Below are positions 1 through 64,000 of a stretch of DNA of 64,000 nt, piece by piece. The first letter of the stretch is position 1; every line of letters starts with the position of its first letter. Source of the DNA: Actinomycetales bacterium (GTDB taxonomy: Bacteria; Actinomycetota; Actinomycetes; Actinomycetales; Microbacteriaceae). The translations under genes were made by a program, and so were the position numbers. The notes below the pieces were generated by a model. The model was given only the letters and a program-made list of their open reading frames with translations. It did not search any database and had not been told where the DNA came from. Location of the stretch: assembly GCA_015655415.1 (NCBI GenBank), contig JAATFB010000027.1, forward strand, positions 1 through 64,000, given 5' to 3'.

Positions 1-967
1 CCCCTCGTGCAGCATCGAGAAGGTCCACGATCGCCAAGACGTTGCCGTTGCCGTTCATCTCATCGACGCCCCAGTCGGCAGACGAGCCCGATGCGGGGGT
101 GAAGTCCACGCTCGACCATTCCCGGATCTCCTCGGGCGGCGCGGGCTCGGTGCTGATCGACAGGCGGATCGGGTCGCCGTACCGGAGGGCGAGCACACCC
201 TCGGTGCCGACCAGGGTGAGCCCCCAGCGGTCACCCATCCGGGAGCTGTTCGCGATGCTCTCGTAGAATCCGTGCACTCCCCCGGCGAACCCGAACGTGG
301 CGGTGATCGCGTCGCCGGCGACAGGACCGACGTCTTCGGCAGGCATCGTGAAATCGCTCCGCAGCATGTCGCGGCCTTCGACGGTGACATGCGCCGAGAC
401 CCATTCGGCGTCGCCGGCGAAGAGCCGCATGAGGTCCATCACGTGCGGACCGATCACCATGGTGTCCTCGCCACCACCGCGATGGTCCTCTTTGCCACGG
501 CCGTGCATGGTGAGGAGCCGCCCGATGGCGCCTGCCCTCACAAGCTCCTGCGCTGTTCGAAACGGCTCGTTGTATCGAGCCTGATGCGCCACTGCGATGC
601 GCACGCCATGCGCCGTGCAGGCCGCGAGGATCTCGTCAGCCTCGGCCAGCGTCCGCGCGATGGGCTTCTCCAGATAGATGTGGGCCCCCGCCTCGGCGGC
701 TGCTCGCACCATGTCGACACGCTCGGTGACCACGCGGGGAGCGATGCTGACGACGTCGGGGCGCTCAGCGACGAGCATCTCACGGTAGTCCTCCCACGCC
801 GTCGCCGCTCCGGCCTCCTCGGCTGCCCTGTGCCTGCCGAGGGGCTCGGGGTCCGCCACGGCGACCACTCGAACGCCGGGGATCCGACCGAACTGCATGT
901 GCAGTCGATGCCCCCAGTCGCCACGGCCGGTGTGGCCTATGGCGGCGGCCCTCACTTCGGCGACCAT
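1..967 (-). CDS. Gfo/Idh/MocA family oxidoreductase, C-terminus cut by the window edge
   Basis: The reverse strand from 967 reads without a stop to base 1, giving about 322 residues of an NAD(P)-dependent sugar or polyol oxidoreductase. The N-terminus has a Rossmann-type start (AAIGHTGRGDWGHRL) and a conserved EKP (IYLEKPIARTL), with the family's C-terminal alpha/beta domain after it. The ATG at 967 is preceded by AAAGGACG, which fixes the start. It lies 101 bp downstream of the sugar-binding lipoprotein gene on the same strand, so it probably closes the operon that begins with the hydroxyacid dehydrogenase. The substrate cannot be read from the sequence. The stop codon lies outside the window. 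Confidence 0.88.
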   Translation of the reverse strand, partial: MVAEVRAAAIGHTGRGDWGHRLHMQFGRIPGVRVVAVADPEPLGRHRAAEEAGAATAWEDYREMLVAERPDVVSIAPRVVTERVDMVRAAAEAGAHIYLEKPIARTLAEADEILAACTAHGVRIAVAHQARYNEPFRTAQELVRAGAIGRLLTMHGRGKEDHRGGGEDTMVIGPHVMDLMRLFAGDAEWVSAHVTVEGRDMLRSDFTMPAEDVGPVAGDAITATFGFAGGVHGFYESIANSSRMGDRWGLTLVGTEGVLALRYGDPIRLSISTEPAPPEEIREWSSVDFTPASGSSADWGVDEMNGNGNVLAIVDLLDAARG

Positions 968-1068
968 GTCAGAGACGTCCTTTCAACGTTGCGAGATATC
1001 GGTTCGCGGGCTCCCGGCCGGAAGCCCGCGCCAGCGGTCCCGAGGCGGTACAGCGAGGCACGGCGGCG

Positions 1069-2406
1069 CTATGCCGCCGCGGAGAGGAGGTTCTGCACCT
1101 CGGTCTTGAATGCCGCCGCCGCCTGCGCGGGAGTCGCCCGGCCGAAGACGACGTCCGTGGTGTGGCGTTGGGCGACCTGGGCGACCGTGCTCGTTCCCTT
1201 CGGGGGAACCGGAGGGACCCACTTGATCTCGGGTTTGATCGCCTGCATGTAGTCGACGCCCTTCCGGTCCGTCGCCGACAAGAGGGGCTTGACCACGTCG
1301 AGCACCTTGGGGTTCGCGGGCACTCCGCGCTCGGCCAGCTGGAGTCTGGCTGCGGCCGTGTCGTTGAGGAAGTGGTTGATGAGTGCCCCCGCCTGCGCCG
1401 GGTGCTTCGACTGGGATCCGATGGACCAGTACATGGTGGGCTTGTAGTAGACCCCGTTCTTCGACGCAGAGCCGGCCAGGCTCGGCGGTCGCAGGAAGAC
1501 GCACTCGCTGCCGTTCGCCTGCTCGTACGCGGTTATGCCGTTGCTCCAGGTCCAGTACAGGGCGACTTTGTTGGTGGCGAACAGGGTCTGCTGGAGGGCC
1601 GCGGTGATGTCGTTGGTGAAGGCATCGGGGGTGGGCCCGGCACCGGAGCCGAAGAGCTTCTTCGCGAAGGCGAACCAGCTGGCCACCGTGGCGGCGTCGA
1701 AGCCGAGCTTGCCCTTGTCCGTGTACAGCTGCTGCCCGTGCTGATGCAGCCAGATCTGAAGGTCCATGTCGGCGGCGAACCATGACGTCCCCCCGAATTC
1801 GCCGTGAGAGCCCTTGGCGAGTCTGTTGCAGACGTCGAGATAGTCGTCCCAGGTCCACGTCTTGTCGTCGGGCAGATCGACGCCCGCCTTCTCGAACAGG
1901 GTCTTGTTGGCGATGACCGCATAGGCGTTGTTGCCGGTCGGGATCCCATAGAGCTTGCCGTCCAGCATGCCCTCGGCGAGGGTCGACTTGAGCGCAGCGG
2001 TGTCGATCGAGCCGACTGTCTTCAGATCGGCGAGAGCACCGCGAGCTCCGTACTCTGCGATGTAGGCCTGATCCATCTGGATGATGTCGGGCTCGGTCTG
2101 CCCCGCGACCTGGGTCGACAGCTTGGTCCAATAGGTCGCCCACTCCCCCGGTGCCTGTACGACGCTGATCGCGGGGTGCGCCTTGGTGTAGTTCTTGATG
2201 ATCGTGTTCGTGTATGCCGAGCGGACGGGGTTCGACCAGAACGCGAAGTCCAGCGTCGCCTTCTTGAAGGCGTCGCCGGCCGACGCCGTCTTGGCCGCGT
2301 CGCCGGACGGTGTAGCGGATGTCCCGCAGCCCGCCAGGAGCAGGGTCGTGCCGATTCCCGTCAGTGCCAGGGTGCCGAACTGGCGCCGGGAGATTTGCTG
2401 TGACAT
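1069..2406 (-). CDS. ABC transporter extracellular sugar-binding lipoprotein (CUT1 type)
   Basis: This 445-residue solute-binding protein captures a carbohydrate outside the membrane and passes it to CUT1 permeases. The N-terminus carries a twin-arginine-like SRRQF followed by a lipobox LLLAGC with the lipidated cysteine at about residue 27, so it is a lipoprotein, perhaps Tat-exported. The mature part has the usual pattern of this family (DFAFWSNPVRSAYTN, PDIIQMDQAYIAEY). ATG 2406 is chosen because AAGGAGG lies 7 nt upstream; the TTG 18 nt further out would put that site inside the gene. It is encoded apart from the two permeases at 4903-6718, its likely partners, which are transcribed in the opposite direction. 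Confidence 0.9.
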   Translation of the reverse strand: MSQQISRRQFGTLALTGIGTTLLLAGCGTSATPSGDAAKTASAGDAFKKATLDFAFWSNPVRSAYTNTIIKNYTKAHPAISVVQAPGEWATYWTKLSTQVAGQTEPDIIQMDQAYIAEYGARGALADLKTVGSIDTAALKSTLAEGMLDGKLYGIPTGNNAYAVIANKTLFEKAGVDLPDDKTWTWDDYLDVCNRLAKGSHGEFGGTSWFAADMDLQIWLHQHGQQLYTDKGKLGFDAATVASWFAFAKKLFGSGAGPTPDAFTNDITAALQQTLFATNKVALYWTWSNGITAYEQANGSECVFLRPPSLAGSASKNGVYYKPTMYWSIGSQSKHPAQAGALINHFLNDTAAARLQLAERGVPANPKVLDVVKPLLSATDRKGVDYMQAIKPEIKWVPPVPPKGTSTVAQVAQRHTTDVVFGRATPAQAAAAFKTEVQNLLSAAA

Positions 2407-2602
2407 TCTTGGCCTCCTTGCCAATGAGGTGGTCCGCCCGGAGGGGAGGATTTGGGTTCGTGTCGTTTACGATGCGGGAGACTGCTCAGTTCTCGGCCTC
2501 GTCAGCCCGGCGGGCCCTGGTTCAGGCGAGCATCGCCCAGGGTCGCCAGCCCGCTCCGGGTGTCAGCACGCCGTGTGCGGAGGCCGCCCGAGCGTCCGAC
2601 GT

Positions 2603-3685
2603 TCATCGGGTCGCCTCGGAGCGGGCCGGCGCGACGAGGGAGCTGAGCGGTGGCTCGCCAGAGATGAAACGGCGGAGCTCTTCAGCGACTCCCGCCGCCG
2701 CCCGAGCCGCCGTCTGCCTGCTCGCTCCGGCGATGTGGGGAGTGGCCACGACGTTCGCGCCAGAACGCAGCAGGGCGAAGAGGCGGTGCGTGAAGTCCGC
2801 GGGCTCCGTCGGGAACACGTCGAGTGCGGCGCCGGCGAGGTGTCCGCTGTCGACGGCGTCCGCGACGGCGTCGTAGTCCAGCAAGCCTCCTCGTGCGGAG
2901 TTGACGATGTAGTTGCCGACCGGCATGGCGTCGATGCGGGCCCGCGAGGCCAGCCCCTGGGTCTCGCGCGTGAGGCGCGCATGCAGGGTGACGACGCTGC
3001 TGGCGCGGAAGAGCTCGTCGAGGTCATCGACCACTCGTACGGGGTCCGGAACGGTCTCCGCTCGGACGAACGGGTCGTAGACCATCACCTGGGCCCCCAT
3101 CGCAGACAGCACCCCGGCGACGTGAGCACCGACCGCACCGGCCCCGACTACCCCCACCGGGGTTCCGAACAGCTCCGTGCCGACCCGCTCGAAGCCGTAG
3201 AAACCCCCGCACCAATCGCCGCCGGCCAGGGTGGCCTGCGTCATCGGGATACGACGGGTGACTGCGAGGATGAGTCCGATCGTCATCTCCGCGGTCGCGA
3301 TCCGGTTCCTGCCGGGAACGTTGACCACGGCCACGCCGTTGCGCCTCGCGGCCTCGATGTTCACGTTCTCCGGACCGCCGCGCGAGACGCCGACGAATCG
3401 GAGCCCGGGCGATGCGTCGAACACCCGCTCGGTCAGCGGCGCGAGTTGAGTGACGATGCCCGACTTGCCCTCGAGCCACTCGATCAGTGCGTCCTCGTCT
3501 CCCGATGCCTCGTGCACCTCCGCGACGTCATGGAACGGGCGGTCCGGCCACGGCAGCTCGCGCTCTTCGATCGAGACCCGCGAGCCGAGCCGACTCACGA
3601 TGGCATCCCGGAACATCGCCGATCGGATGAATCGGTCTCCGACGGCCAGAACCGGGAAAGGCTTGTCAGCGGCTGGGGCGGGCAC
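2603..3685 (-). CDS. D-2-hydroxyacid dehydrogenase (SerA/GyaR-like)
   Basis: This 360-residue NAD(P)-dependent dehydrogenase belongs to the D-isomer-specific 2-hydroxyacid family, which interconverts 2-hydroxy and 2-keto acids. A nucleotide-binding GVVGAGAVGAHV lies mid-protein. The catalytic Arg is in NSARGG, the Glu in FPTEPAD and the His in TPHIAGAS, so the active site is complete. The start is GTG 3685 with AGAGGA upstream. It is the first gene of a leftward operon with a sugar-binding protein and a Gfo/Idh/MocA oxidoreductase, and it diverges from a DeoR regulator 90 bp away. This suggests a sugar-acid or keto-acid step in the same pathway. The substrate is unknown; this is not necessarily phosphoglycerate dehydrogenase. 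Confidence 0.87.
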   Translation of the reverse strand: MPAPAADKPFPVLAVGDRFIRSAMFRDAIVSRLGSRVSIEERELPWPDRPFHDVAEVHEASGDEDALIEWLEGKSGIVTQLAPLTERVFDASPGLRFVGVSRGGPENVNIEAARRNGVAVVNVPGRNRIATAEMTIGLILAVTRRIPMTQATLAGGDWCGGFYGFERVGTELFGTPVGVVGAGAVGAHVAGVLSAMGAQVMVYDPFVRAETVPDPVRVVDDLDELFRASSVVTLHARLTRETQGLASRARIDAMPVGNYIVNSARGGLLDYDAVADAVDSGHLAGAALDVFPTEPADFTHRLFALLRSGANVVATPHIAGASRQTAARAAAGVAEELRRFISGEPPLSSLVAPARSEATR

Positions 3686-3775
3686 TATCGATCCTCTTTC
3701 GTCTTCTTGTCGCCGCTGCCGCTCATCCGGTCATGCGGTGGTGTCGGGCGTCGAGCGTGCGAATACCATGTCGGG

Positions 3776-4531
3776 GTGGAGAGTCTGGCGTCCAAGGAGC
3801 GCACTGCCTGGTTGCAGAAACAGCTCCGGGCGTTCGGATCCGTCACGCTCGCGGAAGCCGCGGAGCAGCTCGAGGTGAGCGAGATGACCATCCGCCGTGA
3901 TCTGCAGACGCTGGTCACGGCGGGATACGCACGGCGCGTGCGCGGCGGGGCGATCTCGACATCCCCCGTGAGCTTCGCGGGCAGGGACCGTTCCCGGTCC
4001 GAGGAGAAGCTCGCCATCGCGAGAAAGCTCGTGCGACTCGTTCCGCGACGCGGCCTCATCGCCTTCGACTCATCGAGCACGATGTTTCGCGTCGCGACGC
4101 TCGTCCAGTCTGCCGATGATCTGATGGTGCTCACCAACAGCGTCGAGACCTTGGGGGCTCTGCGCGACAAGCCCGGGATCGTTCCGATGCTCACCGGAGG
4201 ACGATTCGATGAACGAAGTGATTCGCTGGTCGGACCCGCCGCCGTCCGCACGGCGCAGTCGATGACCTTCGATCTGTTCTTCGCCTCGGCCACGAGCCTC
4301 CACGCCTCGGCGGGGGCGTTCGAGAGCACCGAGGAGGAGGCGGCCGTGAAGACAGCCCTCCTGGGGTCGTCCAGCCGCCTGGTGCTGGGTGTCGACGTCG
4401 CGAAGCTGGGGCGGCGGGCCGCCTTCTCGTCCTTCCCGATGGACCGCATCTCCATCCTGAGCACCGAGTTGGATCCCGAGGATCCTCGGCTGTCCGACTT
4501 CCGGTCGGTGCCGAACACGACGTTCATCTGA
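3776..4531 (+). CDS. DeoR/GlpR-family transcriptional regulator
   Basis: This 251-residue repressor has an N-terminal winged helix (residues about 8-58; VSEMTIRRDLQTL is the DeoR signature) and a C-terminal DeoR sensor domain of the ISOCOT fold, which normally binds a phosphorylated sugar. The start is GTG 3776, the nearest in-frame start before the helix-turn-helix; no convincing ribosome site is visible. It lies between the leftward dehydrogenase/binding-protein operon and the rightward permease/kinase operon, so it probably controls both. The frame remains open far upstream of 3776, but that stretch overlaps the opposite-strand dehydrogenase and looks non-coding. Confidence 0.88.
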   Translation: MESLASKERTAWLQKQLRAFGSVTLAEAAEQLEVSEMTIRRDLQTLVTAGYARRVRGGAISTSPVSFAGRDRSRSEEKLAIARKLVRLVPRRGLIAFDSSSTMFRVATLVQSADDLMVLTNSVETLGALRDKPGIVPMLTGGRFDERSDSLVGPAAVRTAQSMTFDLFFASATSLHASAGAFESTEEEAAVKTALLGSSSRLVLGVDVAKLGRRAAFSSFPMDRISILSTELDPEDPRLSDFRSVPNTTFI

Positions 4532-4902
4532 GCGGTGCGTGCCGAGGCGCGGAGAGCCGCGCCCGCCGCGACGCGAGGCCGGTCGATCATCGTTCTCCGC
4601 TCCAGATCGTGGGTCAGGCGCATGGTGCGCGACGCCGGCCCGTGTTGTGTCCTATCTTGATACCACGTGTTCTAGTTTGTAAATTGTTCTTCACGATCTC
4701 GCTCGTGATCATCCACGCAGGGAACCGAGTGGATGAATGAGCGCACGATCGTTCGATCCGCGACCGCGGACCGACGGTGATCCGGCACGGCGGCGAGGTG
4801 GCCGGTCTCCGATAACACGTCGTAACAGCGGTCATACCGATCGCGATCGATGGGAGAGGCTGGCGAGACCATGTATTCGACGTCGATTACAAGGAGACCC
4901 AC
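4532..4902 (+). promoter_or_regulatory. Leader region of the permease/kinase operon: sigma-A-like promoter and operator candidates
   Basis: No gene is seen in these 371 bases. A good vegetative promoter lies at 4657-4685: TTGATA, a 17-bp spacer, then TAAATT. A CACGTG palindrome (4664-4669) sits in the spacer. Just after the -10 is a perfect inverted repeat TCACGA-N6-TCGTGA (4691-4708), well placed for a repressor blocking the start of transcription. Further down is the 12-bp palindrome CGATCGCGATCG (4838-4849). The DeoR protein encoded just upstream is the obvious candidate ligand. The downstream permease has AAGGAGA before its GTG. Confidence 0.6.
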
Positions 4903-5826
4903 GTGAGCATCCTCGAAGAGCTGCGCGCCGTGCGGACGAAGAAGGCCTACGGCAGACGGGACGGCAAGGCGGCCCTCTTCTTCCTGCTTCCCTGGCTCGC
5001 GGGGCTGGTCGTCATCACGGCCGGTCCGATGGTCGCCTCATTGTGGATCTCGTTCACGAACTACAACCTGATCCAGTCGCCGCGGTTCATCGGCGTGCAG
5101 AACTACGTCCGGATGTTCCAGGATCCTCGACTCGTGAACTCGCTGCGGGTCACGTTCGAGTATGTCTTCGCCTCTGTTCCCATCCAGCTGGTCGTCGCGC
5201 TCGCGATGGCGCTGCTCCTGGATCGGGGCATGCGTGCGCTGCCGTTCTACCGGTCGGTCTTCTATCTGCCGTCGCTGCTGGGCAGCTCCGTGGCCGTCGC
5301 GATCCTGTGGCGCCAGATCTTCGGACAGTCCGGTCTTGTGAACCAGGTGCTCGGAGGGTTCGGGCTTCACCACCTGCCGGGGTGGGTGTCTGATCCGAAG
5401 TGGGCGTTGGGCACCATCATCATCCTCAACGTGTGGACCTTCGGAGCCCCGATGATCATTTTCCTCGCGGGGCTGCGGCAGATCCCGGAGATGTACTACG
5501 AGGCGGCGCAGATCGACGGAGCAGGCAGGTTCCGCAGGTTCTTCGGCGTCACCCTGCCGATGCTCAGCCCGATCATCTTCTTCAACATCATCCTTCAGCT
5601 CATCGGGGCGTTCCAGTCGTTCACGCAGGCATTCGTCGTCTCCGGCGGAACAGGGGGGCCGTCGGACTCCACGATGTTCTATTCCCTGTACCTGTACCAG
5701 CAGGGGTTCAGCCAGTTCAACATGGGCTACGCATCCGCGATGGCGTGGCTGTTGTTCATCATCATCGCGATCATCACGGCCGTGACGTTCGTCACCTCGA
5801 GATATTGGGTGTTCTATGACAACTGA
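4903..5826 (+). CDS. CUT1 sugar ABC transporter permease (MalF/UgpA-like)
   Basis: This 307-residue inner-membrane permease has about six transmembrane helices. The cytoplasmic EAA loop that contacts the ATPase is clear: YYEAAQIDGAGRFRRFF followed by VTLPMLSP. The GTG start at 4903 has AAGGAGA upstream. Its stop overlaps the next permease by 11 bp, so the two are translationally coupled and should form the heterodimeric channel. No ATP-binding gene is nearby. CUT1 importers in actinobacteria often share one MsiK-type ATPase encoded elsewhere, which is the likely explanation. The partner binding protein is probably the lipoprotein at 1069-2406. Confidence 0.92.
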   Translation: MSILEELRAVRTKKAYGRRDGKAALFFLLPWLAGLVVITAGPMVASLWISFTNYNLIQSPRFIGVQNYVRMFQDPRLVNSLRVTFEYVFASVPIQLVVALAMALLLDRGMRALPFYRSVFYLPSLLGSSVAVAILWRQIFGQSGLVNQVLGGFGLHHLPGWVSDPKWALGTIIILNVWTFGAPMIIFLAGLRQIPEMYYEAAQIDGAGRFRRFFGVTLPMLSPIIFFNIILQLIGAFQSFTQAFVVSGGTGGPSDSTMFYSLYLYQQGFSQFNMGYASAMAWLLFIIIAIITAVTFVTSRYWVFYDN

Positions 5827-6718
5827 GACCTCGACCAAGGCCCTTCTCGTCCCCCCGGGGCGCCAGGGCCGCGACGCCAGGCGTGGAACGAAGCGCTCGG
5901 TGTGGAGCGTGGTGAAGCACGCGATCATGATCGCCGCGGCGTTCTTGATGATCTACCCGCTTCTGTGGATGCTCGTCAGCTCGCTTCGACCGAACAACGA
6001 GATCTTCACCAATCCGTCGATCGTCCCCGACAGCTTCGAGTGGGGCAACTACGCCGCGGGCTGGAACGCCCTGTCGTCGCCGTTCGGTCTCTACCTCGGC
6101 AACTCGGTCGTCATCGTGGTCGGTGCCATCCTGGGCAACCTGTTCGCATGCTCGTTGGCGGCGTACGCGTTCGCCCGCCTCGAGTTCCGGTTCAAGCGCG
6201 TGGCGTTCACGATCATGCTGCTGACGATCATGCTGCCGTTCCAGGTCACCCTCGTTCCGCAGTACATCATGTTCTCGTGGGTGCACATGCTGAACACGTT
6301 CTGGCCGCTCATCCTGCCGAAGGTGCTCGGCACCGACTCCTTCTTCATCTTCCTGATGGTGCAGTTCATCAGAGGCATACCGCGTGAGCTGGACGAGGCC
6401 GCGCGAATAGACGGGTGCGGACACCCCCGCATCTTCTTCCGCGTCATCCTGCCGCTGATGACGCCCGCGCTCGCCACCACGACCATCTTCACCTTCATCT
6501 GGATGTGGAACGAGTTCTTCGGTCCGATCGTCTACCTCACGCAACCGCACACCTGGACCGTGCAGGTCGCTCTCGGACAGTTCATCGACAACCAGACGGG
6601 AGGCGACTGGGGCGCCCTGTTCGCGATGTCGGTGGTGTCACTCGTGCCGGTGTTCATCGCGTTCCTCATCGGTCAGCGCTTCCTCGTCAGAGGCATCGCC
6701 ACCACCGGTATCAAGTAG
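5816..6718 (+). CDS. CUT1 sugar ABC transporter permease (MalG/UgpE-like)
   Basis: This 300-residue second permease half has about six membrane helices after a short cytoplasmic N-terminus. It carries the EAA motif LDEAARIDGCGHPRIFF followed by VILPLMTP. It overlaps the preceding permease by 11 bp, and its TAG stop is directly followed by the ATG of the kinase gene. Such tight packing means one transcript and matched expression of uptake and phosphorylation. Confidence 0.92.
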   Translation: MTTETSTKALLVPPGRQGRDARRGTKRSVWSVVKHAIMIAAAFLMIYPLLWMLVSSLRPNNEIFTNPSIVPDSFEWGNYAAGWNALSSPFGLYLGNSVVIVVGAILGNLFACSLAAYAFARLEFRFKRVAFTIMLLTIMLPFQVTLVPQYIMFSWVHMLNTFWPLILPKVLGTDSFFIFLMVQFIRGIPRELDEAARIDGCGHPRIFFRVILPLMTPALATTTIFTFIWMWNEFFGPIVYLTQPHTWTVQVALGQFIDNQTGGDWGALFAMSVVSLVPVFIAFLIGQRFLVRGIATTGIK

Positions 6719-8203
6719 ATGGGCCGGGATCGGGAGATGGACGACGCCGTGCTGATCGGCATCGACGTCGGTACGACCTCGATGAAGGTCGTCGCGACAG
6801 ACGCGAGCGGGCGGATCGTCGCCGACGCCGCCGCCGGGTACGGGACGCTGACCGACCATGCGGGAAGCGCTGAGCAGAACACGGATGATTGGCTTCGCGC
6901 GCTCGCCGGACTGCTCCCTCGCGTGGTCGAGAGACGGCGGCCGCTCGCCGTCGCGGTGACCTCGCAGGCACCGACACTGGTGGCGGTCGACCGCGAGTGC
7001 CGCGCGCTCTCCCCCGCCCTCACCTGGCTCGACCGACGCGCCGGCGACGAGGCGCGACGAATCGCGGAACTCGCGCCGGGCTCACGCAACGGCGCCGACC
7101 CGTTCTTCGGCACCGCGAAGATACCGTGGTTGCTTGCACACGACCCCGAAGTCGCGCGCAGGAGCGCGCACTTCCTCGCCGCGAACGGGTTCGTCACGGC
7201 CTTCCTCACCGGCGTCGCGGCGCTCGACGACACGACCGCCTCGCTGATGCAGGGGTTCGACGAACGGACGAGCGCCTTCGCCACCGAGCTGTACGGACAG
7301 GGCCTCGGGGTCGAGCTCCTGCCCGAGGTCGTGAGACCGATGCAGATCGTGGGCACCGTCACGCGTTCTGCGTCAGCGGCCACCGGCCTCCCCACGGGAA
7401 CACCCGTGATCGCCGGCGGCATCGACGCGGTAGGCTCCGCCCTCGAGGCGGGCGCGCTGACCCCGGGAGATCCCTTCGTGGAGATGAGCGGATTCTCCAG
7501 CGTCGCGTTCCTGCCGGTGCCGCGCGGCACCACGGTCCCGGGATACATCCACGCGCGGCACGGCATCCCGGGGGTCGACCTGCTCATCTCCGCCCAGGTC
7601 ACGGCAGGAGCGACCATCGACTGGGTCAACGGGCTGGACAGCGCGACCGACCTTCGAGACGCCTCGACGCTCGCGGCGGCATCGCGTCCGTCGCACGTGA
7701 CGTTCGTGCCGTCGTTGGCGGGGGAACGCACGCCGACCTGGAACCCGAGCGCGCGCGGGATCATCGACGGGATCGACCTCTCGACCACCGCCGCCGACAT
7801 CATGGTCAGTGCCATGGAGGGCATCGCATTCGGGCTGGCGGGGGACATCGAGACCCTGCGCGGGCACGGCTTCGACATCAACGAGGTCCTCTGCACCGGA
7901 GGAGGCTCGAGCTCCTCGCTCTGGCTCGAGATCAAGGCCGACGTGACCGGGCTCACCGTGCGGCGACCACGTGCCGGTCATGGTGCGGCCCAGGGCGCCG
8001 CCTACCTCGCCGGGCTCGCCATCGGTGAGTTCGCAAGCATCGACGACCTGCGCGCGCTCGGCAGGGAGATCGTCGAACAGCACGATCCGGACGAGGAGCG
8101 GCACCGCCTCTACCAGGCGAAACGGCGAAGATCGATCCAGGTCGCCCGGCTCAACGACACGCAGCCCCCGGACGTCATGCCGGTGCCGGAGACAGCGTCG
8201 TGA
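6719..8203 (+). CDS. FGGY-family carbohydrate kinase (xylulokinase-like)
   Basis: This protein of up to 494 residues phosphorylates a sugar or polyol with ATP. The first FGGY half starts with the phosphate-binding loop IGIDVGTTSMKVVATD. The second has GGIDAVGSALEAG and the adenosine-binding LCTGGGSSSSLW. Base 6719 directly follows the permease stop. An alternative ATG at 6737 (GGGA upstream) gives the more usual short lead of about five residues before the loop and may be the true start. It overlaps the next gene by 4 bp. Placement after the two permeases implies it acts on the imported sugar or an early product; the substrate is not identifiable from sequence alone. Confidence 0.9.
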   Translation: MGRDREMDDAVLIGIDVGTTSMKVVATDASGRIVADAAAGYGTLTDHAGSAEQNTDDWLRALAGLLPRVVERRRPLAVAVTSQAPTLVAVDRECRALSPALTWLDRRAGDEARRIAELAPGSRNGADPFFGTAKIPWLLAHDPEVARRSAHFLAANGFVTAFLTGVAALDDTTASLMQGFDERTSAFATELYGQGLGVELLPEVVRPMQIVGTVTRSASAATGLPTGTPVIAGGIDAVGSALEAGALTPGDPFVEMSGFSSVAFLPVPRGTTVPGYIHARHGIPGVDLLISAQVTAGATIDWVNGLDSATDLRDASTLAAASRPSHVTFVPSLAGERTPTWNPSARGIIDGIDLSTTAADIMVSAMEGIAFGLAGDIETLRGHGFDINEVLCTGGGSSSSLWLEIKADVTGLTVRRPRAGHGAAQGAAYLAGLAIGEFASIDDLRALGREIVEQHDPDEERHRLYQAKRRRSIQVARLNDTQPPDVMPVPETAS

Positions 8204-9174
8204 CCGGCGCCGCGGCGACGGCCGCCACGCCGGTGATCCTGTCCGCCTACAACGCCGCACCGCCTGATCTCGCCGAGCACCCGGACGCCGAGGCGGACTG
8301 GTACCGCGCCCTACGCGACCGGTTCGACATCGGCGGCATCGAGCTGCCGAGCACGGGAGCAGCACTCCATCCCCGAGGCGTCCAGCATCTCGCCGGGCTC
8401 ATCGACCCCGCCTGGCGAAACATCGTGGGCGGGATGACATGCACGCTGGCCGGGCTCGCCTCCGACCCGGACTACGGGATCGCCTCCGACTCGCCCCGCG
8501 GGCGCGCCGCGGCGCGGGCGGACGTCGATGGTCTTCGGCGGGACATCCTCGAACTGCGTCAGACGCTCGGGGACGACGCGGTCCAGGCGGTCGTCCTCCA
8601 CTCGGCACCCGGAGGGAACCGCGGTTCTGCCCCGATGCTCGAGAGGTCGCTCCGGGAGATAGTGGATCGCGATTGGGGGCGAACGGTCTTCTTGCTCGAG
8701 CACGTGGACGCCCGGGTCGCCGGGCACGAACCGCAGAAGGGCTGGCAGCCGCTCGAGTCGGAGCTCCGCGTCGCTCGCGATGTCCGGAAGAGCACCGGCG
8801 CGGACGTGCGCCTGCTCGCGAACTGGGGACGCGCGGCGATCGAGACGCGGTCCGCTGCTGGCGCTGGAGCGCTCATCGCGCGCGCCGTCGACAGCGGACT
8901 GCTCGGAGCGCTGACCTTCTCGGGCGCGTCGGGCGCGGCGCGGTCCCGCGGCGGGCGCTGGGCCGACGTCCATCTCGGACTCAGCACAGACGAGCCGGAT
9001 TCACTCCTGACGCCCGACATCGTGAGCAGCACGGTCGAGATGCTGCCCGACGACCTCGTCTTCATCGGCATCAAGACGGGTCCGCCGGTGGATCCGGGTC
9101 CGGGTCCGATCGACCGGCTGCGATTCGCACGGTCGATCCTCGACCTGCTGCGGCCGAATCCCGAGAGCGTCTGA
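8200..9174 (+). CDS. DUF4862-like protein of a sugar catabolic operon
   Basis: This 324-residue protein starts at a GTG overlapping the kinase stop (GTGA), so it is coupled to it. I recognise it only tentatively as the DUF4862 family, whose activity I do not know. It appears soluble, with no signal peptide or membrane helix. Alternating hydrophobic strands and acidic or aromatic segments (GIELPSTG, VVLHSAPGG, FLLEHVDAR, VRLLANWGR, LTFSGASGA, FIGIKTGPP) are spaced as in a TIM barrel. Conserved-looking His, Glu and Asn at strand ends could form an active site for a sugar or sugar phosphate. Being between a kinase and an oxidoreductase makes an isomerase, epimerase or aldolase-like role plausible, but this is inference. 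Confidence 0.7.
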   Translation: MTGAAATAATPVILSAYNAAPPDLAEHPDAEADWYRALRDRFDIGGIELPSTGAALHPRGVQHLAGLIDPAWRNIVGGMTCTLAGLASDPDYGIASDSPRGRAAARADVDGLRRDILELRQTLGDDAVQAVVLHSAPGGNRGSAPMLERSLREIVDRDWGRTVFLLEHVDARVAGHEPQKGWQPLESELRVARDVRKSTGADVRLLANWGRAAIETRSAAGAGALIARAVDSGLLGALTFSGASGAARSRGGRWADVHLGLSTDEPDSLLTPDIVSSTVEMLPDDLVFIGIKTGPPVDPGPGPIDRLRFARSILDLLRPNPESV

Positions 9175-9182
9175 GGCCGCGC

Positions 9183-10178
9183 ATGCATACCCGATGGGCG
9201 ATATTGGGGCTGGGAGCGATCAGCCGGGACTTCGTGGCAGCGCTCCGTGCGTCGGAGCACGGCGTCCTCTGGGCGGCGGGCAGTTCGTCGCCGGAGCGGG
9301 CTGAACGTTTCGCGCTGGAGCACGGGGCGACGGTCTCCGGTTCGTATGACGACGTGCTCGCCAGGGACGACGTCGACGCCGTCTACGTCAGCACCGTGCA
9401 CACGAGCCACCGCGAGCTCGCGATTCGGGCGCTGGAAGCGGGAAAGGCCGTCCTCTGCGAGAAACCCGCGGCACCCGAGCTTCGAGACGTCGAAGCGATC
9501 CTCGACGCGGCGGCGCGAGCGGGCCGTCCCTTCGTCGAGGCGCACAAGTCACGGTTCAGCCCGTTCGCAGACGCGCTCGACGGGTTGGTCGCCGAGACCT
9601 GCAGCGCCGGGCCGCGCGGTGTCCAGACCACGCGAGGAGGGGCATCGACGTCGCGCCATGGACGACTGTTCGATCCGCGGCTGGGGGGCGGGGCCATCCT
9701 CGACATCGGCTGCTACCCCGTCGCGCTCGCCGTTCAGGTCGCAGCCGCTCTCGGGGAGCCGGTGCACGAGCCGAGATTCACGCGAACGAGCGCACAACTG
9801 GTGTCCGGTGTCGATGGCACGGCCTTCGCAGAGTTCTCACTCGGCGCGCTCGACGTCTCCGTCGGCGCTTCGATCGTGCGCGAGCTGCCGCCGTCCGCGA
9901 GCATCCGGGTCGGCGATGACCGGCTCTTCCTGCCCGATCCGTGGGGCAGTCGCTCAGAGAGCCCGTCAGCGATCCTGGTCCGACACGACGGCACGCAGCG
10001 ATGGGCCAGGATGCCGGCGGTGCAGCCGATGGCCGCCGAGGCCGACGCCGTGTCGCTCGCCATCGCCGAAGGAGGTCTGGAGGCACCGCAGATGCCCTGG
10101 GAGCACACCCGTGCGATCGCGCGGATACTCACCGTCTGGCGCGAACGAGCGCTCATCGAAGGAGCCGGGCACCTCTAG
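9183..10178 (+). CDS. Gfo/Idh/MocA family oxidoreductase
   Basis: This 331-residue NAD(P)-dependent oxidoreductase has an N-terminal Rossmann fold (AILGLGAISRDFVAAL), the conserved VLCEKPAAPEL and the C-terminal GGGAILDIGCYPVALA, which places it near the dihydrodiol/xylose dehydrogenase-like group. ATG 9183 follows the preceding stop by 8 bp. The open frame continues upstream but in a different frame from the real gene there. It is the last gene of the permease/kinase operon and overlaps the convergent fusion gene by 4 bp. With two other Gfo-type genes in this island, redox interconversion of a sugar or inositol-like ring is likely. Confidence 0.88.
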   Translation: MHTRWAILGLGAISRDFVAALRASEHGVLWAAGSSSPERAERFALEHGATVSGSYDDVLARDDVDAVYVSTVHTSHRELAIRALEAGKAVLCEKPAAPELRDVEAILDAAARAGRPFVEAHKSRFSPFADALDGLVAETCSAGPRGVQTTRGGASTSRHGRLFDPRLGGGAILDIGCYPVALAVQVAAALGEPVHEPRFTRTSAQLVSGVDGTAFAEFSLGALDVSVGASIVRELPPSASIRVGDDRLFLPDPWGSRSESPSAILVRHDGTQRWARMPAVQPMAAEADAVSLAIAEGGLEAPQMPWEHTRAIARILTVWRERALIEGAGHL

Positions 10179-12268
10179 CCCGGGTACCGGAGCCTGGCGG
10201 CGAGGCGTGCGGCCTGGCTCGAGGAGACCCTGCCGTCGACGACCGCGACGCGATAGAGCCGATGGAACCCCGAGGAGGTCACTGTGACCGGAGCATCCCA
10301 TGCCACGGCGGTGCCGATCGCGGGATAGTCCCGCTGCCTCACGAACCACGGATCGCTCGGCTCGTCCTCGCCCATCGGCGCCAGCACCAGCGATGCCTCC
10401 CCGTTGCGCCCGCCATCGTTCTCCCCTGCCAGGAGGCGTCCCGTCCAGGCCAGCCAGGCGGACCGCGACCCGTTCACGGCGTCCTCGCCGCGGGAGTCGG
10501 CCGTGAACACCTCGGCGTCGACGCATTCCGGCAGCCGCCAGAAGAAGCCGCCATAACCGGCGGAATCCCGCCCCTCGCTGCCGGGACTGCGCAGGACGAC
10601 GCGATCGCACCCTTCCGGCGGTGCCAGACGGACGTCGACCTCCAGCGCCCACGAGGGCGCGACCGGGCCGTCACCGGCGAGCGCCCACCAGCGCACACGC
10701 CGTCGTTCGCTCAACATCACGGCACCGTGCGGTCCGCGCCACTCGAGAAGGTGGAGGACACCGCCGTCCAGTGCCGTGGACTCGACCACGTCGATGCGGC
10801 CATGATCGTCGAGAGCCTTGTATCCGATGCCACGCACGTAGGTGGGCCCGCCCCAGAAGTTGACGGCGTCGACCCCTGCCACTGCGAAGCCCGCCCCGGT
10901 GTGCCAGTCGTGATCGGCCGGATGCGCGGCCGTCACGGTCACCGCGCCGAGCGTTCGCACAGGGTGCAGGTACGGATGCGGACTCGAGGAGGGCGCCGTG
11001 CCCCTGCCGTCGGCCTCATGCGCGACCACGGTCGGACCGATCGAGGCCCGGGCGAGCTCGTGGTCGCGTCTGCCGAGCGCCCAGGGCACCTCGAGCTCGC
11101 TGAAGAGCTTCCCGCCGGAGGAAGCGGTGCGCACGATGCGCGCGATGTCGTCGACGACGGGATATCTCGCGTCCTCCCGCTTCTCTGCCGCGCTGGCGTC
11201 CCCTCCTGTGCCGCCTTCTCGCCACCTCACGTAGGTGTTGTCGATCATGGCCGGCGGCGGCGCCAGCCGAATCGCCTCGACCACGCGCATGAACGCCCCG
11301 ACGGCACCCAACGGCACCAGCAGCGCGTCGCCACGATCGCGGTGGTCGAGAAGGTTCTCCAGCAGGTCGACGCGTCCGAAGCTCCGGTGCTCGGCACGCT
11401 CGAAGTCGCTCCCGAGGGCGACCACGTCGGTGCTGTAGGAGAAGATCGCAGACCCCCGCTCGCCCACGACGGTCACGGTCGCCCCGCCGTCGCCACGGCT
11501 CGCGCACTCCGGCGGCGCGCACAGCGTCAGCGCGCATGTGACGGTCGGCCTGCCGTTCCCGCTGATTCGGATGACCGATGTGTCGTCCGACTCGATCCGG
11601 TTGGCATGAAAGAGCTCGACCTCGACGGCGCCCACCGAGTCGGCGCGGTCATAGCCGGCGATCCGCAGCGCCGTCGCCACTGCATGCGCCAGCGGGTTGG
11701 TGGCCACGCCGTCCACCACCGGATGCCCGTCGAGCGTGCGCCGACCGACCCATCGAGCCCGCTTCCAGTAGGCGAGCGTGCGGCTCCAAAGGCCGGTGGC
11801 CCCGACCGCCGTGGTCGGGCCCAGGTCCAGGGCGTCTGTGGCGAACGCGTGCAGCGCCTGCGATCCGAGACTCTGAAATCCGACCTGCACGACGCTTCCT
11901 GTCGCGGCCTGCACAGCGAGCAGGCTCTCGAAGTCGGCCATCGTGGGCACGGGGGGCTTCTCGAGGTAGACGTCCGCCCCCGCACGCATCGCCTGCTCGG
12001 CGAGCGCGCCATGGGTGTCGAGTGGCGTCGCGATCGTGACCACGTCGGCGTAGCTCCTCGCCAAGGCGACGCCGAGATCCGGGCAGATCCGAACGCCCTC
12101 GCGATCGGTGTGCTCGCTCCCGGCCCGGTGATCGACCATCGCGACGATGCGCAGGCGGCCGGCAGCCTGCAGCCGCCTGGCGTTCTCGAGGTGCACGCGG
12201 CCGTAACCCCGGGTGCCGACGACGATCACCGCCGGGCATCGCCTCGATGCTTCAGAATCGCTTGCCAT
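10175..12268 (-). CDS. Gfo/Idh/MocA oxidoreductase fused to a DUF6807 (PmoA-like) domain
   Basis: This 697-residue protein has two parts. Residues about 10-370 form a Gfo/Idh/MocA oxidoreductase (AVIVVGTRGYGRVHL, then DVYLEKPPVPTM). Residues about 395-695 match the DUF6807/PmoA-like family, with its signature histidines and aromatics: HPYLHPVRTLG, DHDWHTG and NFWGGPTYVRGIGY. The function of DUF6807 is not established; it is often found near sugar oxidoreductases. ATG 12268 has GGGA 6 nt upstream; ATG 12283 and GTG 12289 are alternatives. It converges on the permease/kinase operon. No signal peptide is seen, so a cytoplasmic bifunctional enzyme is likely. Confidence 0.85.
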   Translation of the reverse strand: MASDSEASRRCPAVIVVGTRGYGRVHLENARRLQAAGRLRIVAMVDHRAGSEHTDREGVRICPDLGVALARSYADVVTIATPLDTHGALAEQAMRAGADVYLEKPPVPTMADFESLLAVQAATGSVVQVGFQSLGSQALHAFATDALDLGPTTAVGATGLWSRTLAYWKRARWVGRRTLDGHPVVDGVATNPLAHAVATALRIAGYDRADSVGAVEVELFHANRIESDDTSVIRISGNGRPTVTCALTLCAPPECASRGDGGATVTVVGERGSAIFSYSTDVVALGSDFERAEHRSFGRVDLLENLLDHRDRGDALLVPLGAVGAFMRVVEAIRLAPPPAMIDNTYVRWREGGTGGDASAAEKREDARYPVVDDIARIVRTASSGGKLFSELEVPWALGRRDHELARASIGPTVVAHEADGRGTAPSSSPHPYLHPVRTLGAVTVTAAHPADHDWHTGAGFAVAGVDAVNFWGGPTYVRGIGYKALDDHGRIDVVESTALDGGVLHLLEWRGPHGAVMLSERRRVRWWALAGDGPVAPSWALEVDVRLAPPEGCDRVVLRSPGSEGRDSAGYGGFFWRLPECVDAEVFTADSRGEDAVNGSRSAWLAWTGRLLAGENDGGRNGEASLVLAPMGEDEPSDPWFVRQRDYPAIGTAVAWDAPVTVTSSGFHRLYRVAVVDGRVSSSQAARLAARLRYPG

Positions 12269-12956
12269 TCTCGGTCCCTGCATCCCCACAACCGGCTAGT
12301 CCCGCGGGTGACGAGCAGTCACCGAGCGTGTCGGCCGAGCCCGCGTCACGGCTTCTGAACGGACATGCGGGGCGCTCGGACTCGGCAAGACTCATTCAGA
12401 CGCACGCCGGGCCCTGCATCCCGGGGCGGAATTCCTGGGCCCGGAACGCGTTGGATGTCATCCCATGTTCGAATGCACATCATGTTGTCACCTTGGAGCG
12501 GGCGGGTCAAGCCCACGCTCAGCCCGCGACCGCACGGCCCCGGGACCGGCGGGAACGAGCGGCCCCAGGAAGGGATTCCCCCGGAATCCCTTCGATGTCT
12601 TGGGCTGCGGCATGGGAGATGACCCGTCACGAGAAGTCACTCATCGGCGCACGCAGATGAACGGTGCCCGTCTCCCGGCGGTCAGACAACGTTGATCCTG
12701 CCGCCGAGAATGTCACTTCTTGTTAAGCCGCCGGTGCCCCGCTGGACATCTCCCAACGATCCCCGCCGGCCATCTCCCGAGGACATACTGACGCCCGAGC
12801 CCGGATGACGTCCGACACGGCACATGTCCTGCGGAACTGCCCGCCACCACCGAGTCCCCGCCGGAGCCGACAGGTGCCGACGATGTGCGGTCGAGGCGCC
12901 GTCTCCAGCGGGGGGCGCCGTCACCAGCGGCAGCCACAGGTGACGCTCAGGGGCGC
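12269..12956. other. Intergenic stretch without a convincing gene, with a perfect hairpin
   Basis: Nothing here reads like a protein: the open frames are short, low in familiar motifs and overlap each other. The notable element is a perfect inverted repeat at 12569-12593, with 11-bp arms (GAAGGGATTCC / GGAATCCCTTC) around a 3-nt CCC spacer, 280-300 bp upstream of the fusion gene. A second oddity is at about 12731-12785, where two imperfect copies of 'CCGCTGGACATCTCCCA' and 'CCGCCGGCCATCTCCCG' lie side by side. That pattern is reminiscent of insertion-sequence end remnants, but I cannot assign it. Confidence 0.4.
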
Positions 12957-13838
12957 TCAGGGCTCGATCGTCTCCAGGTCGTCCAGCAGACTCGGGTGCG
13001 TCGGCGTCCAGCCGAGCTCGGCGCGAGTGCGCGCGCTCGACGCCGGCTGGTCGACCACGAAGACGGCGCCGAGCGGGCCGAAGGCCTCCGCCGGACGCGA
13101 TTCGACGGGCAGTCCGAGCCGCCGTCCGATCACGGCGGCGATGTCCCGCACCGCGTCGCCCTCGTCGGCGACGGCGTGCCAGGCGGTGCCGCCGGGTGCC
13201 CGCTCGAGCGCGAGCCGGAAGAGCACGGCGGCGTCGAGCGCGTGCACGGCCGGCCAGCGTTGCGTCCCGTCTCCCGGGTAGGCCGCCACGCCGGCCTGGC
13301 GCGCCATCCGGGTGAGGAACCCGGCGAATCCGCCGTCCCCGTCGCGGTGCACGGTGCGTGGCAGCCGGACGGCGGATGCCCGGACCCCACGGCCGGCGAG
13401 CGCGAGGGCTCGGTTCACCGACACGCCGCGGCCGGCCACCGGCCCCTCGGCGGGCACCGGATCGGCCTCGGTCGAGGCGCGACCTGGCACGAACGGCGTG
13501 CCCGACACGGTGACGAGCGGTCTGCCCGTGCCGAGGAGGGTCTGGCCGATGGCGTCGAGTGCGGCGGACTCCTCAGCGATGTTCCGCTCGAGCGCCTCCG
13601 ACGAGCTGAAGTCATTGCCGAACGCCAGATGGATGACGCCGTCGGCCCCCTCGGCCCCGGCCCGAAGCACGTCGAGATCGGCGAGCCCCCCGCGGATCAC
13701 CTCGGCTCCGGCCGCCTCGGCCTTCGCGGCCGACGCGTCCGAGCGGGCGAGCGCAGTGACGGAGTGCCCGGCCGAGAGCAGTTCCACGGTGACCGCCGAT
13801 CCGATGAGCCCCGTGGCTCCGGTGATGAAGACGCGCAT
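12957..13838 (-). CDS. NAD(P)-dependent epimerase/dehydratase-type SDR
   Basis: This 293-residue extended or atypical short-chain dehydrogenase starts with the glycine-rich cofactor loop FITGATGLIGSAV. Later come VIHLAFGND and a substrate domain typical of NAD-dependent epimerase/dehydratase proteins. The usual YxxxK pair is not evident (VSVNRALALAGRGVR takes its place), so it may be catalytically divergent. ATG 13838 has GGAGG 7 nt upstream, while the open frame further upstream runs across the operator region. It is divergent from a TetR regulator with 82 bp between them, so TetR control is likely. Confidence 0.85.
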   Translation of the reverse strand: MRVFITGATGLIGSAVTVELLSAGHSVTALARSDASAAKAEAAGAEVIRGGLADLDVLRAGAEGADGVIHLAFGNDFSSSEALERNIAEESAALDAIGQTLLGTGRPLVTVSGTPFVPGRASTEADPVPAEGPVAGRGVSVNRALALAGRGVRASAVRLPRTVHRDGDGGFAGFLTRMARQAGVAAYPGDGTQRWPAVHALDAAVLFRLALERAPGGTAWHAVADEGDAVRDIAAVIGRRLGLPVESRPAEAFGPLGAVFVVDQPASSARTRAELGWTPTHPSLLDDLETIEP

Positions 13839-13852
13839 GTGATACCTCCGAG

Positions 13853-13907
13853 TGATGCGACTAGTGTCCCATGACACTAGCATTTGATGAGACATATGTC
13901 GCATCAA
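13853..13907. promoter_or_regulatory. Two operator-like palindromes between the SDR and TetR genes
   Basis: The 82-bp divergent spacer holds two strong inverted repeats. The first, 13861-13880, is perfect: CTAGTGTC-ccat-GACACTAG. The second, 13884-13907, is a 24-bp palindrome around GACATATGTC with TTGATG and CATCAA ends and a single mismatched pair. TGATGCGAC (13853-13861) also reappears inverted as GTCGCATCA (13898-13906). Both sites lie where either promoter would be, so the neighbouring TetR protein is the expected ligand for one or both. Confidence 0.7.
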
Positions 13908-13920
13908 CTAGACTGGAGGC

Positions 13921-14502
13921 ATGCCGAGATGGAAGCCGAATGCGCGGCAGCGGCTGGTTGCTGCTGCGCTCGACCTCTTCACGGAGCAGGGCTATGACGA
14001 GACCACCGTCGCCCAGATCGCCGATCGCGCCGGCCTCACCCGGAGCACGTTCTTCCGCCACTTCAGCGACAAACGCGAGATCCTCACCGCGGGCCAGGAG
14101 ATGCTCAGCTCGCTGCTGGCCGAGGGCATCGCCGACGCCCCCGAGGGAGCGAGCCCGCTCGATGCGGTGGCCGAGGGGCTGGATCGTGCGGCCGGCGCCA
14201 TGACCGACTTCAATCGGGAGCTCGGGCCCCGGCTCCATGCGGCGATCGAGGCGAACGAGGAGCTCCGCAGCCGCAACGCGATGAAGAGCATCGGCATGGC
14301 TGCGGCGATGGCGGACGCGCTCCGTCGGCGCGGCGTCTCCGAGGCGGCGGCACAGGTGTCGGCCGAGCTCGGGGTGCTCGCGTTCGGCATCGGATACCGC
14401 CGGTGGGCCGCCCCGGAGCGGAGCCATGCCCCCGGTGAGCTGATCACCCACACCCGCGCCGCCTTCGCAGAGCTGCGCGCCGCGACCGCGGCCCTCCGTT
14501 AG
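13921..14502 (+). CDS. TetR/AcrR-family transcriptional regulator
   Basis: This 193-residue repressor has a standard N-terminal TetR helix-turn-helix (LVAAALDLFTEQGYDETTV, RAGLTRSTFFRHFSDKREI, residues about 10-55) and a variable helical ligand-binding domain. ATG 13921 is preceded by a purine-rich GGAGGC. It is divergent from the SDR gene, and the intervening DNA has two palindromes. The standard arrangement would be autorepression plus repression of the SDR gene, relieved by a small molecule. The inducer is unknown. Confidence 0.9.
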   Translation: MPRWKPNARQRLVAAALDLFTEQGYDETTVAQIADRAGLTRSTFFRHFSDKREILTAGQEMLSSLLAEGIADAPEGASPLDAVAEGLDRAAGAMTDFNRELGPRLHAAIEANEELRSRNAMKSIGMAAAMADALRRRGVSEAAAQVSAELGVLAFGIGYRRWAAPERSHAPGELITHTRAAFAELRAATAALR

Positions 14503-14634
14503 AGGGGCGTGGTATACGGCTGGGGTGCGGCCGATGCCCACGATCGTCGACGGAGCACGGTGCCGGGACGCGTTGACGCGCGCCGCTCGGCTGAGCGGGC
14601 CGAGCTCCGGAGCGGGCAGGTGGACCGGCTCGCG

Positions 14635-14785
14635 TCAGGCGCGTTTGACCGTGCGGACGACGGGGGAGGTCTCGACCTGGTGAACCCCCTGCAGGCGGCC
14701 GACATGCTCGGTGAGGTAGCGGTGGAGCGATTCCGGGTCGGCGGACCAGACGGTGGCGGTCAGGTTCGTGGCTCCCGTTGTTCCG
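14635..14785 (-). pseudogene. Lrp/AsnC regulator remnant (C-terminal end only)
   Basis: On the reverse strand about 48 codons match the C-terminal part of the Lrp/AsnC effector domain: GATNLTATVW, SLHRYLTEHVGRL, GVHQVETSPVV and the terminal RTVKRA before a TGA at 14635-14637. The helix-turn-helix and first half of the sensor domain are missing. Upstream, the sequence changes abruptly into a forward-strand NmrA-like fragment. The remnant is too short to be a functional regulator and marks a deletion or recombination junction near 14780-14790. The exact breakpoint is estimated from where the similarity ends. Confidence 0.72.
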
Positions 14786-15360
14786 TGATCCACGCCGACG
14801 CTTTCACCGACCCGCCGCACTTCGCGGCCAAGGCCGCCGCGGAACGGATGATCACAGACGCGGGCCCGCCCGCCACGATTCTGCGTCCCGGCGTCTACAT
14901 GCAGACGGAGACGCAGTGGCGCGGCGCACTCGACAACGGCTTCTTCAGCTCGCCCGTGGGCGACAAGGACGTGCTTGCCACCGACACCCGTGACCTCGCC
15001 GAGGTCGCCGCCCGCGCGCTCGTCAACCGACTACGGCCGGGGGCCGCCACTGGGATCGAGACGCTGGATGTGGTCGCACCGGAGGTGCTCACCGGGAACA
15101 CGATCGCGCGGATCTGGAGCGAGGCGCTCGGGCGCCCGATCGTCTACGCCGACGATGACCTCGACGCCTTCGAGCAGCAGATGAGGCAGTTCATGCCGGC
15201 GTGGCACGCCCTCGACCTGCGGCTTATGTTCCGGCGGTTCCAGGCCGACGGCATGCAAGCCGCACCCGGCACCGACCAGCGCCTGCGTGAGCTGCTGGGG
15301 CGCCCCATGCGCTCCTACCGCGAATTCGCGGCGGAGACCGCCGCATCGTGGGCGAGTTGA
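14780..15360 (+). pseudogene. NmrA-like NAD(P)-binding protein, N-terminally truncated
   Basis: From about 14780 the forward frame reads SVIHADAFTDPPHFAAKAA and continues with ATILRPGVYMQTE, DTRDLAEVAARAL and a full C-terminus ending at 15360. This is the second half of an NmrA/SDR family protein (about 190 residues). The N-terminal Rossmann loop (GxTGxxG) that should come first is absent. The frame stays open into the upstream AsnC remnant, but that sequence is the antisense of another gene. It is probably a pseudogene made by the same deletion; expression of a partial protein cannot be excluded. Confidence 0.72.
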
Positions 15361-15465
15361 ACGCACGGGACCGCCGATCCGACGGCGCCGTGCAGATGCG
15401 TGTGTCTCCGCCCCTCTTCACAACCCCGGAGCCGCCGTGCTCGGGAGCGACCTGAGAACGCCCGG

Positions 15466-16449
15466 TCAATACGATGCGAACAAGGCCTTCTGCGCGATCG
15501 CGAGCGCCGCGATCGCATCGTGGTCGCTCTGAGCCTTCCGAAGCGAGTCGATGTCGAGCACGTCGAGCCCGCGATGCGCCGCTTTGAGGAAGGCGATCGC
15601 GTGGTTCGCCGCCGAGACGCTGTCTTCCCGGAACGGGAACTGATCCAGCTGCCAGACGCCTTCCCAGCCGTTCTTGCGCAGCGTGTAGAAGAACTCGAAC
15701 AGTTCGACGGGATGGATCGTGCCCGCCACCATGTCGTCGTCCCATTGACGCAGGTTGTCGTTGACGTCCATTCCGAAGAGGCGCCCGTAGTCGATCGCCA
15801 GCTGCGCCGAGTCGGCCGGTGACTCTCCGCCGAACAGGGCGTGCCCGAAGTCGAGCAGGATGCCGACGTTCGGCAGGCCGATCCTCTCGATGCCCAGCAG
15901 CGTACGGGCCACGGAGTCGAAGCTCATATGGACGCGCGGCTCACGCGGCTTGTACTCGATGACGAATCGCAGATCCGGGTTCTCGGCGGCGAGCTGTCCG
16001 ACACCATCGAGCGAGTTCTTCCAGAGCGCGCCGTGGTCGACCTGGAAGGGGTAGTCCCACCCGTCCTGGCCCGGCCACAGCTTGACGTAGTCCGCACCGA
16101 AGTACCGCACGACATCGGCGGAACGGGTGACGAGGTCGTGGGCCTCGCGCCGCACTCCGGGATCCGGGTTCGTGAAGGCCCCTTTCACGAATGCCCGGGT
16201 ATAGATCTCGGGGGTGATGCCGATGACGCTGAGGCCGTTGGCGTCCAACGCCTGTCTCACCTGCTCATCGCTGAAGTCGCCGCCGAAGTAGGGCCAGTTC
16301 AGATCGACGACGGAGAGATCGTCGACCCTGCCGGCGAGGTCGATGGCGTCGATGATGGTGCGCGGCTCGCCGTACCCGTCGGTGGCGTACCGGTCGACAT
16401 AGGTGGCGAAGTGCCAGATCCCGGCACCGTACTTCTGCTCAGCGGACAT
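15466..16449 (-). CDS. Sugar isomerase/epimerase, xylose-isomerase-like TIM barrel
   Basis: This 327-residue protein has the AP_endonuc_2/xylose isomerase-like TIM-barrel fold. Likely metal ligands sit at strand ends: Glu in [10 protein letters not shown], Asp and His in [12 protein letters not shown], and Asp in WQLDQFPF. The ATG at 16449 has AAAGGAG 8 nt upstream, and the gene overlaps the preceding kinase gene by 11 bp. It is the last gene of the eight-gene operon. With the FGGY kinase and split transketolase it fits an aldose-ketose isomerase feeding the kinase, as the isomerase does in D-apiose catabolism. The actual sugar is inferred, not shown. Confidence 0.85.
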
Positions 16450-17932
16450 GCGTGTGCTCCTTTGCGCTGGTGGTTGTGGTTTGCGGTGGCCGCGGCCTCG
16501 GGTCGCTCCGGGCGGACGCGACCGCCGCGGCCCATGACCGGCGGCGCGCGGCGGCTATCTCGGGGTGGAGTCCCGGCACGAAGGCATCGGACTGATCGTC
16601 GTGGACCGCTTCTGCGCTCCACAGGCCCTTGGTCGCTCCAGCGAGCATGGCCACCCCCAGTGCCGAGAGCTCGGCGACCCGGGAGCGGAGGACGAGGCGC
16701 TGGCTCAGATCGGCCTGGAGCTGCACCAGCCAGTCGTTGGATGTCGGCCCGCCGTCGAGCAGAACGCGATCGATCGACATGCCGCCCGCTTCACACGCGG
16801 AGAGCACGTCTTCGACCTGCAGTGCGATCGAATCCGCCGCCGCATGCGCCAGCGACGCCCGATCGGTTCCGAGCGTGAAGCCGCGCACCGTGCCCACCGC
16901 GGCGGGGTCCCACCAGGGCGCCCCGAGACCGGCGAACGCCGGCACGATGTCGATGCCGTGCAGCACAGGCGCGCGCGTGGCCTCCTCGAGGAGCTTCGCC
17001 GGGGTGACCCCGAGAAGTTCCGCCAGCCAGACCAGGGTGGCTCCGGAAGACAGGATGTTCCCCTCGAACGCGTATCGGGTTCGACCCTTGGTCGTCCAGG
17101 CGATCGTGCGCGCCAGGGACGACGGCACCGAGGCGTCCTCGGAGACGAGGCCCATCACCGATGAGCCTGTGCCGTATGTGACTTTGACCGCCCCTGGTTC
17201 GCGGATCCCGTGCCCGTACAGCGCCGCATGCGAATCCGCGAGCATGGCGGCGATCGACCAGCCGTTCCCGGTGAGCTCGGCGTCAGAGGCAACGAGTTCG
17301 GGAAGCGCCTGCTCGGGGATGTCGAACAGTTCGAGCAGGTCCGGCTCCCAGGCGACGCGGTCGATGTCGAGCAGGAGCGTCCGGCTCGCATTCCCGGTCT
17401 CGGTCACGTGCCTGCCGGTGAGCTGGAACGCGACCCAGGAGTCGACGGTGCCGACGGCGAGCTCACCCGCCCTGGCCCGGCGACGATCGGGATCGACCTG
17501 GTCGAGGAGCCACTGCAGTTTCGGTGCGGAGAACATCGGGTCCAGCGGCAGCCCGGTGCGCGCCGTGATGGTCGGCGCAAGGCCGTCGGCGGCCAGCCGC
17601 CGCACCGCGTCGGTCGTGCGGCGGTCCTGCCACCCCAGCACGGGTCCGAGACTCCTGCCCGTCGCTCGTTCCCATACGATCGCCGACTCGCGCTGCGTCG
17701 AGAGGCCGATCGCGCCCAGGGGCGACCCGAAGGCGTCCTGTGCGCGCCCCAACAGCGTCCGCACGGAACGCGCGATCTCCTCGGCGTCCTGCTCCACCCA
17801 TCCGGGTCGAGGATGCCGTTGAGAGACAGGGATCGAGTCCACCGAAACCACACGGCGCTCAGCGTCGAGCACGAGGCACTTCGTCGAGCTCGTGCCCTGA
17901 TCGACGGCGACGACGAGCGGAGAGTCAGCCAC
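16439..17932 (-). CDS. FGGY-family carbohydrate kinase (glycerol-kinase-like)
   Basis: This 497-residue sugar kinase starts at GTG 17932, giving the normal short lead before [17 protein letters not shown]. The second domain has [16 protein letters not shown] and [19 protein letters not shown], closest in style to glycerol kinases, but glycerol is unlikely in this setting. The frame extends upstream into the transketolase gene, which is not part of the protein. It overlaps the upstream transketolase by 8 bp and the downstream isomerase by 11 bp. The expected role is phosphorylation of a ketose made by the isomerase, producing the substrate for transketolase. Confidence 0.9.
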
Positions 17933-18902
17933 GCGTGAGCGCCGCCTTCGCCGCTTCGGCGATCGACTCCTCGGTGAGGCCGTAGCGCTCCAACAGGAAT
18001 CCGGTGCTGCCCGTCGGCGCGAACTCATGCAGACCGAGGATCTCGATCGGAACCCGAGCGCTCGACTCGAGGCCGGAGATCACTGCGCTGACTGCGGCAC
18101 CGACGCCTCCGGAGACGTTCGCCTCCTCGGCCGTGACGATGGCTCTGGTCTCGCGGGCGGCCGCCTCTATGGTCGCGACATCGAGCGGTGCCAGGTATGC
18201 GGCGTTCAGGACACGTGCCGATACCCCATCGGCCGCCAGTCGGTCGGCGGCCGCCAGCGCCCGGGGCAGAGTGGAGCCCAGGCCGATCAGGGTCACGTCT
18301 GAGCCTTTCCGGATCGTCTGGATGCGACCTCGTTCGAGCCTCGGCGTTCCCTTCGGCAGGTCGGGGACCTTGAATCGCCCCACGCGTATGAAGGCCGGCC
18401 GTGGCATCTCCACAGCATTGCGCACGGCCTGCCGTGTCTGCTCGCGATCGGCTGGCACCACTATGTCGAGGCCGGGCAACGCCCGGAGCCAGGAGAAGTC
18501 CTCGACCGAGTGATGGGTCGGCCCGAGCTCACCGTACGCCATGCCCGGGCTCATGCCGCAGAGGGTGACCGGTAGCTGGCTGTAGGCCACGTCCACCTTC
18601 ACCTGCTCCAGGGAGCGTCCGGTGAGGAACGGCGCGGCCCCGCACACGAACGGAACGAATCCCGCGTTGGCCAGTCCGGCCCCGACGCCCACCAGGTCCT
18701 GTTCCGCTATCCCGACGTTGATCAGCCGGTCGGGGAACTCCTCCCGGAACGCCACCAGGTTGCTCGACCCCACCGAGTCGTTGCACACCGCCACGACGCG
18801 CGGATCCCGGCGTGCCTGTTCGATCAGCTCTTCCGCGAACGGAACACGGTTGTCGAACGTCTCGACCGGTGGTGCGACGGATGCCTCATCGACGGCGGTC
18901 AT
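17925..18902 (-). CDS. Transketolase, C-terminal subunit (Pyr domain plus C-domain)
   Basis: This 325-residue half-transketolase corresponds to the pyrimidine-binding and C-terminal domains. The glutamate activating thiamine diphosphate is in INVGIAEQDLVGVGAGLA. GELGPTHHSVEDFSWLRALPG and IVVPADREQTRQAV follow as in other transketolases. ATG 18902 overlaps the N-terminal subunit gene by 4 bp (ATGA), so the subunits are made together. Split transketolases occur in several sugar operons, including the AptA/AptB apulose-4-phosphate enzyme. Here it would cleave or transfer a two-carbon unit from the phosphorylated ketose. Confidence 0.92.
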   Translation of the reverse strand: MTAVDEASVAPPVETFDNRVPFAEELIEQARRDPRVVAVCNDSVGSSNLVAFREEFPDRLINVGIAEQDLVGVGAGLANAGFVPFVCGAAPFLTGRSLEQVKVDVAYSQLPVTLCGMSPGMAYGELGPTHHSVEDFSWLRALPGLDIVVPADREQTRQAVRNAVEMPRPAFIRVGRFKVPDLPKGTPRLERGRIQTIRKGSDVTLIGLGSTLPRALAAADRLAADGVSARVLNAAYLAPLDVATIEAAARETRAIVTAEEANVSGGVGAAVSAVISGLESSARVPIEILGLHEFAPTGSTGFLLERYGLTEESIAEAAKAALTRG

Positions 18903-19777
18903 ACGAGCTCCTCCAGTGCCGCGCGCACCTGGTCGGCGTCGGGCACCTTGTGGTGCCATTCGACCCGGTCCTCGATGAACGACACCCCGTGTCCCTTGAT
19001 CGTGTTCGCCACGACCGCCACCGGCCGCCCGGTGGTCGACGGGCCGAACGCATTCAGCAGCTGCGCATAGTCGTGCCCGTCGACGACCCTCACCTCCCAG
19101 TTGAAGGCTGCGAGCTTCTCGTCGAGCGGATCGAGCGCATTGGTGTCCTCGGTACGCGCCCCCTGCTGCAGCCGATTCCGGTCGATGATGGCGGTCAGGT
19201 TGTCGAGATGATGGTGCGCGCCCGCCATCAGCGCCTCCCAGTTCGAACCCTCCTGCATCTCGCCGTCGCCCAGTGCGACGAACGTTCGCGAGCGGCGGCC
19301 GGCGAGCTTGGCGCCGATCGCAGTGCCGACTGCCACCGGCAGTCCGTGACCGAGGGGCCCGGTGTTCGTCTCCACTCCGGGAATCTCGTTGCGGTTGGGG
19401 TGCCCGTTCAGCGGCGACAGCGGCGCCATGAACGTGTCCAGCTCCTCGGGCGGGAAGAAGCCGCACCTGGCCAACGTGGAGTACAACGAGGCGGCGGCGT
19501 GACCCTTGCTCTGGATGTACCGGTCGCGTTCCGGCCATTCGGGTCGCCCGGGGTCGATGTCGAGCACGGCGAAGTACAAGGTCGCCAGGATGTCGGTGAC
19601 CGAGAAGTCACCTCCGATGTGCCCTTGCCGGGCCGAGTCGATCATGGAGACCACCGAGCGCCGAATCCACGTGGCCTGCTCGTGGAGCAGGGCATCGCGT
19701 TCCGTCGGCGTCGCATCCGCGACCATCGCGCGCAGGCGACGCCATGCGCTGACTCGTTCGGGGTCTGCGTGCAGCAT
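18899..19777 (-). CDS. Transketolase, N-terminal subunit (ThDP-binding PP domain)
   Basis: This 292-residue PP-domain subunit has the ThDP/Mg motif as GDGEMQEGSNWEALMAG followed by IIDRNRLQ, and the catalytic-region GHIGGDFSVTDILATLYF. ATG 19777 is used because a purine-rich AGAAAGAAG precedes it; an in-frame ATG at 19795 would add six basic residues and has no ribosome site. It follows the permease pair by about 40 bp. It has the usual length for split transketolases and should form a heterotetramer with the next gene's product. Confidence 0.91.
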   Translation of the reverse strand: MLHADPERVSAWRRLRAMVADATPTERDALLHEQATWIRRSVVSMIDSARQGHIGGDFSVTDILATLYFAVLDIDPGRPEWPERDRYIQSKGHAAASLYSTLARCGFFPPEELDTFMAPLSPLNGHPNRNEIPGVETNTGPLGHGLPVAVGTAIGAKLAGRRSRTFVALGDGEMQEGSNWEALMAGAHHHLDNLTAIIDRNRLQQGARTEDTNALDPLDEKLAAFNWEVRVVDGHDYAQLLNAFGPSTTGRPVAVVANTIKGHGVSFIEDRVEWHHKVPDADQVRAALEELV

Positions 19778-19815
19778 GTGCTTCTTTCTTCCCATTCTGT
19801 GGTGCGTGGTGGCGA

Positions 19816-20721
19816 TCAGCCCTTGACCGCACCGGCGGTCAGGCCCGAGACGATCCAGCGCTGGAGGACGGCGTAGGCGATGAGCATCGGGATGACAGCG
19901 ATGAGGATGCCCGCTGCCAGACCCGTGTAGTCCGTGCCGAACTGGCCGGAGAAGTTCAGCAGCCCGAGCGGAAGCGTCTTGTTCTGATCCGAGTTCAAGA
20001 GGATCAAAGCCATCAGCAGCTCGTTCCAGGTGGCGACCGCATCGAGAATGGCGACGGTGACCAGCGCCGGCAGCGAGAGCGGGATCATCACCTGGAAGAA
20101 GATCCGCCAGTTGCCGGCTCCGTCGATGCGTGCCGCCTCGAAGACCTCCTCCGGCACGCGGCGGAAGAACGAGTGCAGGACCAGCACCTCGAAGGGGATG
20201 CCGAACGCGAGATATGGTCCGAGGAGCCCGAAGACGTTGTCGATGAGACCGATCTCCTTGACGATGCCGAACAGCGGGACCAGCGCGATGTAGATCGGAA
20301 CCGTCAGCCCGAGGAACACGGCGAACATGACGGTCTTGCGCCCGAAGATCCTTAGTTTCGCCAGGGCGAAGGCGAGCATGGCGGAGATGAGGACGCCGAT
20401 GGGAACCTTCACGACCGTGATGATGATGCTGTTGCGGTAGGTGTCGGAGAACAGCCCCTCGCCCCACGCGGCGACGAAGTTCTGGAGCGTGAACGAGCTC
20501 GGGAGCGCCAGCGGACCGTTCTGAGCGAAGTCCGTCGATGAGCGGATGCTCGTGAACAGAAGGATGATGAACGGCGCGAACCACACGAGGGCTATCACCA
20601 GCAGCACGATCGTGCTCACGATCGTCGCGGTCAGCCTGCGCTTGGACATCGTGCGTCCGCTCGGCGCCGAACCGCGCACTTCGATGCGCTCGCGCGCGAG
20701 CGGTGATGTCGTGGCGGTCAT
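19816..20721 (-). CDS. CUT1 sugar ABC transporter permease (MalG-like)
   Basis: This 301-residue membrane permease has about six helices. Its EAA loop reads VFEAARIDGAGNWRIFF followed by VMIPLSLP. The ATG at 20721 overlaps the upstream permease stop by 4 bp. Like the other CUT1 system in this window it has no ATPase gene beside it, so it must borrow a general sugar ATPase. It is the third transporter gene of the eight-gene operon and should form the channel with the product of the gene before it. Confidence 0.92.
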   Translation of the reverse strand: MTATTSPLARERIEVRGSAPSGRTMSKRRLTATIVSTIVLLVIALVWFAPFIILLFTSIRSSTDFAQNGPLALPSSFTLQNFVAAWGEGLFSDTYRNSIIITVVKVPIGVLISAMLAFALAKLRIFGRKTVMFAVFLGLTVPIYIALVPLFGIVKEIGLIDNVFGLLGPYLAFGIPFEVLVLHSFFRRVPEEVFEAARIDGAGNWRIFFQVMIPLSLPALVTVAILDAVATWNELLMALILLNSDQNKTLPLGLLNFSGQFGTDYTGLAAGILIAVIPMLIAYAVLQRWIVSGLTAGAVKG

Positions 20722-21635
20722 CTCTCTTCCCTCATCTGCGAGAGCACGTACGGAATGCCGCAGGCCAGGGCCACGATCGTGATGAATACGGCGATCGCCG
20801 TGCCATAGCCGGCGTGATAGAACTGGAAGACGTTGAAGTACATCCAGGTGCCGAGCACCTGCGTGGAGTTGCCGGGACCGCCGTAGGTCATCGCGTAGAT
20901 GATGTCGAAGACCTTGAACGAGTCGATCAACGACAGCGCGAGAACGATGTAATGGGCCGGCTTGAGGCTCGGCATCGTGATGTGCCAGAAGCATTGCCAC
21001 GCACTCGCGCCGTCGGTCTTCGCCGACTCATAGAGCTCTGACGGGATGCCCTGCAGCGAGGCCAGATAGATGAGCATCGGGAATCCCGTGCGCACCCAGA
21101 TCGCGGGCACCATGATCGCTCCGAACGCGGTCGATGACGTCCCCAGCCAGGGGTGGGCAAGGGCTCCGAGACCGATGTCCTTCAAGAACGCGTTGATCGC
21201 ACCGTTCGACGGGTCGTACAACCAGCTCCAGATGGACGCGATGGCCACGAGCGGCATGACCGCCGGCATGTAGAAGACGGTCCGGAGGAACGGCTTGAGA
21301 AGCGTCGCTCCGTTCAACGCCACCGCGAGCAGGAGGCCGAGGACCATCGGCACGGCGATGGTGACGACCGTCCAGAGCAGATTGTTGCGCATCGCGAGCA
21401 ACGCGGTGGGGTCCTGGAAGATCTGAACGTAGTTGTCTAGTCCGACGAATGCCTTGGTGGGTGAGATCCCGTTCCAGTTCGTCAAGCTGATCCAGATCGA
21501 CTGGACTGCGGGCGAGACGAGGAACACCACGTAGGCGAGAAGTGCCGGCAATGCGAACAGCCAGACGTTCAGGCCCTGCGCCAGGCGGCGACGCTTCGTG
21601 TACGCGGTCGCCTGGTACGAATCGGGCGTGCTCAT
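20718..21635 (-). CDS. CUT1 sugar ABC transporter permease (MalF-like)
   Basis: This 305-residue membrane permease has about six helices after a cytoplasmic lead. The EAA loop is slightly altered: LYESAKTDGASAWQCFW followed by ITMPSLKP, with Ser for the second position and no Gly at the usual DGAG place. It still has the correct spacing. It begins 6 bp after the binding-protein gene ends and overlaps the second permease by 4 bp. Confidence 0.92.
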   Translation of the reverse strand: MSTPDSYQATAYTKRRRLAQGLNVWLFALPALLAYVVFLVSPAVQSIWISLTNWNGISPTKAFVGLDNYVQIFQDPTALLAMRNNLLWTVVTIAVPMVLGLLLAVALNGATLLKPFLRTVFYMPAVMPLVAIASIWSWLYDPSNGAINAFLKDIGLGALAHPWLGTSSTAFGAIMVPAIWVRTGFPMLIYLASLQGIPSELYESAKTDGASAWQCFWHITMPSLKPAHYIVLALSLIDSFKVFDIIYAMTYGGPGNSTQVLGTWMYFNVFQFYHAGYGTAIAVFITIVALACGIPYVLSQMREER

Positions 21636-21641
21636 CGATGC

Positions 21642-22949
21642 CTACTTGCTCGACTTGCTGAAACCCGCCTTGATGGCCGGCTCCATCTGGGCGGCCGCCT
21701 TCGCGGGTGACATCGTGCCTTGGACCACCTCGGACTGGATGGAGAAGTAGGTGTTGGCGGTCTCCGCCGGGAGTGCCTGGTCCTGGATCGTGTAGAACGG
21801 CGCAGACGATCCGATCTTCGCGTTGAGCACGCTCGCCGGATACTTCGAGGGGTCCGGGCCTGCGCCCTTGACCGTCGACTCGGTGTTCTGGAGGGCCTTC
21901 TGGGTCGACACCTTCGTGAGGAAGTCCAGCAGCTTGGCCGCGTTGTCCGGACTCTTCGACGCCGCGTTGATCATGAACCCCTCGACCCAGCCGGAGTGCC
22001 GGTTCGGCTTGCGGTCGGTGGGCAGCTGGAACGTGCTGTACGCGGAGGGATCCATGGCCGTCTGAATGTCTTGGCTGTCCACCCATGCGCCCGCGATGGT
22101 GTACGCATACTTGCCCTGCGTGAAGCCAGGCTCGGTGTTGTTCGGATCCAGGCCCATCACGCCCTGCGGCAGCCAGCCCTTGTCCGCCCATTCCTTCAGC
22201 TCGGTGAATGACTTCACCACTGCTGGTGTGTTCCAGTCCGCCTTGCCGGTGATGAGCTTGTCGTGCAGTTGGGGCCCTGCGTTCTTCTCGAGCAGGTACT
22301 CGAAGAGACGCATGACGTCCCAGCCGTATTCGCCGCCGAGTCCGCACGGCACCTGCCCGCTGGCCACGAGCTTCTCGTTGGCGGCAGTCAGCTCGTCATA
22401 CGTCGTCGGCACCGCCGTGATGCCCGCCTTGTCGAAGGCGTCCTTCGAATACCACGCGGTGACGGTGACCCCGTAGAGGGGCAGCCCGTAAGGCTTCCCG
22501 TTCCATGTCATGCCGGTCACGTCGCTCTTCGGGATGATGCTGTTCCAGCCGTACTTCTTGTAGTACGGCGTGAGATCCGCGGCGAAGCTGTTCTCGGCGA
22601 ACGGTCCGCCGATGCTTCCCCCCCAGATGCGCCAGACGTCGGGTCCCTTCCCGCCGACGAGCTCGGTGCGGAGCTTCGATGGGAAGATCGCGGCGCCGGA
22701 ACCGGGGATCGTGTTGAGCGCGACCTTGATGCCGGTCTGCCTGCGGAACACCTCGAGCTGCTTCCGGAGGATCTTCGCGGGATCCGCGTCGTCGTAGGTG
22801 AGAAGGGTGAGGCTCTTCCCCTCGCTGCTGCTGCCGGTCGTCGAGGAGCACGACGCCAGGAAGATGGCGACGGGCGCTGCGGCGGCGGCGCCGAGCACGG
22901 TGCGCCTCGTGAGGAGGGTGGATTCGCTGTTCGGGTGTCGGTTCTTCAT
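21642..22949 (-). CDS. ABC transporter sugar-binding lipoprotein (CUT1 type)
   Basis: This 435-residue solute-binding lipoprotein has a Tat-like TRRTVLGAAAAA and a lipobox FLASC with the lipidated Cys at about residue 34. The mature chain shows the usual extracellular sugar-binding pattern (LLTYDDADPAKILRKQLEVF, GPDVWRIWGG, LTPYYKKYGWNSIIP). It lies 57 bp after the nucleoside-hydrolase-like gene and 6 bp before the permeases. It sets the specificity of the importer; the ligand is unknown. Confidence 0.92.
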   Translation of the reverse strand: MKNRHPNSESTLLTRRTVLGAAAAAPVAIFLASCSSTTGSSSEGKSLTLLTYDDADPAKILRKQLEVFRRQTGIKVALNTIPGSGAAIFPSKLRTELVGGKGPDVWRIWGGSIGGPFAENSFAADLTPYYKKYGWNSIIPKSDVTGMTWNGKPYGLPLYGVTVTAWYSKDAFDKAGITAVPTTYDELTAANEKLVASGQVPCGLGGEYGWDVMRLFEYLLEKNAGPQLHDKLITGKADWNTPAVVKSFTELKEWADKGWLPQGVMGLDPNNTEPGFTQGKYAYTIAGAWVDSQDIQTAMDPSAYSTFQLPTDRKPNRHSGWVEGFMINAASKSPDNAAKLLDFLTKVSTQKALQNTESTVKGAGPDPSKYPASVLNAKIGSSAPFYTIQDQALPAETANTYFSIQSEVVQGTMSPAKAAAQMEPAIKAGFSKSSK

Positions 22950-23006
22950 TGATCTGACTCCGCTCTGGATCGGGGTTCTTCTGGTGGTGTGGTGGGACGG
23001 TCGGGA

Positions 23007-23882
23007 TCATCGACGGCGGGCGTGGGCCCTGAGCTTCGCGAACATGTCCTCGAGGAGGAAGCGGACGTCGACGCTCTCGGCCACTCGCACGGAGCGCCCT
23101 TCGACGACGGTGTTCGTCATACGCGCGTCGGCGCCGAACACCCGCACGGGACGGTGCCGCCAGATGGCGCCGTCGGGATTCAGCACCACGCTCACGGCGG
23201 GCGAGTCGCCGAGCGTGCGGAATTCGATCTCCGGATCGACGTTCGCGGCGTTGAACTCCTTGAGCTGGCGGACCAGGTAGGCGCCGAGCTCGCCGTGGGG
23301 CGCGACCTTCTCGTCCAGTTCGGCATAGCCGACGCCGACCATCCTGTACACCGGCATCGGGATCTGCCACACGCGCAGCGGCGACTGGAAGACGACGTTG
23401 GCGCTGGCGACGTCGTTGCTGAGGTTGTACTCGCCGTGCGCCTCGCCCCCGGCGACCCCGTCGTACGGGGTCCCGCCGATCCAGACGACGGTGAGGTCGG
23501 GATTCGCCGCGATCTCCGGGTCGAGCAGGAGTGCGCTGGCCATGTCGGTCAGTGGGCCCAGGAAGATGATGTACAGCGGACCCGGCGCGTGGGCCTCCCG
23601 AATGATGAGCCGAGCACCGTCCGAGTCGACCGCCGTGTGCTCGTCCGGCATGGCTGTCGCGGCGCCGTCCGCGACGACGACGTCGTCGCGCCCGAGAAGG
23701 CGGAGAAGGAGCTCCACCTCGTCGCGGCTGTCCTGCATGCTGTGGGCGCTCTTGGCCTCGCCGAAGTGCGCGGGGATGATCCCTCTGATGTCGAGGCTCT
23801 CGGACAGCAGTGCGTGCACGATGGCGTACTGGTCGTCGGCCTCGTTCTTCGCGTCCGTGTTGATGATCAGTCGACGTCTCAT
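23007..23882 (-). CDS. Nucleoside-hydrolase-like protein, first gene of the eight-gene operon
   Basis: This 291-residue protein has the nucleoside hydrolase fold, a family that hydrolyses N-glycosidic bonds with a Ca-bound aspartate cluster. The N-terminal motif is NTDAKNEADDQYAIVHAL. Compared with the classical DxDPGxDDA motif, the first Asp is Asn and two residues are inserted before the DD, so it is a divergent clade. LGPLTDMASALLLDPEI and VWIGGTPYDG follow as in the family. There is no signal peptide, so it acts in the cytoplasm on an imported compound. It precedes the transporter, split transketolase, kinase and isomerase genes. The substrate could be a nucleoside or another glycoside. 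Confidence 0.82.
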   Translation of the reverse strand: MRRRLIINTDAKNEADDQYAIVHALLSESLDIRGIIPAHFGEAKSAHSMQDSRDEVELLLRLLGRDDVVVADGAATAMPDEHTAVDSDGARLIIREAHAPGPLYIIFLGPLTDMASALLLDPEIAANPDLTVVWIGGTPYDGVAGGEAHGEYNLSNDVASANVVFQSPLRVWQIPMPVYRMVGVGYAELDEKVAPHGELGAYLVRQLKEFNAANVDPEIEFRTLGDSPAVSVVLNPDGAIWRHRPVRVFGADARMTNTVVEGRSVRVAESVDVRFLLEDMFAKLRAHARRR

Positions 23883-24004
23883 CGGCGTTCAGCGACCCCT
23901 CTGCTCGCGGGCCGCGCGCCCGCGGGCGACCTCATCCGCGTCCGCTGCCTCGACCCTGCCCGTGGCTGCCATTGGTCTCCCTCGATCCGTGGCTGATCGA
24001 CAGT

Positions 24005-24066
24005 CATGTCATGTACATGCGGTATCGCATGGCCATGCCAGAGTAGGTCCGGCGTGCATGTCATGT
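24005..24066. promoter_or_regulatory. Probable SorC-type operators around the promoter
   Basis: CATGTCATGT occurs twice as a direct repeat, at 24005-24014 and 24057-24066. The copies are 52 bp apart (about five helical turns), and the second overlaps the -35 element. Two palindromes lie between or beside them: CATGTACATG (24010-24019) and GCATGGCCATGC (24027-24038), the latter across the predicted transcription start. Such phased sites fit a tetrameric SorC-family regulator such as the one encoded divergently at 24149. Confidence 0.6.
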
Positions 24067-24069
24067 CAA
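24040..24069 (-). promoter_or_regulatory. Sigma-A-like promoter of the eight-gene sugar operon
   Basis: On the reverse strand TTGACA (24064-24069) and TACTCT (24040-24045) are separated by 18 bp, a near-consensus vegetative promoter. Transcription would start near 24033 and give a leader of about 150 nt. That leader contains a GC-rich hairpin (CGCGGGC 23906-23912 with GCCCGCG 23918-23924, 5-nt loop) ending 24 bases before the start codon. Confidence 0.65.
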
Positions 24070-24131
24070 TATTGGGCAGATATTCAACACATCGCGGCCG
24101 ACAGTGACCTCGGCGAGAAGCGCATGTCTAT

Positions 24132-24148
24132 GCAGTAAACTGCTCGTT
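24132..24148 (+). promoter_or_regulatory. Candidate -10 of the SorC-type gene with overlapping palindrome; leaderless start possible
   Basis: TAAACT (24136-24141) lies 7 nt before the ATG at 24149, which would place the transcription start at the start codon itself. No ribosome site precedes the ATG, supporting a leaderless mRNA, common in actinobacteria. The perfect inverted repeat GCAGT-AA-ACTGC (24132-24143) overlaps this -10 and would suit autoregulation. Confidence 0.45.
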
Positions 24149-25135
24149 ATGACGAGCGCGATCTCCGCCGCCGCACCGCCTCCCGCGCCGAGCAAGTTGG
24201 CCCTCCTCACGAAGGTCGCCCGCATGTACCACGAGCGCGGCATGACTCAGCCGGAGATCGCCGAGCAGCTCAACCTGTCGCAGTCCCGGGTCTCCCGCCT
24301 CCTCAAAGAGGCGGTGTCGGCGGGTGTCGTGAGAACCATCGTGGTGGCGCCGTCCGGCGTGCACACGGATCTGGAGGACGAGATCCGCGCACGCTACGGT
24401 CTGCGCGACGTCGTGATCGTCGACGCCCCGGCCGAACAGAACGAGGAGGCCCTGCTCGCCGCTCTCGGCTCGGGCGCCGCCGGGTATCTGGAGGCGTCGC
24501 TGAGCCCCGACGATCGGATAGGGGTCTCCTCATGGTCGTCGACGCTGCTCGCGGTGCTCAAGGCCATGTCGCCGCGCACAACGCGCATGGCACGGGAGGT
24601 CGTGCAGATCCTCGGCGGAGTCGGCAATCCGGCCGCTCAGGTCAAGGCGACCCATCTGGCGGACGGGCTCGCCCGGGTGACGGGCAGCAACGCCGTGTAC
24701 CTGCCCCTGCCCGGCATCGTCGCCGACGCATCCGTCGTCGACGTGCTCCTGAACGACTCCTACACCGGCACGGCCCCCTCGCTCTGGGACGAGCTCACGG
24801 TCGCTCTCGTGGGCATCGGCAGCCTCCAGCCCTCCGAGCTGCTGCGTTCCTCCGGCAACACGATCTCCGGCGAAGACGAAGACGAGCTTCGCCGGCTGGG
24901 CGCCGTGGGCGACGTGTGCCTGCGGTTCTTCGACGAGGAGGGAAGGCTTGTCGAGAGCGACCTCGACCGCCGTGTGATCGGCATCTCCACGGAGCAGCTG
25001 CTTCACACCCCGAGACGCATCGGCGTCGCCGGAGGCGCCCGCAAGCACGAGGCGATCCGCGCTGCCGTCCGGGGTGGGTGGACCAATGTCCTGATCACCG
25101 ACGAGGACACCGCCGAATACCTGCTCCGACCCTAG
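24149..25135 (+). CDS. SorC-family (sugar-binding) transcriptional regulator
   Basis: This 328-residue regulator has an N-terminal helix-turn-helix (MYHERGMTQPEIAEQLNLSQ, then SRVSRLLKEAV) followed by the SorC/DeoR-like sugar-phosphate sensor domain (GVSSWSSTLLAVLKAM, VVQILGGVGNPAAQ, LVGIGSLQPSELL, GVAGGARKHEAIRAAV). ATG 24149 is preferred over the in-frame start 45 bp upstream, which would add an unrelated lead overlapping the promoter. It diverges from the eight-gene operon, and the phased repeats between them make it the likely controller. The ligand is probably a phosphorylated pathway intermediate. Confidence 0.9.
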   Translation: MTSAISAAAPPPAPSKLALLTKVARMYHERGMTQPEIAEQLNLSQSRVSRLLKEAVSAGVVRTIVVAPSGVHTDLEDEIRARYGLRDVVIVDAPAEQNEEALLAALGSGAAGYLEASLSPDDRIGVSSWSSTLLAVLKAMSPRTTRMAREVVQILGGVGNPAAQVKATHLADGLARVTGSNAVYLPLPGIVADASVVDVLLNDSYTGTAPSLWDELTVALVGIGSLQPSELLRSSGNTISGEDEDELRRLGAVGDVCLRFFDEEGRLVESDLDRRVIGISTEQLLHTPRRIGVAGGARKHEAIRAAVRGGWTNVLITDEDTAEYLLRP

Positions 25136-25205
25136 AGACGGAGGTGGACGATCCACCGCGCCCCGAACCGACGCCGAGGAGGCGCCGCACGATCGGTGCG
25201 GCCCG

Positions 25206-26144
25206 TCAGGATTCGGCGAACAGCTTCAGCTTGAGGAAGAGGTCCTCGAACATGAGGCGAGTGTCGAGATCGGTGTACACGCGCAGGGGCCGGGTCGCCG
25301 CCATCTCACGGTAGGAGCCGTCGGAGTCGAGCCACGGTGTCGGCTTCGTGATGTGGCGACTCGACGACGAGTCGGGCTCGAAGGCCGACTGCAGCGCGGT
25401 CAGAAGCACCAACGGGCTGTCGCCGAGCGCATAGGTCTCACCCAGCGGGCGTCCCCACGCCTCGGCACGGTGACCGACCCGGTCGACGGCGCCGGCGAGG
25501 TGCTCGCCCACTGCACCCATCGGGCGCACCCGCGCCTCGAGCTCAGCACGCGAGACCAGGCACTGGCGATACCTGTCACGCGGCACCTGCCACAACGGGA
25601 TCGACGAGTCGTTGAAGACGATCTGCGCGGCCAGGAGGTCGATGTTCAGGTTGTACTCGATGGGCGACGCGCCCGGAGGAGGCGATGCCAGCTCGGGATG
25701 TTCGTTGCCGCCGATCCAGATCGCCGTCAGACGCTCGGCGATCCCGGGCTCCAGCAGATAGGCGCTTGCGAGCTCCGTGAGGCCCGCACCAAGGGCGAGG
25801 TAGAGCGGCAGGTCCGTGTCCTCGCGCATCGCCTCGGCGACGATGTTGCGCGCCGCCTCGCTGTCGATGGCCGACACCGGCGACGACAGCGCGAGGTTGG
25901 AACCGAGCCACACGGGAAACCGATCGGACATGCCCATCAGGCCCAATGTCTCCTCGGCCACTCGCACCGCGTTCTCGGCCTGGACGTCCGATGGGTCGAA
26001 CGGGTCATCCGGCGACAGGTGCGACCCGATGATCCCGCGGATCTCGACGGACGGCGAGAGCACGTGGTGGACGAGCTGAAAGAGGTCGTCGGGGTCTCCC
26101 GAGAAGTCGTTGTCGATGATGAGACGCATACGAGGAGACACCAT
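25206..26144 (-). CDS. Second nucleoside-hydrolase-like protein
   Basis: This 312-residue protein is of the same divergent nucleoside hydrolase clade as the one at 23007-23882. Its motif is DNDFSGDPDDLFQLVHHVL, again with two extra residues before the DD compared with the classical family. Later IWIGGNEHPEL and YALGDSPLVLLTAL agree with the fold. ATG 26144 has GGGAGG 7 nt upstream. It lies convergently behind the SorC-type gene and is transcribed on its own. The paralogue pair around one regulator suggests two related glycoside substrates, or one enzyme for an intermediate. Confidence 0.8.
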   Translation of the reverse strand: MVSPRMRLIIDNDFSGDPDDLFQLVHHVLSPSVEIRGIIGSHLSPDDPFDPSDVQAENAVRVAEETLGLMGMSDRFPVWLGSNLALSSPVSAIDSEAARNIVAEAMREDTDLPLYLALGAGLTELASAYLLEPGIAERLTAIWIGGNEHPELASPPPGASPIEYNLNIDLLAAQIVFNDSSIPLWQVPRDRYRQCLVSRAELEARVRPMGAVGEHLAGAVDRVGHRAEAWGRPLGETYALGDSPLVLLTALQSAFEPDSSSSRHITKPTPWLDSDGSYREMAATRPLRVYTDLDTRLMFEDLFLKLKLFAES

Positions 26145-26339
26145 CGGATTCCTCCCGTGAATAATCAGCCACCACTGACGATACATGAGCCCGAGGCCTC
26201 TGCCTGTCATCGCGTCCCCTGCGGCCAACCGGCCCACCGCCATAGACGGTCTAGTCGACTGCACTCACCGAACCACGATCGACCGCCGCGTCGCGGCCGG
26301 CATGCACCCGGCGCAGCCGCCCGGCCCCGATGCCGAGGC

Positions 26340-29300
26340 TCACGCGCGGCGGCGTGCCCGGCGACCGCGCGCGAGAAGAAGGCCGCCGACGAGCACGAGG
26401 GCCGCGCCGCCGAGCATCCAGGGTCGGGCCTCGGACCCCGTGGAGGCGAGACCCCCGGGTGTCGCGGCACCTCCGCCGCCGGCGGCGACCACCGTGAGAG
26501 GCACGGAGGCGAGCACGGAGCCCGGGTCGGCGGCATCCGCGATAGCGATCGTGTGGGCCCCGGCCTCGGTGTCCGCCGGGATGGTGGGCCGGAGCGTGAG
26601 CGTTCCCTCCGCCCCGGCCTGGCCGCTGCCGAGCACGACCGGGGCGGAGCGCAGCGTCACGACGTAGGTCACCCCCGGTGTGAGGCCGCCGGCGTCGATC
26701 GTGATCCGGTCACCCGGCCTCGCCGAGGGCGAGCTGGCGCGCAGCGTGACGGTGTTTCCCGGGCCGTTCGGAGCCGTGGTTCCGAGGTCGACCGGAAGCG
26801 TGCCGGCCCACAGCGAGTGGCCGAAGCGATTGCCGTCGTCCGTCCACAGCACCTGCCGCTGACCGCCGACCGCGGTGGATGCCGGTGCGACGGCGAACCC
26901 CTCGAGGTTGTAGTTCGGGAGGTTCGCCGGGCGCGCGTATGTGCGGTCGACGTGGAAATGGCCGTCGCCGCCGATGCCGAGCAGGGTGGTCGCATTGCCG
27001 CACGTGTTGTCGCAGTGGGCCCAGAGCTCCCCGAGGTCGGCATCGAATGAGTCGTCCATCACCCCGACGAGCCCGCTGTCGACATCCGCCACCCGGGAGT
27101 AGGTGTGGTCGGTGTTCAGCACGTACGCCCGGAGGTGCCCCGTCTTCTCGACGGCGCCGACGAACAGCCCCGCGGCCGCCTTGTCGGGATAGTCCGACGG
27201 CCGGTAGAGCGCGCCGGCATCCGTGCGGAAGCCCTTCGCGGTGAGATAGCTGTCGGGCACGAAGGCGACGCCCTCGAAGCCGAGGTTGGAGTCGGCGGCA
27301 TCCGTGGGGGCGAAGCCGAGGTCATCGGTCAGCACCCACTGGTCGGTCGCGGAGATGGTCGTGGCCGACGTGGTCGGGTCGAAGCGCAGGATCGAGTCGA
27401 GCGGCACGTTCGACGCGTCGTTGTCGCGCTCGGTCGTGACGTAGAGGGCGCCGTCCGGGCCGACCGTGAGTCCCTCGGAGTCAGGCGCGCCGCTGCCATC
27501 GGGGAAGCGGATGTCCTTGCCTTCCGCCCAGCCGTTCGCGGTGTCCTTCACCCACGTGCCGTTCTCGTTCAGCAGACGCCACACGTGACTCTTGTTCTTC
27601 ACCGCGTATAGCACGTTCGCGTTCGCCGGGTCGAAGGCGAGCCCGCTGAGGTCCTGTCCCGACTCGCTCGTCACCCAGGCGCACTGGGCGTCGATCGTGA
27701 CCGGAGCGGCGCTGCCGGGCCAGGGCTCGGCATCCGCGGGCACGGTGCCGGGGGCATCACCCGAGTCCTCGGTCTGGCACGGCGCCTCGGGGGCGGTGCC
27801 AGACGTCAGCGGAGGCACCCCTGTCGCGCAGGACGCGTCATTGGACGCCCCGAAGCTCGCGGCGGTCACCTCGAGGAAGGTGCTGCCACCGTCGGGGCAT
27901 CGCGCCAGCGACGTGTACCTGTGGTCGGTGTTGACCGTCTCGTCCACGCCGGCCTGCCCGGCGCTCCACTCCACCGAGTCGACCAGCGTGCCGTCCGGAG
28001 TGTAGACCTTGACCGCGTCGCCGCCGCTGGAGAGACCCTTCGTCGACGGGAAGACGCCGTAGCCGCCGGCGGGGATCGTCGTCGACCGTGCGCCGTCCAC
28101 GTACAGGCCGTCCGAGAAGTCCGTGGCGGCGGATGCCGCTGCACTGTCGACCTGCTTCCAGCCGGCGACGCTGACGCTGTGCGCTCCCTTGTTGTACAGC
28201 TCGATGGCATCGGCGATCGAGGGCAGCGGGGCGAAGGGGATGCCGTCGTTGTCGGAGGTCACCTCGTTGATGACGATGTCGTGCCAGTTCGGGTCGGTCG
28301 CAGGCGGCGTGCCGCCGCCCGAGTCGGTGCCGGTGCGCACGAAGGCGGCGTCGTGGATGCCGAGGGTCGAGGAGCCCGGCGAGCCGACGGACCCGCTCGC
28401 GCTGGTCCAGCTGCCCTGCTGGTCGCCTGCCGTCGAGAGGCTCCACCCGGCCGTGCCCGACCTCAGGCCTGCGTGGGCCGCGTCCACCCACGCCGACTGT
28501 CCCTTGCCGCCCGACAGGAACCCGGATGCGTACGCCACCGAGTCCACCGTGTCGCCGTTCGCGTCGAAGAGGTACATGGTCTTCGGGCCCTTGTTCAGGG
28601 TGGTGGCGCCGTCGTTCACGATCTTCACGGCATCCTTGAGGCCCCAGTCCGCACGGAACTCGGCCGGCGTGACGTCCGTGACGATCGCCGACTCGCCCGG
28701 CGCCAGCGTGCCGAGCGACGACAGCGAGACCGTGCCCGGGGAGGGGGCGGTGCCGTACGACCAGCCGGTCATGTCCACCGGTGTGCGACCTATGTCGGTG
28801 ACCTCGACGTACTCGCCGTCTCCGCCGGTGCTCGAGCCGCCGATCAGGCCGCCATAGGCGAACTCGGTGATCGCGACCCGGGGGGCGGCCTGCGACAGCG
28901 ACGCCAACGACGAGACGCCGGGCGAGCCGACGGACCCGGCCGCGCTGGTCCAGCTGCCCTCCTGGTCACCGGTCGTGGACACGGTCCACCCGCCCGTTCC
29001 CGCCATCGCCCCCACGTGCGCCGCGTCGACCCACGCCGAGACGCCCTTGCCGGAGAGGAAGCCCGACGCGTAGGAGACGGTGTCGGCCGTCGCGCCGTCC
29101 CGGTCGTAGAGGGACATCGTCTTGGGACCCTTGTTCAGGGTCGTGCTGCCGTCGTCGACCACCTTCACCGCGTCGGTCAGACCCCAGTCCGCGCGGAACT
29201 CGACAGGCGTGACATCCGTGACGATGGCCGACTCGCCGGGCGCGAGCGTTCCGAATCCAGCCAGCGAGACCGTGCCCGGCGCCGCAGCGGTGCCGTACGA

Positions 29301-29525
29301 CCACCCGGTCATGTCGACGGCGCTCGCGCCGAGGTTCGTGACCTCGACGTACTCACCGTCGCCGCCCAGACTCGACCCGCTGATCAGGCCGCCATAGGCG
29401 AACTCGGTGATCCTGACATCCGCCACCGGGCTCGCGGATGCGACGGCCGGCACAGCCGTGCCGACGAGCGCGAGGACCAGCGCGGACGAGGCGACGATGA
29501 CATGAGGGAGGGCAGCAGCACGCAC
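26340..29525 (-). CDS. Cell-wall-anchored protein with three lamin-tail domains and a beta-propeller-like region
   Basis: This 1061-residue exported protein has a signal peptide (residues about 1-31) and then three lamin-tail (LTD) domains at about 34-205, 216-393 and 410-560. The first two are near-identical (ITEFAYGGLI.GSS.GGDGEYVEV). Residues about 610-920 carry propeller-type repeats (LSGLAFDPANANVLYAV, LGFEGVAFVPDSYLT) as in esterase-like phytase or similar secreted proteins. A short immunoglobulin-like segment follows. The C-terminus has LASTGSE at about 1026, a hydrophobic span and an Arg-rich tail, the layout of an LAxTG sortase substrate. It is encoded alone. Enzymatic activity is uncertain; lamin-tail domains often accompany secreted nucleases or phosphoesterases. 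Confidence 0.82.
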   Translation of the reverse strand: MRAAALPHVIVASSALVLALVGTAVPAVASASPVADVRITEFAYGGLISGSSLGGDGEYVEVTNLGASAVDMTGWSYGTAAAPGTVSLAGFGTLAPGESAIVTDVTPVEFRADWGLTDAVKVVDDGSTTLNKGPKTMSLYDRDGATADTVSYASGFLSGKGVSAWVDAAHVGAMAGTGGWTVSTTGDQEGSWTSAAGSVGSPGVSSLASLSQAAPRVAITEFAYGGLIGGSSTGGDGEYVEVTDIGRTPVDMTGWSYGTAPSPGTVSLSSLGTLAPGESAIVTDVTPAEFRADWGLKDAVKIVNDGATTLNKGPKTMYLFDANGDTVDSVAYASGFLSGGKGQSAWVDAAHAGLRSGTAGWSLSTAGDQQGSWTSASGSVGSPGSSTLGIHDAAFVRTGTDSGGGTPPATDPNWHDIVINEVTSDNDGIPFAPLPSIADAIELYNKGAHSVSVAGWKQVDSAAASAATDFSDGLYVDGARSTTIPAGGYGVFPSTKGLSSGGDAVKVYTPDGTLVDSVEWSAGQAGVDETVNTDHRYTSLARCPDGGSTFLEVTAASFGASNDASCATGVPPLTSGTAPEAPCQTEDSGDAPGTVPADAEPWPGSAAPVTIDAQCAWVTSESGQDLSGLAFDPANANVLYAVKNKSHVWRLLNENGTWVKDTANGWAEGKDIRFPDGSGAPDSEGLTVGPDGALYVTTERDNDASNVPLDSILRFDPTTSATTISATDQWVLTDDLGFAPTDAADSNLGFEGVAFVPDSYLTAKGFRTDAGALYRPSDYPDKAAAGLFVGAVEKTGHLRAYVLNTDHTYSRVADVDSGLVGVMDDSFDADLGELWAHCDNTCGNATTLLGIGGDGHFHVDRTYARPANLPNYNLEGFAVAPASTAVGGQRQVLWTDDGNRFGHSLWAGTLPVDLGTTAPNGPGNTVTLRASSPSARPGDRITIDAGGLTPGVTYVVTLRSAPVVLGSGQAGAEGTLTLRPTIPADTEAGAHTIAIADAADPGSVLASVPLTVVAAGGGGAATPGGLASTGSEARPWMLGGAALVLVGGLLLARGRRARRRA
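28349..29423 (-). repeat. Internal tandem duplication encoding two lamin-tail domains
   Basis: Two consecutive stretches of roughly 530 bp (about 28911-29423 and 28349-28880) encode closely matching lamin-tail domains. Several DNA runs are nearly unchanged, for example around 'GCCGCCATAGGCGAACTCGG', present near both 28850 and 29390. This indicates a fairly recent intragenic duplication. The third lamin-tail domain is much more divergent. Confidence 0.75.
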
Positions 29526-29697
29526 GCGTCACACCCTCGCGGAGGCGATGAAACGGAGGGTGAACGCGCATCGACCGGAAGGAGGCCGCTGGGATTACTG
29601 CGGCCGGGAGCAGCTGAGTGCACCGGCGCCGGGCTCTCCGACGACGCATCCCACGTCACGACTCAGCTGGCACCCGTGTCGTGACTCATCGCAACAG

Positions 29698-29782
29698 CGG
29701 AGGGCGTGGGATTCGAACCCACGAGGCGTTTCCGCCCACTGGTTTTCAAGACCAGCTCCATCGGCCGCTCGGACAGCCCTCC
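29698..29782 (-). tRNA. tRNA-Ser, anticodon UGA
   Basis: The reverse strand folds into a class II tRNA. The acceptor stem GGAGGGC (29776-29782) pairs with GCCCTCC (29699-29705) and the discriminator is G. The anticodon stem-loop has loop CTTGAAA with anticodon TGA. There is a long variable arm, and the T arm has GTTCGAATC. Class II structure plus UGA identifies serine. No CCA is encoded. It stands alone between the lamin-tail protein and the Asp23 cluster. Confidence 0.93.
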
Positions 29783-29878
29783 GGGCGTCGAGTCTAGCGG
29801 GGGCCGGCGCCCGCGAGGCGGCGAGCCTCCTGGAGAGGCGCCTCAGCGGCGCGGAGGTCCGGTGAGAGCACCGTCGGC

Positions 29879-30208
29879 TCAGTCCGCGGCCTGTGCCACG
29901 GTGATCCGCACGGCGACCTCGGTCGGCCCCGCCGTCTTCGACCATGCCGAGACCGCGTCGTACACGGCTCGACACGTCTCGGCGGCAGAGCGGGAGTCGA
30001 CCCCGATCGTAGCCTCGACCGTCGTGCGGTCTCCGTCGCGATCGACGACGACCATCGGTTCGGACCGGTCCGCGCGCACCGCCTCCCGGCCCGCGGCGAC
30101 GACACGGGCCGCGAGCGGGCCGGATCGATACAGCGTCGCGACCCCGGGCACCTGCCGGATCAGCTCGTCCAGCTCCGCGCTCATCTCTTCGACCGGCACC
30201 GTCGTCAT
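29879..30208 (-). CDS. Small Asp23-cluster protein of unknown function
   Basis: This 109-residue protein starts at ATG 30208, overlapping the upstream gene by 4 bp (ATGA), so it is translated with it. It is soluble and without a signal peptide. Part of it (VVVDRDGDRTTVEATIGVDS and TEVAVRITVAQAAD) has the alternating strands of an Asp23-like fold, and it may be a reduced family member. It is the last gene of the sigma factor operon. Confidence 0.65.
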   Translation of the reverse strand: MTTVPVEEMSAELDELIRQVPGVATLYRSGPLAARVVAAGREAVRADRSEPMVVVDRDGDRTTVEATIGVDSRSAAETCRAVYDAVSAWSKTAGPTEVAVRITVAQAAD

Positions 30209-30837
30209 GACTCGTCCTCCGCACCAGGCAGCCGATGGATGTCGTGGATCGTGACGTCGACCGCGGCGATGTTCAGATCGGTGTGCGCCGACAGCCGCTC
30301 CAGCACGGCGGCCCGCAGCCGACTCGCGGCCTCGGGAAGGTTCTCGCCCCACAGCACGCTCGCGTCCACTACGACCGTGATCGGCTCACCCGGCACCGTG
30401 AGGTCACCGGTCAACCGGCACCGGCCGACGATGACGCCGTGGACGTCGCTCTCGGCGGAGCGGACGATGCCCCGCACGGCTCCCTCCGTGATGCCCAGAT
30501 CCGCGGCAGGATCCTCGTGCCCGATCGGGATGCGCCGACCGGCACGGGCGTCGATCGCGATGGAATCGAGGATGCGGGAGATCCACCTGTCGTCGTTCGC
30601 GACAGCCGACTCCGCCGCCTCGTCCGCTTTCAGCAGCTCCTCCGAGAGCCCACGGAGCCGCTCCATCGACTGCAGGGCCAGCTGACAGCCGGCGGACTCC
30701 TCGATGGAGGGATCGACCGGAGTGCGGCCCGCGTCGAGATACGCGCTCAGCTCCTCGATCGTATGGCCGTCGAGGTCGTCGGGGGTGATGCCGAGCGAGC
30801 GCGCACCGGATCGCGACGAGTCGTCATCACGCGTCAT
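30205..30837 (-). CDS. Asp23/Gls24-family protein with an anti-sigma-like N-terminal part
   Basis: This 210-residue protein overlaps the sigma factor stop by 4 bp. Its C-terminal half (about 110-205) is Asp23/Gls24-like: TEGAVRGIVRSAESDVHGV, PITVVVDASVLWGENLPEAA and VDVTIHDIHRLPG. The N-terminal part (DLDGHTIEELSAYLDAGRTP, then IEESAGCQLALQSMERL) is laid out like the start of small anti-sigma proteins, although the usual HxxxCxxC zinc motif is reduced to one His and one Cys. Co-translation with an ECF sigma factor makes a role in holding or sensing through that sigma plausible (inference). Confidence 0.72.
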   Translation of the reverse strand: MTRDDDSSRSGARSLGITPDDLDGHTIEELSAYLDAGRTPVDPSIEESAGCQLALQSMERLRGLSEELLKADEAAESAVANDDRWISRILDSIAIDARAGRRIPIGHEDPAADLGITEGAVRGIVRSAESDVHGVIVGRCRLTGDLTVPGEPITVVVDASVLWGENLPEAASRLRAAVLERLSAHTDLNIAAVDVTIHDIHRLPGAEDES

Positions 30838-31400
30838 CGCCAGGCCTCCATTCGCACGACGAGAAACTTACGCGCCCGCGCGAGCAGCCCACGCACCGTG
30901 GACGGCGGGACACCGAGCTCCTCGGCGATCTCGTCGTAACTGTATCCCGCCACCTCCCGCAGCACCCAGCACTGGCGCTGTGCGTCTGGAAGCTCGTTCA
31001 GCGCCGCCGACAGCTCCTCGAGCTGCGATCGGCTCTCCACGATCCGTTGCGGCGTCGCCGTCTCGGGCGACGCCGGCTCGACCTCGGCCACGTCGAGCCG
31101 CGGGCGTCTGGCCCTCACGCGCGAGATGGCCTTATGACTCGTGATGCGCATCAGCCAGCTCCGCACGGCAGCCGGCTCCTCCAGCTCGGGGAGCCGCTGC
31201 CAGGCCGTGATGAATGCCTCCTGCACGACATCGTCGACCTCGTCGGTGGCACCGAGGATGCGTCGGGCGTATCCCAGCATCAGCGGTGCATAGCGTCGGA
31301 CCAGCACTCGAAATGCCTCCGGGTCGCCATCCGCCGCGCGTCCTGCGATGATCCGATCGTCAGCGACATCCAGAGGTAAGTCGTCGTTCTCGTCCGCCAT
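30834..31400 (-). CDS. ECF-type RNA polymerase sigma factor
   Basis: This 188-residue sigma-70 family protein contains only regions 2 and 4. Region 2 is VRRYAPLMLGYARRILGATD plus DVVQEAFITAWQRL (about residues 28-70). Region 4 is LPDAQRQCWVLREVAGYSYD, EIAEELGVPPSTVRGLLARA and ARKFL near the C-terminus. ATG 31400 has GAGGGGGA upstream, which excludes the longer open frame. It heads a three-gene unit with two Asp23-type proteins, immediately downstream of the main Asp23 operon, so it probably drives envelope-stress genes including this cluster. Confidence 0.9.
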   Translation of the reverse strand: MADENDDLPLDVADDRIIAGRAADGDPEAFRVLVRRYAPLMLGYARRILGATDEVDDVVQEAFITAWQRLPELEEPAAVRSWLMRITSHKAISRVRARRPRLDVAEVEPASPETATPQRIVESRSQLEELSAALNELPDAQRQCWVLREVAGYSYDEIAEELGVPPSTVRGLLARARKFLVVRMEAWR

Positions 31401-31692
31401 AGCGTCCCCCTCATACGCGACACGCCCCCATCGTCGGGAGCGGCACGGGGCCACGCATCCCCCACGGGCCCCGATGGTAAGCGTGCATCGAAAGAGCACG
31501 ATATTCAACCCGTGCGCTCGGATGCGCGTCACGACGTTCGTCGTCTCGCCCCTCGTCGTCGACCGTGTCACGCTCGGCGGGCCTCCCCTCGTACCCGACA
31601 TCCGGCACCCGGCCGGCGGTCGCCTCTCGCGCAGCCAGTCGCGCGCGAGGGGATCTCCTGCGACCTCATCGGTCGCAGGAGACCCCCGTGGA

Positions 31693-31866
31693 CTACTTCG
31701 TGAAGAAGTCCTTGGCGTCCTCACCGGTCTTCTTGGCCTGGGCCTTGGCCTGATCGACCTTGCCCTCCGCCTCGAGGCGCTCGTTGCCCGTCGCCTTGCC
31801 GACGCCCTCCTTCACCTTGCCGCCCACCTTCTCGGCGGCGTTGCTGATCTTGTCCTGTGCGCTCAT
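31693..31866 (-). CDS. CsbD-family small stress protein
   Basis: This 57-residue hydrophilic protein (MSAQDKISNAAEKVGGKVKE onward, ending TGEDAKDFFTK) is a typical CsbD-like protein. That family is abundant under general stress in Gram-positives but has no known activity. The ATG at 31866 has GGAAGGAG-like bases upstream. It is too short for many gene finders. It follows the small membrane protein gene by 81 bp and is probably part of, or co-regulated with, the Asp23 stress operon. Confidence 0.88.
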   Translation of the reverse strand: MSAQDKISNAAEKVGGKVKEGVGKATGNERLEAEGKVDQAKAQAKKTGEDAKDFFTK

Positions 31867-31947
31867 GTCGAGCTCCTTCCTCTTTTTTCTGGGATCTGGT
31901 TCTGTGCTCCTGCCGCCGCCGATCGCGACGACCGGCGCAGCGACGTC

Positions 31948-32169
31948 TCAGGCCAGCCGACGGCGAGCGGCCTTGCCGGTCCGCCGCGCGGCCCTCGCCG
32001 CCTTCTTGGCGAGCTCTCGCCGCGACTTGCGTGCCTGCGGGTCGTTCCACAGGCGTTCCAGCTGGTGCCGGAGGTCCTCGTAGTTGCGACCTCGTCGGGC
32101 CGCCGACTGCGCGCCGATGATGTAGGCCGCGGCGACCAGGATCGCGATGATCAGAAAGTTCTTGCGCAT
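31948..32169 (-). CDS. Small basic membrane protein of the Asp23 cluster
   Basis: This 73-residue protein has one N-terminal transmembrane helix (FLIIAILVAAAYIIGAQSA, residues 5-23) and a strongly basic cytoplasmic tail rich in Arg and Lys. It starts 12 bp after the AmaP-like gene. No family is recognised. The basic tail could bind acidic surfaces or nucleic acid, but this is speculation. Confidence 0.75.
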   Translation of the reverse strand: MRKNFLIIAILVAAAYIIGAQSAARRGRNYEDLRHQLERLWNDPQARKSRRELAKKAARAARRTGKAARRRLA

Positions 32170-32181
32170 GACGTATTCACC

Positions 32182-32835
32182 TCATTTCACGGTCAGCGGG
32201 GCGCGGACGCGCGGCGCCGATGCTCCGACCCGAGCCGCGGCGACCGACCGGGTCCCGGTCGTCAGGTGCACGAACACGGGGCCTTCCTCACCGAGCAGGC
32301 CGTCCCATTCGCCCACGATCCGTTCGATCTGCGCGAGCACGGCTGCCGAGTCCACCCCGTTGGCCACGGAGACCTCGAGCTTCAGGACCGGCTGCCGCTT
32401 GACGCGGTATGCGCTCAGCGATGCGCCGGACACGCCGGGAAGCTGCTGCACTCGAGGCCGGATGACCCCGCGCGCCACCGCAACGTCCACGGTCGCGGTG
32501 GATGCCCCCGGCGCCGCCGGCAGCTTGAACCGCGCCACGATTCCGGTGCGTCCGCGCCCCTGCCGGATCACGAAGATCACGAGCAGGATCGCGATGACCA
32601 GGGCGACGGCACCGGCCGCGAGCAGCACCCAGGGAAGCGCCGAACCTCCGGCGGCGGTCGGTCCCTCACGCCACGACTGTCCCAGCCATCGCGCAAAGCC
32701 TGACACCTGCCTGCGCCACAGGGATGCTGCATCCGCCAGCGTCGCCACCGCAAGGGCGGCCGCGCCTGCGCCGATGAGCACCAGTCCGATGAACAGGACG
32801 AAGATGCGGTTCATCACGCGATTCGTGCTGTTCAT
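32182..32835 (-). CDS. AmaP-like alkaline shock response membrane anchor protein
   Basis: This 217-residue membrane protein has an N-terminal helix (about 9-32) and a second one (about 68-92), followed by a cytoplasmic domain (VEVSVANGVDSAAVLAQIER-type, about 100-215). This matches AmaP, which in firmicutes tethers Asp23 to the membrane. It overlaps the DUF6286 gene by 1 bp. Its place in the same operon as three Asp23-type proteins supports the assignment; the sequence is clearly divergent. Confidence 0.72.
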   Translation of the reverse strand: MNSTNRVMNRIFVLFIGLVLIGAGAAALAVATLADAASLWRRQVSGFARWLGQSWREGPTAAGGSALPWVLLAAGAVALVIAILLVIFVIRQGRGRTGIVARFKLPAAPGASTATVDVAVARGVIRPRVQQLPGVSGASLSAYRVKRQPVLKLEVSVANGVDSAAVLAQIERIVGEWDGLLGEEGPVFVHLTTGTRSVAAARVGASAPRVRAPLTVK

Positions 32836-33404
32836 CAGCCCACCTCCGCGCGTTCCGCCAGCCGCACGCGCGGTTCACGACGCAACCCGTACGGCTCGCC
32901 CGCGGTGTGGACGGCATCCCTTACCCCGTCGACGTCGACGACGGTTCCCGCCGTCGGGACGATCCGCACTGTGGCACGGCGTCGCCCGACCACCACGGTC
33001 GCCTTGTCCCGCGCGACACCGGCCGCGCGAGCAGCACGCATCGCCAACGTGCGCGCCACGACCTTGTCGTCCACGACGGCAACGACCCTGCTCGCCTCGA
33101 GCTTGCGCCGGGCCCTGCGGCCCGGAGCGAGCGCGACGACCACGAAGAACGCGCCCAGGATGACTGCCACTATCCCGGCCGCGATCGTCACACCGCGCGC
33201 CAGCGGCGACAGTCTCGATGCCCCGCCGACGAAGGCGGTGACGGCGCCGGCAGCCGGAAGGTTCAGCATCAGAAAGACGCATCCCACGATCACGGCGATC
33301 ATGAGGACCAGCAGGACCAGTCCCACGGTGATAGCCAGACCCGAGCGCGGCGAATGGATCTCACGTCGCGTCACGCGCCGGTACACCGATGCCTGCGAGC
33401 TCAC
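32835..33404 (-). CDS. DUF6286-type membrane protein of the Asp23 cluster
   Basis: This 189-residue protein has two transmembrane helices (about 24-46 and 70-92) and a C-terminal cytoplasmic domain (VVAVVDDKVVARTLAMRAAR, then TVRIVPTAGT). The layout matches the actinobacterial DUF6286 family found with Asp23 genes. It overlaps the Asp23 protein gene upstream by 4 bp and the AmaP-like gene by 1 bp. Its function is unknown; it is probably a second membrane partner of the Asp23 complex. Confidence 0.75.
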   Translation of the reverse strand: MSSQASVYRRVTRREIHSPRSGLAITVGLVLLVLMIAVIVGCVFLMLNLPAAGAVTAFVGGASRLSPLARGVTIAAGIVAVILGAFFVVVALAPGRRARRKLEASRVVAVVDDKVVARTLAMRAARAAGVARDKATVVVGRRRATVRIVPTAGTVVDVDGVRDAVHTAGEPYGLRREPRVRLAERAEVG

Positions 33405-33772
33405 TGGACCCTCCCCTCCTTCTCGATCGCGATCCGCGAGAACCGGATCTCGACGCGACCCACCTCGCGACGGGCGGACGCGCGCAGCCGTTCGGCGAGC
33501 TCACGCGCCACCAGGTCGGCCCGCTGCACCAGCGTCATCGCCCCGTCGCGCCCCAGGGGCTCGGCCCGGCACGGCGTCACGACCGCGAGCCCGAGCTCAC
33601 CATGGGCATCCGAGAACTCCGCCTTGATGTCGCGGGCGCGCACACCGAGCAGCTCCGCCGTGATGGCGGAGACGAGGCTCCTCAACGCCTTGGGCTCGAT
33701 GATGGTCACCCCTGCCGACCCCGGCCGGGGTGCGGAGCCCGCGCCCATGCCAGCCGCCGATCGGGTGGTCAT
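33401..33772 (-). CDS. Asp23/Gls24-family protein (short)
   Basis: This 123-residue protein starts at ATG 33772, overlapping the DUF2273-like gene stop (ATGA). It contains an Asp23-type segment (VTIIEPKALRSLVSAITAEL, LGLAVVTPCRAEPLG, ELAERLRASARREVGRVEIR). It is shorter and more divergent than the copy at 33957-34397. It is likely to polymerise or pair with the other Asp23 proteins of the operon. Confidence 0.75.
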   Translation of the reverse strand: MTTRSAAGMGAGSAPRPGSAGVTIIEPKALRSLVSAITAELLGVRARDIKAEFSDAHGELGLAVVTPCRAEPLGRDGAMTLVQRADLVARELAERLRASARREVGRVEIRFSRIAIEKEGRVQ

Positions 33773-33960
33773 GACGACGAGCGCTTCCCGCGGAAGGCGT
33801 CGGCCAGCACGTGCACGTCGAGCTTGCCTTCCATGATCATCCCGACTCCACCGCCGACCGCGATCGCCAGGGCCACCAGCACGAACGCCCAGAACCCCAC
33901 GGAGATCCAGGTCAGTGCGAGCACCGCGCCGACGGCCATTCCGGTCACCGTCTTGGTCAT
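33769..33960 (-). CDS. DUF2273-like small membrane protein
   Basis: This 63-residue protein has two closely spaced transmembrane helices (about 5-22 and 23-43, with the GGGVGMIMEGKLD hairpin end) and a short basic tail. That is the layout of DUF2273 proteins, regular partners of Asp23. It is coupled by 4-bp overlaps to Asp23 genes on both sides. Confidence 0.78.
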   Translation of the reverse strand: MTKTVTGMAVGAVLALTWISVGFWAFVLVALAIAVGGGVGMIMEGKLDVHVLADAFRGKRSSS

Positions 33961-34397
33961 TGGACGCGCGCCTCGTCACCCTCGTCGTCGTCGGAGGCGA
34001 CGTGCACGTCGTTGATCGTCACGTTCACCTCGGTGACCTCCATGCCGACCAGGTCCTGAACCGCGCGATACACGGCGGAGCGCACGTCGTCCGCGACCTT
34101 CTGCAGCGACACGGGGTAGTCAGCGACGATCGTCACGTCCACCGCCACCTGCCGCTCGCCGACCTCGACGCTGATGCCCTGCGTCAGGTCCGTGCTGTTC
34201 AGCGCGTCGCGGATGGCACCGATCGCACGCGCCGCGCCGCCCCCGAGCGCGTAGACGCCGGAGACCTCGCGTGCCGCGATGCCGGCGATCTTGGCGACGA
34301 CGCCGTCCTCGATGGTGGTCTTGCCTCCGCCGGCCGCGGCACCGCTCGCCGGCCCGCTGTTCCGCTTGCTTGACGCCTCAACCTGAACGTTCGACAT
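33957..34397 (-). CDS. Asp23/Gls24-family envelope stress protein, first gene of the operon
   Basis: This 146-residue protein is the most canonical Asp23 member here: TTIEDGVVAKIAGIAAREVS, GVYALGGG, GERQVAVDVTIVADYPVSLQ and VGMEVTEVNVTINDVHV. The first 25 residues are a flexible Ser/Gly/Ala lead. ATG 34397 has AAGGAGA upstream; the longer open frame has no such site. The order on the transcript is Asp23, DUF2273, Asp23, DUF6286, AmaP-like, small membrane protein, CsbD. Confidence 0.9.
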   Translation of the reverse strand: MSNVQVEASSKRNSGPASGAAAGGGKTTIEDGVVAKIAGIAAREVSGVYALGGGAARAIGAIRDALNSTDLTQGISVEVGERQVAVDVTIVADYPVSLQKVADDVRSAVYRAVQDLVGMEVTEVNVTINDVHVASDDDEGDEARVQ

Positions 34398-34574
34398 GAC
34401 ATCTCTCCTTCGACTCGTGTCCGCGATCGGGTCTCGTGGCAGTCGCGAACGATCGCGCCTGCACCGCGAACCCGTCGCGGGGTCGCCACTGCGGCGACAC
34501 CTCTTAGTCGCTCGTGGCACGGAGTTCGTCACAAAAAGATCGCGCCCGTCCGCAGCGTCGGCGGACGCCGTTCG

Positions 34575-36803
34575 TCAGCCGGCGACGGCGTCCTGCACGG
34601 CCACGCTGAAGTTGTCGCGAAACACCGCGTCAGGGTCGTAGCGACGCTTGATCTCTCTCAGCCGGGCGAGAGTGGCGGGCGGGAACGCCTCTTCGACGAC
34701 CTCGGCCCCCTGACGCGACTCGAAGCTCAGGTACAGGCCGTCGAAGTGCTCGGCGAGCTGAATCCAGTGTCGCTCGAACCGGTCGCCGTGACCGATGGCG
34801 GCGATGGAGAAGTTGGCGTAGCGATGGGCGTACGGCGTGGCATCCGGGGGGACGTCCGCGACGGCTCCCCCTACGGATCGGACCTGGAACCACGGCGTCG
34901 AGCCGGACTGCACCAGAGCCGCGCCGGCGCTCGCGACATCGGCGTCGAGATGGGCCACGAGGCCGGAACGGAACCGCGGCTCTCCCTGCCCGTCGTGCGC
35001 GGCATCAGACGCATTCGCCATGACGACCGCATACGGCGCAAGCGACACCTGCTGGCCGATGAGCGGGCCGATCGCGGCGAACGGCTGCAGCCTCTCGATG
35101 ATCGTGTCGGGGTCGCTGGAGTCCACCACGCCGTAGACCTGGCCGACCACATCGCCGCCCCGGCCCTGACGGGCCAGGATGAGGAACAGCGTCGTGTCGC
35201 GCGGCGCCGCCTCCATCGTCTCGCCGAATCGGCGCAGGAAGCCGGCCGTGTCCGAGGCGTCGAACGCGAGCTGCGCCCAGCCGACCTCGCCCACGGCGTC
35301 CACCTCGAACTCGAACGAGACCACGATGCCCACGTTCGCCCCGGCGCCGCGCACCGCCCAGAACAGGTCGGGGTTCTCGTCGGCCGAGGCCCGCACCAGG
35401 GATCCGTCCGCGAGCACGACGTCCGCGGCGACGACGTGGTCGATCGTCAGCCCGTGCTCGCGCGCGAGGAACCCGATGCCGCCGGCCGTCGCCAGGCCGC
35501 CGACCCCCACGCCGCCGTAGTCGCCGCTGGAGAGCGCCCAGCCGTGCGGCTGCAGCGCCTGCGCCACGTCCATCCAGCGGGCGCCGGGGCCGATGCGGAC
35601 GCGCCGCGTGGCCTCGTCGAGCACCTCGATGTCGTTCAGGGCGCCCAGGTCGATGACGATGCCGCCGTCGTTCGTGCTTCGGCCGCTCACGCCGTGACCG
35701 CCGCTGCGGATGCCGAGCGGCACTCCGGGATGCCGCCGCGCGAACGCGAGCGCGTCCACCACCTCGCCCACGGTGCGCGGCCGCAGCACGAGGCCGGGAG
35801 CGCCGGCGCGCATGTAGGTGGACTTCACCGAACGGTAGGCGAAGTCGCCGGGCTCGACCGCGTTCTCCCGCAGAGACTCGGGAACCTCGTCGTACGCGAT
35901 GCCGGGACGCCGTCTCGCCAGGGCGGCGGCACCGCGGCGGGCTCCCACGATCGTTCCACGACGCCTCCGCTCCGACTCGACCGCCTCGCGCACCGCCGGG
36001 ATCGTCTCGTCCGCGAAGCGCTGCAGCATCGTGGGATCGTCGCCCATCACGATGAACGTGCTCACGCCGTCCTCGAGCGCGAACGCCGCAAGCTGATCGA
36101 CGGACACGTCGCCGCCGAGGTTCAGCAGCCTGCGGACCTCGGAGGGATGCCTTCCGGCGTCCGCCGCCGCGTCGTCGATGCGGGCGTTGCCCGCCTGCAG
36201 GTCGCCGGGCTGGAGGTAGGGCAGTGACGGCAGCCAGCCGTCGCCCTTGGCGCCGGTGAGGCGCAGCATCCGCGGTTTGTACGCGCCGATCCAGATCGGG
36301 ACCTCGTGCGCCGGCGACGGGCCGCGCTTCGCGCCCTTCACGGGGTAGTACTGGCCGCCCACCAGCTGGCTGCGAGTGGTGACGTCCCACATGCCGCGGA
36401 TCACGTCGATCGCCTCGCTCAGGGCGTCGACCGACTGTCCGGGAGTCAGGCGCCGACCCCCCATCGCCTCGATCGCGTCCCAGAAGCCGCCGGCGCCCAG
36501 TGCGAGGTCGAACCGTCCCCCCGAGAGCAGGTCGAGGGATGCCGCGGCCCGTGCCAGCACCGGCGCGGGCCGCAGCGGCAGGTTCAGCACGTTCGGCGCG
36601 ATGTGGATGCGCTCGGTCGCGGCGGCGACATAGGAGAGCAGCGTCCACGTGTCGAGGAACGCCGGCTGATAGGGGTGGTCCTGGAACGTCACCAGGTCGT
36701 AGCCGAGCCGCTCGCTCAGCTGCGCGAGTCGCACGGGGTGCTGCGGGCTCGAGTTGACCGGCGTGATGAACGTGCCGAACTGGATCGGGTGGCCATAGTC
36801 CAT
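34575..36803 (-). CDS. LLM-class flavin oxidoreductase fused to a BBE-type FAD oxidase
   Basis: This 742-residue protein is built from two flavoenzymes. Residues 1-285 are a luciferase-like monooxygenase (LLM) domain (PIQFGTFITPVNSSPQHPVR, RIHIAPNVLNLPLRPAPVLA, GGRFDLALGAGGFWDAIEAM). After an Arg-rich linker (about 277-305), residues 320-742 form a PCMH FAD-binding oxidase ending in a berberine-bridge-like C-terminus (RRYDPDAVFRDNFSV). His370 in IRSGGHGVSG is the expected covalent FAD site. The usual second site, Cys in the G.CP.VGVGG loop, is Asp428 (SSGDYGGVGVGG), so flavin should be attached once only. The gene stands alone, with no signal peptide. Substrates are unknown. Confidence 0.87.
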   Translation of the reverse strand: MDYGHPIQFGTFITPVNSSPQHPVRLAQLSERLGYDLVTFQDHPYQPAFLDTWTLLSYVAAATERIHIAPNVLNLPLRPAPVLARAAASLDLLSGGRFDLALGAGGFWDAIEAMGGRRLTPGQSVDALSEAIDVIRGMWDVTTRSQLVGGQYYPVKGAKRGPSPAHEVPIWIGAYKPRMLRLTGAKGDGWLPSLPYLQPGDLQAGNARIDDAAADAGRHPSEVRRLLNLGGDVSVDQLAAFALEDGVSTFIVMGDDPTMLQRFADETIPAVREAVESERRRRGTIVGARRGAAALARRRPGIAYDEVPESLRENAVEPGDFAYRSVKSTYMRAGAPGLVLRPRTVGEVVDALAFARRHPGVPLGIRSGGHGVSGRSTNDGGIVIDLGALNDIEVLDEATRRVRIGPGARWMDVAQALQPHGWALSSGDYGGVGVGGLATAGGIGFLAREHGLTIDHVVAADVVLADGSLVRASADENPDLFWAVRGAGANVGIVVSFEFEVDAVGEVGWAQLAFDASDTAGFLRRFGETMEAAPRDTTLFLILARQGRGGDVVGQVYGVVDSSDPDTIIERLQPFAAIGPLIGQQVSLAPYAVVMANASDAAHDGQGEPRFRSGLVAHLDADVASAGAALVQSGSTPWFQVRSVGGAVADVPPDATPYAHRYANFSIAAIGHGDRFERHWIQLAEHFDGLYLSFESRQGAEVVEEAFPPATLARLREIKRRYDPDAVFRDNFSVAVQDAVAG

Positions 36804-36875
36804 GTGTCGAGGCTATGTCGCCGGACCGTTCGTCGCGCCCGCGTCCGTGTCAGCGGCACATCGTCGTCTCGCCGC

Positions 36876-39800
36876 TCACCGCGTCGTCCGCCGACGTCGC
36901 ACGCTGAAGGCCGCGGCACCAGCCGCGAGCAGCACCAAGGCACCGATGGCGGCCGCTGCGACATCCGAGCCGGTGGCGGCCAGGCCCGACGCGCCGCCCG
37001 AGCCTGGGCCGGCCGCAGCGCCGCGGGCGCCCGGGTCCGCGGTGCCCACCGTGACGGCGTTCGACGGATCGGAGCGTGCGCCGACACCGACGACGTTCTC
37101 GGCATCGACGGTGAACGTGTAGACGCCCGGGGAAAGGCCCGCCGCGTCGCACGCCGTCGCGGTGCCCGTCGACGTGCAGACGGGCGCCGGATCGGCGACG
37201 GCGGCCGCGACGGCCGCGGAGCGTCGGGAGCGAGCACCATCATCGACCGCCGATGCGAACACGCGGTAGCCGGTGATCTCCGCGCCCCCCGTGTCGTTCG
37301 GGGCCTTCCAGGCCACGTGCACGGTCCCGTGCGCGTCAGCCCTTGCCCGCACGTCCGCGGGCGCACCCGGAACGGACAGACGGGGCTGGGGGTCCCACAC
37401 CGATCCGTACATCGGAATGACCTTCATTGAGTCGACCCTTGCCGTGCCTCCGTCGGCATACAGCGCGACCTTGGTGTCGGAGTCGGCCGGGTAGATCATG
37501 TTCGTCAGGATCCGCTGGCCGTCGCCCGCTATCACCTCCACCGAGCCGCGGTCCACGACGATGTCGAGTGTGAGCTTGCCGTCCACCAGGGACACGGGTG
37601 CGGCGTTCGGCGAGTCGAACTGGTCCGGGGCGGGGATCAGTCCGGAGGCGGATCGATCGATGTAGACCGAAGACGTCGCCGTGTCGTATCCGATCCTCGT
37701 GCCGACGCTGCCGCCGTCGCCGCGCACGACGACGCCGAACCGGCTCGCCGTCTCAGGCGTGAGCACCGCCTCGATCCTCTGCACCGCGCCGTCGGCTTGC
37801 GGTGGCAGGATCGTCACACCCTGCGCTACGTCGCCCGGCCTGACCGTGTACGCAGCGAAGTCCTTCTCGTAGTCCGCCAACTGGTCGACGAACCGGGTGA
37901 CGATCTGCGGCCTGCCGTCTATCGTCTGCAACGAGAGCTCACGCGGAAGCGTCATGTTTCCGCGCCAGGGCGAGGTCGGCGAGGTGAACGCCTGCCCCAT
38001 CCATCCGATGGATATGCGTTTGCCGTCCGGGGCGTCGTTGTAGGTGTTCGAGGCATAGTCGTCCCGCCCCCAGTCCAACTGGTTCAGAATGGGCGCCGGG
38101 TTGGCCTTGGCGGGCTGATCGGACGTCATGAACTGGTCGGCGAGGATGTGACCGAACCCGCCCGTGTTGTTGTCGATGATGGCGATGTGAGCCGTCTTGC
38201 CCTTGAACTGCGAAACGTCCCAGGACGCCCAGTTCAGGAACTCGGCCGCTGGCCCCACATCGCCGTCATTGCTGGGTCCCGTCGTGCTGCGCACGGTCTG
38301 GCCGTCCACGATCAGATCCACGGTGGTCTCCGTGGATCGAGGCAATGCGGGCCGATCGCTCCCTACGACATCATCGACCCAGATGGCTCCCCAGCCGCCG
38401 GTCGCGGTGTCCACCACGCGCAGCTGGGCGCTCTCGCCTTGGTGGCCCGAGACGTCCCAGCTACGCCAGTTCATGAGGTGCGCGTTCGTGCCGGTCTCGC
38501 TTTGCACGACCTTGCCCCCGATGAGGAGCTGGACGGCCAGAGTCTGCCCGCTGCTGTCGTCGCGCTCACCTCCGCCGACGAGGAGGTCGATGTACTTCGT
38601 GTCGATCGTGAACGCGGGAGAGGTGAGCGTGCCGGTGGCGTTGTCGTCTCCGTTGGGCGCGTAGAAGGTGCTGAGGTACCCGTTGCCCTGGAACCCCTGC
38701 GCGACGTTCGGCTGGGGATGCGGTCGTGCGGGTTGATCCGACGCGGCCAGATCGCCCGTTCCCGTCCATCCGTCGTCCGCCAGGGTCCTGCCGGCAGGCT
38801 CTTCGAAGTCGAAGAGCGTGGTCCCGGGCGGCGCCTCACCCGAGCCGGTTCCCGGCTGGCGTGGATGGTTGCCGCCGCCGATCAGGAAGTTGATGTACGA
38901 CGAGTCGATCGTGAAGTCCGGCGAGACCAGAGAGCCGATCGGCGAGTCCCCGTCGAGAAAGCTGTTGACGACGCCCGTTCCGGCGAAGCCGGTGACCTTC
39001 TGCTGGCCGCCGATCGCTCCGGAAGCGGGAGCCCGTCCGAACGGACCGCCGGCGGGGCTGGTCGGGTCGTTGAGCACCGACCATCCGTCGTAGGAGCCGT
39101 CGTCGAACGATTCGAGCACGTCACCGGCCGGGAGAGGTGCGTTCGCGGACGACGTGTCCTCTGTGAACGTCGTGCCGTCGAAGTCTCCGACGATGTAGCT
39201 CTGATGCGCCGCAGCCGTGCTCATCTCCATGACCCATCGCGTCTTCGCCGGGTCCCCGTCGAGCTGAAGCGGGAACAGGTCTGGGCACTCCCAGAAACCC
39301 GGCACGGTGTCCGAGCTGAACGTGCTCATCTGTTCCCAGTGTCTGAGGTCTTTCGACTTGCTGAGGACGATCGTCGACGCGTCGGCCTCGACGGCGACCA
39401 TGACCCAGTAGCCATCGGAGCGGCTGCCGTACCAGAAGACCTTCGGATCCCGGAAGTCTCCGCGGTTCAGGTCGAGGACCGGGTTGCCGGAATACTTCGT
39501 CCAGGTCATGCCATCGTCGACGCTGTAGGCCAGCGACTGGGCCTCACGGTTTCCGTACGTCGGGTCGTCGTGATATTGGCTGGTGTAGATCGCGACCATG
39601 GGCGGATTCGCCTTCGTGCCGAATCCGGATGTGTTGTCACGATCGACCACCGCCGAGCCGGAGTAGATGTACTCGTGCTCCCCCTGCGGGATCGCGACGG
39701 GCTGCATGGTCCAGTGCATCAGGTCCGGAGACGTGGCGTGCCCCCACGACGTGTTGCCCCAGTCGATGCCGTACGGGTTGTGCTGGAAGAAGAGGTGGTA

Positions 39801-40007
39801 GACGCCCTTGTAGTAGACGAGTCCGTTGGGATCGTTGGTCCAGTTCTCATCGGGGGAGAAGTGCAGGTACGGGCGATACGGTTCCTGTCCCAGGCCGCTC
39901 GACGGGGTGTCGGCGGCTGCAGCGGACGTGCCCGTCAGCCCGGCGCCGACCAGCGCGGCGACACTCACGGCGAGAGCCATCGCTCGTAGCCCGAGAGCCT
40001 TCTTCAT
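36876..40007 (-). CDS. Secreted cell-wall GH32 fructanase (levanase/inulinase type) with a large inserted region
   Basis: This 1043-residue exported glycoside hydrolase should cleave beta-fructosides (levan, inulin or sucrose ends). A signal peptide covers about 1-32. The catalytic triad is present: nucleophile Asp59 in NWTNDPNG, Asp187 in FRDPKV and acid Glu240 in FWECPD. The propeller is interrupted at about 297-637 by non-GH32 sequence and resumes at DWGRDDYASNTYNDAPDGKR. The GH32 beta-sandwich follows (about 690-865), then one fibronectin type III domain (about 880-985), and LAATGSD at 1009 with a hydrophobic span and Arg tail (sortase anchor). It lies 79 bp after the fructose-type ABC ATPase gene and has its own LacI operator. 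Confidence 0.93.
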   Translation of the reverse strand: MKKALGLRAMALAVSVAALVGAGLTGTSAAAADTPSSGLGQEPYRPYLHFSPDENWTNDPNGLVYYKGVYHLFFQHNPYGIDWGNTSWGHATSPDLMHWTMQPVAIPQGEHEYIYSGSAVVDRDNTSGFGTKANPPMVAIYTSQYHDDPTYGNREAQSLAYSVDDGMTWTKYSGNPVLDLNRGDFRDPKVFWYGSRSDGYWVMVAVEADASTIVLSKSKDLRHWEQMSTFSSDTVPGFWECPDLFPLQLDGDPAKTRWVMEMSTAAAHQSYIVGDFDGTTFTEDTSSANAPLPAGDVLESFDDGSYDGWSVLNDPTSPAGGPFGRAPASGAIGGQQKVTGFAGTGVVNSFLDGDSPIGSLVSPDFTIDSSYINFLIGGGNHPRQPGTGSGEAPPGTTLFDFEEPAGRTLADDGWTGTGDLAASDQPARPHPQPNVAQGFQGNGYLSTFYAPNGDDNATGTLTSPAFTIDTKYIDLLVGGGERDDSSGQTLAVQLLIGGKVVQSETGTNAHLMNWRSWDVSGHQGESAQLRVVDTATGGWGAIWVDDVVGSDRPALPRSTETTVDLIVDGQTVRSTTGPSNDGDVGPAAEFLNWASWDVSQFKGKTAHIAIIDNNTGGFGHILADQFMTSDQPAKANPAPILNQLDWGRDDYASNTYNDAPDGKRISIGWMGQAFTSPTSPWRGNMTLPRELSLQTIDGRPQIVTRFVDQLADYEKDFAAYTVRPGDVAQGVTILPPQADGAVQRIEAVLTPETASRFGVVVRGDGGSVGTRIGYDTATSSVYIDRSASGLIPAPDQFDSPNAAPVSLVDGKLTLDIVVDRGSVEVIAGDGQRILTNMIYPADSDTKVALYADGGTARVDSMKVIPMYGSVWDPQPRLSVPGAPADVRARADAHGTVHVAWKAPNDTGGAEITGYRVFASAVDDGARSRRSAAVAAAVADPAPVCTSTGTATACDAAGLSPGVYTFTVDAENVVGVGARSDPSNAVTVGTADPGARGAAAGPGSGGASGLAATGSDVAAAAIGALVLLAAGAAAFSVRRRRTTR

Positions 40008-40036
40008 TCGTCTTCGCCTTTCACGTTCGTGGAATC

Positions 40037-40050
40037 TGACAACGTTGTCA
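40037..40050. promoter_or_regulatory. LacI-type operator upstream of the GH32 fructanase
   Basis: TGACAACGTTGTCA is a perfect 14-bp palindrome 30 bp before the fructanase start codon. It matches the two sites beside the frc-like operon and the LacI gene except at one central base. A hairpin (GCGGCTT-CGG-AAGCCGC, 40057-40073) lies just upstream, between the ATPase stop and the operator, and may separate the two transcripts. Confidence 0.85.
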
Positions 40051-40086
40051 CTTCGAGCGGCTTCGGAAGCCGCGGTAGCGCTGGCG

Positions 40087-40890
40087 TCACGACACGGTGG
40101 TCGCTCCGGTCATGATCGCCACCGCGTCGGTCATCGAGTGGGAACGGGGGGTGATGGTGGCGGCTCGCTTCCCCAGCCGTTGGATGTGGATGCGGTCGGC
40201 GACGTCGAACACCTGGGGCATGTTGTGCGAGATCAGGATCACGGGGACGCCGCCGTCCCTCAGTCTCTTGATGAGCTCGAGCACCTGATTGGATTCGCGC
40301 ACGCCCAGTGCCGCCGTCGGCTCGTCGAGGACGACGACCTTCGATCCGAACGCGGCGGCTCTGGCGACGGCCACCGCCTGACGCTGGCCACCGGAGAGAT
40401 TCTCGACCGGCACGGTCACGTCCTGGAGCGTGGAGATCCCCAACTCCTGCAGCTCGTGCTTGGCCTGCTCGCGCATTCCTCGCGTGTCCAGCATGCGAAG
40501 CACGCCACCCAGGAACCCCCGTTTGCGGCGTTCCCGTCCGAGATACAGATTGGACGCCACGTCGAGCGATGGCGCCACGGCGAGGGATTGATAGACGGTC
40601 TCGATTCCGGCCTCCCGGGCATCCTGGGGCCGACGGAAGTGCACGCGCTGCCCATCGAGCAGGATCGCTCCCTCGTCGGGCACTTCGGCGCCGGTGAGGC
40701 ACTTGATCAGCGTGGTCTTTCCCGCCCCGTTGTCGCCGATGACGGCCAGTACCTCGCCGGGGTACAGCTCCAGGCTGACGCCGTCGAGCCCGACCACGTT
40801 GCCGTACGTCTTGACCAGATTCCTGGCCTCGAGGACAGGCGCGGAGGTGCCCGCCGCGACGGTCGTGCGGTCTGATGGAGTGCGAGTCAC
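40087..40890 (-). CDS. CUT2 ABC transporter ATP-binding protein (Frc-like, single domain)
   Basis: This 267-residue ATPase powers sugar import. Walker A is GDNGAGKTTL, the signature is ENLSGGQRQAVAVARAAA, Walker B is VVVLDEPTAALG and the switch His is in LISHNMPQV. It is a single-domain protein, as in the fructose transporter FrcA, rather than the double-domain RbsA. GTG 40890 overlaps the permease stop (GTGA). The longer open frame upstream runs through the permease gene and is not used. Last of the binding protein-permease-ATPase set. Confidence 0.93.
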   Translation of the reverse strand: MTRTPSDRTTVAAGTSAPVLEARNLVKTYGNVVGLDGVSLELYPGEVLAVIGDNGAGKTTLIKCLTGAEVPDEGAILLDGQRVHFRRPQDAREAGIETVYQSLAVAPSLDVASNLYLGRERRKRGFLGGVLRMLDTRGMREQAKHELQELGISTLQDVTVPVENLSGGQRQAVAVARAAAFGSKVVVLDEPTAALGVRESNQVLELIKRLRDGGVPVILISHNMPQVFDVADRIHIQRLGKRAATITPRSHSMTDAVAIMTGATTVS

Positions 40891-41945
40891 TTGCGGGCCT
40901 TTCTGATCCACTGATCGATCGCTACGGCGACGATCACCAGCACGCCGACCGCGAGCGTCTGATACAGCACGTCGAGGCCGGCCAAGGCCAGGCCGTTGCG
41001 GAAGACGCCGACGATGAGGGCGCCGAGGAGTGTGCCCCAGATCGTGCCGCGCCCGCCGAAGAGACTGGTCCCGCCGATGACCACCGCGGTGATGGAGTCG
41101 AGGTTGACGTCTGCGGCGGCGTTGGGGCTCGCCGCGAACGAGCGGCCGATCTGAACCCATGCGCCCAGCGCCAGGATCCCCCCTGCCGCGATATAGACGC
41201 TGATCAGGAGGCTGTTGACGCGGATGCCGGTGAGCCGTGCAGCTTCCTTGTCATCGCCGACCGCGTACACGTGTCTACCCCACGCGGTACGTCCGAGGAT
41301 GAACGCCACCACGATGTACAGCAGGATCATCAAGACGACGCCGTAGGAGAAGTCCACTCCTCCGACACGAAAGGTGTCGCCGGTCCAGGTGAGCAGGTTC
41401 GGCAGCTGGGATCCCTGGATCGTTGCGCCGTTGCTCACCAGCAGCGTCAGTGCCGTGAAGACGCTCAGCGTTCCCAGCGTGACGATGAACGGCGGCAGCT
41501 TCAGACGTGTGACGAGAACACCGTTGAGGGCGCCTGCGAGAAGCCCGACCACCAGGCCGCCGACCAGGCCCAGCCACGGCGGGACTCCTCGGGCGATGGC
41601 GGCCTGGCTCATGACGATCGAGCTGAACACCATGATGGCGCCGACGGAGAGGTCGATGCCGGCCGTGAGGATCACCAGCGTCTGGGCGACGCCGAGTGTC
41701 CCGATGACAGCCACCTGTTGAGTGATGAGCGAAAGATTCGCGGGGGCCCAGAATCGCCCATTGATGAGCCCGAACACGACGACGGCGAGCAGAAGGACGA
41801 CGCCTGGGCTTATCGCCGGATATCGGTGCAGGGTGCTCCGCACCGCGCTCAGCGGCGTTCTGCGGGCGAGGAATTCACGGGCCAGGTCGGGCTGCGCACC
41901 GACGGTGTCGGAGACTCCGCGTTCTCGCGTGGAAGGCTGGCTCAC
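40887..41945 (-). CDS. CUT2 sugar ABC transporter permease (RbsC/FrcC-like)
   Basis: This 352-residue permease has about ten membrane helices, including LVILTAGIDLSVGAIMVFSS, the most conserved stretch of the RbsC family, and GGRGTIWGTLLGALIVGVF near the C-terminus. The start is GTG 41945 with AAAGGAG 7 nt upstream. It lies 92 bp after the binding-protein gene and is coupled to the ATPase gene. It should form a homodimeric pore for fructose or a similar monosaccharide released by the fructanase. Confidence 0.93.
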   Translation of the reverse strand: MSQPSTRERGVSDTVGAQPDLAREFLARRTPLSAVRSTLHRYPAISPGVVLLLAVVVFGLINGRFWAPANLSLITQQVAVIGTLGVAQTLVILTAGIDLSVGAIMVFSSIVMSQAAIARGVPPWLGLVGGLVVGLLAGALNGVLVTRLKLPPFIVTLGTLSVFTALTLLVSNGATIQGSQLPNLLTWTGDTFRVGGVDFSYGVVLMILLYIVVAFILGRTAWGRHVYAVGDDKEAARLTGIRVNSLLISVYIAAGGILALGAWVQIGRSFAASPNAAADVNLDSITAVVIGGTSLFGGRGTIWGTLLGALIVGVFRNGLALAGLDVLYQTLAVGVLVIVAVAIDQWIRKARK

Positions 41946-42037
41946 TGGTGTCGCTCCTTTGCGTCTGTGCCAGATCGTCGAGGTCCTCGCCGGGTCGTCG
42001 CCTGCGGCGACGACCCGGCGGAGGGGCAGGGCGACGA

Positions 42038-43132
42038 CTAGTTCTTCCAGCAGATCTGACTGCCCTGCTGCGAGTCGATGCTCTTGAGCCCCGGCACGGG
42101 CTTGTCCGTGATCAGCTGCGATCCCGTGTCGTGAAAGTTCAATCCCTCGCTGGTCGTCGGCTTCTTGCCGGTCTTGGCCAGCTTGACAATCGCCTTCATC
42201 CCGTCAGCTGCCATCTTCGATGGGTATTGCTGGCTGGTGGCGCCGAGGATGCCCTGCTTCACGTAACCGACCCCGGTGCATCCGCCATCGATCGAGACGA
42301 GGAGCACGCCGCTGGTCTTGCCCGCGGCCTTGAGCGCCTGGTAGGCGCCGTAGGCGGCCGGCTCGTTGATGGCGTACGCCACATTGACATCCGGATTCTT
42401 CGAGAGGATCGTCTCCATCGCAGTGCGGCCCCCGTCTTCGGCTCCGTTGGAGGCCTGATGCCCTGCGATCACGTAGTCGCCTCCCTTTCCTCCCGTGTAC
42501 TTGCCGGAGGGCGCCTCCGAGCCGTTTTTGTTCTTGTTCGGCACATCGATGCCCATCCCGGTGAGGAAACCGGTGTCCCGGTTGTAGTCCACCGAGATGT
42601 TCTGCGTCGCGTTGAGGTCCACCATCGCGATGACGGCCTTCTTGCCGTCGAGTTGTGCCGCGGTCCACTTGCCGATCGCCTGTCCGGCCTTGAAGTTGTT
42701 CGTGGCGTAGGTGATGTCGACCGTGTTCGCGGGATCCGGGACGGTGTCGAGCGCGATCACGTACACACCGGCCTTGCGAGCCTTCTGGATCTCGTTGTTG
42801 ACCGCAGGGCCGTTCGGTGTGATGAGAATGCCCTTGTCACCCCGCGAGATGGCGTTCTCTATCGCCTGGATCTGGGTGTCGGTGTCGCCGTCCTCCTTGC
42901 CCGCGGCAAGGGTGAGGTCGACTCCGTCCTTCTTCGCCGCGGACTTGGCCGCGGTCTCCATCGCGACGAAGTAGGGATTGCTGGTGGTCTTGACGATGAG
43001 GGAGACGCCGACCTTGTCGGAGCCAGATCCAGATCCCGAGCAGCCGGCCAGTGATGCGGCCGCGAATGCCGCGACGATCGCGGTCGCGGACGCCCGCTTC
43101 GCCCATGGAGGAAGTGCTGTGCGATTCGACAT
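42038..43132 (-). CDS. Fructose-type sugar-binding lipoprotein (FrcB/RbsB-like)
   Basis: This 364-residue periplasmic-binding-protein-like lipoprotein has a lipobox ASLAGC with Cys31 and a Ser/Gly linker. The type I sugar-binding fold shows VGVSLIVKTTSNPYFVAMET, GILITPNGPAVNNEIQKA and VIALDTVPDP. The insert around NKNKNGSEAPSGKYTGGKGG resembles the fructose-binding FrcB group. ATG 43132 has GAAGGAGAAGG upstream. Being next to a fructanase and under the same operator supports fructose as ligand. Confidence 0.9.
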   Translation of the reverse strand: MSNRTALPPWAKRASATAIVAAFAAASLAGCSGSGSGSDKVGVSLIVKTTSNPYFVAMETAAKSAAKKDGVDLTLAAGKEDGDTDTQIQAIENAISRGDKGILITPNGPAVNNEIQKARKAGVYVIALDTVPDPANTVDITYATNNFKAGQAIGKWTAAQLDGKKAVIAMVDLNATQNISVDYNRDTGFLTGMGIDVPNKNKNGSEAPSGKYTGGKGGDYVIAGHQASNGAEDGGRTAMETILSKNPDVNVAYAINEPAAYGAYQALKAAGKTSGVLLVSIDGGCTGVGYVKQGILGATSQQYPSKMAADGMKAIVKLAKTGKKPTTSEGLNFHDTGSQLITDKPVPGLKSIDSQQGSQICWKN

Positions 43133-43167
43133 TGAATTTCCTTCTCCTTCGGAAGGCCGTGCAGGCC

Positions 43168-43260
43168 TGACAACGATGTCAAGGAACAGGTTTAGAGCAG
43201 AGCTGCGATAAGGTCAAGCAAAGAATCGTCACGAGAGGAGCCAGCTTGACATCGTTGTCA
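43168..43260. promoter_or_regulatory. Two LacI operators and the promoter between the frc-like operon and the LacI gene
   Basis: TGACAACGATGTCA (43168-43181) and its exact inverse TGACATCGTTGTCA (43247-43260) lie 79 bp apart centre to centre. For the leftward transporter operon, TTGACC (43212-43217), a 17-bp spacer and TAAACC (43189-43194) form a promoter, and the first operator sits just past its start. The second operator begins within the TTG start codon of the LacI gene (TTGACA...), so bound repressor could block its own gene and form a loop. Confidence 0.82.
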
Positions 43261-44307
43261 AACCGAGACTCCCGTGATCATCCCCGCTCGGCCAGACCCA
43301 CCATGCGTCACGTCGCCACCTTGGCGGGAGTCGGCGTCAAGACGGTGTCGAGGGTGATCAACGGCGAGCCGAACGTGTCGGCGGCGATGATAGCCCGCGT
43401 CATGGAGGCCGCGGAGAAGCTCAACTATCAGCGCGACCTGTATGCCAGGACACTCCGCCGCCGCGATCGCCAGACTCTGACGATCGGTCTGCTGATCTCC
43501 AGCGTCGCGAACCCGTTCTCGGGGTCCATGCACCGAGCGATCGAGGACGCCGCCACCGCGAGAGGGGTATCGGTGTTCGCCTCCAGCCTGGATGACGACC
43601 CCGCCCGCGAACGCAGAGCCGTCGACGCGTTCCTTCAGCGCCGTGTCGACGCCTTGATCCTCACGACCGCGGCACGAAGTCAGGGATATCTGATGGAGGA
43701 GGCCGATCGGGGAACGCCTCTCGTCTTCGTCGACCGCGAACCGATCGGCGTCGACGGGGATGCGGTGATCGCCGACAACGCCGCCGGCGCAGCCACTGCC
43801 ACCCGTCACCTCCTCGATCACGGGCATGTGAGGATCGCCTACCTCGGCGACCGTGCCGACATCCAGACCGCCCAGGAGCGACGGCGCGGCTATCTGGAAG
43901 AGCTCGGGCGTGCAGGAGTTCCTACGGCGGACCTTCCGCAGGTCGAGGATCTCCACGACGAGCGATCCAGCTACGAGGCGACGCTTCGGATCCTCGACGG
44001 CGACCACCGTCCCACCGCCATATTCAGCAGCCAGAACCTCGTGACGATCGGCGTGCTGCGGGCGCTGCGCGAAAGGGGCCTCCACCGCACGATCGCCGTC
44101 GTCGGATTCGACGACGTGCCGCTCGCCGACCTCATCGATCCCGGCCTCAGCGTGATCCAGCAGAATCCGCAGCGGATCGGCGAGCTCGCCGCCGAACGAG
44201 CCTTCGCACGGCTGGACGGCGACAACGGGCCGGCTCGAACCTACGTCGTTCCGACGGTTCTCATCCCCCGCGGCTCGGGTGAGATAGGGCCGCCGGCGCT
44301 CCGGTGA
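43246..44307 (+). CDS. LacI-family repressor of the fructan/fructose regulon
   Basis: This 353-residue repressor has a LacI helix-turn-helix (MRHVATLAGVGVKTVSRVIN, starting near residue 20) and a periplasmic-binding-like effector domain (GLLISSVANPFSGSMHRAIE, VVGFDDVPLADLIDPGLSVI). TTG 43246 is chosen because GAGGAG ends 5 nt before it; the next ATG (43303) has no ribosome site and would start at the helix itself. It is divergent from the frc-like operon. Three matching operators in the window show its likely regulon: itself, the transporter and the fructanase. The inducer is probably fructose or a derivative (inference). Confidence 0.92.
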   Translation: MTSLSNRDSRDHPRSARPTMRHVATLAGVGVKTVSRVINGEPNVSAAMIARVMEAAEKLNYQRDLYARTLRRRDRQTLTIGLLISSVANPFSGSMHRAIEDAATARGVSVFASSLDDDPARERRAVDAFLQRRVDALILTTAARSQGYLMEEADRGTPLVFVDREPIGVDGDAVIADNAAGAATATRHLLDHGHVRIAYLGDRADIQTAQERRRGYLEELGRAGVPTADLPQVEDLHDERSSYEATLRILDGDHRPTAIFSSQNLVTIGVLRALRERGLHRTIAVVGFDDVPLADLIDPGLSVIQQNPQRIGELAAERAFARLDGDNGPARTYVVPTVLIPRGSGEIGPPALR

Positions 44308-44362
44308 TCGACTGCGCGGGGAGGCTGCATCGCAGGCCCTGCGCGTTACCACTCGTCGCGCG

Positions 44363-45169
44363 TTACCAGTCCTCGGCCGGCGCCGAGACGATCGGCACGT
44401 CGACGGCATGCCAGATCGCACCGTTGTTGTAGTGTCCGCCCGCCCACGGCGACGCGATGATCGCCCGTGCGGTGACCTCGACGGGGGAGTTCGCGTCGAG
44501 CGCCTGCGCGATTCCCGAGAACAGGTCGCGGCGCAGCTGCTGCGCCACATAGCCCGCCGCGATGGTCAGGTTCTGGTAGCTGCCCAGGCCCGACCCGCCA
44601 CCGGAGCCGAGGCCGTTGTTCAGCGGATTGTTGCGCAGCCACCAGCTGTTCGGGTCGTTCTCGGAGTCCATCCACTGCAGCATCACGGTGAGGTTGTTCG
44701 GCGTCACCGGGAAGTGGCCGTCCTGCAGCACCAGCGCCGCCCAGTCGACGTTCGTCGTGCCGCCGACCGTGATCGCAGGTGAGCCGTCGGGCCGCGTGAA
44801 GCCCGCCGAGTCGAACTTCGGCAGGTCGACCTCCGACTCCGCCACCGCGGCCGGGACGTGCAGCGACTGCGTGCGCAACGAGGCGGTGTGGGCGAGTAGT
44901 TGGTGCGCGTAGACCGTGCCTGAGGGCGCGGTCGTGGCGTTCGCCGGGATGGCCACCATGGCGCTTCCGGCGAGCAGGATCGCCGCCGCCGCGGCGGCGG
45001 TCACCCGTCCCGGCGAACGCCACGGCCTCGGCGAGACAGGGTGCGCCCGGTGTGTCGCACCGGACGGCGGGGCGGAGGCGTGCACCGCCTCGCGTTCGGA
45101 GCGCCGCGTTCTGCGGGGCTTCGCTGACCACGCCTCTCGGGCGGCGCGTCGTGTGGGATAGGAAGTCAT
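44363..45169 (-). CDS. Secreted protein of unknown family, possibly lysozyme-like
   Basis: This 268-residue protein has a long basic N-terminus (about 1-50), one hydrophobic helix (VTAAAAAAILLAGSAMVAIP, about 55-75) ending in ANA and an exported domain. That domain (VMLQWMDSENDPNSWWLRNN, YVAQQLRRDLFSGIAQALDA, ARAIIASPWAGGHYNNGAIW) is all-helical and looks like lysozyme or transglycosylase-type proteins seen with actinobacterial cell-wall enzymes, but I cannot identify the catalytic residue. ATG 45169 has GGAG 4 nt upstream. It lies alone between the LacI gene and the HAD phosphatase. The stop is followed by a second copy of its last 11-13 bp (GTTACCA repeat). Confidence 0.65.
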   Translation of the reverse strand: MTSYPTRRAAREAWSAKPRRTRRSEREAVHASAPPSGATHRAHPVSPRPWRSPGRVTAAAAAAILLAGSAMVAIPANATTAPSGTVYAHQLLAHTASLRTQSLHVPAAVAESEVDLPKFDSAGFTRPDGSPAITVGGTTNVDWAALVLQDGHFPVTPNNLTVMLQWMDSENDPNSWWLRNNPLNNGLGSGGGSGLGSYQNLTIAAGYVAQQLRRDLFSGIAQALDANSPVEVTARAIIASPWAGGHYNNGAIWHAVDVPIVSAPAEDW

Positions 45170-45282
45170 ACTCCGGGGATTCCGCGAGGCCGGCATCCTG
45201 CCTGCCATCGCGTCGGTAGAAGATGTGCGGGGCGGTCCGGGCACCCGCCGCCGCGGGACACCCAGGCACCGAGGGTAACAAA

Positions 45283-45298
45283 CCCCCCTGGAGGGGGG
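45283..45298 (-). terminator. Rho-independent terminator after the serS-HAD operon
   Basis: On the reverse strand a CCCCCC-TCCA-GGGGGG hairpin (extended by GG on the 5' side) is followed by TTTGTT. It lies 115 bp past the HAD stop and before the next gene, so it ends the serS operon. Confidence 0.7.
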
Positions 45299-45412
45299 CC
45301 AGGCGCGTGACGGCGGACGGCGGCGGCCGAGTCCCGCGCGGCCCTTCGCCCGCGGCCCCGACCGCGTGATTCAGCCAGCCTGACTCAGCCGGCCTGATTC
45401 AGCCGACGCAAC

Positions 45413-46255
45413 TCAACCCGTGGCCGCGACGACCGACAGCAGCACGTCGGCCACGCCGTCGTCGTCGACCGACCCGGTCACCTCGCCGGCGGCGGCCTTC
45501 ACTTCGTCGGGCGCCTGGCCCATGGCGACGGCGCGTCCCCCGCTGTCGAGCGCGAGCTGGAACATCTCGACGTCGTTGCGCCCGTCGCCGACCACCAGCA
45601 GAGAACTCTCCGGAATGCCCAGCCAGGCCCGCACCCGCGCCAGCGCCGACCCCTTCGACACCCCCTGCGGCGCGATGTCGAGCCAGGCCGCCCAGCCGAC
45701 GGAATACGTGACCCGATGCAGACCCATGCTCTCGACGATCCCGAGGAACTCCTCCGCATCGTGCGAGGGCGACACCACCACCACGCGGCTGGCCGGTTCC
45801 CGCCCCAGCTGGTCGAAGGGCACCGGCTCCCTGTCGCCGAGCTCCCACCCCGAGGCGTCCATCCCCTGCGTGTAGTGCCTGGCCCCGTCGGCATCCTCGA
45901 CCATGAAGCTGCCCTCGGGCAGGTACGGCCGGATGCGTTCCAGCACGGGGCGGGCGTCGAAGGTCTCGACGAACGCGCGCCGGTACCCGTTCTTCCTGCG
46001 CTGCATGATCACCGCGCCGTTCGAGCACACCACGAAGCGGGGCCGCAGCCGCAGCATAGGCAGCAGATCCCGCACGGTCTCCCAGCTGCGCCCGGTCGCC
46101 AGCGTGACCTCGTGACCGGCCCCCACGGCACGGGCCATGGCATCCTTGACCGCACCGGAGGCCGTGCCGTCCTCGTGCAGCAGCGTGCCGTCGATGTCGA
46201 GGGCGATGAGCAGACGGCCGGACGTCCCGGCACGTGGGGGCCGCGCCGCGCTCAC
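45413..46255 (-). CDS. HAD-family (Cof-type) phosphatase
   Basis: This 280-residue cytoplasmic HAD hydrolase of the Cof/IIB subfamily has the nucleophile motif [13 protein letters not shown] (Asp20, Asp22), motif [10 protein letters not shown], Lys in GVSKGSAL and the acidic motif [11 protein letters not shown]. It removes phosphate from sugar phosphates or cofactors; the substrate is not predictable. GTG 46255 overlaps the serS stop (GTGA), so it is translationally coupled. The pairing of serS with a Cof-type phosphatase is common in related actinobacteria. Confidence 0.9.
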
Positions 46256-47520
46256 GGCGTGACCGGCCGCAGCACCTCGAGGCCGCCGAGATGGCCGCGC
46301 AGCGCCTCCGGGACGAACACCGATCCGTCCGCCTGCTGGTGGGTCTCGAGCAGTGCGACGATCCACCTGGTGGTGGCCAGCGTCCCGTTGAGCGTGGCGA
46401 CGGGAGCGGTCCTGCCACCCTCGGCGCGATACCTGATCCGCAGCCGGCGCGCCTGGAACGTCGTGCAGTTGGAGGTCGACGTCAGCTCGCGGTAGCGGCC
46501 CTGCGTCGGCACCCACGCCTCGACGTCGTACTTGCGCGCCGCGCTGGATCCGAGATCGCCCGCAGCGGTGTCGATCACGCGGTATGCCAGTCCCAGGGAC
46601 TGCAGCATCTCCTCCTGCCAGCCGAGCAGACGAAGGTGCTCCGTCTCGGCGTCCTGCGGCTCGATGTAGACGAACATCTCGAGCTTGTTGAACTGGTGCA
46701 CCCGGATGATCCCGCGCGTGTCCCTGCCGCCGCTGCCGGCCTCCCGCCGGTAGCAGGTCGACCAGCCGGCATAGCGCAGCGGGCCGCCGGAGAGGTCGAT
46801 GATCTCGTCGGAGTGGTATCCGGCGAGCGCGACCTCGCTCGTGCCGGTCAGGTAGAGGTCGTCCGTTCCGAGTCGGTAGACCTCGTCGGCGTGGGCGCCG
46901 AGGAATCCGGTGCCCTGCATGATCTCGGGCCTCACCAGTGTCGGCGTGATCATCGGCGTGAACCCGTTCGCCAGCGCCCGGTCCAGCGCATAGCTCATCA
47001 GCGCGAGCTCGAGCCGGGCACCCACGCCCTTCAGGAAGTAGAAGCGAGCACCGCTCACCTTGGCGCCGCGAGCCATGTCGATGGCGTCCAGCCTCTCGCC
47101 GAGCTCGAGGTGGTCGAGCGGCTCGAAGTCGAATCGGGGGATAGCGCCCACCTCGCGCAACGTCACGAAGTCGTCCTCACCACCTGCGGGCACGCCATCG
47201 ACGATCACATTGCCGATGCGGCGCACCGCCTCGTCGAACCGCTCCTCCGCTGCGGATGCCCGCGCCTGAGCCTGCCTCACGCGCTCGGCGAGCTGCTGCG
47301 CCTGAGCGACGAGCGCCTTCTTCTCCTCCTTCGGAGCGGACGCCACGCGCTTGCCGAGCACGTTCTGCTCGGCGCGAAGGGACTCGAACTCGGTGATCGC
47401 CGCGCGACGCTCCGCATCGGCCGCGAGTGCGGCGTCCACCGTCTCGGGGGACTCCCCGCGGGCCTCCTGTGAACGCCTGACGAGGTCCGGGTTCTCACGC
47501 AGAAGCACGGGATCGATCAC
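46252..47520 (-). CDS. serS: Seryl-tRNA synthetase
   Basis: This 422-residue class II synthetase charges tRNA-Ser with serine. The N-terminal coiled-coil arm that grips the long variable arm is present (about 25-100, [20 protein letters not shown]). The active site has [17 protein letters not shown], motif 2 in [20 protein letters not shown] and motif 3 around [20 protein letters not shown]. The length is normal. It is followed directly by the HAD phosphatase gene and diverges from the diacylglycerol kinase gene across a repeat-rich spacer. Confidence 0.97.
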
Positions 47521-47918
47521 CGCTCAAGTCTATGGGCGCCCCTCCCCCTGCCGCCCCCTCCCCTCTTCACCCTCCCCTTCCCTTCCTCTCTCCCGCCCGA
47601 CTCCCCGGCCCGACTCCCGACGCAACTCCCCCACCCGAGAAGCCAGTACACGCTGCTGAGGCCCGAGGATGAACGCACTTTGTGGCTTCTGAGCTGGCGG
47701 AGCCACCCGGGGGAGCCACCCGAGAAGGCGGAGCCACCCGAGAAGGCGAAGCCGCTCGAGAAGGCGGAGCCACCCGAGAAGGCGAAGCCGCCGAGAAGCC
47801 AGTACACGCTGCTCAGTCCCAGGGATAAACACACTTTGTGGCTTCTGGGCTGGCGGAGCCACCCGGGGGAGCCACCCGGCGGAGCCGCCCGCGGGAGCCA
47901 CTGAGTACCGTTGTAACG
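47521..47918. repeat. Repeat-filled spacer: two 53-bp elements and 18-bp tandem units
   Basis: There is no gene here. Two 53-bp elements (47638-47690 and 47794-47846) share AGAAGCCA at one end and its inverse TGGCTTCT at the other, and differ at about eight internal positions. They are 156 bp apart, and each is followed by the same run (GGCGGAGCCACCCGGGGGAG). Between them about five 18-bp units like 'GGCGGAGCCACCCGAGAA' repeat. Bases 47525-47636 are C/T-rich low complexity. A third 53-bp element is at 51968-52020. Confidence 0.85.
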
Positions 47919-48968
47919 ATGAGCGACCCGGCCGCACCCGCATCCGACACGATCCCGGATGCCGCGGATGCCGCACGCCCGCGACGCGTCACCATCGTGT
48001 ACAACCCCACCAAGCGCCACACGAAGGCGCTGCGCAGGGCGGTGCTGGCCGGCCTCGCCGAGGCTCAGGAGCTCGCCTCCCGATCGAATACGGCGGGGTG
48101 GGCGCAACCGGCGTGGCTGCCGACCACCGTGGACGACCCGGGCATCGGCCTGGCCCGGCGGGCGCTCGAGGACGGCGCAGACCTCGTGATAGCGGCGGGC
48201 GGCGACGGCACGGTGCGCGCCGTCGCGGCAGGCTTGCGTGGCAGCGGCGTAGCCATGGGCATCGTGCCGCTCGGCACCGGCAACCTGCTGGCCCGCAACC
48301 TGGGGCTGCCGCTGTCGGACCCCATGGCAGCGGTGCGCATCGCCCTGTCGGGCTCCGACCGGGCCGTCGACGTGGGCGTCGCCGAGCTGACCCGGGAGGA
48401 CGGGACGTCCAGCGACCACGTCTTCATGGTCATGGCGGGGATCGGCATCGACGCGGCGATGTTCGCGAAGACCAACCCGCAGCTGAAGGAGAAGGTGGGA
48501 TGGCTGGCCTACGTCGACGGCGGCCTGAGGTCGCTGGGCACGAAGAAGCTGCACATCCACTACCGGCTCCCGGGGCATCCGGCGCACTCGGCGTACGTCA
48601 GCACGATCCTCGTCGGCAACTGCGGCGCGCTCCCCGGCAACATGGAGCTGATGCCGGATGCCCGCCTGGACGACGGCGAGCTCGACATCGCGCTGCTGCA
48701 GCCGCGCACCGTCTTCGGATGGCTCGCGATCTGGCGCAAGGTGACCTGGGAGAACAGGGTCCTGCGGCGCAGCGCCTTCGGGCGCAGGATCATCCGCTTC
48801 ACCGGGTCGGACAAGGCCAGGATGCTCTCCTATCTGCGCGGACCGTCCGTGCACGTCGAGGTGGAGGGCACCGAACCCGTGGAGTTGGACGGAGACGGCT
48901 TCGGAGAGGTGGTCGACGCGCACTTCTGGGCGGATCCGCGTTCCCTTCTCGTGCGCGTCACCGCCTGA
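47919..48968 (+). CDS. Diacylglycerol kinase / lipid kinase family protein
   Basis: This 349-residue kinase has the DAGK catalytic domain: VTIVYNPTKRHTKALRRAVL at the start, the nucleotide-binding LVIAAGGDGTVRAVAAGL and GIVPLGTGNLLARNLGLPL. The C-terminal NAD-kinase-like beta-sandwich follows (GNCGALPGNMELMPDARLDD, GELDIALLQPR). It would phosphorylate diacylglycerol or a related lipid at the membrane. ATG 47919 is chosen because the upstream open frame runs through the repeat region. It converges with pheA. Confidence 0.92.
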   Translation: MSDPAAPASDTIPDAADAARPRRVTIVYNPTKRHTKALRRAVLAGLAEAQELASRSNTAGWAQPAWLPTTVDDPGIGLARRALEDGADLVIAAGGDGTVRAVAAGLRGSGVAMGIVPLGTGNLLARNLGLPLSDPMAAVRIALSGSDRAVDVGVAELTREDGTSSDHVFMVMAGIGIDAAMFAKTNPQLKEKVGWLAYVDGGLRSLGTKKLHIHYRLPGHPAHSAYVSTILVGNCGALPGNMELMPDARLDDGELDIALLQPRTVFGWLAIWRKVTWENRVLRRSAFGRRIIRFTGSDKARMLSYLRGPSVHVEVEGTEPVELDGDGFGEVVDAHFWADPRSLLVRVTA

Positions 48969-48996
48969 GCCGACCGCCCCATCGCCCGGGAGGCGC

Positions 48997-49995
48997 TCAC
49001 GCGCCGGGCTCGCCGCCGATCAGCCCGCGCAGCCAGTCCCGGGCCTCGATGAAGACGCCGTCGGCGTAGCGGGAGTCGAACTCGACCGCGGCACCGTCGG
49101 CGCGCGGGTACGAGCCCAGGAACACGATGTTCGGGCTGAACCGGAACAGGCCGAGCAGGGCATCCGCCACGCGTTCGTCGGCCACGTGGCCGTCGGCGTC
49201 GATGATGAACCGGTACCGGCCGAGCTCGTCGCCGATGGGACGCGACTCGATGAGGCTGAGGTTGACGCCGCGGGTGGAGAACTGCTCGAGCATCTCGACG
49301 AGCGTGCCGGAGCGATCGGACGGCAGCTCGACGATCAGGCTCGTCTTGTCGGCGCCGGTGGGCTCGGGGATGCGCCGCGTGCGACTGACCAGCGCGAACC
49401 GCGTCACGGCGTTCGGGTTGTCGATCACGTTTTCGGCCAGCAGCGCCAGGTCGTGGTGGTCGACGATCGCCGGAGGGGCGATCGCGGCATCCGCTGGGCT
49501 CGTCGTCCTGCCGGCCGCGTCGGTCTCCAGCAGCGACAGCGCCGCGCTCACGTTGCTCGACGCCGGAACGTAGTCGTGGGAGGGCAGGTGGGCCCCCAGC
49601 CAGGCCTTGCACTGCGCGTACGCCACCGGATGCGCCGCGACGGTCTTGACGTCTGCGAGCGTGGTGCCGGGCCGCGCCACCAGCACGAAGCCCACCGGCA
49701 CCAGGTACTCCCCCACGATGCGAAGGCCCGGGACCGTCGCCAACGCGTCCTGCGTCGCCGAGACGCCGCCCTCGATCGAGTTCTCGATCGCGATCATCGC
49801 GGCGACGCTGCGACCCGCCACCACGTCGTCGAGCGCCTCGCCCACGTTGTTCACGGCACGCCACGGCTTGCCCCGCGCCTCCGGCACCTGAGCCAACGCG
49901 GCCTCGGTGAACGTGCCGGAGGGTCCCAGGAAGCTGTACGCCTCGGCGGACTCGACCGGGGTCGCTGAAGGCTTCTCGACGCTGGGGTCCGACAT
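48997..49995 (-). CDS. pheA: Prephenate dehydratase
   Basis: This 332-residue enzyme converts prephenate to phenylpyruvate in phenylalanine synthesis. The dehydratase domain starts with YSFLGPSGTFTEAALAQV and has IAIENSIEGGVSATQDAL and the catalytic Thr in NPNAVTRFALVS. The C-terminal ACT domain (TSLIVELPSDRSGTLVEMLE, LSLIESRPIGDELGRYRF), with the ESRP motif, binds Phe for feedback inhibition. It is a monofunctional form of slightly long length because of an N-terminal lead and a 40-residue tail. Confidence 0.96.
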   Translation of the reverse strand: MSDPSVEKPSATPVESAEAYSFLGPSGTFTEAALAQVPEARGKPWRAVNNVGEALDDVVAGRSVAAMIAIENSIEGGVSATQDALATVPGLRIVGEYLVPVGFVLVARPGTTLADVKTVAAHPVAYAQCKAWLGAHLPSHDYVPASSNVSAALSLLETDAAGRTTSPADAAIAPPAIVDHHDLALLAENVIDNPNAVTRFALVSRTRRIPEPTGADKTSLIVELPSDRSGTLVEMLEQFSTRGVNLSLIESRPIGDELGRYRFIIDADGHVADERVADALLGLFRFSPNIVFLGSYPRADGAAVEFDSRYADGVFIEARDWLRGLIGGEPGA

Positions 49996-50222
49996 GATGG
50001 CAGCCTATCCGTCCGGGTCGGACCGGCCGCGATCGCGGGCCCGGGCTCCTCGAAGGCCCGAAGCGCCGGCCCGGGCTCGCCGCCGCGCGAGCAGCCGGGC
50101 CCGCCGCAGCGTGAGAGCAGCCGGGTGCACCGCCACGCGAGAGCAGGAGTCGCGCCAGGTCGGCTGTTCCCGCGGCATCCCGCGGCTGCGAGCGGATGCG
50201 AGCGGGTGCGAGACTGGAGCGC

Positions 50223-51842
50223 ATGACCGATCGCGCGGGCACCCCGGCCACTCCTGAAGACCTGATCGACGTCGAGGCCCTCGTGCGGGCCTACTACGAC
50301 AAGAGGCCGGATGTCTCGGTGCCGGAGCAGCGCGTCGTGTTCGGGACCAGCGGCCACCGCGGCAGCGCCTTCGACACGGCGTTCAACGACGACCACATCG
50401 CGGCGATCACGCAGGCCATCGTCGAGTACCGGCGGTCACAGGGCACCTCCGGCCCGCTGTTCATCGGCGCCGACACCCATGCGCTCAGCATGCCCGCCCA
50501 GACGACGGCCCTCGAGGTGCTGGTGGCGAACGGTGTGGACGTGCTCACGGACGCGTACGACGACTACACCCCGACGCCCGCAGTGAGTCACGCGATCATC
50601 GCGTACAACCACGCCCATCCGGAAGGGCCGAAGGCGGACGGCATCGTCGTGACCCCGAGCCACAACCCGCCGCGCGACGGCGGCTTCAAGTACAACCCGC
50701 CGCACGGCGGCCCCGCCGACACGGATGCGACGGGCTGGATCGCGAACCGCGCCAACGAGCTCATCGCCGACGGCCTGCGTGACGTGAACCGCGCCGAGCC
50801 CAGCGGCGTCGCGACCTATGACTTTCGCGAGCGCTACGTCGACGACCTGCGCAACGTCATCGACGTCGACGCCATCAGGAGGGCCGGCGTGCGCATCGGG
50901 GCCGACCCGCTCGGCGGGGCGAGCGCGCACTACTGGTCGCTGATCGGCGAGAGGTACGGGCTCGACCTCACGGTCGTGAATCCGACGATCGACCCGCAGT
51001 GGGGCTTCATGACGCTGGACTGGGACGGCAAGATCCGCATGGACCCGTCGAGCCCCTCGGCCATGGCGTCCGTGCTGAGGCGCAAGGACGACTACGACGT
51101 GCTCACCGGAAACGACGCGGATGCCGACCGGCACGGCATCGTCACCCCCGACGGCGGCCTGATGAACCCGAACCACTACCTGGCCGCCGCCATCCGGTAC
51201 CTCTACACGCATCGGCCGGACTGGCGCCAGGATGCCGCAATCGGCAAGACCCTCGTGTCGTCCTCGATCATCGACCGGGTCGCAGGGGCGCTCGGCCGCA
51301 GGCTGTGGGAGGTGCCCGTCGGCTTCAAGTGGTTCGTGCCCGGGCTCATCGACGGATCTGTCGCGTTCGGCGGCGAGGAGAGCGCCGGCGCGTCGTTCCT
51401 CCGGCTGGACGGCACGGCGTGGACGACCGACAAGGACGGCATCCTGCTCGCTCTGCTCGCCGCGGAGATCATCGCCGTCACCGGCACGAGCCCGTCGCAG
51501 CTCTACCGGGAGCTCACCGACCAGTTCGGCGACCCGGTGTACCAGAGGGTGGATGCCGCCGCATCCAAGGAGCAGAAGGCGAAGCTGGCGAGGCTGGACG
51601 GCGACGCGATCGAGGCGACCGAGCTCGCCGGCGAGAGGATCACCGCCAAGCTCTCGAGCGCGCCGGGCAACGACGCGCCCATCGGCGGCGTCAAGGTGAT
51701 CACGGACGATGCGTGGTTCGCGGCGCGTCCCAGCGGCACCGAGGATGTCTACAAGATCTACGCGGAGTCGTTCCTCGGCGCCGACCACCTGAAGCAGGTG
51801 CAGTCCGAGGCGAAGCGGATCGTCGACGCAGCGATCGCGTAG
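50223..51842 (+). CDS. pgm: Phosphoglucomutase (alpha-D-glucose-1,6-phosphomutase)
   Basis: This 539-residue mutase interconverts glucose-1-phosphate and glucose-6-phosphate. The phosphoserine loop is [13 protein letters not shown] (Ser146), the metal loop [13 protein letters not shown], the sugar loop [11 protein letters not shown] and the phosphate loop [12 protein letters not shown]. All four functional loops are intact and the length matches the bacterial Pgm type. ATG 50223 is used; nine upstream codons of open frame have no ribosome site. It is transcribed alone. Confidence 0.96.
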
Positions 51843-52091
51843 CACCGCAGCTGGCAGTCCTCGGCCCTGGCCCCTGCCCCTGGCCCCCCTAGCCCTGGTC
51901 CGTTTCCCCGGCCCCGGTCCCCTAACCCTGGTCCGTGCCCCTGGCCCCGGCCCCAGGCCCAGGCCCCAGAAGCCAGAACGTGCACTCAACAGCGCTCGAT
52001 ACCAGCAGATTGTGGCTTCTCGCCCGAATGCCGCCGGCAGGAGGGGCCGGCAGGAGGGGGCGAACGGGGGAGAGTGGAGCTGGCCGAGGGC
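51843..52091. repeat. Low-complexity tract and third 53-bp AGAAGCCA element
   Basis: Bases 51856-51966 are a degenerate run of 'GGCCCCTG'-like units. The 53-bp element at 51968-52020 has the same AGAAGCCA / TGGCTTCT ends, exact length and internal positions (GCCAG.AC..GC; TTGTGG) as the two copies near 47.7 kb, but a more diverged middle. It lies between pgm and the convergent amidase gene. Confidence 0.82.
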
Positions 52092-52733
52092 TCAGGACTT
52101 CGGCGTGGGCGAGGAGGTCGCCGGCAGCGCGATGTGCCAGAAATGCCCGGTCGCGTGCGGATACTCCTTGTCGAGCACATAGTCCAGGTCGCGGTACTTC
52201 GTGTCCTTGTTGTGCCCGGCCATCCTGATGTCGACGTGCTTCTTGCCGTCGCGGGTGGTGTCGGTCACCCTGCTCACGATCTCCACGTGGTCGTACGAGC
52301 CGTCGTCGTCCCAGTCGAACACGACGACGTCACCGACCGCGATCCTCGAGCGCTTGTCGAACGCATACTCGGTGAGTCCGAGGCTCTTCGCGTTCGAGGC
52401 GAAGTACGCGTCCATCGCAGGCACATAGCCCCACGCGGGACTCCAGTCCGCGGCGGCGTCGTGGTTGTACCACTGGTCGTTCATCTTCCAGCCGCGGGCG
52501 ATCAGGGTCTGGCTGACGAAGTTGGCGCAGTCTCCGCCCACGGGGTTGAGGTCGCCGTACACCTTGGTGTTGTAGTGGTTCCAGTGCGCCATGGCGTAGT
52601 CGTACTGCCTCTGGATCGGTGCGGGCAGCGGGGCGGGACCGGACGAGCATCCGGCCAGCGCCAGGGCGGCGAGCGCCGAGAACGCGGATGCCGCGCGCCA
52701 CCACCTGCTGCGCGCGCGCTTGGATCTTCTCAT
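52092..52733 (-). CDS. Amidase_6-domain lipoprotein (NlpC-like cysteine amidase)
   Basis: This 213-residue lipoprotein has a lipobox LALAGC (Cys29). Its exported domain matches the putative amidase domain Amidase_6: QRQYDYAMAHWNHYNTKVYG, catalytic Cys69 in GGDCANFVSQTLIARGW and His in YDHVEIVSRV, with GHFWHIALP near the end. It probably cleaves an amide bond in peptidoglycan or peptides at the cell surface. A close paralogue is encoded at 54545-55483 on the other side of the L,D-transpeptidase gene. Confidence 0.87.
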   Translation of the reverse strand: MRRSKRARSRWWRAASAFSALAALALAGCSSGPAPLPAPIQRQYDYAMAHWNHYNTKVYGDLNPVGGDCANFVSQTLIARGWKMNDQWYNHDAAADWSPAWGYVPAMDAYFASNAKSLGLTEYAFDKRSRIAVGDVVVFDWDDDGSYDHVEIVSRVTDTTRDGKKHVDIRMAGHNKDTKYRDLDYVLDKEYPHATGHFWHIALPATSSPTPKS

Positions 52734-52892
52734 CCGATCGACACTACCGACGGCATCCTGTGGGCCTGCCGGACCCGCCCGGCTCCAAGGCAACGCCAAG
52801 GCTCCCGGCTCCTCGAGCGGACGAGGTGGGCGGGGCGCACCCGCCATGGTGCGCGGGAGCGCCGCACGGGAGCCCCGTTGGCGGAACGAGCC

Positions 52893-52922
52893 GCGAAATT
52901 ATATCCTCAGTAGACGTTTCGC
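52893..52922. promoter_or_regulatory. Inverted repeat upstream of the L,D-transpeptidase gene
   Basis: GCGAAA (52893-52898) and TTTCGC (52917-52922) flank an unusually A/T-rich 18-bp stretch (TTATATCC inside) in the spacer between the divergent amidase and transpeptidase genes. It could be an operator around a -10 element; no clear -35 is seen. Confidence 0.4.
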
Positions 52923-52953
52923 ACAGTGGGGGAAACGGGCGAACGGGGATGAC

Positions 52954-54384
52954 GTGACCGACCAGTTGACACGCGAGGCTGCCGTCGGCGACGCCCCGAG
53001 GGATCTCGGTACGACCGAACCGGGGCCGGTGCGCGTGAGCCCGCCGCCGTCACAGACGACGAGGCCTAGGCGGAGGCGGCGATTCCTGTGGCTGTGGATC
53101 GCCCTCGGCGTGCTCGTCGTCCTGGCCGGTGCGGCGCTCACGCTGCTGATCGCGCCGGGAACGACCATCGCGGGAGTCCCCGTCGGCGGCCTGCCGCCGA
53201 GCGTGGCGGCGAACGTGGTGTCGCAAAGACTCGCCGACACCACCGTCAGCGTGAACGGCGCCCGCATGACCGGGCGCGAGCTCGGCGTCGAGGTCGACGC
53301 TGACGCGCTGACGAGCCGCGCGCACTCCGATCGCCCGCTGTGGAACATCGGCACGTGGTTCGGCTCGCCGATCGATGCTCCGGTGACGCTCGAGCCCGGC
53401 AAGACGGACAGGGCGCTGCAACACGCACTCCCCGCCCTGTACACCAGGGCGCAGGATGCCACAGTCACGTTCGCGAACGGGCGCTACGTCGCCGAGCCCG
53501 CCGTGCCGGGCGTCAGGGTCGACACCCGGGCGCTCGCTCAGGCTCTTCAGCAGGCCTACACCCGAGGGCTCGACCACGTGGCCGTGCGGACGACCAAGAC
53601 CGAGGCGCTGCCACCGATCAGCACCGACACCGCCAAGGGCATGGAGGTGAAGCTCAATGCCATGCTCGCCGCGATCGGCTTCTACGTGGGAACGGAGCGC
53701 ACCGTGCCGGTCGCGCCGGAGGTCGCCTCATCCTGGCTGACGGTGACGCCGGAGGACAAGACCGGCAGCTTCGCCATCGCAGCGGATCCGGCAAAGATCC
53801 AGACCGCGGTCGACGCGCTCCCCGGCGAGGTGAATCGTCCGGCGGTGAACGCGGAGAACATCGTCGACTCCACGGGGAAGGTGCTGCGCACCGACTCCGC
53901 GGGCCAGCCGGGAAGGGCGCTGGGCAAGACCGGCGGCATCGCCCGCTCCTTCGCGACACAGCTGAGCCAGGGCAATGCGGAGTACCGGCTCCCCGTGACC
54001 GAGACGCCGGCCCCGACGACGAACCTCCAGCGAAGCATCGACGTCGACCTGAGCACGCAGCGCCTCTCCATGATCCAGAACGGCGCCGTCGTCGACTCCT
54101 GGGCGATCTCGTCTGGGCTGCCCATCGCACCCACGCCGACGGGTCACTTCACCGTCCACGTGCACATCCGCGAGCAGACCATGTCGAGCACGCAATACGG
54201 CTACGTCGTGCCGAACGTGCAGTGGGTGATGTACTTCGACGGCAACGGCGACGCGTTCCACGGCGTGTACTGGCACGACAACTTCGGGCATCCCATGAGC
54301 CACGGATGCGTGGGCATGCCGATCGACCTGGCCGAACGGCTCTACGAGTGGTCGCCTGACGGGCTCGAGGTCTACATCCACTGA
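52954..54384 (+). CDS. L,D-transpeptidase (YkuD) with a PG_binding_4 domain
   Basis: This 476-residue membrane-anchored cell-wall enzyme forms 3-3 cross-links or attaches proteins. After a Pro/Arg-rich cytoplasmic lead, one transmembrane helix spans about 36-66 (FLWLWIALGVLVVLAGAALT). An extracytoplasmic PG_binding_4-type region follows, then the YkuD catalytic domain (about 340-476) with HPMSHGCVGM, whose Cys at about 452 is the nucleophile. GTG 52954 has GGGGA upstream. It is flanked by two related amidase lipoproteins, both transcribed the opposite way. Confidence 0.93.
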   Translation: MTDQLTREAAVGDAPRDLGTTEPGPVRVSPPPSQTTRPRRRRRFLWLWIALGVLVVLAGAALTLLIAPGTTIAGVPVGGLPPSVAANVVSQRLADTTVSVNGARMTGRELGVEVDADALTSRAHSDRPLWNIGTWFGSPIDAPVTLEPGKTDRALQHALPALYTRAQDATVTFANGRYVAEPAVPGVRVDTRALAQALQQAYTRGLDHVAVRTTKTEALPPISTDTAKGMEVKLNAMLAAIGFYVGTERTVPVAPEVASSWLTVTPEDKTGSFAIAADPAKIQTAVDALPGEVNRPAVNAENIVDSTGKVLRTDSAGQPGRALGKTGGIARSFATQLSQGNAEYRLPVTETPAPTTNLQRSIDVDLSTQRLSMIQNGAVVDSWAISSGLPIAPTPTGHFTVHVHIREQTMSSTQYGYVVPNVQWVMYFDGNGDAFHGVYWHDNFGHPMSHGCVGMPIDLAERLYEWSPDGLEVYIH

Positions 54385-54544
54385 CAGCGCTCTCCGACGA
54401 TGCTCTCGCGGACCGTGCGCGCCGATCGGGCGCGCGACGGGCGCTCGCCGGCCGCCCGCGCTCCAGGCGGGCGCCGGCCGTCGGATGTCAGGTTCACCTC
54501 GCGTGCTCCATCGAGCAGGTCAGCGGGTCAGGCCATCGAGCAGG

Positions 54545-55483
54545 TCAGCGGGTCAGGTGCCAGAAGTGCCCGGTGGCCCCCGGGTGCTGGGTGGTGATGG
54601 TCTCGTCGAGATCGCGGTAGTCGTAGTCGTCGTTGTGGCTGGCGAGCTCGATCCTGTACTGCCCGTCCACCTTCGTGATGCGATCGACGACCTCCACGTG
54701 GTCCGGCGATCCGTCGCCGTCCCAGTCGAAGACCGCGACGTCGCCGAGGGCCACCTTCGCCCGGTCTGCGGGCGAGAAGCTCAGCTCCTGCAGCCCGAGC
54801 GCGTCCGCATTGTCGGCGAAATAGGCGTCCATGGCCGGCACATACCCCCAGGCCGGGCTCCACTCGCCGCCCGCATCGCGGTTGTACCAGTCGTCGTTCA
54901 TCGTCCAGCCGCGGGCGATCAGCGTCTGGCTCACGAAGTTGGCACAGTCGCCGCCCGCCGGGTTGAGGTCGCCGTACTGCGCCGTGTTGTAGTCGTTCCA
55001 GTGTGCGAGCGCGTACTGGAGCTGAGCGCCCACGCCTCCTACGGCCGTGTACTCCAGCGCCCTGGGCTTGCTCGCCACCGTCTTCCCGCCGCTGCCGATG
55101 AGCTTCAGGCTCACCGTCGCCTGCTGATAGTCGGCGGCCGCCGGCGCGTGCGCCACGACCTTGTCCGGGCCCGCGGCCGTGACCCGCACGCTCGTCGAGC
55201 CGAACGCCACCCGCTTCACGCCCTGCAGTCCGGTGCCGTTGATCGTCACCGTCTGTCCGATGACGGATGCCCGTTCCGGGGTCACCGACGTCACCCGCGG
55301 GGTCGTACGTGCCGCCTCGTGCGGGGTGGCGGTGCCGTCGCCCGGTTGCTGGCCGGAGCATCCGACGAGCACGAGCGCGGACGCCACCGCCAGGGCCGAC
55401 AGAGCCGCTCGCGCCGTGCCGCGACGGCCCGTGGTGCCGTGATGCCTGGATCGGATGCGTCGCTCGTTCGGGGGGTAGGACAT
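54545..55483 (-). CDS. Amidase_6-domain lipoprotein with an IPT/TIG domain
   Basis: This 312-residue lipoprotein has a lipobox VLVGC (Cys42) and an IPT/TIG immunoglobulin-like domain (about 63-147: PRVTSVTPERASVIGQTVTI, GLQGVKRVAFG). An Amidase_6 domain follows with catalytic Cys180 in GGDCANFVSQTLIARGW and His in PDHVEVVDRI. The amidase part is closely similar to that of 52092-52733, with long identical runs such as SPAWGYVPAMDAYF. It differs by the added IPT/TIG spacer, which may extend the enzyme further into the wall. ATG 55483 is followed by the lipoprotein signal. Confidence 0.87.
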   Translation of the reverse strand: MSYPPNERRIRSRHHGTTGRRGTARAALSALAVASALVLVGCSGQQPGDGTATPHEAARTTPRVTSVTPERASVIGQTVTINGTGLQGVKRVAFGSTSVRVTAAGPDKVVAHAPAAADYQQATVSLKLIGSGGKTVASKPRALEYTAVGGVGAQLQYALAHWNDYNTAQYGDLNPAGGDCANFVSQTLIARGWTMNDDWYNRDAGGEWSPAWGYVPAMDAYFADNADALGLQELSFSPADRAKVALGDVAVFDWDGDGSPDHVEVVDRITKVDGQYRIELASHNDDYDYRDLDETITTQHPGATGHFWHLTR

Positions 55484-55630
55484 GACGCATGCCACGGTAC
55501 CGAGTGCGCCTTGGAATAACCGGTGCACAGGATGTGTGCGCCGTCACGCGCAGATGAGCAGAGCGTTCGCGGGCGGCGAACCTGGCGAGGGGTTCGCTGA
55601 TAGGGTTCAACGCGCACACGTTGCGGGTGT

Positions 55631-55653
55631 AAATTTGCAGTCACCGCAAATTT
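55631..55653. promoter_or_regulatory. Perfect AT-rich palindrome upstream of the DHA2 exporter
   Basis: AAATTTGC (55631-55638) and GCAAATTT (55646-55653) are exact inverse copies with a 7-bp spacer, 94 bp before the exporter start codon. Such AT-rich symmetry stands out in this GC-rich sequence and is typical of drug-exporter operators. No regulator gene is directly adjacent; the nearest downstream is the LacI gene at 58166. Confidence 0.6.
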
Positions 55654-55746
55654 CTTTCGCCCATCTGGCCAACGACGGCGGACCCGGCCGTCGGCCGTGC
55701 TCCGCTCTCGCGACCTTCGCCATCCACGCAGAACGTTCGGGGATCC

Positions 55747-57951
55747 ATGTCAGAGTCCGCCACTCCCGTGTCGGCGCAGTCCGCGTCGAAGTCCCCCGTC
55801 ATGAGCCACCGTCAGATCCTGTTCGTGATCTTCGGCCTCATGGCGGGCATGTTCCTGTCCGCGCTCGACCAGACGGTGGTCGGAACGGCCATCCGCACCA
55901 TCGGCGACGACCTGCACGGGTTGAGCCAGCAGGCGTGGGTCACCACCGCCTATCTGATCGTGTCGACGATCGCGACGCCGATCTACGGCAAGCTCTCCGA
56001 CATCTTCGGACGCCGGCCGCTGTTCATCATCGCCATCGTCGTCTTCATCATCGGCTCGATCCTCTCGTCGTTCTCGACGTCGATGATCGAGCTCGCCGCC
56101 TTCCGCGCGATCCAGGGCCTGGGTGCCGGCGGCCTGATGTCCATGCCTCTGGCGATCATGGGCGACATCCTCGCGCCACGTGAGCGCGCCAGGTACCAGG
56201 GGTACTTCCTCGCCGTGTTCGGCATCTCCAGCGTCGCCGGCCCGCTGATCGGCGGCCTCTTCGCCGGTGCGCACCAGATCCTCTGGATCTCCGGATGGCG
56301 CTGGGTGTTCCTGATCAACGTGCCGATCGGCATCATCGCGTTCATCATCGTGATGATCTTCCTGCACATCCCACGCCACGAGCACCACTCCGTGCGCATC
56401 GACTGGTGGGGGGCGACCTTCGTCATCGTCGCGCTCGCACCGCTGCTGCTCGTCGCCGAGCAGGGACGCACCTGGGGCTGGAGCAGCGTCGAGGCCATCG
56501 CCTGTTACGTGATCGGCGGCCTCGGCATCCTGGGCTTCATCATCGTGGAGACGCTGATGAAGGACGACGCGCTCATCCCGCTCAAGCTCTTCCGGTCGAA
56601 CACGTTCTCCATGGCCACGATCATCGGCGTGCTCGTCGGATTCGGCATGTTCGGCGCCATGCTGACGCTTCCGCTCTACCTTCAGCTGGTGCTGGGCTCG
56701 GATCCGACGGAGAGCGGTCTGCAGCTGCTGCCGATGATCCTGGGGCTGATGATCGCGTCGATCGCCAGCGGCCAGATCATCGCACGGACGGGCCGCTACC
56801 GGCAGTTCCCGATCATCGGCACGCTGCTGCTCTCGGCCGGGTTCTTCTGGCTCACCTTCCTCACCCCCGACAAGTCCTACTGGTTCATCGCCGGCGCGAT
56901 GCTGCTCATCGGGCTCGGGCTCGGGCAGCTCATGCAGACGCTCACCATCGCCAGCCAGAACGCCGTAGGCCTGCGTGACATGGGCGTGGCCACGAGCGCG
57001 TCGACCTTCTTCCGCCAGATCGGCGGGACGCTGGGGACCGCTGTGCTCATCTCGCTGCTGTTCGCGGTGATGCCGTCGAACATCCAGAGCTCGCTCGACG
57101 ACAAGCCCACGCTGACGGCCGCGCTGGACGCGGCGTTCGACCCGTCCGTCGCCAAGGCGCCTCAGAACAAGGGCATCATGAGCACGATCTACGACTCGAT
57201 CGTGAACAAGGTGACCAAGCAGACCACGGCGCAGGTCCAGTCCGGTCTCGCCAAGGCCACCACCGCGGCGGAGGCCGGGGTCGACCAGGCGGTGCAGGCG
57301 GGCAGGATCCCGCCCCAGGCGGAGCAGGCCGCTAAGGAGCAGGCCGTGCAGCAGGCTCGGCAGGCCGCGGCCGCGCAGATCCAGAAAAAGGTGCCCGTGG
57401 CGCGAGTGGGTTCCGATGGGACGGTCACACTCGACTTCTCCGTCGCCAGCCAGCGCAACGCGTTCGTCGACGACCTCGTGCCCACGATCCGGAAGCAGCT
57501 CAAGGGTTCGGGCAGCACGGCCAGCGTGAACGGCAATGCCATCAACGACACGTCCTTCCTGAAGAACGCCGACTCCCGTCTGGCGAGGCCGTTCCTCGTG
57601 GGCTTCAACGCCTCGGCGGTGACCGTCTACTGGGTGGCGATGTTCGTCGTGCTGCTCGCCTTCGTGTTGACGCTCTTCTTCAGGACGCCGCCGCTGCGTG
57701 CGAAGTCCGCCCTGCAGGAGGCCGCAGACGACGATGCGATGCGGGCCGTCGGCGCGGCCGAGGAGACGGGATCGCTCGCCCTTCCCGAGATCGAGGCCGA
57801 CGAGGAGCTCGTGGGCTCCGGCACGAGCGGCACGGAGCCGCGTGGCCGTCACGCCGAGACCGGCGGCACGAGCGGCGGCCCGGCGGCCCAGAGCGGCGGG
57901 GCGCACCGTGGTCGCCACGTCGGCGCACCCGGGGAGGTCGCGACCTCCTAG
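55747..57951 (+). CDS. MFS transporter, DHA2 family (EmrB/QacA-type), with a large extracytoplasmic insert
   Basis: This 734-residue exporter has about 14 transmembrane helices; most of the family is near 480-530 residues. Typical motifs are LSALDQTVVGTAIRTIGDDL near helix 1, GKLSDIFGRRPLFIIAIVVF (motif A) and GLGAGGLMSMPLAIMGDILA. Helix 13 ends near residue 442, and the last helix (VYWVAMFVVLLAFVLTLFF) begins near 626. The intervening 170-180 residues are hydrophilic, rich in Ala/Gln/Lys and probably partly helical (VQSGLAKATTAAEAGVDQAV), lying outside the membrane. A further 90-residue Gly/Thr/His-rich cytoplasmic tail ends the protein. It is likely to expel toxic compounds. Confidence 0.92.
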   Translation: MSESATPVSAQSASKSPVMSHRQILFVIFGLMAGMFLSALDQTVVGTAIRTIGDDLHGLSQQAWVTTAYLIVSTIATPIYGKLSDIFGRRPLFIIAIVVFIIGSILSSFSTSMIELAAFRAIQGLGAGGLMSMPLAIMGDILAPRERARYQGYFLAVFGISSVAGPLIGGLFAGAHQILWISGWRWVFLINVPIGIIAFIIVMIFLHIPRHEHHSVRIDWWGATFVIVALAPLLLVAEQGRTWGWSSVEAIACYVIGGLGILGFIIVETLMKDDALIPLKLFRSNTFSMATIIGVLVGFGMFGAMLTLPLYLQLVLGSDPTESGLQLLPMILGLMIASIASGQIIARTGRYRQFPIIGTLLLSAGFFWLTFLTPDKSYWFIAGAMLLIGLGLGQLMQTLTIASQNAVGLRDMGVATSASTFFRQIGGTLGTAVLISLLFAVMPSNIQSSLDDKPTLTAALDAAFDPSVAKAPQNKGIMSTIYDSIVNKVTKQTTAQVQSGLAKATTAAEAGVDQAVQAGRIPPQAEQAAKEQAVQQARQAAAAQIQKKVPVARVGSDGTVTLDFSVASQRNAFVDDLVPTIRKQLKGSGSTASVNGNAINDTSFLKNADSRLARPFLVGFNASAVTVYWVAMFVVLLAFVLTLFFRTPPLRAKSALQEAADDDAMRAVGAAEETGSLALPEIEADEELVGSGTSGTEPRGRHAETGGTSGGPAAQSGGAHRGRHVGAPGEVATS

Positions 57952-57984
57952 CGCCGCCGCCACCCTCGCGACGACTTACCGCGT

Positions 57985-58049
57985 GCGACTTACCACGTGC
58001 GACGCGACTCACCACCTCACGTGCAGTCGCGTCGCATTTGGTAAGTCGC
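57985..58049. repeat. Long hairpin repeat after the exporter gene
   Basis: Bases 57985-58009 and 58025-58049 are inverse 25-bp arms with three mismatches (ends GCGACTTACC and GGTAAGTCGC) around a 15-nt loop. A further partial direct copy (GACTTACCGCGTGCGAC) starts at 57972. It may act as a terminator for the exporter gene or be a REP-like mobile hairpin. No T-run follows on the + strand. Confidence 0.7.
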
Positions 58050-58165
58050 GGTGGACGCCACGGGGTCGAGGGCGCGGAATCGCAGGCATGAGAGCGCGCG
58101 CACGTGGGGCCATCCCTCGCCACCCGATCCGAATCGCGATAGGTTCGCAGGCGGAACAGGACGGG

Positions 58166-59182
58166 GTGAGCGTGAGATCCGAGGCACAAGCACCGACGCT
58201 GGAGATGGTCGCCGCACGCGCCGGAGTCTCCCGCGCGACCGTGTCACGGGTGGTGAACGGGTCGCCGAAGGTCAGTCCGGAGCTGATCGAGGCGGTCAGT
58301 GCGGCGATCGCCGAGCTGAACTACGTGCCGAACCGCGCCGCGCGATCCCTGGCCAGCCGCCGCACCGAGTCGATCGCGCTCGTCATCCCCGAGTCGACGA
58401 CGCGGGTGTTCACCGACCCGTTCTTCTCTCTGATCATCCAGGGCGTAGCCGTCCACCTGGCCTCGACGGACTACACGCTGAGCATCGTCGTGGCCTCCGA
58501 GGCCAACCCGGACAAGACGCGGCGATACCTCACGGGCGGCAACATCGACGGGGCGCTCGTCGTCTCGCACCACTCCAGCGACCACTCGTACGCGCGCCTC
58601 GGCCGCACCGTTCCGATGGTGTTCGGAGGACGCCCGCTGCACGTCGACGACGACGAGCGCTACTACGTCGACGTCGACAACGTCGACGGGGCGCGCGTCG
58701 CGACCCAGCATCTGATCCAACGCGGACGTCGGCACATCGCGACGATCGCCGGCCCCGCCGACATGCCCGCCGGGTTCGATCGCGAGCTCGGCTGGCGCAA
58801 GACCATGACCGATGCCGGTCTCGACACCTCGCTCATCGAGTGGGGCGACTTCTCGCCGGCGTCCGGCGCGATGGCCATGCGCCGGCTGCTGGCGCGCAAG
58901 ACCGCCATCGACGCCGTCTTCGCGGCGAACGATCAGATGGCACTCGGCGCGTACGCGGTGATCGCGGAGGCCGGCCTGAGCATCCCGGACGACATCGCCG
59001 TGGTCGGGTACGACGACGACGCCCTGGGATCCGCGGCCTCGCCCGCGCTCACCACCATGCACCAGTCGATGACCGAGCTCGGGGCGACCATGGCCGACCG
59101 GCTCGTGAAGCTCATCGACGGCGAGCCGGTGGAGCACGCCACCATCCTGCAGACACGGCTGATCGTGCGCGGCTCCAGCTGA
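58166..59182 (+). CDS. LacI-family transcriptional regulator
   Basis: This 338-residue repressor has an N-terminal LacI helix-turn-helix (TLEMVAARAGVSRATVSRVV, residues about 10-32) with hinge (VPNRAARSLASRRTESIALV) and a sugar-sensing domain (FTDPFFSLIIQGVAVHLA, AVVGYDDDALGSAASPALTT). GTG 58166 has AGGA upstream; GTG 58172 is an alternative. It follows the exporter gene after a hairpin. The target is unknown; none of the TGACAACGWTGTCA sites of the other LacI regulator is found near it. Confidence 0.9.
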   Translation: MSVRSEAQAPTLEMVAARAGVSRATVSRVVNGSPKVSPELIEAVSAAIAELNYVPNRAARSLASRRTESIALVIPESTTRVFTDPFFSLIIQGVAVHLASTDYTLSIVVASEANPDKTRRYLTGGNIDGALVVSHHSSDHSYARLGRTVPMVFGGRPLHVDDDERYYVDVDNVDGARVATQHLIQRGRRHIATIAGPADMPAGFDRELGWRKTMTDAGLDTSLIEWGDFSPASGAMAMRRLLARKTAIDAVFAANDQMALGAYAVIAEAGLSIPDDIAVVGYDDDALGSAASPALTTMHQSMTELGATMADRLVKLIDGEPVEHATILQTRLIVRGSS

Positions 59183-59212
59183 TGATGAAGCGAGGTGCGC
59201 CCTTCGGGACGG

Positions 59213-60139
59213 TCAGCGGAACTCGACGCCGGGCATCCCCGCGAACCGCTCGCGCATGACGGCGACCGCGTCGGCGTTGTCGTCGACGAGGACGAAACGA
59301 CGGCCGAGCGCGGCGGCGACCGCGCCCGTGGTGCCGCTGCCTGCGAAAAAGTCGAGCACCCAGTCTCCCGGACGCGAGGACGCCTGCACCATGCGCCGCA
59401 CGATCCCCTCCGGCTTCTGGGTGGGATACCCGGTCTTCTCCCGACCCGTGGTCGTGACGATCGTGTGCCACCACACGTCCGTCGGCAGCTTGCCACGCGC
59501 CGCCTTCTCGGGCGTGACCAGGCCCGGCGCCATGTAGGGCTCGCGATCCACGGCATCCGAGTCGAAGTGGTACGCGTCCGGGTTCTTCACGTAGACGAGG
59601 ATCGTGTCGTGCTTGGCCGGCCAGCGCCGCCTCGCCTTCGCCCCGTAGTCGTACGCCCAGATGATCTCGTTGAGGAACGACGCACGCCCGAACAGCGCGT
59701 CGAGCAGCACCTTCGCGTAGTGGGCCTCCCGGTAGTCGAGATGCAGGTACAGCGTGCCGTCGTCGGCCAGCAGCCGCCATGCCTCGACCAGCCGCGGCTC
59801 CAGGAACTCCCAGTAGTCGTCGAACCGGTCGTCGTAGCGCAGCAGGTCGCCGCGGATGCGCTCGTATCCACGCCCCTTGAACCCGGCGGTCGAGGTTGCC
59901 GACTCGCTGCGCACCGCGGTCACCGTCCGGCGCTCCTGGCGTCGGCCCGTGTTGAACGGCGGATCGAGGTAGATCATGGTGAACGAGCCTGCCGGGAGGC
60001 ATGGCAGCACCCGGATGTTGTCGTCATGGAACACCGTGTCTGGGCTGGCGGTCGACCACACGGGCATCCCCCCATTGTCGTCGTTCCCGGGACTCGGCTC
60101 GATCTCGGGAACGGCCGGTGCTGCCGAGAGCGTGGTCAT
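59213..60139 (-). CDS. Site-specific DNA methyltransferase (beta class, adenine-N6 or cytosine-N4)
   Basis: This 308-residue methyltransferase transfers methyl from SAM to an exocyclic amino group in DNA. Catalytic motif IV is MIYLDPPFNTG (about 55-65), and the SAM-binding motif I is LDFFAGSGTT (about 262-271). The order IV before I defines the beta class. KPEGIVRRMVQASSRPGDWV is motif X-like. ATG 60139 is used, with shorter in-frame options inside the low-complexity lead. No restriction endonuclease gene is adjacent, so it is apparently an orphan, possibly with an epigenetic role. The target sequence is unknown. Confidence 0.9.
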   Translation of the reverse strand: MTTLSAAPAVPEIEPSPGNDDNGGMPVWSTASPDTVFHDDNIRVLPCLPAGSFTMIYLDPPFNTGRRQERRTVTAVRSESATSTAGFKGRGYERIRGDLLRYDDRFDDYWEFLEPRLVEAWRLLADDGTLYLHLDYREAHYAKVLLDALFGRASFLNEIIWAYDYGAKARRRWPAKHDTILVYVKNPDAYHFDSDAVDREPYMAPGLVTPEKAARGKLPTDVWWHTIVTTTGREKTGYPTQKPEGIVRRMVQASSRPGDWVLDFFAGSGTTGAVAAALGRRFVLVDDNADAVAVMRERFAGMPGVEFR

Positions 60140-60247
60140 GCGCGCGGAGGATGAGGTCACGGGGCGGGGGAGCGCCGCCGATCGGGATGCGCCCCGAAGG
60201 CGACGGTGCCCTGATGTCGGCAGCACGGAGCGGTCCCGGGGGCCCGA

Positions 60248-60568
60248 TCAGGGCAGCGGCCGGCCGTCTGCGTCCAGCCGGATGCGCACCGGCCCCTCGC
60301 CGAAGATGCCCTTGTCACCGTCGCCGGGCACCGGCGCCGGAACCGGCAGACGCGCCTGCCTGTCGAGCTCGAGCTGCGCCTCGTACTTCGCCGGCGCGAA
60401 CACCTCGTCGCCTATGAGCATCATGCCGCCTCCCCCGGACGACGACCCCTCGGCGCCCTTGCGGCTCTTGTCGCTCAGGTCGATCCAGCCGAGCCGATGA
60501 GCGACCCAGAGCACCACGCACACCGCGGCCACGCCCAGCACCCACCAACCCACGCGGGTACTGTACAC
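60248..60568 (-). CDS. Small membrane protein of unknown function
   Basis: This protein of about 106 residues starts at GTG 60568 (GTG 60553 is an alternative). One transmembrane helix (VGWWVLGVAAVCVVLWVAHR, near the N-terminus) is followed by a Ser/Gly linker and a short conserved-looking tail (MMLIGDEVFAPAKYEAQLEL, then VRIRLDADGRPLP). It lies 49 bp after the lipoate ligase gene in the same direction. No family is recognised. Confidence 0.65.
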   Translation of the reverse strand: MYSTRVGWWVLGVAAVCVVLWVAHRLGWIDLSDKSRKGAEGSSSGGGGMMLIGDEVFAPAKYEAQLELDRQARLPVPAPVPGDGDKGIFGEGPVRIRLDADGRPLP

Positions 60569-60617
60569 GACGCCCCATACCGCTCGGTGTGGCCGGCGCG
60601 GCACGGCCGGCGCGGCG

Positions 60618-61667
60618 TCACGGCACCCGGTAGAGCCATTCGTCGGTGCCGAACTTCTCGGCGACCAGGCGCTGCGCGTCGGCGTACTCGGCGTCGGAGA
60701 TGTCTCCCGCCGTCGCGCCATACAGCTGGCGGAAGGTCTGCTTCATCCGCTCGATGATCTCGGCCCGGCTCAGACCGCTCTGGGCCTTCAGCGGGTCCAC
60801 GCGCTTTGCCGCCGAGGCGATGCCCTTGTCGCTGATCTTCTCCCGGCCGATGCGCAGCACCTCGGTCATCTTCTGGCCGTCCATGTCGTAGCTCATGGTC
60901 ACGTGGTGCAGCACGGCGCCGTTCTTGAAGCGCTTCTGCGCCGCGCCGCCGATCTTGCCCTGCGGACTGGCGATGTCGTTGAGCGGCTTGTAGGTGGCGT
61001 CGATGCCGAGCGACCTGAGCGCGACGAGCGCCCAGTCATCCAGGTAGGCGTAGCTGTCGGCGAAGCTCATGCCGGAGACCAGGTCCGCCGGAACGTACAG
61101 AGAGTAGGTGACGACGTTGCCCTTCTCCATCATCATGGCGCCGCCCCCGGTGACGCGACGCACGACGTCGAAGCCGTACTTCGCCGCCCCCTCAGGATCG
61201 ACCTCGTTCCGCACCGACTGGAAGCTGCCGATGACGACGGCCGATTCGTCCCATTCCCAGATCCGCAGCGTCGGCCCGCGATGTCCCGCGGCGAGCGAGT
61301 TGCTCAGCGCCTCGTCGAGCGCGAGATGAACCCGCGGCGGCACCGCCCTGGCGTGCACGATCTGCCAGTCGTAGTCCCGCCAGGTGGTTGCGTTGGAGAG
61401 AGAGCGCCGGACCGCCACGGCGACGGCCTCCGGCGAGAAGCCGAGCAGCACGGCGTCCGCCGGGAGGGCCCGACGGATGGCGGCCGCGATCGCGGCGGAG
61501 TCGGCCTCGGCGGACAGCCCGTTCACGGCGGAGTCGATGGCCTCCAGCGCCGAGTCGGGCTCCAGGAAGAAGTCGCCCGACAGCCGGAATCCGCTGATGT
61601 CGCCGGCGACGACGTCGAAGTCGACCGCCACCAGCTTGCCGCCGGGAACCTTGTACTCACCGTGCAT
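60618..61667 (-). CDS. Lipoate-protein ligase family protein with an N-terminal accessory domain
   Basis: This 349-residue enzyme should attach lipoate or a similar acyl group to E2/H-protein lysines. The first 80-90 residues (MHGEYKVPGGKLVAVDFDVV, FFLEPDSALEAIDSAVNGLS) look like the accessory domain that in LplA stands at the C-terminus. The BPL/LplA catalytic domain follows: RRVTGGGAMMMEKGNVVTYS and KIGGAAQKRFKNGAVLHHVT, with the active-site Lys in GKIGGAAQ. The GGGA loop reads MMMEKGN where YHDxGN is usual, so acyl specificity may differ. The order is a permutation of classical LplA. Confidence 0.85.
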   Translation of the reverse strand: MHGEYKVPGGKLVAVDFDVVAGDISGFRLSGDFFLEPDSALEAIDSAVNGLSAEADSAAIAAAIRRALPADAVLLGFSPEAVAVAVRRSLSNATTWRDYDWQIVHARAVPPRVHLALDEALSNSLAAGHRGPTLRIWEWDESAVVIGSFQSVRNEVDPEGAAKYGFDVVRRVTGGGAMMMEKGNVVTYSLYVPADLVSGMSFADSYAYLDDWALVALRSLGIDATYKPLNDIASPQGKIGGAAQKRFKNGAVLHHVTMSYDMDGQKMTEVLRIGREKISDKGIASAAKRVDPLKAQSGLSRAEIIERMKQTFRQLYGATAGDISDAEYADAQRLVAEKFGTDEWLYRVP

Positions 61668-61689
61668 GGGTCCAGCCTGTCACGCCGCG

Positions 61690-62024
61690 CCCGCCGCGGG
61701 TTGAGCCCATCGAAACCTCGCACGCCGCGGGTTGAGCTTGCCGAAGCCCCGCCACCACGGGTTGAGCTTGCCGAAACCCGCCCCCGCGGGTTGAGCTTGC
61801 CGAAACCCCGCCCCCGCGGGTTGAGCTTGCCGAAACCCCGCCCCCGCGGGTTGAGCTTGCCGAAACCCCGCCACCGCGGGTTGAGCTTGCCGAAACCCGC
61901 AGTCCGGTTTCGACAAGCTCAACCGGCGGGACGGGCTCAACCGGCGGGACGGGCTCAACCGGCGGGACGGGCTCAACCGGCGGTGGCGCGGTCCGGTTTC
62001 GACAAGCTCAACCGGCGGGACGGG
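61690..62024. repeat. Tandem and inverted 'GGTTGAGCTTG' repeat array
   Basis: Between the ligase and hydrolase genes about seven units of 30 bp (CGCGGGTTGAGCTTGCCGAA...) run from about 61694 to 61900. They are followed by inverse copies: GGTTTCGACAAGCTCAACC at 61906-61924 and again near 61993, with three 18-bp units 'GCTCAACCGGCGGGACGG' between. The junction at 61879-61924 is a near-perfect 19-bp inverted repeat. The array reaches into the hydrolase stop codon (62008-62010). No gene is supported within it. Confidence 0.9.
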
Positions 62025-62865
62025 GACGGAGCGGGAACCGGGCATCCAGCCAGCGCACGAGGTCACCGACCACCTCGTCGCGATTAGTCTCGTTGAACAC
62101 CTCGTGCCGGGCACCCGGGTAGACGATCAGGGTCGTGTCGGTGACGTCGGAGCGTCTCCGGTACGCATCCACCAGCATCCGCGCGCTCTTCGGACCGCCG
62201 AGCGAGTCCTCCTCGCCGATCATCACCAGCACCGGGAGGTCGCGGATGCCCCGCGCCGGCCGCCCGAACAGCCGGAGCGCGTCCGCGACCCCGAACAGCT
62301 TCAGAGCCTTCGCGTCGAAGGTGAGCGGATCCGCCGCGAACTCCGCGACGACCCGTCCGTCGCGGCTGAGCCACTCGTATCCGGTCGAGCCCAGATGCCG
62401 GTGGCGCCTGTTGAGGTCGCCCGACGCCATCCGCCCGGGCACCCGGTACGCGGTGCCCGTGAGCACCAGAGCATCGAGCTCCTCCGAGTGCGCGTTGACG
62501 AGCATCTGTGCCATGAGCGAGCCCCAGCTGTGCCCGAGCAGCACGATCGGCACACCGGGGTTCTCACCGGCGGCGATCCGGTTCAGCATCCGGATGTCTG
62601 CCACGGCGGCGCGAAGACCGCCGGGCCCCAGCCGTCCCAGCCTCGAGCGATCGCCGTTCCACTGGTCGAGCCCGGTACGCCCGTGTCCCCGCTGGTCAGC
62701 GGCGTACACCGTGTAGCCGGACTCGTTCAGCGCGCCGGCCAGGCCCCGGTATCGAGCGGCGTACTCGCCCAGACCGTGCACGAGATGCACGACGGCACGC
62801 GGATGCCCGTTACGCCACACGTGGTAAGAGACGGTCACGCCCTGCTCGTCGACGAAGCTCGGCAC
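62008..62865 (-). CDS. Alpha/beta hydrolase (monoacylglycerol-lipase-like)
   Basis: This 285-residue serine hydrolase has the oxyanion segment VVHLVHGLGEYAARYRGLAG, nucleophile Ser in LLGHSWGSLMAQM, Asp in MIGEEDSLGGPKSA and His in PGARHEVFNETNRDE. This is the lysophospholipase/monoacylglycerol lipase-type (Hydrolase_4) pattern, including DQRGHGRTG. No signal peptide is seen. GTG 62865 is chosen because the extra upstream frame is Arg-rich and unlike the family. The last codons and stop lie in the repeat array, so the C-terminus (RPRPAG) may have been altered by it. Confidence 0.9.
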   Translation of the reverse strand: MPSFVDEQGVTVSYHVWRNGHPRAVVHLVHGLGEYAARYRGLAGALNESGYTVYAADQRGHGRTGLDQWNGDRSRLGRLGPGGLRAAVADIRMLNRIAAGENPGVPIVLLGHSWGSLMAQMLVNAHSEELDALVLTGTAYRVPGRMASGDLNRRHRHLGSTGYEWLSRDGRVVAEFAADPLTFDAKALKLFGVADALRLFGRPARGIRDLPVLVMIGEEDSLGGPKSARMLVDAYRRRSDVTDTTLIVYPGARHEVFNETNRDEVVGDLVRWLDARFPLRPRPAG

Positions 62866-62965
62866 GAGGCGATTCTGCCACGCCCGTGACGCGGCACGGC
62901 GGTATGGGGCACGCACCCGCGCCGCCCGGCGCGGGGCCAGGGTGCGAGGAAGGCGGCCGGTCCGT

Positions 62966-64000
62966 CTAGTGGTGGAAGCCCGGATGCTGCTCCTGCACGG
63001 GCATCGGCGAGCCCAGGCCGTCAAGGTAGGCCGTCTCGGCGGCGATGTCCGCGAGCAGGTCGCCGGCGATGTCCCGGCTCAGCCCGTTGCGCACGACGAT
63101 GCGCTGCACCGTCCACTCCGTCAGGTCGGCGGGCATCGGGTAGGCGGGAATCAGCCAGCCCTTCATCCGAAGACGGTCGGAGAGGTGGTACAGGTTCCAG
63201 TTCTCGGTGTGCCCGGGCTTGAGACGCCACGCGAACACCGGTATGTCACCGCCGTCGTTCCACAGCTCGAACGCCCCTATCCGCGCGACGCCCCGCGACA
63301 GGAAGACCGCGACGTCGTGCGCCTCCTTCTGGATCTGCGCGTACCCCTCACGACCGAGCCGAAGGAACTGGTAGTACTGCAGCAGGACCTGCGCGCCGGG
63401 GCGGGAGAAGTTCAACCCGAACGTGGGCATCGTCCCGCCGAGATAGCTCACGGTGAATACGAGGCTCTCGGGAAGCCAGGTGCGCTCACGCCACACCACC
63501 CACCCCAGCCCCGGATAGGTGAGGCCGTACTTGTGGCCGGAGGTGCTGATCGAGTGCACCCGAGGGAGCCGGAAGTCCCAGACCAGCTCGGACTGTATGA
63601 ACGGGGCGATCATCGCCCCGGATGCGCCGTCGACGTGCACCGGCACGTCGAGCCCGGTCGTGCGCTGTATGTCGTCGAGCGCGGCGACGATCTGCGCGAC
63701 CGGCTCGTACATGCCCGTGTAGGTGACGCCCATGATGGCCACCACGCCGATGGTGTTCTCGTCGACGTACTGCTCGAGCCCGACGCCGTCGAGCACTCTG
63801 TGCTCCTCGCTGATCGGAACGAACCGCGGCTCGACGTCGAAGTAGTCGCAGAACTTCTCCCAGCACACCTGCACCGCCGAACTCATCACGAGGTTGGGCC
63901 TGTCGGCCGGCCGGCCCGCCGCTCGCATCCGCTCCTGCCAGAGCCGCTTGAACGCGAGCCCGCCGAGCATGCACGCCTCTGACGAGCCGATCGTGGAGGT
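62966..64000 (-). CDS. gadB: Glutamate decarboxylase, N-terminus cut by the window edge
   Basis: The reverse strand reads from the window edge to a stop at 62966, giving 344 C-terminal residues of a PLP enzyme that turns glutamate into GABA and CO2 and uses up protons. TSTIGSSEACMLGGLAFKRL, HVDGASGAMIAPF, the PLP-lysine segment SISTSGHKYGLTYPGLGWVV and the family's closing EQHPGFHH are characteristic. The final HH matches the C-terminal plug of pH-regulated GadB. The start codon lies outside the window. Confidence 0.95.
   Translation of the reverse strand, partial: TSTIGSSEACMLGGLAFKRLWQERMRAAGRPADRPNLVMSSAVQVCWEKFCDYFDVEPRFVPISEEHRVLDGVGLEQYVDENTIGVVAIMGVTYTGMYEPVAQIVAALDDIQRTTGLDVPVHVDGASGAMIAPFIQSELVWDFRLPRVHSISTSGHKYGLTYPGLGWVVWRERTWLPESLVFTVSYLGGTMPTFGLNFSRPGAQVLLQYYQFLRLGREGYAQIQKEAHDVAVFLSRGVARIGAFELWNDGGDIPVFAWRLKPGHTENWNLYHLSDRLRMKGWLIPAYPMPADLTEWTVQRIVVRNGLSRDIAGDLLADIAAETAYLDGLGSPMPVQEQHPGFHH

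Follow-up and report, generated by a model that had tools for sequence, protein, structure and literature searches.

The window, the whole 64,000-nucleotide stretch of DNA that was analyzed, carries on its reverse strand a gene for a GH32 protein and, upstream of it on the same strand, genes for a putative sugar ABC transporter. The features are given below, with the basis of each assignment in parentheses.

36876..40007, reverse strand: gene for the predicted GH32 fructan hydrolase, 1043 aa (ORF, translation, Pfam)
39912..40007, reverse strand: N-terminal signal-peptide-like segment, residues 1-32 (read by eye from the sequence)
39138..39878, reverse strand: GH32 propeller, first part, residues 44-290 (Pfam, structure-chain alignment)
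38862..39131, reverse strand: outer module, N-half (N1), residues 293-382 (repeat comparison, profile)
38346..38828, reverse strand: inner module, intact (N2 and C1), residues 394-554 (repeat comparison, profile, model)
38109..38333, reverse strand: outer module, C-half (C2), residues 559-633 (repeat comparison, profile)
37419..38084, reverse strand: GH32 remainder (end of the propeller and C-terminal beta-sandwich), residues 642-863 (Pfam, alignment)
37059..37364, reverse strand: fibronectin type III domain, residues 882-983 (Pfam scan)
36888..36986, reverse strand: C-terminal LAxTG-like anchor and membrane segment, residues 1008-1040 (NCBIfam NF058582)
40087..43132, reverse strand: putative sugar ABC transporter genes, for substrate-binding protein, permease and ATPase (NCBIfam matches)

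The protein was assigned to GH32 by Pfam, with 276.2 bits for GH32N over residues 49-290 (cut-off 22.1) and 97.8 bits for GH32C over residues 740-863 (cut-off 21.9). The residues D59 (NDPN), D187 (RDP) and E240 (ECP), which we take to be the catalytic residues of GH32, were all present and were invariant across 19 aligned sequences, and these domains and residues predict a fructan hydrolase. Judged from its sequence, the enzyme is probably secreted and wall-anchored; the anchor segment scored 23.7 bits against NF058582, below the cut-off of 27. The transporter genes matched ribose/allose/galactofuranose-type NCBIfam models, every one under the cut-off of its model.

The GH32 exo-inulinases/levanases 8I12 and 1Y4W, which share the catalytic domain and its residues, aligned with the window protein except for an insert. 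The alignment stopped at residue 284 (8I12) or 287 (1Y4W) and resumed from residue 643 or 641, the two aligned stretches being bridged by 18 and 7 chain residues, respectively, against ~355 residues in the window protein. This gap, together with the flanking Pfam matches, bears out the sequence-only reading, which had placed an insert inside the GH32 propeller; the loop that holds it lies, we assume, between the fourth and fifth blades. A profile made from contiguous copies of a module of ~155 residues matched the gene as 1-86, 1-155 and 88-155, giving the chain order GH32-N1-N2-C1-C2-GH32, with the inner copy located between the outer segments YINFLIGGG and TTVDLIVDG. The boundaries read earlier by eye (297-380, 397-552 and 560-637) lie within a few residues of those set by the profile. 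That the halves of the split copy match the halves of the intact copy also held: the joined outer halves scored 230 against the inner copy by Smith-Waterman comparison (best of 2000 shuffles, 67), and each half was significant by itself, with scores of 101 for the N-half (best shuffle, 64) and 142 for the C-half (best shuffle, 57). By blastp, the outer and inner copies were 39% identical over 127 columns.

The inner copy was modelled with moderate confidence (pLDDT 71.0, pTM 0.73), the extra rows of the model being half-copies of the window and two of Micromonospora. The Foldseek and VIA matches of this model included CBM27, CBM61, CBM35, CBM36, CBM51, CBM16, CBM4 and CBM29. The TM-scores against isolated solved CBMs were ~0.4-0.6, and VIA Z reached 9.0, close to the 7-8 that the tool gives as typical when a model has no clear match. 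Sandwiches other than CBMs (MAM, ephrin-receptor and toxin domains) scored equally high. The model suggests that the module is quite likely a CBM-like beta-sandwich.

We lean slightly toward the view that the module binds carbohydrate, and fructan is proposed only tentatively as its ligand. The W, D and H positions of the module were invariant or nearly so in 54 copies, although the inner copy of the window reads GWGAI and lacks the nearly invariant H of the GWGH found in most copies. Such conservation argues against the rather doubtful alternative that the inserts are structural and do not bind sugar, being harmless spacers or elements of dimerisation or protease resistance. A fold match alone says nothing of function, and a structural role would fit the natural gene L107, in which the inner copy is missing without disruption of the host frame, and the occurrence of GH32s without any copy within the same family. 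Among the collected proteins, however, the module was found mostly in predicted glycoside hydrolases, the exceptions being a Catenovulum protein (L039:20256-22295) and L148, which belong to the few hosts without a recognised enzyme part. The GH32s that contain it carry an N-terminal hydrophobic segment: a heuristic detected this segment before the catalytic part in 68 of the 70 nested and all 11 single-insert GH32s, whereas among plain GH32s it was detected in 2 of 16, and in none of 3 additional plain rows ('ghh'). In L118, moreover, the module adjoins a stretch matching the solved levanase fragments 4azz/4b1l/4b1m, which are presumably the fructan-binding CBM66. Its presence inside GH81 and GH116 enzymes as well, and in the few proteins without a recognised enzyme part, means that the module is not necessarily specific for fructan.

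No convincing relative of the module was found in Pfam, NCBIfam or PDB sequences. Pfam CBM_35 (PF16990) gave weak matches (E up to 1) in 5 of the 54 copies, the best at E 3.5e-4, and one of them scored 16.4 bits, below the cut-off of 28. Three kinds of weak match were taken as chance: one to bean amylase inhibitor in the PDB (E 0.0056), whose best stretch covered 27 residues, those of 3 of 19 inserts to Pfam Cna_B (E 4.4e-4 at best), and scattered single Pfam/NCBIfam matches. When the module profiles were run against PDB chains at E up to 1 and 10, none of the chains listed was a levanase CBM66. In PMC10076258, CBM66 and CBM38 are given as the only two reported inulin/levan-binding domains, to which DUF4960 is added as new. 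CBM66, from levanase SacC of Bacillus subtilis, and CBM38, from a P. macerans GH32 fructanotransferase, are likewise beta-sandwich modules on GH32 enzymes; unlike the window module, they are not presented in that paper as nested inserts. It is rather unlikely that the window module belongs to CBM38, through which cycloinulo-oligosaccharide fructanotransferase binds inulin and levan, or branches off distantly from it; either would make the domain a known one. The same paper describes CBM38 as two beta-sandwiches that span residues 32-389 in a GH32 enzyme (PMC10076258), and L114 carries a tandem N-C-N-C pair of a distant module branch ahead of LamG and GH32, both of which agree with this identity; the Pfam and NCBIfam scans of the module, which gave no convincing named family, speak against it, CBM38 itself being compared here by its published description.

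As predicted from sequence, the inner copy very probably sits in a loop of the outer copy, which sits in GH32. This order, which the sequence-only reading had also arrived at, is supported by the order of the profile matches, the linker length of single copies, a natural gene without the inner copy and the correlation of the halves. The linker between N-half and C-half had a median of 4 residues in inner copies (n = 68), 4.5 in inserted single copies (n = 8) and 5 in C-terminal single copies (n = 3). Distances between halves were correlated with r of 0.632 and 0.708 for the nested pairs and 0.511 and 0.469 for the interleaved pairs (n = 54); the summed difference, nested minus interleaved, was above zero in 2000 of 2000 bootstraps, and both comparisons held together in 1889 of 2000. 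A model of residues 38-868 (AlphaFold, three rows) was of low confidence (mean pLDDT 44.4, pTM 0.31). Interleaved pairing (N1 with C1, N2 with C2), in which the N-half and C-half were duplicated separately and form two intertwined domains, is compatible with the linear order N-N-C-C alone and with the strong correlation of N1 and N2 distances (r 0.733), but it is highly improbable in view of its lower correlations, an inner linker as long as that of single-copy modules, an inner copy that comes or goes as one clean unit, and outer halves that were closer than the inner ones to the nearest inserted single copy in 47 of 68 proteins for the N-half (21 not) and 52 of 68 for the C-half (16 not).

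The nested insert was found in 70 collected GH32s with distinct catalytic parts. It is thus common to many related bacteria, which indicates that the arrangement is conserved and a real design. Besides plain GH32s, the other forms collected were 11 with a single insert, 1 with a tandem insert (L110, the modules side by side), 3 with a C-terminal nested pair and 3 with a C-terminal single copy. Counts over all loci favor nested forms, most loci having been found with a nested protein or insert as the query. The sequence-only reading had held such domain-in-domain-in-domain architecture to be rare, which was not the case within this enzyme group: a class-wide search of 345 genomes gave 10 nested and 3 single among 13 classified GH32 genes with an inserted module, this search being less biased, with a single-domain profile built largely from inner copies and a subset of the matches classified. 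A triple nest was not seen in the open frames scanned. No relative was found on viral contigs with the insert or a single-insert GH32 as query, or in phage records searched with the insert; the GH32 core as query found two loci on viral contigs, L123 and L124, both without the module.

In L107, the two halves of the inserted single copy shared 83% and 84% identity with the outer halves in the nested L120. Positions 5-265 of L107 aligned to 5-265 of L120 and positions 264-467 to 738-941, and L107 was shorter in frame by 474 bp than L120 and by 471 bp than L079. At the level of sequence, L107 and its nested relatives thus present a clean in-frame presence or absence of the inner copy. Only this is claimed, and a reading of L107 as an excision scar was dropped, because a retained older state would give the identical junction.

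In module trees, the inner copies were spread over several clades, and the inner and outer copies of family f76 plus Actinomyces oris joined at 97 (starred) in a tree that omitted the rows of 20 loci (near-copies or distant). A single clade of all inserted inner copies was not rejected with 131 rows (AU p 0.101) or with 110 rows (AU p 0.607), where the constrained tree scored even better. The GH32 host tree (94 rows), from which short rows and those with several GH32 N-parts were left out, carries a long-branch warning. It gave 8 changes for the nested label, 5 of them forced by starred branches, and these changes may be losses or exchanges. We put forward, as a possibility somewhat short of even, that an unnamed carbohydrate-binding-type module is a recurrent inserter, entering loops of at least three families (GH32, GH81 and GH116) and repeatedly its own sibling at one preferred loop, and that close relatives still show the inner copy being gained, lost and exchanged.

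The GH10 xylanases Pm25 and Xyn10C are reported to have a barrel interrupted by two CBM4 modules and to stay active (PMC7848910). They resemble the window enzyme in having two related binding modules within a catalytic domain, but their modules are in tandem, as in the side-by-side L110, whereas in the window enzyme one lies inside the other. Recursive nesting of related domains is already reported for cyanobacterial RNA polymerase, whose Si3 is described as having recursive domain insertions, in many cases hybrid motifs, at up to six levels (PMC13114784). Si3 shares recursive insertion with the window module and differs in fold and enzyme; in the GH32 set, natural states (none, single, tandem, nested and inner-less) coexist, so that the step is traceable. 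No title or abstract describing a nested insert in GH32 was found in a literature search that mostly excluded subscription journals.

Taken as a whole, the gene probably encodes a secreted fructan hydrolase with a nested pair of CBM-like modules that would hold the enzyme on its polymer. N1 and C2 would fold together into one sandwich from which the inner sandwich is looped out, and each module would bind glycan. The nest would form a compact two-module arm, joined by two short linkers to the catalytic domain and lying close to the active-site entrance. This arm would keep the enzyme on its polymeric substrate, and the released sugar may be imported by the neighboring ABC transporter.

These results bring to light a frequent module of secreted enzymes that lacks a convincing Pfam/NCBIfam name. 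The loop and linker design could be used by protein engineers to place a domain within a domain. If the module is indeed a recurrent inserter, self-nesting would be a general and repeatable way to double binding modules while the chain ends keep their length. One enzyme family offers a natural series, from members without the module through those with one copy or two adjacent copies to nested forms, nested pairs at the chain terminus and a clean inner-less variant, which makes it possible to test how recursive domain insertion proceeds and what it costs and brings.

The fructanase gene encodes a protein with the following features:

36876-40007, minus strand: GH32 gene (ORF), 1043 aa
Residues 49-290: GH32N (Pfam, 276.2 bits)
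Residues 740-863: GH32C (Pfam, 97.8 bits)
Residues 882-983: fn3 (Pfam)
Residues 293-382 and 559-633: halves N1 and C2, read as the outer module copy
Residues 394-554: halves N2 and C1, read as the inner module copy

D59, D187 and E240 (in NDPN, RDP and ECP), which we take to be the catalytic positions of GH32, are present and are invariant in all 19 aligned sequences, this protein among them. The C-terminus is similar to a sortase-type LAxTG anchor, with an NCBIfam score (23.7 bits) under the cut-off of 27. The top-scoring solved relative, exo-inulinase 8i12, covers residues 40-284 and 643-859; at the insert site it contains 18 chain residues, and 1y4w contains 7, whereas the window protein contains ~355. 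Upstream on the same strand, genes for a sugar-binding protein, a permease and an ATPase matched sugar ABC transporter models, each under the model cut-off. Downstream lies a 742-aa ORF (34575-36803, minus strand) fusing two parts, one LLM-class oxidoreductase-like (~20-280) and one FAD-linked oxidase-like (~315-735), both under NCBIfam cut-offs.

Alignment of the inner copy with the joined outer halves gave a score of 230, against a maximum of 67 over 2000 shuffles, and each outer half alone also scored above every one of its shuffles, which bears out the sequence-only reading that the halves match an intact copy. The strongest single line of evidence is a single-domain profile, built from 54 rows of contiguous copies, including the inner copy of the window; in the window's assembly (87.6% complete) this gene was its sole match at E <=0.01. 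Within the gene, the profile matched in the order 1-86, 1-155 and 88-155, at three places almost touching, which argues for one domain cut at 86/88 with a second complete copy in the cut. On this profile evidence we read the insert as one module split at profile position 86/88 by a complete second copy, as had been proposed for copy B within copy A.

A whole copy stands between the outer halves in every nested protein, and the linker from N-half to C-half is similarly short in single-insert proteins (median 4.5 residues, n=8) and in the inner copy of nested proteins (median 4 residues, n=68). An interleaved pairing, of N1 with C1 and N2 with C2, could draw on the fact that N1-N2 distances correlate too (0.733), but among 54 non-redundant nested proteins the pairwise-distance correlations, all inflated by relatedness of the proteins, reached 0.632 (N1-C2) and 0.708 (N2-C1) under nested pairing and stayed lower under interleaved pairing, at 0.511 (N1-C1) and 0.469 (N2-C2). 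The summed difference, nested minus interleaved, was above zero in 2000 of 2000 bootstraps, and both single comparisons were above zero in 1889.

Nesting is also supported at DNA level. Half by half, a single-insert GH32 (L107) shares 83% and 84% identity with the outer copy of its nested-insert relative L120, against 42% and 59% with the inner copy. DNA alignment of the two gave matches over L107 positions 5-265 (90.8%) and 264-467 (86.3%) flanking a 474-bp stretch in L120 (471 bp against a second nested relative, L079), which comprises the inner copy and its linkers, in frame. The L120 inner copy itself gave a further match, the weakest of the three (73%). The two genes thus differ by clean presence or absence of the inner copy, through either gain or loss. 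When compared with the closest inserted single copy, the outer half was nearer than the inner in 47 of 68 proteins (N-half) and 52 of 68 (C-half), which makes the outer copy the equivalent of the single insert in most cases but not in all. A GH32 at locus L110 (ORF at 788, minus strand, residues 518-821) carries two side-by-side copies at the same insertion site; their corresponding halves share 91% and 94% identity, and the pair reads as a recent tandem duplication.

Open frames of the collected loci were classified with half-domain and GH32 profiles.

Architectures of GH32 proteins with distinct catalytic parts; totals are biased because the query was mostly a nested protein or insert
Nested insert: 70
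One inserted copy: 11, two of them from one Catenovulum plasmid
Two side-by-side copies at the insert site: 1
Nested pair at the C-terminus: 3
One copy at the C-terminus: 3
Other arrangements: 3
Without module copy: 19 (16 'gh' and 3 'ghh' rows)

Eleven family codes include the nested form, as do two Micromonospora genomes and four plasmid records (three from Streptomyces, one from Actinomyces oris); the codes are not linked to the names. On a fifth plasmid (L042, Arthrobacter NZ_AP024648.1), a nested GH32 is broken into two frames of 591 and 349 aa, likely a frameshift or pseudogene. Run across the whole class, the single-domain profile matched 26 of 345 genomes; the GH32 genes with an inserted module classified from this search were 10 nested and 3 single, and one more GH32 had a single copy at the C-terminus. 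The first family search gave a GH32 match at E <=1e-30, insert present or absent, in 49 of 299 genomes; the window's genus contributed four further genomes, none with a match at that threshold. Three nested-insert GH32s (L016, L017 and L019) form a divergent subgroup, which lacks the segment around QYNP and reads WIGDPNG and WEMPD where others read WMNDPNG and WECPD. A Sinorhizobium sojae plasmid (L040:4001-4189) holds a module C-half with no N-half recognised, possibly a remnant of a lost gene.

In the copy trees, many outer copies clustered with single inserts, and inner copies were scattered over several clades; a constraint placing all inserted inner copies in one clade was not rejected by tree tests (p 0.101 and p 0.607). 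Explaining the nested label on the host tree takes 8 changes, and starred branches make 5 of these obligatory. Two genes (L086 and L109) share one genome, G1205; the lone N-half of one shows 86% identity to the inner N-half of the other, whereas the matching C-halves reach just 61%, which suggests exchange between paralogues. More than one gain, loss or exchange of the inner copy probably took place, from one origin or several.

Nesting of related domains is already known in principle, since PMC13114784 describes cyanobacterial RNA polymerase with domains nested recursively, up to six levels deep; the same paper finds that 20% of multidomain proteins contain insertions. For GH10 xylanases, PMC7848910 describes a tandem of two inserted CBM4 modules, and PMC10076258 names CBM38 and CBM66 as the sole reported inulin/levan-binding domains, beside a newly proposed DUF4960 domain. 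The module described here may itself be a branch of CBM38. Our literature search found no description of glycoside hydrolases carrying a CBM-like module nested in its own kind.

Across the 54 copies, the best Pfam match was CBM_35, found in 5 copies with E down to 3.5e-4 and with the one score given lying below the cut-off, NCBIfam matches looked like chance, and a PDB sequence search with the module gave short chance-like matches only. A predicted model of residues 38-868 was too poor for reading the fold (pLDDT 44.4). In the inner-copy model (pLDDT 71.0, pTM 0.73), the N-half contributes four strands and the C-half five. Foldseek returned 34 chains at E <=0.001, with a MAM domain ranking first and CBM27, CBM61, CBM35, CBM36 and CBM51 among them; VIA-align gave Z up to 9.0, with CBM families 16, 61, 4, 29 and 27 at 8.0-8.7 and many non-CBM sandwiches tying with the CBMs. 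The model thus fits a CBM-like beta-sandwich, which is not proof of function. Structural matches run across model residues 16-170 and take in both halves, which makes one half by itself unlikely to be a domain.

The module also occurs in other hosts. In two GH81 proteins (L100, residues 186-331; L103, 218-363) it follows the N-terminal region and precedes the Pfam GH81C match; in two GH116 proteins (L142, residues 312-628; L139) it forms a tandem pair between GH116 parts, and at L115 it precedes GH116. A Pseudalkalibacillus GH32 (L118:1947-5531) has a larger insert of roughly 480 residues, with one weak module copy, a 3-keto-disaccharide-hydrolase-like domain and a stretch (residues 347-509) matching solved levanase fragments (4azz), presumably CBM66. 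A hydrophobic segment ahead of the catalytic part, called heuristically and not with a signal-peptide predictor, was present in 68 of 70 nested and 11 of 11 single-insert GH32s, and in 2 of 16 'gh' and 0 of 3 'ghh' plain GH32s. Together, the CBM-like fold, the glycoside hydrolase hosts and the hydrophobic segments favour a role for the module as a putative extracellular glycan binder, not necessarily specific for fructan.
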